Source: Deltaproteobacteria bacterium | Lineage (GTDB): Bacteria > Desulfobacterota > Desulfobacteria > Desulfobacterales > B30-G6 | Length of the DNA: 37,038 nucleotides | Direction: 5' to 3' | Assembly: GCA_024639645.1 (NCBI GenBank) | Contig: JAHEIB010000009.1 | Location: 1-37,038 of the forward strand | Shown: in pieces, positions 1 through 37,038 of the stretch | Layout: each line of letters begins with the position of its first letter | How positions within the stretch are numbered: position 1 is the first letter of the stretch | Translations under genes and position numbers: made by a program | The notes under the pieces: model-generated | Told to the model about the DNA's origin: nothing | Seen by the model: the letters and a program-made list of their open reading frames with translations, nothing else | The model's database searches: none

Positions 1-2
1 CT

Positions 3-593
3 GTTACAGCAGAGCAGGCTGAGCAGTTTATACGCTCACGTAGATCCATCCGTAATTTCAAACGCCGGCCGGTTGAGCGTCATAAACTGGAAAAATTGAT
101 TGAAATGGCCTGCTATGCACCTTCGGCCAAAAATAACCAGCCCTGGTATTGGACCGTTGTAGAGAACCCGGCCGATGTCAGGCGATATGCAAAAATGGTT
201 ATTGATTGGATGCGGACAGTTATAGAACAGTTTCCAGAACAGGCCGAGATCCGCGGATTGCCCAGAGTTGTGAATGCCTGGGATGGCGGGCAAGAACGCA
301 TCTGCCGGGGGGCGCCACACATTGTTGTGGTTCATGGCGACAAAACATACGGGTTTGGTGCCGAAGATTCCGCTCTGGCGTTAAGCTATTTTGAACTGTA
401 TGCCCCCACGATTGGACTGGGATCCTGCTGGGGGGGCTATTTTTATTCGGCGGTTAATGCGCACCCGCCTCTTTTCAAAGACCTGGGACTGCCGGCTAAA
501 CACAAGGCCTTTGGGGCGGTGATGGTGGGATACCCCCAGCTCAGGTATCAACGATTGCCCCTGAGAAATGCCCCAAGGATGAACTGGCGATAA
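3..593 (+). CDS. Nitroreductase family protein, 5' truncated by window edge
   Basis: Frame is open from base 3 upstream of the listed ORF (VTAEQAEQFIRSRRSIRNFKRRPVERHKLEKLIEMACYAPSAKNNQPW...); the S-R-R-S-I-R-x-F and APSAxNxQPW motifs are typical of FMN nitroreductases. Ends TAA. Confidence 0.9.
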   Translation, partial: VTAEQAEQFIRSRRSIRNFKRRPVERHKLEKLIEMACYAPSAKNNQPWYWTVVENPADVRRYAKMVIDWMRTVIEQFPEQAEIRGLPRVVNAWDGGQERICRGAPHIVVVHGDKTYGFGAEDSALALSYFELYAPTIGLGSCWGGYFYSAVNAHPPLFKDLGLPAKHKAFGAVMVGYPQLRYQRLPLRNAPRMNWR

Positions 594-828
594 TCCAAGA
601 CTATACCGCTTGTCATAATAATGTTTCGAAAATAGGATGGCGGCATAAGGGTTTATAACAGAAAAACGGTCCTCAATCGGAACGTTTTTCCGACAACCCC
701 TATAAACCGGTGCTGCTGTCTGGCTCTGACACTGTATAATTTGCAGAATAGATGGCAGGGAAGCCAAGGACCCATAATGATTTAAGAAACCCACAGCCAG
801 ATAGTAAATGAGCGTTCGCTGTTCCGGT

Positions 829-2499
829 TCAGTTTGATTCGCCGGCTGTCGGTGTTTCAATTTTAACGACAACTGCCGTAATGTCGTCTTCTCTTTTCGC
901 ACCTTGCTGAAATGTCTCGAGGCGGTCGAAAACAGCCTGAAGGATGTCCGGAGCACCTCCGGCGGCATGCTCACGAATAACCTCATAAATAGGATCTTTG
1001 CCCATGCGTGTACCTTTCCGATTCTGTGCCTCCCAGATACCATCCGTTCCAAGCAGAATAATCTGCCCTTTGGACAGACCCTGCAGCTGATCCACTTCAT
1101 AACACCCGTCAGCCGTCACCCCCAGCGCTATGCCGGGGCCAACCAGTTCCTGAAAGGAATCATTTTCCGGGGTATATATCATGGCCGGATCGTGGCCCGC
1201 ACGCACCCACTCAAGCCGGCCCCGCATGGTATCTATCACCAGGAAAAACAAGGTCATAAAGTCCCCTGAATTCGCCACGTCTCTGGCAAGCTGAAAATTG
1301 ACATCGGATATCATTTCTGCGATCCCTCCCGGCAGAGAAGCGCGTTGCCGCAATGATGCACGTACCGTGGCCATGAGTAAGGCTGACGATATGCCGTGGC
1401 CTGACACATCACCGATGGCAACGCCTGTTTTCGTATCACCCCGGCCGGCCATGGGAATAAAGTCATAGTAATCACCGCCGGTTTCGTCACAATAGATACT
1501 GCGTCCGGCCATATCCAGGCCATTGATCTTCACATTCTTCCTTGGAACAAGATTCTGCTGAATCTCCTTGGCCATGTACAGGGATTGTTGAATCCTGTCC
1601 CGCTCCATCAGGCCGTGGGTCATTTCATTGATGGTATCACCGGTGTACCCGATTTCATCATTGGAGGTCACCTGGACCCGGCTTGTAAAATTTCCTTTTT
1701 TTATGTTCTGCAGCACCTGGATGATATTTTTAAAAGGCTTGGTCAGGTTGCTGCTCACCAGAAAGACCACCCAGATACCGACACAGAAAAATATCAGAAT
1801 TTCCATTTTGATAGCCTGCTCCAGCTGGAAGATATTCGGATGAATTCCTGTTCCGGATGAGTATATTTTGGAGACATCCCCATAGATCGCCATCATCGGA
1901 ACGATATTGATGGCCAGAAGCAGCGCCAATAGACGTGTCCTTATTCGGATCCGAAAGGTTTTGACCGTGGCTGACAGCCCGCCTTTGGGAAAGAAGTATT
2001 TCACCACCCGCCGCTGGAAAATGAATTCCAGCACAAAAAAGGCAATGGTCACGGTGATAATCCCGGTAAAAATGTTTTGAAAAAAGGCTTCTCCGATGGA
2101 CTCCCGGTCGGCACCATTTAACCAGAATACCCCTGAGTAAAGACATCCAGCCGTGAGCCAGATGATAAAATCCAGGGCAATTAAAAAAATCGGCTCGTTT
2201 AAAAGCCTTTGACGCGCTATGAGGGTGAATTCTTCCGAAACAGGTTCATTTCGATACTGCATTTCCAGATAGCGGCGGATGGGCTTTTCATAACCAACGG
2301 TGATAGCAATAGGTATAATTAAGGACAACGGCAGAAAAAACATGTGGATACGGTTTGCCAGCAGTATTACCTCGGGTGCAATCAGGTCACCCGCCCGCCT
2401 GAGTATTAAAACAATTACCAGGATACCGAAAGTATTTGCGACACAATTGGTAAAGAGCAGGGCATTCTTGATTCGAAAAACATTTATCTTCGTCATCAT
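829..2499 (-). CDS. Membrane-anchored PP2C/SpoIIE-type serine/threonine phosphatase with HAMP domain
   Basis: N-terminal hydrophobic segments, HAMP-like linker (SSNLTKPFKNIIQVLQNIKKGNFTSRVQVTSNDEIGYTGDTINEM), then SpoIIE/RsbU-like core (GGDYYDF...IGDVSGHGISSALLMATVRASLR...LGTDGIWEAQN). Confidence 0.9.
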   Translation of the reverse strand: MMTKINVFRIKNALLFTNCVANTFGILVIVLILRRAGDLIAPEVILLANRIHMFFLPLSLIIPIAITVGYEKPIRRYLEMQYRNEPVSEEFTLIARQRLLNEPIFLIALDFIIWLTAGCLYSGVFWLNGADRESIGEAFFQNIFTGIITVTIAFFVLEFIFQRRVVKYFFPKGGLSATVKTFRIRIRTRLLALLLAINIVPMMAIYGDVSKIYSSGTGIHPNIFQLEQAIKMEILIFFCVGIWVVFLVSSNLTKPFKNIIQVLQNIKKGNFTSRVQVTSNDEIGYTGDTINEMTHGLMERDRIQQSLYMAKEIQQNLVPRKNVKINGLDMAGRSIYCDETGGDYYDFIPMAGRGDTKTGVAIGDVSGHGISSALLMATVRASLRQRASLPGGIAEMISDVNFQLARDVANSGDFMTLFFLVIDTMRGRLEWVRAGHDPAMIYTPENDSFQELVGPGIALGVTADGCYEVDQLQGLSKGQIILLGTDGIWEAQNRKGTRMGKDPIYEVIREHAAGGAPDILQAVFDRLETFQQGAKREDDITAVVVKIETPTAGESN

Positions 2500-2765
2500 G
2501 TTGACTCCCTATGTGTGGGAACCGCCTGTTGAATTGCAGTTGTAAGCCTTAAGCTATTAGCTATAAGCCAGATTAAGGATTACCGCTTACAGCGCATTGC
2601 TCCCATAAACAATATGCCAACTGGTAACCCAGTACAAGACCCATTTCAACATACATATTGCAAAGTTCTGATGAATGCCTATGTTGAAGACTGATTTTTT
2701 CCTGGGAAACCGGATTAAAAACCTTTATAACCAGACTATTCCGAATACTGTAAACGGACAAAAAC

Positions 2766-4154
2766 ATGAACCCTGCAAAACCCGCAGTATCCCCATTTGC
2801 TTTAAACAATGTCCGCATGTTCATTGCCTTCAGGGTCTTTTTCAATGCCCGGTTCTACTACCCGGTGTTCACGATTCTTTTTCTCGACTTCGGTCTCACC
2901 ATTTCCCAGTTTGCCATCCTGAATGCCGTCTGGGCCGGAGCCATCGTCCTGATGGAAGTGCCGTCCGGCGCCCTGGCAGATATCTGGGGGCGCCGGAACA
3001 TGCTCGTTTTTTCCAGCCTGCTGATGATTGTGGAATTGTTGCTTCTGTGTGTCGTTCCTCTGGGAAACCCGACCCTGTTGTTTGCCATTTTTCTGGTCAA
3101 TCGTGTTCTGAGCGGCACTGCCGAAGCCGCTGCCAGCGGCGCCGATGAGGCCATTGCTTTTGATTCATTAAAGGAGGCAGGGCTGGCTGGAGAATGGAGC
3201 AAGGTTCTGGCCATGCAAATGCGTATGCGCGCTTTCGGGCGCATTTTTGCCATGGCAGTGGGTGCGGCTGTCTATGACCCGGTATTCATGCAGCGTCTAA
3301 TGGACTGGTTGGGATGGCAGGTCTTCCTGACACAGGATGTCACCATCCGATTCCCCATTTATCTGACCCTTATTATGGCCCTGCTGACCTTTTATTCGAC
3401 ATTTCGCATGACAGACTCGCAATCGTTTATGGTGAACGACGAGTGTAGTGCCCTGGAAACCTGCGGTCTCACCATCAGGGAAATTTTCTTGCAGACACTG
3501 GGGGCCGGCAAATGGATACTACAGACCCCCTTTGCCATGGTCATCATTGCCGCAGGGTTCCTTTTTGACAGCGTCATCCGCATGGCAGGCACACTCGCCA
3601 GTCAGTATTACCGGTTGATTGAAATACCCGAAGCCCTGTTCGGTATCATTGGTTCCGGCATGGCCATTCTGGGTATTGTCACACCCCGCATCTGCATGAA
3701 AATGGTCACGAAACACACGCCCAGGTTCAACCTGCTGGTGGTCAGCACCACCACCATTGTCGGTCTTTACGGCATGACTGTTTTCAAACCGCTCTACGGG
3801 TTGATTCCAATCGTTGTCCTTTACAGCGGTGGTTACATGATCGGATTTTTTGTTAGTCACTACCTGAATCACATTACGGAATCGCATCAGCGTGCCACGG
3901 TTTTAAGTTTCAAGGGGCTTTTCATGAATCTCTTTTACGGTATGATCGGCATGCTCTACGCATTCCTCATCACCATGCTGAGACCCGGAATTTCGGAAAA
4001 ACACCCCCATCTGGCACCCGAACTCCTCGAAAACCTGGTCTTTATAAAATCCTTTCAATGGTTTCCCTGGACATTTATCTTCGGGCTGCTCATTTTTCTG
4101 GCTTTTGCCAACTATAAACTGGGATCCTCTGGGGATGGAGAGCGAATTCATTGA
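2766..4154 (+). CDS. MFS transporter
   Basis: 462 aa polytopic protein; MFS loop 2-3 type motif (MEVPSGALADIWGRRNMLVFSSLL). Confidence 0.85.
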   Translation: MNPAKPAVSPFALNNVRMFIAFRVFFNARFYYPVFTILFLDFGLTISQFAILNAVWAGAIVLMEVPSGALADIWGRRNMLVFSSLLMIVELLLLCVVPLGNPTLLFAIFLVNRVLSGTAEAAASGADEAIAFDSLKEAGLAGEWSKVLAMQMRMRAFGRIFAMAVGAAVYDPVFMQRLMDWLGWQVFLTQDVTIRFPIYLTLIMALLTFYSTFRMTDSQSFMVNDECSALETCGLTIREIFLQTLGAGKWILQTPFAMVIIAAGFLFDSVIRMAGTLASQYYRLIEIPEALFGIIGSGMAILGIVTPRICMKMVTKHTPRFNLLVVSTTTIVGLYGMTVFKPLYGLIPIVVLYSGGYMIGFFVSHYLNHITESHQRATVLSFKGLFMNLFYGMIGMLYAFLITMLRPGISEKHPHLAPELLENLVFIKSFQWFPWTFIFGLLIFLAFANYKLGSSGDGERIH

Positions 4155-4999
4155 TCGGTCCGGAAACAATGGCAATCGCTTATGGTCTCAGCTCCGCCAT
4201 CGCCTGGGGAGCCGGGGATTTCAGCGCCGGTTTTGCATCGCGAAAAAGCGGTGTCGTCAGTGTGGTTCTTTTTTCACAACTTATCGGGGCCGGATTTCTT
4301 TTACTGCTGGCAATGATTTTCTCCCCGTCACTTCCACCACTGCGTGATATGCTTTTAGGAGGACTGGCAGGTGTTTTTGGTGTGCTGGGTCTTATGGCTC
4401 TGTACGAAGGTCTATCCCGGGGCCGGATGGGTATCGTCGCACCCCTGTCTGCCATTGTTACGGCCTTGATCCCCATCGGTTTTGCGTTCTTCAATGAGGG
4501 CCTACCAAGACTCTCCCAGATTCTGGGACTGGGTCTGGCGCTTTTTTCAGTCTGGCTTCTCTCTTTTACAAAAAGTGAAGAGAAGAAGCACCGTTTTACC
4601 GAGTTTACCCTGCCCCTGCTGGCTGGAATCGGCTTTGGCCTTTTTTTTATTCTCATCGACACGGCTATTCACACATCCGTTCTGTGGCCCCTGGTGGGAA
4701 CACGCTGTGTGTCCCTCCTGATGATGTCAATTCTTTTTATAAGCAGTTCAAGTGCGCGTGTCCCACAAAAAGCACAACTCTCCTTTATTGCCCTGGCAGG
4801 TATCTGTGATGTCCTGGGCAACATGTTCTTTGCCCTGGCAACCAACATGGGTCGTCTTGATATCGCCGCCATGCTCTCCTCTCTCTTCCCGGCAGCCACC
4901 GTTACCCTGGCCTGGCTTTTTCTCAAGGAAAAACTCAATCGTCACCAGTGGTGCGGTGTTGTGGTTGCATTGGCGGCCCTTTTTCTGATTTCAGCATAA
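4151..4999 (+). CDS. EamA/DMT-family transporter (alternative ATG start at 4169)
   Basis: 282 aa, ten hydrophobic segments with the duplicated EamA pattern; start overlaps the MFS stop. Confidence 0.8.
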   Translation: MIGPETMAIAYGLSSAIAWGAGDFSAGFASRKSGVVSVVLFSQLIGAGFLLLLAMIFSPSLPPLRDMLLGGLAGVFGVLGLMALYEGLSRGRMGIVAPLSAIVTALIPIGFAFFNEGLPRLSQILGLGLALFSVWLLSFTKSEEKKHRFTEFTLPLLAGIGFGLFFILIDTAIHTSVLWPLVGTRCVSLLMMSILFISSSSARVPQKAQLSFIALAGICDVLGNMFFALATNMGRLDIAAMLSSLFPAATVTLAWLFLKEKLNRHQWCGVVVALAALFLISA

Positions 5000-5006
5000 A
5001 ATCGGC

Positions 5007-5148
5007 TAGAAGTCATCTTAAAAAATTTTGGTTTTGGTTCAAGGCTGAGAAAAAATTTAAGCGGAGTAATATAGTTAATATTTCGAGGATTTAATTTTTT
5101 TCGAAAATGCCGAAATCAAGTCAAAAGACGTTTTTGAGACAGCTTCTA
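5007..5148. repeat. 142-bp imperfect palindromic intergenic element bounded by TAGAAG ... CTTCTA
   Basis: Left TAGAAGTCATCTTAAAAA resembles the reverse complement of right TTTTTGAGACAGCTTCTA; centre AATAT-AGTTA-ATATT; inner AAAAAATTTAA / TTTAATTTTTTT. Confidence 0.6.
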
Positions 5149-5294
5149 ATGATTTTGTTGATTTGTTTTTATTGATATATCTAAAATTGGTTTACTTAAA
5201 GTCGCTGCCATAAGTATATTCCGTTTGTCCTTATTTGCCACAGCAGTATTGGAACGATATTTCGGCAGATTCTGTATTGGGGGATTATTTAGAC

Positions 5295-5375
5295 ATGCAA
5301 ATCAAAAACAAAAGAATGATCCAGATAGTTGCACTCCTGGTCGTCAATTGTACATTTCTCTGGGGCTGCACTTAA
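5295..5375 (+). CDS. 26-aa micro-ORF resembling a lipoprotein signal peptide (MQIKNKRMIQIVALLVVNCTFLWGCT)
   Basis: Basic N-terminus, hydrophobic core, lipobox-like LWGC, stop two codons after the Cys; GGGGGA upstream. Could be a remnant. Confidence 0.25.
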   Translation: MQIKNKRMIQIVALLVVNCTFLWGCT

Positions 5376-7783
5376 ATGCGATGATCGCTTGGATGGATTG
5401 CGTCTGATGAACTCATCAGCATCATAATCGCAGGCATCAGGAAAAAATCCGCTGCCAGGGCGATCAAGATGGTGATCCCCGTAAAAAAACCAAAGTTTAT
5501 CAGGTGGTTTAAGGATGCGAACATAAGGATAAAAAAACCGGTGCATAGAACCAGTGATGTAATCAAAAGTGCCCGCCCTGTCCCCAGCAGGGTCTCCCGC
5601 ACCGCTTCATACGGATTTGAGGTCCGTTTATAATATTTCTGGAAGTTATAGATGAAATGAACGGTGTCATCCACAACGATACCGATGGCAATGCTTCCGA
5701 TCATCAGGCTGTTGATGTCCAAGGGAATATGAAACAGACCCATGATTCCCATGGTCGTGAGAATCGGGAGAAAATTCGGAATCATACTCACCAGCCCGAG
5801 TTTCCAATTCCCGATCAAGACGACCATCAGAATGGTAATGGCAACAAACGCCACCAGATAGCTTTTTGCCATGCTGTAAATAGCTGCGCTGATAGCCCTT
5901 GCCAGCAGTGCCATCAGCCCTGTGGCATGTACTGACGCGGAATCCTGAAATTGATCTGACAGCCGTTGCTGTATTTTATCGATAAATTTCTTGCACACCA
6001 CGGCATCCACCCAGGGTGTTTTGATGGTGATCCGTGTCTGACTGAACTGGTTGTCCACAATGCGCTCCAAGTCGTCTGACCCGCTGTTCTCAAACAGCAG
6101 AAACTCCTGGGCCACAACGCGACGTTCCCGTGGGATACTGTAATAAGCGGAATCATTCTCGTTCAGTGCCTGATGGATTTCCTTTAAAATATCCGTGATG
6201 GAAAAGACCTTCCCAACGGCGATACCATCCTGGTGAAGCGTTTCCGCCTGCCTGCCGAATTCCTCGATCCGGTTTAAAATCTCAACCGTGTGCAAGCCAT
6301 TTTCACGATGCGTATCCAGCACAATCTCCAGAGTAATGCTCCCCTTCAATCGTGTGTCGATAAAGTTAAGATTCTGCTTGTATGAAGAGCCATCCGGAAA
6401 ATATGACACGATATTGTGAGAAAATTTTAGCAGAAACACTGCCGGGAAAAAAACAAGAAAAACCAAGCCGCCGATCAGCAGGATTTTTTTTTGGTGGGAA
6501 GTGGATATTACGGCAATTGCTTCGAGAAATCGATCCATGGTCCCTTTGCGGTTGGACATGTCACGTTTTACGGTAATCCGCGTCAGAGCCAGCAGTGGCG
6601 GCAATAAAACGATCGTGTAAAAAAATGCCAGAACCACCCCGGCTGCAGCAAAGATGCCGATTTCTGCAATGGCCCTTAAATCTGCAAAGAGGAAAGAAAG
6701 CACGCCTGCTGTGGTTGTCAGGCTTGTCATGACGATGGGAATCCCCGAGTGTCCCAGGGCGTGTGCAATAGCATCTCTTTTGCTCTTTCCCCGGTCAAGC
6801 AATCTGTAGAAAATGGCCAGCACATGTACAGAATCGCAAACACCCACAGACAAAAGAAAAGCCGGAATGACAGTCGTGGTAATCTTGATGGGAACCCCGG
6901 TGAGAGACATAAGACCGATGGTGGAAAACAGGGCAGCATTGATGATGATCATGGGCAGGAACACACCCGAAGCCCTTCGGAAGAGAAGCCCCAGAAACAA
7001 GGCCACGGATACTAGGGACAGCAAAATACACCTGCGGATATCACTCATGGTGGCACGGTTAAAAGCATCCACCACTACCGGACCACCGGAAACCGTTATG
7101 GGAAATTCGTCCCTGCTGTGGCGATTCACCACCCGGTTAATGGCTGCAACCACTGCTCTATTTTCTTTTTCCGAAAAATAATGCGGTTTTTCTGCCGGCA
7201 TCGCCGTTTCAGAGATCGTCTCATCAAAGGCATCCAAAACATCTTCGGTGCTGAAAGTGTCATCTGTCACGGCCGCTTCCGTCTCAACAATGATAGCGGT
7301 TATCTGGGCATCCTCGGATATGAGGTAATTGAGATAGAAAGGATTCGACAAGACCTCCATTTTTAACCGTGCCATATCAATAGCGTTTCTGGGCAAGTCT
7401 TCCAGGAGATCCTTTACGATGAGGCTATCCTTCTCCCCCCGGGTTCTTCGGGCGTTGATGAGGCTGGTGACTTCCCTAAGATAAGGGATCTCCGCTTCAA
7501 GATCCTGGTGGAAGGTTTGAAGGTTTGATAAAAAGGCTGTGCTGAATATTTCCGGTGATTGAATCGCAATAACAATTAATTCCGCCCGTCCAAACTGGTC
7601 CCGGAAACGGTTGTATTCCAAAAGACTGGGATCTTCTTTCTTGAGAAGAGCCTCCGATGAGGTATCGATGGAGATGGAAGGAATCTGAAACACAAAAAAT
7701 CCCACCAGTAGACATGTGGTCAGCAATACCTTGATGGGGTTGTCATACAACCATGCACCCAGGCGTTCAAAATGCTTCTCCAT
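5372..7783 (-). CDS. RND/MMPL-family exporter (ORF open to 7846; start at MEKHFERLG preferred)
   Basis: About 800 aa; two halves, each with a large extracytoplasmic loop and a TM cluster (SVGVCDSVHVLAIFYRLLDRGKSKRDAIAHALGHSGIPIVMTSLTT; IGSIAIGIVVDDTVHFIYNFQKYYKRTSNPYEAVRETLLGTGRALLITSL). Confidence 0.9.
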   Translation of the reverse strand: MEKHFERLGAWLYDNPIKVLLTTCLLVGFFVFQIPSISIDTSSEALLKKEDPSLLEYNRFRDQFGRAELIVIAIQSPEIFSTAFLSNLQTFHQDLEAEIPYLREVTSLINARRTRGEKDSLIVKDLLEDLPRNAIDMARLKMEVLSNPFYLNYLISEDAQITAIIVETEAAVTDDTFSTEDVLDAFDETISETAMPAEKPHYFSEKENRAVVAAINRVVNRHSRDEFPITVSGGPVVVDAFNRATMSDIRRCILLSLVSVALFLGLLFRRASGVFLPMIIINAALFSTIGLMSLTGVPIKITTTVIPAFLLSVGVCDSVHVLAIFYRLLDRGKSKRDAIAHALGHSGIPIVMTSLTTTAGVLSFLFADLRAIAEIGIFAAAGVVLAFFYTIVLLPPLLALTRITVKRDMSNRKGTMDRFLEAIAVISTSHQKKILLIGGLVFLVFFPAVFLLKFSHNIVSYFPDGSSYKQNLNFIDTRLKGSITLEIVLDTHRENGLHTVEILNRIEEFGRQAETLHQDGIAVGKVFSITDILKEIHQALNENDSAYYSIPRERRVVAQEFLLFENSGSDDLERIVDNQFSQTRITIKTPWVDAVVCKKFIDKIQQRLSDQFQDSASVHATGLMALLARAISAAIYSMAKSYLVAFVAITILMVVLIGNWKLGLVSMIPNFLPILTTMGIMGLFHIPLDINSLMIGSIAIGIVVDDTVHFIYNFQKYYKRTSNPYEAVRETLLGTGRALLITSLVLCTGFFILMFASLNHLINFGFFTGITILIALAADFFLMPAIMMLMSSSDAIHPSDHRI

Positions 7784-7939
7784 GGTATCTCTTAATCCAG
7801 ACATGACAGTTAGCTCAAATGTAGGAATGTTTTTCCAACAACCCAATTTAAATTATTTAATGTGGATATTAACTTTCAACCGTGTTCAGGGCAGGGAGAC
7901 TGCAGAACCGTTTCTGCCCTGTTTTGGGTGTATGGAATT

Positions 7940-8362
7940 TTATGATTTCCCGGTCATGGCATTTCGCTCTGCGGCAAGCTCCTCAAGCAGCTGCAGGATA
8001 CTCCAGTTCTCCGATACAGGCGTCAGCGTCGCCCACAAGGCATTCATCATACCGGCTTTCTTGCACACCGTCATGAGGCTGATGAGCTCATTTTGTGAAA
8101 TGCCCGCAACAACGATCGCACGGGGAAGATTCGATAAAACAGACGCACCGCTGTTGTCTGGAAGTTGCAAAAGGGCTGATAACGCCATATCGCCCTGATC
8201 ATCCGACACCCATATTTTTGAAACGTTCCCCAGACCGACCATGTCAAGAACGGTTTCGAATTTTGGCTGTGCGACGGCTGGAAATCCGCACAACAGCAGT
8301 TTCCGGGGACCATAGAGCGGTTTTTCCGATGTCGTGACTTTTTCAAATGTAGCATCGACCAT
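7940..8362 (-). CDS. DUF3783-like protein
   Basis: 140 aa; C-terminal region ALWATLTPVSENWSILQLLEELAAER resembles the DUF3783 signature. Confidence 0.65.
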   Translation of the reverse strand: MVDATFEKVTTSEKPLYGPRKLLLCGFPAVAQPKFETVLDMVGLGNVSKIWVSDDQGDMALSALLQLPDNSGASVLSNLPRAIVVAGISQNELISLMTVCKKAGMMNALWATLTPVSENWSILQLLEELAAERNAMTGKS

Positions 8363-8436
8363 CTCAATACTCCTTGTTATAAAACAGTGAACCGAAATAG
8401 CGAGTGAATCTAAATTAGACAGAATTCCTTACGGTC

Positions 8437-8468
8437 GAAGAACCTGGCAGCCCGCTGCGAGGTTCTTC
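8437..8468. repeat. Near-perfect hairpin GAAGAACCTgGCAGcccgCTGCgAGGTTCTTC
   Basis: 9-bp plus 4-bp stems separated by one G/G mismatch, CCCG loop, read directly. Confidence 0.7.
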
Positions 8469-8562
8469 AATCCAATTATTTCTATTTTCTACAACAATCT
8501 GTCAAAAGCACCATATTTTGGTATGTCCCCAATAAAACATTGGGTAGCAATGGGCAACATAA

Positions 8563-8817
8563 ATGCAAAAACAGGTATCTGCAATCACCTTTTTTATCGA
8601 AATGGGCGCTATTGCGCTGGATGATGAAGGTTTTGCAGAGCAGGCTGAAAATGCCTGCATCGGGTGTGGTGTTTGTGCCAGATTCTGCCCGGATGCGCTA
8701 TTTCACTCAAGGAATGATTGCGGAAGGTCTATGTACAGCCGTCCCGAATACGGGAGAAAAGATAATGGGGGTGGCAGCGCAAAAAATCCCCGAAGGTCTG
8801 CGACGATCACCATTTAA
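8563..8817 (+). pseudogene. Probable remnant of a 4Fe-4S ferredoxin-type protein
   Basis: Single motif CIGCGVCARFCPDAL after GAIALDDEGFAEQAENA, as in C-terminal halves of dicluster ferredoxins; flanking residues are unlike a ferredoxin and there is no clear RBS. Confidence 0.5.
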
Positions 8818-10019
8818 ACGGCGGCCCTTCGTCGCTGCCGTTCCCTGACGATAATTTCGAGTTCCTTGCTCATCTGACCGGCAATGGCCGTATTTTCCTC
8901 CGCCCGCCGCGCCAGGTAAGGCAGCGTCGATGCGACCGGGCCAAAGGGCAGATACTTGGTTACATTGTAACCGGCATCAGCCAACTTGTAGCTGATGTGG
9001 TCGCTCATACCGTACAGCTGCGAAAAACAGATGTGCGGGTGGTCGCTGGGAATGCCCCTTTCGGTCATAAGGTCTGTCAACAATCTGCAGCTGTTCTCAT
9101 TGTGGGTTCCGACACAAATTTCCACCACATCCATATGATCCATAAATAAATACAATATTTCGTCAAAGGCCCGGTCAGTAGCCGGCTTGTCCGGATGAAT
9201 GGGTGATGGATACCCCCGCTGCCTGGCCCGCTCCCTTTCCTGCTCCATATAGGCGCCTCGAACTATTTTAACACCCAGCATAAAATTTTCTTGCCGGGCA
9301 TTTTGGATCAATCGTTTAAAATAGTCGACCCGGTCTGTGCGGTACATCTGTAAGGTCGTGAAAACAATGGCCCTTTTCTGATTGAAGTTCAACATCATCT
9401 CTTCAGTCAGATCATCAACAACACCCTGGATCCAGCTTTCTTCAGCATCGATGTAAATGGGTGTGGCGCTTTCCCCGGCCAAATTGCAAATGTCAGCCAA
9501 GTGTTGCTTCAACCGCTTCCAGGCCGATTCATCTTTTTTTGACATGGCTTCACCGGCCGTCATTTTTTCGAGCAGGGATTCGGCTACGATACCCGTCATT
9601 TTCATACAGGCACAGGGAATGTTCTCATCCAATCCTGCTTGTTGAATGGTCTGCAGGATCGCATTCTTTGTTTCTTCGAAACCGGTCTCGTCTCCACCCC
9701 CTTCCACAGAATAATCAAGGATGGCGCCGATACCTGCTTTACCCAGTTGATCCACCACTTTCTGATATTCCCTGCGGTTCTCACCACCGCAGAATTGTCT
9801 GAAAACCGTGGCTTTGATGAGCGGTTTTACGGGAAATCCCATGGTCAGGGACAGTTTGGCAGCTCTAGACAGAAATTTTACCAGAAAGGGGTGCTTGGTC
9901 AGAAGGAATATCAGATACGACAGCAACAGATCCCTGTCTGATTTATGTTTAAACGCAATGGATGTGTCCTCAAAATGAATCGAAACACGTGACCCTGAAT
10001 TGTCCATTAACTTCACCAT
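8814..10019 (-). CDS. Proline dehydrogenase family protein
   Basis: PRODH barrel motifs: DYSVEGGG, KIVRGAYMEQERERARQRGYPSPIHPDKPATDRAFDE, VGTHNENS, FSQLYGMSDHISYKLADAGYNVTKYLPFGPV. Confidence 0.9.
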   Translation of the reverse strand: MVKLMDNSGSRVSIHFEDTSIAFKHKSDRDLLLSYLIFLLTKHPFLVKFLSRAAKLSLTMGFPVKPLIKATVFRQFCGGENRREYQKVVDQLGKAGIGAILDYSVEGGGDETGFEETKNAILQTIQQAGLDENIPCACMKMTGIVAESLLEKMTAGEAMSKKDESAWKRLKQHLADICNLAGESATPIYIDAEESWIQGVVDDLTEEMMLNFNQKRAIVFTTLQMYRTDRVDYFKRLIQNARQENFMLGVKIVRGAYMEQERERARQRGYPSPIHPDKPATDRAFDEILYLFMDHMDVVEICVGTHNENSCRLLTDLMTERGIPSDHPHICFSQLYGMSDHISYKLADAGYNVTKYLPFGPVASTLPYLARRAEENTAIAGQMSKELEIIVRERQRRRAAV

Positions 10020-10071
10020 GATTCATGCCATTCAAAAAAGAGCGATAATGTCGCGTTTGGTAAAATCGTAA

Positions 10072-11955
10072 TTAGGATTTTATGGGGTGAAATAGAAACG
10101 GCGGCACTGGGATATCCATGACCGAAGCCGTAGCACGTAAAAGCTCCGCTTCCGGAATCGAGACTTTCTTATCATGCAAAACACACCCGCAACAGGCATT
10201 AAAAATAATGCGTTTGAGGTTTGGAGCGGCCAGTACCAATCGATCGAGAGCAATATCCACCTCCATGAAAGATACATATTCCAACATGGATTCCTTTTCT
10301 GTAACACCTGCCGCTCTTAGCTGTTCAAAGCCTGCAGTAAACGCTTTTTTGGCCTCTTCAACACTCTTGTTGCCTGATTTTGCAAGCATGGACAAGAGCT
10401 TGACCATCTGCGGCAGCAAAGGGTCTATTTGTTTAATCATCTTCTGTCTTCCGGCATGATTATAAATCATGCCTAGCTGGTGTGACACTATTTTTTCCAA
10501 TACAAACTCGAACAGGGTCAGTTTGCCGTCCGCTTCCACCAACGCCTGAATATAGCGTTTCATCCCTGCAATCTGTGCCGGTGAAAGACGCCTCAGTGTG
10601 GGGATAGCCAGTTCCAGAACAGGAAGGTAAAAAACAGGCTTAAGCCGTATTATCTCCTTTTCGAGTATCAGCAATTGGCGGACCACTTCACCCGGTGCCA
10701 GTTTGTTCATCACCTTTAACTGCCGCTCTCTTTCCTTTGGGTCTCTATCCAGCAAAAGACCACAAACAATGGCCGTGGCCCCCAGCGGGTCATCCAGCTC
10801 GTCCCGTATCCTTTCCGGAAGCGTAGCCAGGAGCCGGGCGCTGTAGTCTACGTGTCGGGGTGTGATGTGGCCGATGGTTTGCCGGGTCTCCGCTGCATCG
10901 GCGGACATCATGGAAACGGAAGCATCGAATCGGTCTCCGGAAACCGTCTTGGAACCCGCACCGGTTTCACTTATATGACCGGAATACCCGGGATCGAGCC
11001 TGCGAATTCTTTCATCCAAGGGCGGATGGGTTGCAAACAAAGATCGGATGGCCATGGAAAAAAACAGATGGCTGGCTTCATGTGCGTTGGGAGACACGAT
11101 TCTGGAGCCGTTGTTGAATCCACCAATTATTTTCAAAGCCCCGGCAATGCCACCCGGGTTCCGCGTATACTGAACAGCAGATGCATCAGCAAGGAATTCC
11201 CTCTGCCGCGAAACAGCACTCTGGATAATCCGGCCAAAAATCTGACCGACATAGCCGATGACCATCAAGGCCAGCGCCAGCAGAATGGTCTGACCACCCC
11301 CCTTTTTATTGCGCGACCTTCCACTGCCCCGCAAAAGGCCCCGTCCCACAATTGCAATCACCATGATGCCATATAAGAATCCGATGAGGCGTATGTTCAA
11401 CCGCATGTCGCCATTCAGAATATGGCTGAACTCATGGGCGATCACCCCCTGCAGCTGCTCACGATTCAGCGACGAAAGACATCCGCGTGTGACGGCAATG
11501 GCGGCATCTCCGGGGGTGTATCCTGCTGCAAAGGCATTGATGCCGGTCTCCTCCGCCATAATATAAACCTGTGGCACGGGCACACCTGATGCGATGGCCA
11601 TTTCCTCCACCACATTGAGCAGTCTTTTCTCATCCTTGTCGGCAGACAAACGCATGACCCGTCTACCCCCCAGGTTTTCCGCTACATAGCTGCCCCCTTT
11701 TCTCAACTGCAACATCTTGAATAGGCTTCCCAGGGTAATAATGCCCAGGGTTATGCATGTCACCAGCAAAAACATTTTAAAATCAAACCAGGTGAAGCCG
11801 TTCCTGTAAATACCCGACTTGTCCATGGATAGATAGAAAGCCAGCTGCACAGCAGCATAAACAGCCACGGCAACAAAAATAACCGCCAGTACAAACAAAA
11901 AAGTCAGGTAAAATGACCGCTTCCGTGATTGATCCTGTCGGGCAAAAAAATCCAT
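10072..11955 (-). CDS. M48-family (HtpX-like) membrane metalloprotease with C-terminal extension
   Basis: HEFSH zinc motif in GVIAHEFSHILNGD, downstream REFLADASAV; start MDFFARQDQ at 11955 lies immediately after the lemA stop. Confidence 0.9.
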   Translation of the reverse strand: MDFFARQDQSRKRSFYLTFLFVLAVIFVAVAVYAAVQLAFYLSMDKSGIYRNGFTWFDFKMFLLVTCITLGIITLGSLFKMLQLRKGGSYVAENLGGRRVMRLSADKDEKRLLNVVEEMAIASGVPVPQVYIMAEETGINAFAAGYTPGDAAIAVTRGCLSSLNREQLQGVIAHEFSHILNGDMRLNIRLIGFLYGIMVIAIVGRGLLRGSGRSRNKKGGGQTILLALALMVIGYVGQIFGRIIQSAVSRQREFLADASAVQYTRNPGGIAGALKIIGGFNNGSRIVSPNAHEASHLFFSMAIRSLFATHPPLDERIRRLDPGYSGHISETGAGSKTVSGDRFDASVSMMSADAAETRQTIGHITPRHVDYSARLLATLPERIRDELDDPLGATAIVCGLLLDRDPKERERQLKVMNKLAPGEVVRQLLILEKEIIRLKPVFYLPVLELAIPTLRRLSPAQIAGMKRYIQALVEADGKLTLFEFVLEKIVSHQLGMIYNHAGRQKMIKQIDPLLPQMVKLLSMLAKSGNKSVEEAKKAFTAGFEQLRAAGVTEKESMLEYVSFMEVDIALDRLVLAAPNLKRIIFNACCGCVLHDKKVSIPEAELLRATASVMDIPVPPFLFHPIKS

Positions 11956-11956
11956 C

Positions 11957-12547
11957 CTAAAAAGATACCTTGACCGGTTTTCGTTCTTCCGGAGATTCCG
12001 TTGATTCCAAAAGTTCGGCAGGGTGAAAACCGAATGAGCCGGCAATGAGATTGGCGGGAAACTTTTCACACCGTGTATTAAAATCAGTGACGGCATCGTT
12101 GAATGCCTGTCGGGAAAAAGCGACGCGGTTTTCTGTAGACGTCAGTTCTTCCTGGAGCTGGATCATGTTCTCATTGGCCTTGAGATCCGGGTAGCTCTCC
12201 GCCAGAGCAAAAAGACGACCCAGTGTTCCAGTCAGGGCTGCTTCCGCTCCGGCAAGTGCTTTCATGGCTGCTGGGTCACCCGGGTTTCCGGATGCCTGCT
12301 GATTGGCACTCACGGCACTGTTACGAGCTGTAACGACCGCTTCCAGGGTCTCCCGTTCGTGTTTCATATATCCCTTGGCTGTTTCTACGAGGTTGGGAAT
12401 CAAATCGTAGCGTCGCTTCAGTTGTACATCGATTTGGGAATAGGCGTTTTTAAACCGATTTCGCGCCGTAACCAATCCGTTATAAACCCCGACCACGATG
12501 ACAACCAGTACCAGAATGATACCGCCGATCACAATAAGTGTTATCAT
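11957..12547 (-). CDS. lemA: LemA family protein
   Basis: YNGLVTARNRFKNAYSQIDVQLKRRYDLIPNLVETAKGYMKHERETLEAVVTARN is the LemA core; paired with the M48 gene. Confidence 0.95.
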   Translation of the reverse strand: MITLIVIGGIILVLVVIVVGVYNGLVTARNRFKNAYSQIDVQLKRRYDLIPNLVETAKGYMKHERETLEAVVTARNSAVSANQQASGNPGDPAAMKALAGAEAALTGTLGRLFALAESYPDLKANENMIQLQEELTSTENRVAFSRQAFNDAVTDFNTRCEKFPANLIAGSFGFHPAELLESTESPEERKPVKVSF

Positions 12548-12569
12548 GTTTTTCTCCTGTTTTAACCTT

Positions 12570-12609
12570 TTAGCTTTTTAGGTGTTTAGACTGTCACCCT
12601 TGAACCCTC
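12570..12609. repeat. 8-bp-period degenerate tandem tract in lemA/NaPi spacer
   Basis: TTAGCTTT-TTAGGTGT-TTAGACTG-TCACCCTT-GAACCCTC in constant 8-bp phase. Confidence 0.5.
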
Positions 12610-12614
12610 TCTTT

Positions 12615-14456
12615 TCAAGATCTATCTGCCTGACACTTCGCAAGAAAGGTTTTAGCGATATTGCTCGAATAGACCACGATCTGTTTCAGTAAATCCATCA
12701 GTTCCATGTGGATTTCGTGGGTTTTGGCAGAAGCCACCTGTTCCTGGCGGATACGCTCGAGGTGCCTTGCGCGATACTGCTCTTCCAGGTCCAGATAGAC
12801 GTGCTCGCTGGACATGATTTCTCGGGCAGCATCGAGATCCATTTCCATAAAAGACTCTTTAAGGAGCTCAATCCGCCGGCAGACTTTCTGATGATAGATC
12901 AGAATCTCCTCTTTGCCCTCTTCTGAAAAATCAATCATGAGATCTTTCTTTTTGGCAATCAGAGGTACCATATTGCGGTGTATGAGATCAGCCACACTCT
13001 CTATGTCGCTTGCGATGGAAATCATACCGAATGCTTCGTTGGCTTGCTCAGGGGCAACACCGCGGGCTGTAATTTTAAAAAGATATTCCCTGATCTTTTC
13101 TTCTATGAAATCGATTTTTTCTTCCCGCATGTCAATTCCCTGGAGCAGCGTCAGGTCAGACCGCCAGGCATCTATCCTGGGAATTTCCCGGAGGAGAAAA
13201 TCCTTTTCCTCCGGGTCTGAAACCTCTTTTTCGATCAGTTTCTCATCTGACATGAAAGGGATAATAATAGATGCAAGCATCCTCCAGACCAGCTTGGCCA
13301 TCCTGGCCACTTCCGCACGGGCCAGGTCCAGGGCAATGGCCGGTGTGGAAATACTCTCCTCGTCCAGATACTTGGTGGTCATAATGATGTCTTTGGGTTG
13401 CTCCTCGAGAGGAAGAATCTTTAAAACAAGCCTGGAAAAGTGTTCGGTGAAAGGCAGGAAAATCAAGGCCAGGGCAACATTGAAAATGGTATGGGCATTG
13501 GCTATCTGGCGCGCAGTGCCGGAATCAAATCTTTCGGCGATCATGCGGATAAATTCCGCAAACCACGGTATCCAGAAAACAAAAAGGAGTACGCCCGCCA
13601 GTTTAAATATGACATGCGCCAGGGCCACCCGTTTGGCTTCACGCGAAGTGCCGATGGAAGCCAGCCCTGCCGTGATGCAGGTCCCGATATTGGCACCAAA
13701 CACCAGGGGAATACCCGCATCGAGGGTAATGAGCCCTTGCTGGGCTAGAACAATCACAACACCGGTAGTGGCACTGCTGCTCTGAACCAGGGCCGTAAAC
13801 AGGGCTCCGATTAAAATACCGAGGAAAGGATTTTCCATCCCCCGCATGGTGTCGATGAACACGGTATATGTTCTCAGGGGTTTCATGGCATCGCTCATGA
13901 GTTTCATACCAAAAAAGAGAATACCGAATCCCAGGATCACATCACCAATATTTTTGGTCGTGTTCCTTTTCCCAAACATATGCAGGGAAAAGCCGATGGC
14001 GATCATCAGCAAGGCATAATCCGTCAGCTTGAAAGCGATCAACTGTGCTGTAACGGTGGTGCCGATGTCGGCGCCCAGAATAACCCCCATGGACTGGACA
14101 AATGTCATCAAACCTGCCTGAACAAAACTGACCAGCATCACGGTTGTAGCACTACTGGACTGAATCACCATGGTGATAAACGCGCCTACAAACATCGCAA
14201 TAACACGGTTCTTAGTCAGGGCCGCCAGAATGGAGCGCATTCTGTTGCCTGCAGTCCGTTTAAGACCGGTACTCATTTTTTCCATGCCGTATAGAAACAG
14301 TGCCAATCCACCGAACATACTGATAAAGAGAAAAAACCAAGAAATGCTTTTCGTTGCTGATTCTGCAGCATAAAGACAGGGTGTATAGGATAAGACAATA
14401 CCACCCCCTATCATCCAGGGGATGGTTCGCCTAGGACCGTGAAACAAGTCTTTCAT
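12615..14456 (-). CDS. Na/Pi cotransporter family protein with PhoU-like C-terminal region
   Basis: Two QSSSATT repeats (VIQSSSATTVMLVSF; VQSSSATTGVVIVLA), GADIGTTVTA/GANIGTCITA, helical C-terminal region. Confidence 0.93.
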   Translation of the reverse strand: MKDLFHGPRRTIPWMIGGGIVLSYTPCLYAAESATKSISWFFLFISMFGGLALFLYGMEKMSTGLKRTAGNRMRSILAALTKNRVIAMFVGAFITMVIQSSSATTVMLVSFVQAGLMTFVQSMGVILGADIGTTVTAQLIAFKLTDYALLMIAIGFSLHMFGKRNTTKNIGDVILGFGILFFGMKLMSDAMKPLRTYTVFIDTMRGMENPFLGILIGALFTALVQSSSATTGVVIVLAQQGLITLDAGIPLVFGANIGTCITAGLASIGTSREAKRVALAHVIFKLAGVLLFVFWIPWFAEFIRMIAERFDSGTARQIANAHTIFNVALALIFLPFTEHFSRLVLKILPLEEQPKDIIMTTKYLDEESISTPAIALDLARAEVARMAKLVWRMLASIIIPFMSDEKLIEKEVSDPEEKDFLLREIPRIDAWRSDLTLLQGIDMREEKIDFIEEKIREYLFKITARGVAPEQANEAFGMISIASDIESVADLIHRNMVPLIAKKKDLMIDFSEEGKEEILIYHQKVCRRIELLKESFMEMDLDAAREIMSSEHVYLDLEEQYRARHLERIRQEQVASAKTHEIHMELMDLLKQIVVYSSNIAKTFLAKCQADRS

Positions 14457-14573
14457 GAATAACCTTTCAACATTTGAGTGTAGACAAGAACAAACAACGG
14501 GATTGTCTGATGTAAGGTTTATATGTCGATGCGGGGCATATTATCATGGGACACAGATTTCTGCAATTTTCTT

Positions 14574-14639
14574 ATTTAAGCTCTAAGCTATAAGCCTTGA
14601 GCCGCTAAATGCTTATTGCTTATAGCTTAAAGCTAAAAG
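14574..14639. repeat. 7-bp-period tract folded as an inverted repeat (22-bp arms)
   Basis: TAAGCTC-TAAGCTA-TAAGCCT-TGAGCCG-CTAAATG-CTTATTG-CTTATAG-CTTAAAG; perfect 12-bp arms TAAGCTATAAGC (14584-14595) / GCTTATAGCTTA (14618-14629). Confidence 0.7.
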
Positions 14640-14702
14640 TCTGCTTGATTTCACTCTAGCAGCATGCCATAACCATCGCAAAAAAAACAACAGGGAAAAA
14701 TT

Positions 14703-15929
14703 ATGCCAACGAACTTCGACATGGAGATAGACCGCCGCCATACCGGTTCCGTCAAATGGGAATTTGTAATGGACCCTGAGAATCCGTCCGCCAAAAAAAG
14801 AATTGATGCCTGTTTCGGCAAAAACCGGATCCTGCCCATGTGGGTTGCGGACATGGATTTTCCAAGCCCTGAACCAGTTGTCAAAGCCCTGCAGGAACGT
14901 GCTCGACATGGTATTTTCGGTTATACACAGCCAGACCAGGCATACCTTAAAGCAGTAACCGGTTGGATGAAAAGACGACATGCATGGCAGCCGGAAGAAT
15001 CGTGGATCGTTCCCACACAGGGAGTGGTTCCGGCACTGCACCTGTTGGTGCGGACACTTACCAGACCTGGAGACAAGGTTCTGATTCAGCAACCCGTCTA
15101 CTATCCCTTCTTCAGTGCCATCGAAAAAAACGGTTGCCAGATTATATCCAATGCCCTTGTCTTGACCGACGGCCGTTATCACATGGATTACCATGACCTG
15201 GAAACCAAGACAGCTGACCCGGATGTCAAGCTGGCCATTTTATGCAGCCCTCATAATCCTGTAGGCCGCGTCTGGACACGTGAGGAACTCCGGCACTTTG
15301 GCCACATCTGTCAACGCAATCATGTACAGGTCATTGCAGATGAAATTCATGGGGACCTGGTCTATCCGGGTGTGACGTTCTGCCCATTTTCCATGGCGGA
15401 CAACACCTTTCAAGAAACCAGCGTTGTCTGTACCGCCCCAAGTAAAACCTTCAACCTGGCAGGCCTTCAGACCTCCAACATTTTTATTCCAGACAAAAAG
15501 ATACGTCAAAAATTCAAAGAAAACCTTCTTGCCAACGGCTTGTTCGGAGTCAATCCCTTTGGCACAACAGCCTGCCGCGTCGCATACGACGAAGGGGAAC
15601 CCTGGCTTGAAGATCTTTTGCGCTATTTGACTAACAATCTCCAGACCTTGATCAATTATTTTGAAAGGAATGTCCCGGAAATAACGGTTATTCAACCACA
15701 AGGGACCTATCTTGTCTGGTTTGACTGCCGCTCCCTTGGGCTTGACAAACATGAACTCAGAAACCTTTTTCTAAACCAGGCCCGTGTTTTTCTGGATGAT
15801 GGCGGCCTCTTCGGACCCGAAGGAGATGGATTCCAACGTATCAACATTGCCTGCCCGCGACCCCTCCTCATGGAGGCGCTTGAGCGCATTATAGCCGCCG
15901 TCAAAGGGATCCCGACAGCATCAGGCTGA
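14703..15929 (+). CDS. PatB/MalY-type PLP-dependent C-S lyase / aminotransferase
   Basis: DRRHTGSVKWEF...LPMWVADMDF, CSPHNPVGRVWTREEL, ADEIHGDLVYPG, APSKTFNLAGLQTSN. Confidence 0.93.
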   Translation: MPTNFDMEIDRRHTGSVKWEFVMDPENPSAKKRIDACFGKNRILPMWVADMDFPSPEPVVKALQERARHGIFGYTQPDQAYLKAVTGWMKRRHAWQPEESWIVPTQGVVPALHLLVRTLTRPGDKVLIQQPVYYPFFSAIEKNGCQIISNALVLTDGRYHMDYHDLETKTADPDVKLAILCSPHNPVGRVWTREELRHFGHICQRNHVQVIADEIHGDLVYPGVTFCPFSMADNTFQETSVVCTAPSKTFNLAGLQTSNIFIPDKKIRQKFKENLLANGLFGVNPFGTTACRVAYDEGEPWLEDLLRYLTNNLQTLINYFERNVPEITVIQPQGTYLVWFDCRSLGLDKHELRNLFLNQARVFLDDGGLFGPEGDGFQRINIACPRPLLMEALERIIAAVKGIPTASG

Positions 15930-16058
15930 GGTTGGCCAAATGAATGATTGAACCCTTCCAAGGTTTCCCGCCGTTACGGCTCCGTCAAAATACCACCGGG
16001 GCAGATCTCCCTTGCAATTGGAGGGAAATGCCTTATCTTATCTTAACACCTGAAAACT

Positions 16059-16079
16059 GACATCACCTCAGGTGATGTC
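16059..16079. promoter_or_regulatory. Perfect 21-bp dyad GACATCACCT-c-AGGTGATGTC upstream of TPR gene
   Basis: Perfect 10-bp arms around one base, about 100 bp upstream of the TPR start. Confidence 0.4.
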
Positions 16080-16180
16080 CCGTGCTTGTCAAAATGACGT
16101 TCCAATGGGATCCTCTTTTGCCGATTATTGGTACGGAACACCTTTTTGACAGCCGGTAATTCCATATGGAGGAACGTGAA

Positions 16181-16693
16181 ATGAATACAAACGACACATC
16201 CCAAGAGCTGTTCGTCAAGGCTATGAATGCCTTTGTTGAAGAGCGTCTTGATAAAAGTATCGAATTCCTTGACAGTGTTCTTGAAAAGGATGCCGATCAT
16301 GTAATGGCCACTATGACAAGGGGATCTGCCTATCTTAAACTAAACCGTTTAAAGGAAGCTTTGAACGACTTCGACCGGGTCGTTAAGTGCGACCCCGCTC
16401 ATGCTGGGGGGTTCCATAAAAGGGGCCTGGTCAAAGAAAAAATGGGTCAATATACCGAGGCAATGCAGGATTTCGATAAAGCCATCGCTTTGGAACCAGA
16501 GTACGGCGCTGCGTACTACAGCCGGGCAGCCTTGCACGGTAAACTTTCACAAGAAGATGAGGCACTTAAAGATATTGAAATGGTCACACACCTGGGAAAC
16601 CGTAATTTGGAGACCTTCATGGGTGCCAACAATATATGGCATACGCAGCAGATGCGTGTTGAAGATGCCACAGAAACCGAGTTGAATCGATGA
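16181..16693 (+). CDS. TPR repeat protein
   Basis: GGAGG RBS before MNTND; TPR units (ATMTRGSAYLKLNRLKEALNDFDRVVKCDPAHAGGFHKRGLVKEKMGQYTEAMQDFDKAIALEPEYGAAYYSRAAL). Confidence 0.88.
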   Translation: MNTNDTSQELFVKAMNAFVEERLDKSIEFLDSVLEKDADHVMATMTRGSAYLKLNRLKEALNDFDRVVKCDPAHAGGFHKRGLVKEKMGQYTEAMQDFDKAIALEPEYGAAYYSRAALHGKLSQEDEALKDIEMVTHLGNRNLETFMGANNIWHTQQMRVEDATETELNR

Positions 16694-16713
16694 CAGACAC
16701 AGGGAGGTACCTC

Positions 16714-16926
16714 ATGAATCAAACAGATTGTAATTCAGAAAAAATATCCAGCCGAACGTTAGGGGTGATATTTCTACCGCTGGCACTGCTGCTAGGCTTT
16801 ATAGGTGGTCTTGTATTGCCAGTCGTGGGTTTTTTCTTCGCCCTGCCTCTCCTTATAATTAGCGGTGTTTTTCTTTTTGCGCCTGAAAGCAAAACGTGCC
16901 AGCTGATCAGGGGAAAATCGGCTTAA
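16714..16926 (+). CDS. Small membrane protein
   Basis: GGGAGG RBS before ATG at 16714 (MNQTDCNSEKISSRTLG...); two hydrophobic segments. Confidence 0.6.
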   Translation: MNQTDCNSEKISSRTLGVIFLPLALLLGFIGGLVLPVVGFFFALPLLIISGVFLFAPESKTCQLIRGKSA

Positions 16927-16982
16927 GTGAATATACCATGAAAATGTTGGGATAGATAGTTATCAGCCGCAAGGGCTTAAAC

Positions 16983-17036
16983 ACAAAAAGCATTCCGGGA
17001 TCACAAGCGGTGACCGGGAGTGCTTTTTGTTTATTT
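16983..17036 (+). terminator. Rho-independent-terminator-like hairpin just upstream of typA
   Basis: ACAAAAAGCATTCCGGGA ... ACCGGGAGTGCTTTTTGTTTAT: long imperfect stem followed by T-rich run. Confidence 0.65.
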
Positions 17037-17061
17037 GCACGAGAGTACAAGGATCCAACGC

Positions 17062-18897
17062 ATGCCAGTGACACCTGATCAGAACAGTAAATTGAGAAAT
17101 ATTGCCATCATTGCCCATGTCGATCATGGCAAAACAACGCTCGTGGATGCCATGTTTCGCCAAAGCGGCCTTTTCAGAGACAGTCAGGTTATGGACGACA
17201 GACTCATGGATACCATGGATCTTGAGCGTGAACGCGGCATCACCATTGCCGCAAAAAACTGTTCGGTTGTGTGGAAGGGTGTGCGAATCAATATCATCGA
17301 CACACCCGGTCACGCCGATTTCGGTGGTGAGGTAGAACGTGCCCTCTCCATGGCGGACGGCGCCATTCTGCTGGTCGACGCGTCCGAAGGGCCCTTGCCC
17401 CAGACCCGCTTCGTTCTCAAAAAGGCACTGGCAGCGGGGCTCAAGATCGTGGTTGTCATCAACAAAATAGATCGTCAGGATGCCCGCGCCCATGCGGTTC
17501 TCGACGAAATCTATGATCTTCTCATTGATTTGGAAGCCACGGATGAGCAGATCGACTTTCCCCTTGTTTATGCAATTGGCCGTGATGGCATCGCCATAAA
17601 AGAACCAGATGAAACGGGCCATAATCTGGACCTGCTGTTTGACACCATTGTTGAGGAAATACCCGGTCCTTCTTACGATCCCGGAGCGCCTTTTCAACTG
17701 CGTGTTTCCGATCTCAGTTATTCCGATTATCTTGGAAGACTTGCAGTGGGAAAAATATTCAATGGCAGGGCCCGGGCCCGGGACAGCCTGGTCTGTATGG
17801 GAGAAAATGGGAAACAGGTTCCGTTGAAAGTTTCCAAACTCCAGATCTATGAAGGCATGACACTCACCGTTGTGGATGAAGTCCAAACCGGCGACATTGT
17901 CGTCATCGCCGGCATCGAAAATGTCAAAATCGGTGACACCATCTGCCATCACGAACACCCCAGGGCACTCCCCAGAATCAGGGTCGACGAGCCCACCGTT
18001 TCCATGAAATTTTCGGTTAACACCTCTCCATTCGGAGGCCAGGAAGGCAAATACGTGCAGTCGAGCCGTCTCCGTGAACGGCTGGTAAAGGAAACCCTTC
18101 TCAACGTGGCAATTCAGATGGCTGAAACCAATGACCGTGACAGCTTTCTGGTCAAAGGAAGGGGGGAATTTCAACTGGCGATTTTAATTGAAACCATGCG
18201 GCGCGAAGGTTTTGAGTTCTGCGTAGGACAACCGGAGGTCATCTTTCGGCATGAGAAGGGGAAAAAGCTGGAACCCATTGAAAAGCTTTTCGTGGATTGT
18301 GAAGAATCGTTCCTGGGCATTGTGGTGGAAAAACTCTCCCTCCGCAAAGGTAAAATGATCAACCTGGTCAATAATGGCAGCGGCCGGGTGCGCTTTGAGT
18401 TTTCAGTCCCTTCCAGGGCTCTGATCGGTTACCGGGATGAGTTCCTCACCGATACCCGTGGCACGGGTATCCTGAACTCTATTTTTGACGGATACGATGA
18501 ATACAGAGGAGACTGCTCCAGCCGCTTCACCGGGTCCCTTGTTGCGGATCGAACCGGGACGGGGGTAGCCTATGCACTGTTTAATCTCGAACCCCGGGGG
18601 AGGCTCTTCATCGAACCGGGAGACCCGACCTATGAGGGAATGATCATCGGTGAGCACAACCGGAGTCAGGACATCAATGTGAATCCCTGCAAGGAAAAAA
18701 AACTTACCAACATGCGTGCCTCGGGTAAGGATGAAGCGGTTATCCTCTCCCCCATCAAGCCCCTCACCCTCGAATTTGCTATCAGTTTCATTCGTGAAGA
18801 TGAATTGCTGGAAGTAACCCCCCGCTCGTTACGTATGCGCAAAACCATTCTTTCTGCCTCAAAACGTCATACCGCAAACGCATCCAAATACAAGTGA
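17062..18897 (+). CDS. typA: Translational GTPase TypA/BipA
   Basis: RNIAIIAHVDHGKTTLVDAMFRQSG, RERGITI, DTPGHADFGGEVER, NKIDRQDAR; C-terminal BipA region. ATG at 17062 preferred over upstream in-frame ATG inside the hairpin. Confidence 0.97.
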   Translation: MPVTPDQNSKLRNIAIIAHVDHGKTTLVDAMFRQSGLFRDSQVMDDRLMDTMDLERERGITIAAKNCSVVWKGVRINIIDTPGHADFGGEVERALSMADGAILLVDASEGPLPQTRFVLKKALAAGLKIVVVINKIDRQDARAHAVLDEIYDLLIDLEATDEQIDFPLVYAIGRDGIAIKEPDETGHNLDLLFDTIVEEIPGPSYDPGAPFQLRVSDLSYSDYLGRLAVGKIFNGRARARDSLVCMGENGKQVPLKVSKLQIYEGMTLTVVDEVQTGDIVVIAGIENVKIGDTICHHEHPRALPRIRVDEPTVSMKFSVNTSPFGGQEGKYVQSSRLRERLVKETLLNVAIQMAETNDRDSFLVKGRGEFQLAILIETMRREGFEFCVGQPEVIFRHEKGKKLEPIEKLFVDCEESFLGIVVEKLSLRKGKMINLVNNGSGRVRFEFSVPSRALIGYRDEFLTDTRGTGILNSIFDGYDEYRGDCSSRFTGSLVADRTGTGVAYALFNLEPRGRLFIEPGDPTYEGMIIGEHNRSQDINVNPCKEKKLTNMRASGKDEAVILSPIKPLTLEFAISFIREDELLEVTPRSLRMRKTILSASKRHTANASKYK

Positions 18898-19021
18898 TCA
18901 TTTCCTCCTTATCTCTTTACAAATCCTCTGGATTCCGGTAGATGAGCCTGCAAGCAGTCTATCTGGACCAGACGGATCAACAACATACGGCCTGTCATCT
19001 CAGGCTGAAAGACCGGGAACC

Positions 19022-21310
19022 ATGCTCGCAGACACCGCCATCACCACCATCGCAAACGAACTTGACATCAAAAACCAACAAGTGAGCGCCGTAGCCGCAC
19101 TCCTTTCGGATGGAGCGACCATTCCATTTATCGCGCGCTATCGAAAAGAAGTTACCGGAAGCCTGGATGAAGTTGCCGTAACAGTCATACGGGACAGACT
19201 CAACCAGCTACAGGATCTTCGGGAAAGACAGGCAGCCATTCTAAAATCCCTTGAAAAACACGGGCACCTGACAGATGAGCTCCACCAAAAGGTCCTGGAA
19301 GCACAGACCATGGTGGTGCTTGAAGATATTTATCTGCCTTTCAAACCCAAACGGCGCACAAAAGCCGTCATAGCAAAGGAAAAAGGGCTGGAACCCCTGG
19401 CGCATCTGATTCTGGAGCAAAAAGGCATTGACCCATTCAAGGAAGCGGTGCCTTACATCGATCCGGAAAAAAAGGTTGATACGGTAGAGGACGCCCTTTC
19501 AGGCGCCAGGGATATTATGGCCGAAATGATCAATGAAAATGACGAAACACGCTCTCGGCTGCGAAACCTCTTCCTTACCAAGGCCGTTATAAAAAGCCGG
19601 GTGGTCATCGGCATGGAGGAGGCGGGTGCCAAGTTCAAGGATTATTTTGACTGGCAAGAAACGATTGCCAAAGTCCCCTCTCACCGGATGCTGGCCATGC
19701 GGCGTGGAGAAAAGGAAAATGTGCTTATCCTGGACATTTCGCCTGCAGAAGAAGACGCCATTACCATAATTGAAACGTTGTTTGTCAAAGGGGAAGGGGA
19801 AGATTCGGCACAGGTGAAATTGGCAGTTTTTGATGGATACAAGCGTCTCTTGTCGAATTCCATGGAAACAGAGACCCGAATGTACACGAAAACACGTGCC
19901 GACAACGAGGCCATAAACGTTTTTGCGGAAAATCTCCGGCAGCTGCTATTGTCGCCACCTTTGGGAGCCAAGCGTGTAATGGGGATCGATCCGGGATTCA
20001 GAACAGGATGCAAACTTGCCTGCCTGGATCGGCAGGGCACGCTTCAGCATCATGATACGATCTTTCCACACATGTCGCAGAAACAAGCACAAGATGACAG
20101 CGCCAGATTAAAATCCCTGAGCAAAAAATTTCAAATTGAAGCCATCGCAGTGGGAAATGGTACCGCCGGAAGAGAAACAGAGGCTTTTGTCAAGGCAGCC
20201 CTGTCATCGGAAAAAATACAGGTGCTCATGGTCAACGAAAGTGGTGCATCGGTCTATTCTGCATCAGAAGTTGCCCGTGAAGAGTTTCCGGATCACGATC
20301 TGACAGTGCGCGGGGCCGTGTCCATCGGGCGACGGTTGATGGATCCCCTGGCTGAACTCGTGAAAATCGATCCAAAATCTATCGGTGTCGGCCAGTACCA
20401 GCACGATGTCGACCAGACATCCCTTCGACAGTCCCTTGATGATGTTGTAATGAGTTGTGTCAACAATGTGGGTGTCGATCTGAACAGGGCCAGTGCCCAG
20501 CTTTTGACTTATGTGTCAGGCCTGAATACCGGAATTGCAAAAAATATTGTCCAACATCGCAACACCCATGGCCCATTCCTGAACCGCAAGCAACTCCTGA
20601 AAGTGTCTCGACTGGGTCCCAAGGCATTTGAGCAATCGGCTGGTTTCCTCCGTATCATGGATGGGGAAAACCCCCTCGATGCCAGTGCCGTACATCCCGA
20701 AAGCTATGACATCGTGGATACCATGGCAAAAGACCTGGGCCTGTCTGTTACCGATATGATGAAAAAAGCTGATCTGCGGCGTCAGATCGATCTGCCGCGC
20801 TATGTAACCAAAACGGTCGGCATCCCCACATTAAATGACATTCTGGACGAACTGGCCAAACCCGGACGCGACCCAAGGGAAACATTCGAGGCTTTTTCAT
20901 TTACCGACGGCATCGATAAAATAAATGATCTGCGTAAAGGCATGCAACTGCCTGGTATCGTGACAAACATAACGGCCTTTGGTGCGTTCGTAGATATCGG
21001 TGTACACCAGGACGGCCTTGTTCATATCAGCCAGATGGCGGATCGCTTCGTGAAAAATCCAGCTGATATCGTGAAAGTTCAGCAAAAGGTTACTGTAACC
21101 GTACTCGACATCGATATGGATAGAAACCGCATATCCCTTTCCATGAAAAATGCCGTCGACCCCATGGAAAAAAATACGCGAAAGGCGGAAGTACGGAAAA
21201 AGAAAGATCTCCCAAACAGGCCAAAACCGGAAAAAACTCGCAAACCCAGAAAAAGACCTGCCCCCCAAGGGTCCCTGGCAGAAGCACTGCTAAAAAGCGG
21301 ATTGAAATAA
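19022..21310 (+). CDS. tex: Tex family RNA-binding transcription accessory protein
   Basis: IPFIARYRKEVTGSLDE, MGIDPGFRTGCKLACLD, VGQYQHDVDQ, C-terminal S1 domain (GIVTNITAFGAFVDIGVHQDGLVHISQMAD). Confidence 0.97.
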   Translation: MLADTAITTIANELDIKNQQVSAVAALLSDGATIPFIARYRKEVTGSLDEVAVTVIRDRLNQLQDLRERQAAILKSLEKHGHLTDELHQKVLEAQTMVVLEDIYLPFKPKRRTKAVIAKEKGLEPLAHLILEQKGIDPFKEAVPYIDPEKKVDTVEDALSGARDIMAEMINENDETRSRLRNLFLTKAVIKSRVVIGMEEAGAKFKDYFDWQETIAKVPSHRMLAMRRGEKENVLILDISPAEEDAITIIETLFVKGEGEDSAQVKLAVFDGYKRLLSNSMETETRMYTKTRADNEAINVFAENLRQLLLSPPLGAKRVMGIDPGFRTGCKLACLDRQGTLQHHDTIFPHMSQKQAQDDSARLKSLSKKFQIEAIAVGNGTAGRETEAFVKAALSSEKIQVLMVNESGASVYSASEVAREEFPDHDLTVRGAVSIGRRLMDPLAELVKIDPKSIGVGQYQHDVDQTSLRQSLDDVVMSCVNNVGVDLNRASAQLLTYVSGLNTGIAKNIVQHRNTHGPFLNRKQLLKVSRLGPKAFEQSAGFLRIMDGENPLDASAVHPESYDIVDTMAKDLGLSVTDMMKKADLRRQIDLPRYVTKTVGIPTLNDILDELAKPGRDPRETFEAFSFTDGIDKINDLRKGMQLPGIVTNITAFGAFVDIGVHQDGLVHISQMADRFVKNPADIVKVQQKVTVTVLDIDMDRNRISLSMKNAVDPMEKNTRKAEVRKKKDLPNRPKPEKTRKPRKRPAPQGSLAEALLKSGLK

Positions 21311-21345
21311 CCCACCATCGTCATTTTTATTAATACCTAACAGAG

Positions 21346-21426
21346 TTAGGGACGGGTATTCATATATTACTTTCTCTAAAAACCAGTAGTAAAAAATCAT
21401 AGTAATATATGAATACCCGTCCCTAA
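21346..21426. repeat. Perfect 26-bp inverted repeat, REPIN/MITE-like
   Basis: TTAGGGACGGGTATTCATATATTACT (21346-21371) and its exact reverse complement (21401-21426), 29-nt spacer. Confidence 0.8.
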
Positions 21427-21439
21427 TTCTTAAAAGAGA

Positions 21440-21934
21440 TTAGAGGTGGCGTTCCAAAATAATTGCGTCGCCGATATATCCTTTGAAGGTTTTTCGATAC
21501 AACTGATCAAAGCCTTTTTTTTTCCAAAATGTAAGGGCGCGCGTGTTACTTTCTATGACGGCAACCCGGAGGGTGCGGCAATTCCATGACCTTGCCAGGG
21601 TATGAATATGGGTCAGCGCTTCGCGCCCAAAGCCGCGTCCCTGATACTTCTCTGCGAAAATCAACAAACCGATATAGGCGATGTGAACTTCCGGGTAACC
21701 CTTGCAGACATCGGCAAATCCCACCATCTGGTCGTTGTACATAAAACCAGCTACCAATTTGTCCGACACGGACAAACCAGTAGGAAGGTCATTAAAAACA
21801 TCTCCCGCATCTGTGGGTAAAGGCGGTCGCCCCTTTACCAGATAGCTATAGGCAGGGGCGTCTTCGAGTACCTGCCGAAGAGCGGCGACATCGCCGATTC
21901 GATTGGCATGTAGAGGGTGTAGCGTAAGCACCAT
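21440..21934 (-). CDS. GNAT family N-acetyltransferase
   Basis: HIAYIGLLIFAEKYQGRGFGREALTHIHTLARSWNCRTLRVAVIESNTRALTFWKKKGF. Confidence 0.88.
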   Translation of the reverse strand: MVLTLHPLHANRIGDVAALRQVLEDAPAYSYLVKGRPPLPTDAGDVFNDLPTGLSVSDKLVAGFMYNDQMVGFADVCKGYPEVHIAYIGLLIFAEKYQGRGFGREALTHIHTLARSWNCRTLRVAVIESNTRALTFWKKKGFDQLYRKTFKGYIGDAIILERHL

Positions 21935-21938
21935 GGCA

Positions 21939-23228
21939 TCATTTCCCACGATCAAAACGCCTCACCATTGCCTCCAGATAGCGCGATTTCACCTGCTGGG
22001 TGGCCAGAACCCGGTCGATAGGCGACAAACGAAGAATTGCGCCCAAAACAGCGGCCAATGCACGGTGGTGCCAGAGTACGTGGTTATCAAATATAAGATG
22101 TTGGAGCTTGCCCCTTTCAAGAGCCATCACCACTGCCCGATGCGTACCGTTCAAGGGTGTGATCACACGACGGGGCCTGGGCATTAGTGCAAGAGAATTG
22201 CTTTTCGTACAAGCCCTCAGACATACGCCACAACCCAGACAGCGTTCTTCGTCGACACGGGCTATTTTTTTCTTGGGTCTGTGTGGGTCGTTGGCAGACA
22301 CCAAGGTCATGGCTTCCACCGGGCAAAGTACCACGCACTTACCACAACCGTTGCAGGTGTCCTCTTGCACCTGTGGCAGGAAGTTGGTGGTGTGAATGGG
22401 ATGCATGACGGCAAAACGTCTTGCTGCAATCATGGCTTCGCAGCAGCATCCACAGCAGTTGCAGATGAAGTTGACCCCCTGGCGAACATTTTCGCCAAAC
22501 TGAACCAGATTGGATTCGTAAGCTTTGGCCAGCAGTTCCAAACCTTCGGAAGCATCCACTGCCCGTGCATGACCATGTCGGATCAGGGATTCAGCTGAGG
22601 TGTTGAAAGTCATGCAGATGTGCATGGGCGCACCGCAGGCCTGGTCTTTGTGCATCATCTTGTGCCGGCAGTAGCACATGCTAATCCCGCGGTGGGTGGC
22701 GGTTTCGATTACACTGCTGGCCCGTTCATAGTCAAGGACATGCAAGGCGCCATCGTTCGACAGCACAGGTTCGTGAACAAACGTTCTGCCCAGCTGTGTT
22801 TCTCCCCTGGTAAATAGTTCCTTTACAAAATCCTCTTCAACGTTGAGATACTCGTAAAAAAGCTCACCCAACAGTTTCTGATCGATGTCTTCACGCACAC
22901 GCATCATGGAAAATTCAAAAAACCCAGCCATGGGCGGGGGCAGTACGTAATGCATCTCTCCGGCAACTTCAAAATCTACTAGTAAGGCCTTTTTTGATAA
23001 TTGATTCAGGAAGTTACGTGACTCCTTTTCAGAAATCTTCCAGATACGTGCGGCCTTTTGGGCGGTGAAGGGTTTGATGGGCAGCAGGGAAACGAACTCA
23101 GCCTCCTTTTCCTCGAACAACACCATCAATATTTTGGTGAGCAGTTTGGATGGGGGCGCCCCCTGAGGGAAGCGATTCAATCGTTTGGTCAGGCGCCGGT
23201 ATGCAGATTTTGCTGTTGAATGCCCCAT
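21939..23228 (-). CDS. 4Fe-4S dicluster protein with additional Cys-rich motifs
   Basis: CNGCGKCVVLCP and CLGCGVCLRAC ferredoxin motifs; upstream CYCRHKMMHKDQACGAP and FICNCCGCCCEAM. Confidence 0.88.
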   Translation of the reverse strand: MGHSTAKSAYRRLTKRLNRFPQGAPPSKLLTKILMVLFEEKEAEFVSLLPIKPFTAQKAARIWKISEKESRNFLNQLSKKALLVDFEVAGEMHYVLPPPMAGFFEFSMMRVREDIDQKLLGELFYEYLNVEEDFVKELFTRGETQLGRTFVHEPVLSNDGALHVLDYERASSVIETATHRGISMCYCRHKMMHKDQACGAPMHICMTFNTSAESLIRHGHARAVDASEGLELLAKAYESNLVQFGENVRQGVNFICNCCGCCCEAMIAARRFAVMHPIHTTNFLPQVQEDTCNGCGKCVVLCPVEAMTLVSANDPHRPKKKIARVDEERCLGCGVCLRACTKSNSLALMPRPRRVITPLNGTHRAVVMALERGKLQHLIFDNHVLWHHRALAAVLGAILRLSPIDRVLATQQVKSRYLEAMVRRFDRGK

Positions 23229-23250
23229 GGTTTAGAACCCTTTTCTTTTG

Positions 23251-23277
23251 TTGGCGCCCATCCATATGAGGCGCCAA
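23251..23277. promoter_or_regulatory. Dyad TTGGCGCC-N11-GGCGCCAA upstream of Fe-S protein gene
   Basis: Perfect 8-bp arms, extendable through flanking T/A tracts; 23-49 bp upstream of the start codon. Confidence 0.45.
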
Positions 23278-23296
23278 AAAAACGCAGGTGACGACC

Positions 23297-23359
23297 CAAA
23301 AAAAATGAATCCCTAATCCTACGTACGCCACCTTAAAGCATGCATGCAGGATTAGGGAT
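23297..23359 (-). terminator. Rho-independent terminator downstream of livK
   Basis: Minus strand reads ATCCCTAATCCT-27 nt-AGGATTAGGGAT-TCA-TTTTTTTT: 12-bp perfect stem then U-run after the livK stop. Confidence 0.7.
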
Positions 23360-23393
23360 ATGCTCAGCTATGCAAAATGTAGTTCTTTTTCCG

Positions 23394-24614
23394 TTAGTTG
23401 ATCCAACGTGGCACCTTGAAACTTGAACCGGGATACGCTGTCAAAGGCGGATCCGTAAAAATCGGCTGCAATTCCCCGTTTTGTACCTGATAATGAACGA
23501 CCGGCGCCCCTTTCTGGGCACGCAGCACGTTGTCTTTATCCCACTTGATCAGACCCAGCTCTCCCACGTAGCCATTTTCCTGGATATACTTGTTGACCGC
23601 TTTGAAATCATAGGCATCGCCTACCTTGACAACCGCATTGGCCCATGCCTTGACAGCCGTATAGGCAATCCAGGCACCCGCCGGTACCTGATGCTTATAA
23701 AGACTTACGAATTTGTCTACCCAGGCTTGCCCGGCAGCATTGGGTGCCTTGGGTCCCGGAAGTCCGCTGGGCATCTCGCCCACGATGCCGTCGGCCGAAT
23801 CACCCAACGCGTCCACCACTTCACGTGGGGTAATACCCCATCCGAGGCTAATGATGGCGTTGGTGGGTTTTTTCAGAAACTGCTGAATGAAGGTAATATT
23901 CTCCTGTCCGCTGGGTATTTCCATATGGATGAGGGCCGGTTTGATGCGTCGGATTTGTGACAGAATAACACCCCACTCGTTGGTACCGTAGGGCACGGTT
24001 TCCCGTTTTGAAATCTTCCAGCCTTTTTCCTTGAAGCTTTTCTCCAGGGTATCACCAACTTCAAGGCCCCAAGAATCATCCGTATTGATGATCACGACTT
24101 TATTGTTGGGATATTTGTAGGGCAATCCCATGAGCGCACGGAACATGCTCTTGGCCTGTTCGACGCCAACGTCGGTCGTTTGATAGATGTTATAGTATTT
24201 GGCCGGATCTTCTCTAAAGACGTCCACGGCCGCCTGGGAGCCGTCATCTGCAAAAAACGGCGCATCGTATTTCCCATAGGAGCGAACATCCTGACCCCAA
24301 CCGGCCCAGCCGGCATGCACCGAAGCCACATTTTTCTGGCCACAAAGGTAATCAGCTGCCTGCATGACCACCTCCGGTTCAAATCCTTTTGAGTCAAAAC
24401 GGATTATTTCCAGTTGTTTCCCCAGGAGCCCCCCGGATTCGTTGATCTCGTCAATAGCCATTTTGATGCCCTTGAAATAATCCGCGCCGGAGCCAGCAGC
24501 CCAGCCGGTCATCGGAATGGGTACTCCGACTGGAATGGTGTTCGCTGCCATGACGGCTGGGACCCAAAATAAACAAATCACGACAAGCAAGGTAAATAGT
24601 TTGATTCTTTTCAT
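23394..24614 (-). CDS. livK: Branched-chain amino-acid-type ABC transporter, periplasmic binding protein
   Basis: Signal peptide, then NTIPVGVPIPMTGWAAGSGADYFKGIKMAIDEINESGGLLGKQLEIIRFDSK. Confidence 0.92.
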   Translation of the reverse strand: MKRIKLFTLLVVICLFWVPAVMAANTIPVGVPIPMTGWAAGSGADYFKGIKMAIDEINESGGLLGKQLEIIRFDSKGFEPEVVMQAADYLCGQKNVASVHAGWAGWGQDVRSYGKYDAPFFADDGSQAAVDVFREDPAKYYNIYQTTDVGVEQAKSMFRALMGLPYKYPNNKVVIINTDDSWGLEVGDTLEKSFKEKGWKISKRETVPYGTNEWGVILSQIRRIKPALIHMEIPSGQENITFIQQFLKKPTNAIISLGWGITPREVVDALGDSADGIVGEMPSGLPGPKAPNAAGQAWVDKFVSLYKHQVPAGAWIAYTAVKAWANAVVKVGDAYDFKAVNKYIQENGYVGELGLIKWDKDNVLRAQKGAPVVHYQVQNGELQPIFTDPPLTAYPGSSFKVPRWIN

Positions 24615-24779
24615 AGTGCGCCTCCCTTTGTGTTAAAAGTAACCCTAATTACAATCTTTTGTTCATATTCTGAACATCTTAGCCCAGACACTTACCAAAG
24701 AGTGGTGGATATCATTTACAGTCACATGGCAGGATATCCGTTGAACCTCATTGAGGCTATTTTTTGGCTCCCGCGGCTA

Positions 24780-25745
24780 TTAACCGCTTGGTGCGCGGTC
24801 TGACGCGCGTTTTAAAAAGAAACCCATGACCCCGTTTGGCAGGGCCAGTACGAGTATCACCACCAAAGCCCCCATGGTCACGGCTCGATAGGCGCCTAGT
24901 GGGGCCATCAATTCGCTTCCGGCAACCACCAAAAAGGCGCCAATTATTGAACCGGGGTAATGGCCTAGACCACCCACCAGCATCATGACCATCAAGATGC
25001 TGAATAGATCCAGATCCAGCATGCGGAAAGAAAGTACCCCATAGAAATGACCGTAATACGCCCCGATAATACCTGTGAGAAATGATGTCAATGCAAAGAC
25101 CATCAGCTTGTATTTAAAAGCACTGATCCCCAAACTCATGGCAAAATCCTGTGAATCCTTGAGTGCCAGAAAGGCGACGCCCCAGTATGACTTGATTACA
25201 AACATAATAACCAATGCGCAGGCCAAGGACACCAGCAGGGTCAAATAAAACGTGGGAACAATATTGGCGGAACTGAACGAATAGCCGAAAATATTGATTG
25301 GCGGGATGGTCAGCAGGCCCACGGAACCGCCAGATCCCAACGCGATGCCGATCTCACCGCGCAGGGTTGGCTGCAAGGCCATATGCACCCCAAAGGTTAC
25401 CAGGGCCACATAAGGGCCTGCCAGCCGGAGACAGGGCAGCCCCACCAGTACCCCCATGCCCGCCGTAAACAAACCAGCGATAAGGATGGATAGCACCGGT
25501 GTCACATGGTGCTCAATGGCCAGGATGCCGGAGCAATAGGCACCCATGACGAAGAATGCCACCTGCCCGAATGAAAAAATGCCGGCAAATCCCATCATGA
25601 CATCCCAGCATGAGGCCACGACAGCCCAGATGAGACACATAATCAGGATGTTCATTAAAAACCGAATGTCTCCCACCAAAAGGGGTAGCAAAGCCATGAT
25701 CCCGTAAGCAACCCCGATAATTATTGCCATGTGTTTTAAGCGCAT
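24780..25745 (-). CDS. livM: Branched-chain amino-acid ABC transporter permease (LivM family)
   Basis: Polytopic; GFAGIFSFGQVAFFVMGAYCSGIL; MVGGLGHYPGSIIGAF. Confidence 0.93.
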   Translation of the reverse strand: MRLKHMAIIIGVAYGIMALLPLLVGDIRFLMNILIMCLIWAVVASCWDVMMGFAGIFSFGQVAFFVMGAYCSGILAIEHHVTPVLSILIAGLFTAGMGVLVGLPCLRLAGPYVALVTFGVHMALQPTLRGEIGIALGSGGSVGLLTIPPINIFGYSFSSANIVPTFYLTLLVSLACALVIMFVIKSYWGVAFLALKDSQDFAMSLGISAFKYKLMVFALTSFLTGIIGAYYGHFYGVLSFRMLDLDLFSILMVMMLVGGLGHYPGSIIGAFLVVAGSELMAPLGAYRAVTMGALVVILVLALPNGVMGFFLKRASDRAPSG

Positions 25746-25748
25746 GTC

Positions 25749-26651
25749 TTAATCGCCTTTTCCCATTAAGCCTTGCGGTCGTATGACCAATGTGGCCAAC
25801 AACAGAATAAAGAGGGCAATGATACTGTAACTCATGCCAAACAGCCAGCCCACAAAAGCTTCCAGAAGTCCGATAATAAATGCTGCATAAAGCCCGCCAC
25901 GGATGGATCCCATGCCACCGAATGCGGTAACCACCCAGGCCTTGACCATGATGGTTCCGCCGGACATAGGATTGATGAACCATTTCTGGCTCAACAGGAT
26001 ACCGCCAAAGCCGACCATGACGGTTGATATGGCAAAGGTGGAGGCAAAGATACGTTCTTTGGGAATACCAACAATTTTTGCTCCTATGGGGTTCTGCGCC
26101 ACGGCTTTAACAGCCATACCAATGCGGGTGTTGTTGAGCATCCATCCAAAAACCATGATACCGCCAATGGACATCACAAAAATCAGGATGTCCTGGTAGG
26201 AAAACACCAACTGACCCACCTCCAGGGTTCCCTCCAAAATAGGGGGCAGCGATTTCATGCGAACCCCAAAGACGACAGTATATAGGCTTGTCAGAAACAG
26301 TGCCAGGCCCAGTGTCAGCATCATGACCTTGTTTTCCCAGTCCGCACGCTTTCGCAGAGGCGCCACCATGAGTTTTTCCAATGCGTACCCGACCAAAAAC
26401 ATGAGTGGCATCACCACAATTAGAACCGTTACATAACCACCAAACTGAAAGCCGATCCCAAACATCAGTATCCAGGCAAAGTAACCGCCCATATTGAAAA
26501 AGTCACCATATGCGAAATTAAATGCCTTGGTGACGCCATATACCAGGGTCATACCCACGGCCATCAAGGCATACACGGATCCGGTGGACAAGCCGGCAAT
26601 GAGCACATCGGTAATTTCGTAGAGCAATAAAATGGTATCTTCGCTAAACAT
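25749..26651 (-). CDS. livH: Branched-chain amino-acid ABC transporter permease (LivH family)
   Basis: GLSTGSVYALMAVGMTLVYGVTKAFNFAYGDFFNMGGYFAW; AFGGMGSIRGGLYAAFIIGLLEAF. Confidence 0.93.
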   Translation of the reverse strand: MFSEDTILLLYEITDVLIAGLSTGSVYALMAVGMTLVYGVTKAFNFAYGDFFNMGGYFAWILMFGIGFQFGGYVTVLIVVMPLMFLVGYALEKLMVAPLRKRADWENKVMMLTLGLALFLTSLYTVVFGVRMKSLPPILEGTLEVGQLVFSYQDILIFVMSIGGIMVFGWMLNNTRIGMAVKAVAQNPIGAKIVGIPKERIFASTFAISTVMVGFGGILLSQKWFINPMSGGTIMVKAWVVTAFGGMGSIRGGLYAAFIIGLLEAFVGWLFGMSYSIIALFILLLATLVIRPQGLMGKGD

Positions 26652-26732
26652 ACACTCTCACTTTTATTATCAGGCTGAACCAATTACAAAACCAAGAAAA
26701 AAATATCACGTTCACAATCCTCGAGCTCTTGT

Positions 26733-26833
26733 ATGCTGGGAAGCTAGGATGTCCGGAAGCTGGGATGCTGCGGTCTGCTGATAGCTATTAGCTACCCTCG
26801 AAACCTTGTATCACCCTCTGACCCTTGGACCCT
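26733..26833. repeat. Short-period degenerate tandem tracts between livH and livF
   Basis: GCTGGGA/AAGCT units, AGCTATTAGCTA, then ACCCTCTG-ACCCTTGG-ACCCTCAT with ACCCT at 26813, 26821, 26829 (8-bp period). Confidence 0.5.
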
Positions 26834-26871
26834 CATTTTTGATCAACTCATTAGAGATGATCAAAAAATGA

Positions 26872-27585
26872 CTACATGCCCAAGAAAATTTCCCTTAGAT
26901 GCTCATTACTCAGGGCTTCATCCTTATCGCCTTCAAAGGAAATCCGGCCCTCTTCCATAACATAAACTCGGTCTGCCAGTTCCGCGATCTGGGGAATATT
27001 CTGTTCAACCAACAGAACCGTTTTACCCTGCTCATTTATTTGCCTGATGGTTGAAAAGATTTCATGCCGCAGGCTGGGTTGAAGACCTAGAGAAGGCTCG
27101 TCGATACATAAGAAATCTGCGTTGGACATCAATCCCCTTGCCACAGCCAGCATGCGAGCCTCTCCCCCGCTCATGGTCGAGGCGAACTGTTTCTGACGTT
27201 CGACCAAACGTGGAAAAAGATCGAACACCCATGCCAGGTTTTCTTTCTCATGATCGCGTGCATTTTTGGAATAAGCCCCCAGCTTCAGGTTTTCCAGGAC
27301 TGTCATGTGAGGGAAAAGCTCACGATTTTCAGCAATATATATCAGTCCCAGGTTGACGATATTTTCGGTGGCAATGCCATTGATCTCTTTGCCCTTGTAG
27401 GTAATGACACCTTTGGCATTGTCCACCAGGCCGCAGATGGATTTTAAAAGGGTGCTTTTGCCATGGCCATTGGGGCCCAACATGACAACAACCTCACCCT
27501 GCCCCACAGATACCGAGACATCATGCAGTACATGCGACTCACCGTAAAATACATTCAGATTACTTACGTTTAGCATCAGGTTCAC
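26872..27585 (-). CDS. livF: Branched-chain amino-acid ABC transporter ATP-binding protein (LivF family)
   Basis: Walker A GPNGHGKST, signature TMSGGEARMLAVARGLM, LivF-like length and C-terminus. Confidence 0.93.
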   Translation of the reverse strand: MNLMLNVSNLNVFYGESHVLHDVSVSVGQGEVVVMLGPNGHGKSTLLKSICGLVDNAKGVITYKGKEINGIATENIVNLGLIYIAENRELFPHMTVLENLKLGAYSKNARDHEKENLAWVFDLFPRLVERQKQFASTMSGGEARMLAVARGLMSNADFLCIDEPSLGLQPSLRHEIFSTIRQINEQGKTVLLVEQNIPQIAELADRVYVMEEGRISFEGDKDEALSNEHLREIFLGM

Positions 27586-28279
27586 CCAAATAACATGCGA
27601 TCACCTGGGGATCATTGACAACTTCCAAAGGATCACCCTGGCAAATCTTTGCGCCGGACTCAATGATCAGCAACTCTTCGGTCAACTCGGTCAAGACCTT
27701 CATAAAATGTTCGATAATGATAATGGTGATTTTCAGATCATGATTGATTTTGGCGATCAAATCCATGAGACTTCTAATCTCAGTAGCATTACAGCCGGCC
27801 ATGGGTTCATCCAGCATCAGAATTTTTGGTTTGGTTGCCAGGGCCGCTCCGATCATCAACTTCTTCTTTCCAAGCAGGTTCAACAGCCCGGTATTCTGGG
27901 TGCGCTCATTGTCAAGATCGACAAATTGAATCACGTCATTTACATGGGCTGAGTCAAGGCCACCGGCCGCACCAAAGCGGCTACCCACGGAAATAGCTTT
28001 TTGTACAGTGAGACTGGGAAATGTCTGGGGGATCTGAAATGTGCGTGCGATGCCGGCTTTGGCAATTCGAAACGGCGGCATGCCCGAGATATTCCGACCA
28101 TCGAATTCAATGGTGCCGTTAAAGCTGTAAAAGCCTGTAATCAGATTGTATAATGTGGATTTGCCGGCGCCGTTAGGTCCCGCGATACCGAAGATCTGTC
28201 CTGCTTTAACCTCAAAGCTGAGATCGTTAACCGCTTTGAGCTCCCCGAATTTTTTGGTAACGTGTATTACCCTGAGCAT
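27560..28279 (-). CDS. livG: Branched-chain amino-acid ABC transporter ATP-binding protein (LivG family)
   Basis: GPNGAGKSTLYNLITGFY, ARTFQIPQTFPSLTV, LMLDEPMAGCNATEI; overlaps livF start. Confidence 0.92.
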   Translation of the reverse strand: MLRVIHVTKKFGELKAVNDLSFEVKAGQIFGIAGPNGAGKSTLYNLITGFYSFNGTIEFDGRNISGMPPFRIAKAGIARTFQIPQTFPSLTVQKAISVGSRFGAAGGLDSAHVNDVIQFVDLDNERTQNTGLLNLLGKKKLMIGAALATKPKILMLDEPMAGCNATEIRSLMDLIAKINHDLKITIIIIEHFMKVLTELTEELLIIESGAKICQGDPLEVVNDPQVIACYLGEPDAKRK

Positions 28280-28507
28280 CCGGTTGTCCTCTGGTTCGGC
28301 AGGTAATCATAATTTTGCGTATTTGCTGAGTACTATCCGAGACCTGTGGCTTCAACGTAATCAACGCATACACGGAATGCAATGGATCAAACCACCGGCA
28401 AGAAACTGAGCCATATGGAAGTGAAAAATCACATATTCTCGACAAACTTTTTATATGTCAAAAGCGAGAAAAAAGGCAACCTATTTATTTTAAAGCAGTG
28501 GACGGGG

Positions 28508-29590
28508 TTAGGGTGAAGATGCTTGTTGACGTTTTGCTATCCATTGACGGTATTCTATGGCGTTTGCCGCACGGAGACCGGCCATCTCTAAAATTGGTTT
28601 TATACCCGCCATGCTCCGGTTGGCATTTTCGATATCCAATTCATGGTGGGCCACCCCAGAAAGACCATAATCCGGTGGCACCAGGGAGGTAATAACGTTG
28701 GCGCCTGCGTCCAATCGCATTTTTAAGCCCGCCAAACCATCCACATCCAGGGATGCTGGAATCAACCGATCCGGAAAAGAAAGGCGTAATACCGCGATGA
28801 TAAGACACTCGCGCATGGACGCCTCCTCAGTATGCTCTGCCATGGGTGTCCCGGGCTGTGGCACAAACTTCATGACCCGAACCTGACCCACATCAAGCGC
28901 GCGCATCACCTGGATGGAATGCGCGATGTCTGAGGATGATTCACCCATACCGCTCAAAATTCCCTCTTCAATTAGAAGCCCCAGTTCTCTGGCCTTACGC
29001 TTTTTCTCCAGACGCTTTTCAAAACTTTGCCCTGTTCTTAACCTTTTAAAAAGGGCCGGGTTATGGGTCTCCTGATAACAGGCGTACCAGGTAACGCCGG
29101 CAGCAGCCAGCATGGCCAGCACTTTATCAGGAACAACACCAGGGGATACCATGACGGGCAAGTTCGTCACGGCCTTGATATCTTTGACCAGTTGAACCAG
29201 AGCATTTAATTCCCCGTTTTTCGAATCGTGAAACCGCGGATCTTCTCCCATGGTCAAGTCCATGAGATTGACCCCTTCCTTTGACAGGTACCTGGCTATG
29301 TTTAGAACATCCTGGGTCTTTTTTCGATACCGCTGCGGCCGCTTGTTGGAGCGACGAAAATAGCAGAAGGTGCAGTCGTTCCGGCAGAACGTACTCGTAT
29401 AGGCAAATCCGTAGGTAAATATTTTATTTCCAAAATTTTCTTTGCGAATGTTCCGGGCGGTCTCAAACAGCATCTCCAGGGCATCTTCATTGTCCAGGCT
29501 CAATAATTGGACAGTATCGGAAGTGTTCAATCTGCGTCCATGTTGAACGTCGGATAATAGATTTTTGAGATGGTGTGTCGATAATGTCAT
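28508..29590 (-). CDS. pylB: PylB-family radical SAM protein (methylornithine synthase-like)
   Basis: Radical SAM CRNDCTFC; PylB-like segments FGNKIFTYGFAYTSTFCRNDCTFCYFRRSN, MDLTMGEDP, YQETHNPALFKRLRTGQSFEKR, GLLIEEGILSGMGE, VRVMKFVPQPGTPM, IIAVLRLSFPDRLIPASLDVDGLAGLKMRLDAGANVITSLVPP. Confidence 0.85.
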   Translation of the reverse strand: MTLSTHHLKNLLSDVQHGRRLNTSDTVQLLSLDNEDALEMLFETARNIRKENFGNKIFTYGFAYTSTFCRNDCTFCYFRRSNKRPQRYRKKTQDVLNIARYLSKEGVNLMDLTMGEDPRFHDSKNGELNALVQLVKDIKAVTNLPVMVSPGVVPDKVLAMLAAAGVTWYACYQETHNPALFKRLRTGQSFEKRLEKKRKARELGLLIEEGILSGMGESSSDIAHSIQVMRALDVGQVRVMKFVPQPGTPMAEHTEEASMRECLIIAVLRLSFPDRLIPASLDVDGLAGLKMRLDAGANVITSLVPPDYGLSGVAHHELDIENANRSMAGIKPILEMAGLRAANAIEYRQWIAKRQQASSP

Positions 29591-29655
29591 AAATCACTTT
29601 AGGTGTGCATTTTATAGTGGTTTCCTGAACGCCCGGGTATACGGAACCCAAACGA

Positions 29656-31458
29656 TTACCCCAAGCCCAGATCCCTCGGTTTCTCAGAGCTCGGGATACC
29701 TTCTTCATCCCACCCCCGGAGCTGGTAATAATCCTTGAGCATAAAGGCGAGTTCTTCCTGGGTAAGCTGGCTCTCAGCCCCTTTCAGCTTTTGAAACAAT
29801 CCCGCAGAAAGGGAATCGTCTTGGGGCCGCATGCCCTCTCTGATGTTGAAACGCCGAACCAGATTGGAAATACCGGCAGCCATCTGCTGTAGCCGGGGCT
29901 TGTCTACATCGAGGCCGGTGACCATGCAAATAATATCCTGCAATTGTTCCCACAGGTACATATCCCGATAAAACCTGCAGAAGACCAGTGCATCAAAAAG
30001 GGTCAAGCGATCCTCAAAATCGATAAACATTTTGGCTTTTCCCTGGGTCTGCTCCGGTGAAATCATACCGGACAGTTCCGGCTTGTAAAAGGTGGCCCGC
30101 AAGTGACAGGCACCCCGATCAGAGCTAGCATAGGCAAGACCCATTCCTTTGAGAACACGGGGGTCGTAACCGGCCGGCTCCAGGCCCTTGGCATGTACGG
30201 CAATATCTTCAAGATCCCACACCTTGGCAGCGTGCCGAATGCCGTCGGCCAGAATATCGCCGATCCCTTGCCTGTATGCAATTTTTTTCAGCAGGTCGGC
30301 AATGGCGTCCACATCACCATACGCGATGACCGTGTCAAGCCGGCCCCGTTTTCCGGCCTCCATGGCAAAGGCACAGAGATTGCCGGCGGTAATGGTGTCC
30401 ATCCCCAGACGGTCACAGATATCGTTGAGATAAATGATCTCCTCGATACTGTCCACCATGCACAGCCCGCCAAAGGCATAAATGGTTTCATATTCCGGGC
30501 CTTCAAGACGTAACCCGGAATGCCGTCCCTCTTTAACACGGCTCAACCTGCCACAGGCCATGAAACATTTGAGACAGGCGCTGGGTTTGACTTCGCATTG
30601 ATTATGCAGGGCATCGGCGTTGATTCTCTCCCAATGGTCACAGGTACCCGCAGACCAGTAACGTGTGGGAAAGGCTTTGGCGTTGTTGAGCAGTTTGACC
30701 ATCATGGGAGTGCCCATGCTTTTATAGGCTTTTACACCGGGATTTTCCTTGCTCTCTTTGGAAAGCTCCCGGGAAAAAGACCGCACCTTCTCCGGATCCG
30801 CCAGCTGTCGTTGGCAGTCTCCTTGAAACACTATCCCTTTCAGATGCTTGGCGCCCAACACCGTACCCACACCTGTACGACCAGCAGATCGCCAGTAGTC
30901 ATTTTCAATAACACCAAATTTGACCAGATTTTCAGAGGCCGGTCCAATCACCACGGCACCCGGTCGCCCATAGGTCTCATGGCTCTTCCGGAATCGCTTC
31001 ACTAGAATATCTTCGGTGTCATAGGTGTCCTTACCCCAGATGTCGGCGGCATCATGAAAGGTCACACCTTTGGGATCAATGGACAAAACCGTCGGTACCG
31101 CGCTTTTACCGCAAATGATGATGGCATCGTACCCGGCACTGTCCATGGCCTCGGGTGCTTTGCCCCCCGAATAGGACTCCGAGTATAGCAAGGTCTGGGG
31201 CGACTTCGTGAATACACCGTACCGGCAGCATCCCCAAAGACGACTCCCTGCTACAGGACCGGTTGCAAAAACAATGTGATTGTCCGGAGAAAGTGGGTCA
31301 ACACCCGGCGGGTTATACTTGTAGAGAAGATATGTGCCCAGCCCCTTGCCCCCCAGAAACGTTTCATAAATGGATGCGGGAATGCTGTTATCCTCTATTT
31401 CAAAGGATTGCTTTGTCAAATTCACCTTTAAAATACGATTATAAATACCCTGCATCAT
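29656..31458 (-). CDS. Aldehyde:ferredoxin oxidoreductase (tungsten-type AOR) family protein
   Basis: LGGKGLGTYLLYKYNPPGVDPLSPDN, GCCRYGVFTKSP, GRTGVGTVLGAKHLKGIVFQG, CLKCFMAC cluster motif, GPEYETIYAFGGLC. AGGAGGAAATA RBS before ATGATG at 31458. Confidence 0.93.
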   Translation of the reverse strand: MMQGIYNRILKVNLTKQSFEIEDNSIPASIYETFLGGKGLGTYLLYKYNPPGVDPLSPDNHIVFATGPVAGSRLWGCCRYGVFTKSPQTLLYSESYSGGKAPEAMDSAGYDAIIICGKSAVPTVLSIDPKGVTFHDAADIWGKDTYDTEDILVKRFRKSHETYGRPGAVVIGPASENLVKFGVIENDYWRSAGRTGVGTVLGAKHLKGIVFQGDCQRQLADPEKVRSFSRELSKESKENPGVKAYKSMGTPMMVKLLNNAKAFPTRYWSAGTCDHWERINADALHNQCEVKPSACLKCFMACGRLSRVKEGRHSGLRLEGPEYETIYAFGGLCMVDSIEEIIYLNDICDRLGMDTITAGNLCAFAMEAGKRGRLDTVIAYGDVDAIADLLKKIAYRQGIGDILADGIRHAAKVWDLEDIAVHAKGLEPAGYDPRVLKGMGLAYASSDRGACHLRATFYKPELSGMISPEQTQGKAKMFIDFEDRLTLFDALVFCRFYRDMYLWEQLQDIICMVTGLDVDKPRLQQMAAGISNLVRRFNIREGMRPQDDSLSAGLFQKLKGAESQLTQEELAFMLKDYYQLRGWDEEGIPSSEKPRDLGLG

Positions 31459-31580
31459 TATTTCCTCCTGGTTAGGATGCCGCATCACTACATCGATATG
31501 GCTTGTGACAATCTGGATGGTTCGATTTATATTCGGCTCGATATATACCTGTGTTACCTATTCGACAATTGCTTCGTCAA

Positions 31581-32846
31581 TCAACTCGAGATCTTCTTGA
31601 TACCCTTTTCCATGATATCAAGGCCTTTATTCAGCTGTTCATCGGTGATAACAAAAGGTGCCAAAACACGAATTACGTTTCCATAGCTGCCACAGACCAG
31701 TATGCTCAATCCGTTTTCAAAACAGGTTGCTGACAAGGCCTTGGCCTCTTCAGGAGCGGGTGAACGGTCTGAACCTTTAATGAGCTCGAGCCCCAGCATG
31801 GCGCCCAGACCTCGGACTTCACCGATGATATTGTATTTCTGTTGCCAGGACTTAAAACGGGCCTGCAGTTTATTGCCAAGAGCCACTGACTTTTCAAGCA
31901 TGTTTTCATCTTCAAAAATATCCAGAACGGCCAGGGCCGCTTCACAAGCCAATGGGTTGGCACCATAGGTGCCGCCAAGTCCGCCCGGATGTATGGAATC
32001 CATGATCTCCCGACGACCCACAACAGCGCTCAAAGGCATGCCCGCCGCGAGGCTCTTGGCTACGATAATCAGATCCGGTTCTACGCCCCAGTGTTCGATG
32101 GCAAACATTTTCCCGGTACGCCCCATGCCGGTCTGGATCTCGTCACTGACGAACAAAATCCCGTGCTTTCTGCAGATCTCCACCAGTTTCTGAAAATATC
32201 CATCCGGCGGTGCAATAAACCCGCCTTCTCCCTGGACCGGCTCCGCCACCACGGCAGCTACCGCCTCGGGGTTGACATGTTTGATAAAAAAGTCTTCCAG
32301 TTTCTCCGGACCAACAACATCTCCGAAAGGCATGCGGTATACCTCCGGTGCAAAAGGGCCAAAACCCAATTTATAGGGTTTGACCCTGCTGGTCATGGTC
32401 ATCGTCAGCAGGGTGCGTCCATGGTAACCATTCTCAAACACAATAATCGCCGGCCGCTTTGTATAATAACGGGCGATCTTGACGGCATTCTCCACAGCCT
32501 CGGCCCCACTGTTGATAAAAAGAACCTTTTTGGCAAAATCCCCCGGGGTAATATCACAAAGTCTTTTGGCTAGACGGACCGGTGAACCATACGGGTTCAC
32601 CATGAAACATGTGTGGGTGAATTTTTCCGCCTGGGTCTTGATGGCCGCCACCACCTTGGGATGGCTGTGACCAATGTTCATCACGGCAATCCCGCCTGCA
32701 AAGTCGATATACTCCTTGCCTTCCACATCCTTGATGATGGCACCTCTGGCAGAGGCCACATAGCAGTTTGTACCACTGGCATATCCGTTTGAAATTACCT
32801 CACGTCGCATGGTCTGAAGCGCTTCGTTTGTTACGGAATCTGTCAT
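31581..32846 (-). CDS. gabT: Class III PLP aminotransferase, 4-aminobutyrate aminotransferase-like
   Basis: INSGAEAVENAVKIARYYTKRPAIIVFENGYHGRT, EPVQGEGGFIAPP, SDEIQTGMGRTGKMFAIEHWGVEPDLIIVAKSLAAGMPLSAVVGR. Confidence 0.9.
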   Translation of the reverse strand: MTDSVTNEALQTMRREVISNGYASGTNCYVASARGAIIKDVEGKEYIDFAGGIAVMNIGHSHPKVVAAIKTQAEKFTHTCFMVNPYGSPVRLAKRLCDITPGDFAKKVLFINSGAEAVENAVKIARYYTKRPAIIVFENGYHGRTLLTMTMTSRVKPYKLGFGPFAPEVYRMPFGDVVGPEKLEDFFIKHVNPEAVAAVVAEPVQGEGGFIAPPDGYFQKLVEICRKHGILFVSDEIQTGMGRTGKMFAIEHWGVEPDLIIVAKSLAAGMPLSAVVGRREIMDSIHPGGLGGTYGANPLACEAALAVLDIFEDENMLEKSVALGNKLQARFKSWQQKYNIIGEVRGLGAMLGLELIKGSDRSPAPEEAKALSATCFENGLSILVCGSYGNVIRVLAPFVITDEQLNKGLDIMEKGIKKISS

Positions 32847-32962
32847 TTCAATTCTCCTTTTATCATAAATAGTCTGATATGCTTACAACAGGTTGGATCG
32901 ATCTCATATTTCAAAAACAGTCCTCACCACAGATTTATTTTCATACTGAGGGATACGTCTCC

Positions 32963-33916
32963 TTACTTGCCACTTTTGTCAAAAATTCTTCCAATGGCTG
33001 CTGGAGGTGTGGTCTTACCCACCACACCCACCAGCACGATGATGGTCAGAATATAAGGCAGCATAGCCAGAAGACTGGAAGGAACCGGGAAGCCCTTGGC
33101 ACCAAGATAGATCTCCACCCCTTTGGCACCGCCAAAAAGCAGGCAGGCCAGCATGGCGCCCTGGGGTTTCCACTTGCCAAAAATCATAGCGGCAAGAGCA
33201 ATGAAACCATGCCCGGATATCAAGGTATTGCTGAAGCGGGAAACCACGGCAATACTCATGGCAGCTCCACCCAGACCGGCAAAAAAACCGGAAGTCATGA
33301 CGGCGCCATAGCGAATACGGTAAACGTTGATACCCAGTGTGTCGGCTGCCTCGGGATGCTCCCCCACGGCCTGAACACGCATGCCGATCTTGGTCTTGTA
33401 GAGTACAAACCAGACCACGGCCACAAGGAAAAAAGCCAGATAAACGGTAGCAAAGCGGTTGAACACCAGATCCATAAACCCGGCGGATTGGAATAGCTTT
33501 CCCTCTCCGAAGAGAAAGCTAAAGGGCAAGGGGATCTTCTTTGGTATGGTAAGGGTCTGGGTGGCCCCGTCAAAAAACAGGCGGCTCAGAAAAAGAGCAA
33601 AACCGGAGCCCAGGAAGTTGATGGCGATTCCGGAAACAATCTGTTCGGCGGCAAAAGAGACACAGGCAATGGCGTGGATCAACCCAAGCAGTGCCCCGCC
33701 CAGACCGGCACAGACAAAACCCAGCCATGGACTTTGAGAGTAGTAAGCAACGGTAGCCCCCACAAAAGCACCGAAAAACATCATGCCTTCCAGACCGATA
33801 TTGACGACCCCGCTGCGCTCGGTAATAACGCCCCCCAGTGAAGTAAACATCAAGGGGGTCGAGTACATGAGTGTCGTCCCGATTATAAATCCCATGTCTT
33901 TTATGATTGCTTCCAT
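32963..33916 (-). CDS. BMP/nucleoside-type ABC transporter permease (second permease)
   Basis: GLEGMMFFGAFVGATVAYYSQSPWLG..., EQIVSGIAINFLGSGF; overlaps the preceding permease. Confidence 0.9.
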   Translation of the reverse strand: MEAIIKDMGFIIGTTLMYSTPLMFTSLGGVITERSGVVNIGLEGMMFFGAFVGATVAYYSQSPWLGFVCAGLGGALLGLIHAIACVSFAAEQIVSGIAINFLGSGFALFLSRLFFDGATQTLTIPKKIPLPFSFLFGEGKLFQSAGFMDLVFNRFATVYLAFFLVAVVWFVLYKTKIGMRVQAVGEHPEAADTLGINVYRIRYGAVMTSGFFAGLGGAAMSIAVVSRFSNTLISGHGFIALAAMIFGKWKPQGAMLACLLFGGAKGVEIYLGAKGFPVPSSLLAMLPYILTIIVLVGVVGKTTPPAAIGRIFDKSGK

Positions 33917-35043
33917 CAGTTTTTTGCCCGTCTTTCTAAAATAGTCAGGATCAGCCGTATCAATTTCGGCATAGCCACAAATAGAATAATGGTTCCGATC
34001 ATGATGTTGATCACCTCGGTGGGTGCCTGCATGGCGTCCTGGATCTTTGAACCGCCGTATTTCAGAGCGCCAAACAAAAGACCGGCAAAAACACTTCCCG
34101 GCCCGGTGTTGTTGCCGATCAGCGAGACAGCGATACCGTCGAACCCATAACCCTCCATGGCAGCCAGTTTTGCGATGCGATGGCTGACCCCCAGTACCTG
34201 AAAAGCCCCCGCCGCTCCGGCAAGCCCCCCCGATATCAGCATGGAGATTACCATGCTTTTCTTCACATTGATACCACCGGCTTCTGCCGCATGAGGATTG
34301 AAACCGACGGCTCGTAATTCATAACCCAGCGTGGTCTTATTGAGTATGTACCAAACCAGAACGGCCAGGAGGATGGCAAAGATAATACCTGCATTGATGG
34401 GCGTCTTGAGGATATCACCCAGTACCTTATGGCTGCGGATAAACTCGATACCGGCCTCGGAAATTTTCCAGTCGCTCAACAGGTTGATCCGGGCGGTGGA
34501 TTGAATGGCATAGGATTTACCGGTCCCTTGACTGCCAAAAACCTTCAATGTAACCACAAAGTTGGAAAAGTATAGGGCAATCCAATTCAGCATGATGGTG
34601 GAGATCACCTCGTGAACCCCGAAACGGGCCTTGATGTAGCCGGCCAGTCCACCCCAGATTGCAGCAACGATAACTGCCAGCCCCACGGCCAGGGTCACAT
34701 GCAGAATTAGTGGCAGCTTGAAGAAATAGCCTGCAGCGGCAGCCATAATGGCGCCCATGATATATTGACCCTCGGCACCGATATTGAACAAACCGGTACG
34801 CAGGGCAAATGCCACGGACAGCCCCGTAATGATCAAAGGTGTAGCATAAATGATCACATAGGATATATATTTTGAGCGTGAAAAAATTCCCTTGAGGATA
34901 ACCCAATATGCTTCCAGTGGATTGAAACCGGCCACCAGCAGGATGATGGCACCCAGCAGGAATCCCAAAACAATGGAAATAAGGGTCAGCCCCAGAGAAC
35001 CGTTCAGAAATTTTCTTTTCAATACCTCTCCATTCAATTTCAT
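33916..35043 (-). CDS. BMP/nucleoside-type ABC transporter permease (first permease)
   Basis: FNIGAEGQYIMGAIMAAAAGYF, GVHEVISTIMLNWIALYFSNFVV, RAVGFNPHAAEAGGINV. Confidence 0.9.
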   Translation of the reverse strand: MKLNGEVLKRKFLNGSLGLTLISIVLGFLLGAIILLVAGFNPLEAYWVILKGIFSRSKYISYVIIYATPLIITGLSVAFALRTGLFNIGAEGQYIMGAIMAAAAGYFFKLPLILHVTLAVGLAVIVAAIWGGLAGYIKARFGVHEVISTIMLNWIALYFSNFVVTLKVFGSQGTGKSYAIQSTARINLLSDWKISEAGIEFIRSHKVLGDILKTPINAGIIFAILLAVLVWYILNKTTLGYELRAVGFNPHAAEAGGINVKKSMVISMLISGGLAGAAGAFQVLGVSHRIAKLAAMEGYGFDGIAVSLIGNNTGPGSVFAGLLFGALKYGGSKIQDAMQAPTEVINIMIGTIILFVAMPKLIRLILTILERRAKN

Positions 35044-36572
35044 GGGGTGCCCCCTGCCATCATGAGACCTATTTCGTTCTCATCGACACCGATTGCATCG
35101 ACAATCCCCACGATTTTACCCTCAAAGATGACGGCAATTCGATCGGACACATTCATAACCTCGTCTAACTCGAAGGATATCAGCAACACAGCCTTGCCCC
35201 GGTCCCGCTGATTCACCAGAGCGGTGTGAACATACTCGATGGCTCCCACGTCCAGCCCCCGTGTTGGCTGGGAAGCTATCAGGACTTCGGGATCATTGCT
35301 CACTTCTCTTGCAATGATCACTTTTTGCTGGTTCCCTCCGGACAGGGATTTCGCAGTCAGATAAGGGTTTGTGGGACGAATATCATAGACCTGGGTGCAG
35401 TGATCGGCATACGCATAGATTTTATCGCGGTTCAGCATCCCGCGGACAGAAAAGGGGGTGTCGTGGTATGTTTCCAGAATGAGATTTTCGGCCACATCGA
35501 ACTCCATAACCAGGCCTCTTTTCTGCCGGTCCTCGGGAATGGTGCGTATGTTCCATCTGTTGATCACCTCCTTGGGCTTCGAGCCCGTAATCTCCTTGCC
35601 ACGCAGGGTGATGCTTCCCCCGGCAACTTTGCGCAGACCGGTCAGCGCCTCCACAAGTTCGGACTGACCGTTTCCGTCTACCCCGGCAATACCGAGAATT
35701 TCCCCTTTGTGCAAGGTCAGGTTGAGTCCGTTAACAGCCGCAATACCCCGGTTGTCCTTCACCACCAGATCCTGGATGGCAAGAATCTGCTCACCCTTTT
35801 GCTGGGCTTTTTTCTCCACCGCAAAGGAGACTTCCCGTCCCACCATCATGGAAGCCAGTTCCTGCTCTGTGACCTTGTCCACCTCCACGGTATCGATAAA
35901 TTTGCCGCGTCTGATAATGGTGCAGTAGTCAGCCACCTGTTTGATCTCGTGGAGTTTATGGGTAATGATGATGATGGATTTGCCCTCCTGGGTGAGGTTG
36001 CGGATGATCATCACCAGCTCCTGGATCTCCTGAGGCGTCAAGACAGCGGTGGGCTCGTCCAGGATCAGAATTTCAGCACCCCTGTAAAGTGCCTTTAGAA
36101 TCTCCACCCGCTGCTGACTGCCGACGGAGATGTCCTGGATTTTGTCCCGGGGGTTGATGGCCAATCCGTAGCGCTCGGAAATCTCGGCCACCTTTTTCTC
36201 TGCACGGGCTATGTCGAGGACCCCCATCATTTTGGTGGTCTCTCTGCCCAGGATGATGTTCTGGGTTACCGTGAAGGTGTCCACCAGCATGAAGTGCTGA
36301 TGAACCATTCCGATACCGAGCTGGATCGCCGCATTGGGATCGCTGATTTCAACCTCCTGTCCCTTGATGCGGATCCTTCCCTGCGTTGGACGGTAAAGAC
36401 CGTAAAGACAATTCACCAGGGTTGTTTTGCCGGCCCCGTTTTCCCCTAAAAGAGAATGCACTTCGCCTTTGTGGACCGTCAAATTGATCCGGTCGTTGGC
36501 CACAAAATCACCAAATTTTTTTACCACATCGATCATCTCGACTATCTTTTGGGAAAAATCGATGGCAGTCAC
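35040..36572 (-). CDS. BMP/nucleoside-type ABC transporter ATP-binding protein (duplicated ATPase)
   Basis: Two ABC domains: GENGAGKTTLVNCLYGLYRPTQGRIRIKG and GVDGNGQSELVEALTGLRKVAGG...SLSGGNQQKVIIAREV. Confidence 0.93.
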   Translation of the reverse strand: MTAIDFSQKIVEMIDVVKKFGDFVANDRINLTVHKGEVHSLLGENGAGKTTLVNCLYGLYRPTQGRIRIKGQEVEISDPNAAIQLGIGMVHQHFMLVDTFTVTQNIILGRETTKMMGVLDIARAEKKVAEISERYGLAINPRDKIQDISVGSQQRVEILKALYRGAEILILDEPTAVLTPQEIQELVMIIRNLTQEGKSIIIITHKLHEIKQVADYCTIIRRGKFIDTVEVDKVTEQELASMMVGREVSFAVEKKAQQKGEQILAIQDLVVKDNRGIAAVNGLNLTLHKGEILGIAGVDGNGQSELVEALTGLRKVAGGSITLRGKEITGSKPKEVINRWNIRTIPEDRQKRGLVMEFDVAENLILETYHDTPFSVRGMLNRDKIYAYADHCTQVYDIRPTNPYLTAKSLSGGNQQKVIIAREVSNDPEVLIASQPTRGLDVGAIEYVHTALVNQRDRGKAVLLISFELDEVMNVSDRIAVIFEGKIVGIVDAIGVDENEIGLMMAGGTP

Positions 36573-36800
36573 ATGCAGGTCTCCTTTGCGGGTGTCGGTT
36601 CAGTCCGGTTTTTAAGTTAAGTTCAACCGGCCGGCGGTCAATGAAAACGCTGGCAGACAGGTTGAGGGTTTGGGCGGGAAATCTCGGGCCCATCACGGTA
36701 ATGCCATCCCCGACCACGAGCTTGCATCACTTTTTTCCTGCCGGCACAAGGTGCTGATGTCCACGGAATCCGATTGTTGGGATGATATTTGAAAAAAATG

Positions 36801-36853
36801 AGCCGGCCCCTTTTCCCGGAGGGTTTACAAGATGTTCGGGTCAGAGACCGGCT
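36801..36853 (-). terminator. Possible terminator downstream of BMP binding-protein gene
   Basis: Minus strand AGCCGG...CCGGCT followed by CATTTTTTT; short stem, large loop. Confidence 0.35.
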
Positions 36854-36963
36854 TGTTCGTTTTCCATGATCTTTCTATCTGTTGTGCTTTTGTAGAACGC
36901 CATTGTCACTGCACAACCTGGGAAAAACATCGTGCCGTTGGCCAGCGACGTTATCCAACTGGA

Positions 36964-37038
36964 TTAGAACTTGAATGCGTCGAATTCAGCTTTGGTGGAA
37001 GGCACCTTGAATTCTCCTTTTTTGATCCTGGCAACCAA
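36964..37038 (-). CDS. BMP-family substrate-binding lipoprotein, C-terminal fragment cut by window edge
   Basis: Minus-strand reading LVARIKKGEFKVPSTKAEFDAFKF*; composition and position upstream of the matching ATPase fit a BMP/PnrA-like binding protein. Confidence 0.6.
   Translation of the reverse strand: MVARIKKGEFKVPSTKAEFDAFKF

Follow-up and report, generated by a model that had tools for sequence, protein, structure and literature searches.

A pylB gene lying apart from an otherwise complete pyrrolysine gene cluster in a draft genome of Desulfobacterales

PylB catalyses the first step in the synthesis of pyrrolysine, the 22nd amino acid. In the archaeon Ca. Methanomethylophilus alvus a single pylB is located ∼ 0.7 Mb from the pylTSCD cluster (PMC3941956, PMC9499178), and in Methanohalobium evestigatum and Ca. 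Sifarchaeia pylTS is split from pylBCD (PMC9499178). Here we describe a pylB from a Deltaproteobacteria bacterium whose assembly (GCA_024639645.1) is a 3.4 Mb draft in 302 contigs, 83.59% complete and with 4.01% contamination. The window analysed is the entire contig C14 (37 038 nucleotides), and the other pyl genes of this genome are found on contig C210 (Table 1). We are highly confident that the window gene is the functional pylB of its genome and has become detached from the other pyl genes.

Table 1. Features of the window (contig C14) and Pyl proteins encoded on contig C210.
Feature	Position	Strand	Basis and remarks
LivG-like ABC ATPase	27560..28279	(-)	ORF call, named by the initial annotation and by inspection; homology to G090 liv genes
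pylB (radical SAM, 3-methylornithine synthase)	28508..29590	(-)	360 aa, ATG start; TIGR03910, 3t7v likeness, residue mapping
AOR-family tungsten/molybdenum oxidoreductase	29656..31488	(-)	Pfam AFOR_N, AFOR_C; 65 bp upstream of pylB, same strand
Class-III aminotransferase	31581..32846	(-)	Pfam Aminotran_3; upstream of AOR
PylSc	C210		327 bits, above model cut-off
PylC	C210		387.5 bits, above model cut-off
PylD	C210		225.5 bits, above model cut-off
PylSn	C210		127.8 bits, above model cut-off

The initial annotation recognized the PylB sequence pattern from end to end, and the curated PylB equivalog model TIGR03910 bears this out: the intact ORF scores 460.7 bits (cut-off 348.2) with full-length coverage, residues 5–351 aligning with model positions 2–347 of 347. 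Its scores against the HydE model TIGR03956 (120.1 bits, cut-off 254.6) and the BioB model TIGR00433 (101.7 bits, cut-off 225) are far below both cut-offs, so these models are matched at superfamily level only. Among solved structures, the best sequence match is Methanosarcina barkeri PylB (3t7v), with 41% identity over 304 aligned residues. The CX3CX2C radical SAM motif is kept (C69, C73 and C76, equivalent to C71, C75 and C78 of 3t7v) and its cysteines are invariant across 17 aligned PylB sequences. D111, R238, S280 and D282 align with D112, R235, S277 and D279 of 3t7v, presumed product-contacting residues of the ligand site that are reportedly described by Quitterer et al. (2012). The comparison with the PylB structure that had been proposed for the active site thus finds the cysteines and all four of these residues conserved. 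An AlphaFold2 model of the protein (mean pLDDT 86) ranks 3t7v first in fold comparison (TM-score 0.87/0.93, E 1.1e-31), with HydE clearly behind (E 1.7e-24). A HydE- or BioB-like function was considered and is rejected in view of the model scores together with the predicted fold.

Downstream of pylB, past a 228-bp gap, is a livG-F-H-M-K branched-chain amino-acid transporter set (23394–28279) of which livG is the first gene. The flanks are therefore those initially described, livG on one side and the AOR gene on the other. The reported lack of a tRNA-Pyl or a further pyl ORF nearby also holds within the window, where a tRNA search and a search for pyl-related RNA families returned nothing and none of the remaining ORFs is recognizable as a pyl gene. 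The borders of pylB carry no repeats of note that would signal a mobile element. Elsewhere in the window, a long and nearly perfect inverted repeat occupies intergenic positions 21342–21430 (arms with TTAGGGACGGGTATTC); it is REP-like by appearance, and the part of C210 that was examined contains no match to it. An ORF at 2505–3506 of the C210 locus (L035) resembles, by eye, a REP-associated transposase.

The initial description of a gene without pylT, pylS, pylC or pylD is correct for the window but not for the genome, since all of them are encoded on C210. This contig carries tRNA-Pyl(CUA)-pylSc-pylC-pylD-pylSn on one strand, with the CUA anticodon called by ARAGORN, and is complete except for pylB. 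The gap between pylSc and pylC, the usual place of the missing gene, measures ∼ 110 bp. When the entire assembly was searched with the PylB model, the window gene was the sole match. A standard linked operon, with pylB adjoining pylS or pylC, is present neither in the window nor on C210.

Methyltransferase genes with amber codons are present as well. One in-frame UAG each is found in five of the 26 MTTB-family places of the assembly and in all six MtbB places; two mtbB pieces at contig ends may be a single gene, so that the amber total is ten or eleven. The UAG codons occupy one common alignment column in mttB and one in mtbB, and every amber site, that of the mttB on C210 included, matches Rfam PYLIS_3 or PYLIS_2. 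Judged by these sequences, the pyrrolysine code is in use in the host genome. The other MTTB-family places, which are the majority, have no amber codon and probably encode quaternary-amine methyltransferases, a large complement alongside the amber-containing genes. The only MtmB-family place of the assembly (L181; G000:C165:4221-5567, minus strand) is also without an amber codon; in an alignment with MtmB1 (1l2q), valine occupies its pyrrolysine column. Its product seems to be an MtmB relative that lacks pyrrolysine, as the pyrrolysine-free MttB enzymes do.

All components that the initial annotation suggested seeking in the genome (PylS, PylC, PylD, tRNA-Pyl and amber methyltransferases) thus occur elsewhere in the assembly. 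It had offered two options, namely that the pyl pathway is dispersed or that a PylB homologue has been recruited to a different reaction. The data uphold the first, with pylT, pylSc, pylC, pylD, pylSn and the amber methyltransferases encoded at other places, whereas the second is without support. The annotation had itself held that such a set elsewhere would reduce the gene to a displaced pylB, and this is the situation found.

The window gene is an ordinary PylB, a relocated part of the pathway and not a new enzyme. It is predicted to be expressed and, as a member of this family, to follow established PylB chemistry, in which a [4Fe-4S] cluster and SAM would serve to convert lysine to 3-methylornithine. 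PylC and PylD from C210 would join 3-methylornithine to a second lysine and oxidize the product to pyrrolysine, and PylSc and PylSn would charge tRNA-Pyl(CUA), allowing UAG to be read in mttB and mtbB, the genes for methylamine methyltransferases. Because the product of PylB is diffusible, linkage of pylB to the other pyl genes would not be needed.

Two related loci may indicate how pylB parted from its cluster. In genome G090 a single strand carries liv, aminotransferase, mtbB(UAG), mtbC, AOR, tRNA-Pyl, pylSc, pylB, pylC, pylD and pylSn (by inspection, the stop at the amber site breaks the mtbB ORF), and in G126 the order is AOR-tRNA-Pyl-pylSc-pylB-pylC-pylD-pylSn. The window reads aminotransferase-AOR-pylB-liv. 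An AOR gene whose product is 65–67% identical to that of the window (65% in G090) immediately precedes the complete pyl operon in both genomes; the G090 class-III aminotransferase, upstream of the operon, is 75% identical to its window counterpart, and liv genes related to those of the window flank the G090 pyl locus. The window order may be a remnant of a G090-like pyl locus. The most economical route would be one in which a full pyl operon once stood behind the AOR gene, as in G090 and G126, and all of it except pylB was lost or moved; alternatively, pylB could have been inserted behind the AOR gene. We put forward only tentatively, as a possibility that we would not favour, that the cassette was dismantled in place, leaving pylB as the last remnant behind the aminotransferase and AOR genes and now under their control, while pylT-Sc-C-D-Sn moved or survives as a second copy. 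A remnant locus is not proven, since paired aminotransferase and AOR genes are also common where pyl genes are absent (G007, G139, G009), the window AOR groups with that of G081 (support 86) and is not the sister of the G090 and G126 AORs, and the window PylB is poorly resolved in its tree.

In phylogenetic trees PylB, PylC, PylSc and PylD of the host have common near neighbours (L066, L062, L172/L173 and kin), as expected of one cassette. For the window PylB, the exact sister has poor support (an open fork, SH-aLRT 84) and the end branch is long (1.01 versus a median of 0.25). PylC, PylSc and PylD of the host are likewise on long branches, so we attribute the length to an isolated lineage. 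An origin of pylB by transfer from distantly related organisms is unsupported; the protein sits among PylB of Desulfobacterota and Aminicenantes.

We consider it very unlikely that C14 and its pylB were misbinned from another organism in the sample and that the assembly lacks the host's own pylB. With 302 contigs and a contamination estimate of 4.01%, C14 could be misbinned, and a second, linked pylB could be in the missing part of the incomplete draft. However, the cluster on C210 runs from pylT to pylSn without interruption and without pylB, so that a missing pylB of the host would also be displaced, and the Pyl proteins of C210 share their tree neighbours with PylB. C14 and C210 are also alike in composition (tetranucleotide distance 0.067), which is weak evidence and would not by itself decide against misbinning, because a stretch from another genome, G068, is equally close. 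Slightly less probable again is that a PylB homologue was recruited for a different reaction, perhaps together with the aminotransferase and AOR whose genes are closely spaced with it on the same strand, pyrrolysine being made through another, unseen pylB: the long end branch would fit such a change, but the ORF scores 112 bits above the PylB cut-off, every checked residue mapped from 3t7v is kept, the assembly holds no second PylB although the pathway needs one, and the branches of the host PylC, PylSc and PylD are long too.

The displaced but functional pylB that we favour has parallels among relatives. In a set of 146 genomes (the host and 145 relatives) PylB is present in 18 others, and PylSc and/or PylC lies within ∼ 1.5 kb on either side of it in 17 of these, the exception being G095. 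The relatives searched included no other genome that was seen to belong to the genus of the host. A scan with one genome per species supplied 80 PylB loci. Another pyl gene flanks PylB at 73 of them; the remaining seven (L070, L076, L109, L118, L125, L130 and L132), some with flanks truncated at contig ends, are from Desulfobacterota. In all seven genomes PylSc is encoded at another place, and five of the seven (L070, L076, L118, L130 and L132) have a single PylB. The unlinked PylB are spread over different clades, beside linked relatives, which argues that separation happened several times. Displacement of pylB is thus real but not unusual.

The single unlinked PylB of Desulfococcaceae bacterium HSG9 (L130, G095:C6) groups with PylB of Bacillota, which suggests that this pylB was acquired separately. 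Two or three PylB genes per genome are found in Desulfospira joergensenii (L077/L084), where the copies belong to different clades and have different pyl neighbours, and in Desulfobacteraceae Madre2 (L125/L133). The pyl gene order is Sn-Sc-C-D-B in Desulfacinum infernum (L141) and Sn-B-C-D-Sc in Desulfobacula and Desulfotignum loci (e.g. L072 and L116).

The window gene drops out as a candidate for novel radical SAM chemistry, and a lack of pyl neighbours in a window does not argue that a PylB has a new function. Instead it provides a clear bacterial case, with at least five more, of a pylB apart from pylTSCD; these cases supply data on operon breakup and show that the pyl genes need not be linked.

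The bacterial operon pylT-pylSc-pylB-pylC-pylD-pylSn of G001, G002, G068 and G090 has the same genes, including a PylRS split into Sn and Sc, and its order matches that of the genes remaining on C210. The PylB proteins of these four genomes are 52–56% identical to that of the window, but in the host pylB follows an AOR gene on a separate contig and does not stand between pylSc and pylC. Like the host, Ca. Methanomethylophilus alvus has a pylTSCD cluster without pylB; it differs in being an archaeon, in having no pylSn and, as far as known, in the neighbours of its pylB. Methanohalobium evestigatum and Ca. Sifarchaeia share with the host pyl genes at two genomic places, but their pylB stays with pylCD. 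The five Desulfobacterota loci with a single PylB, like that of the host, have no pyl flanks, and PylSc is on another contig. Their neighbours are different (e.g. an amber mttB in L076) and their PylB belong to other clades, so the separations are independent.
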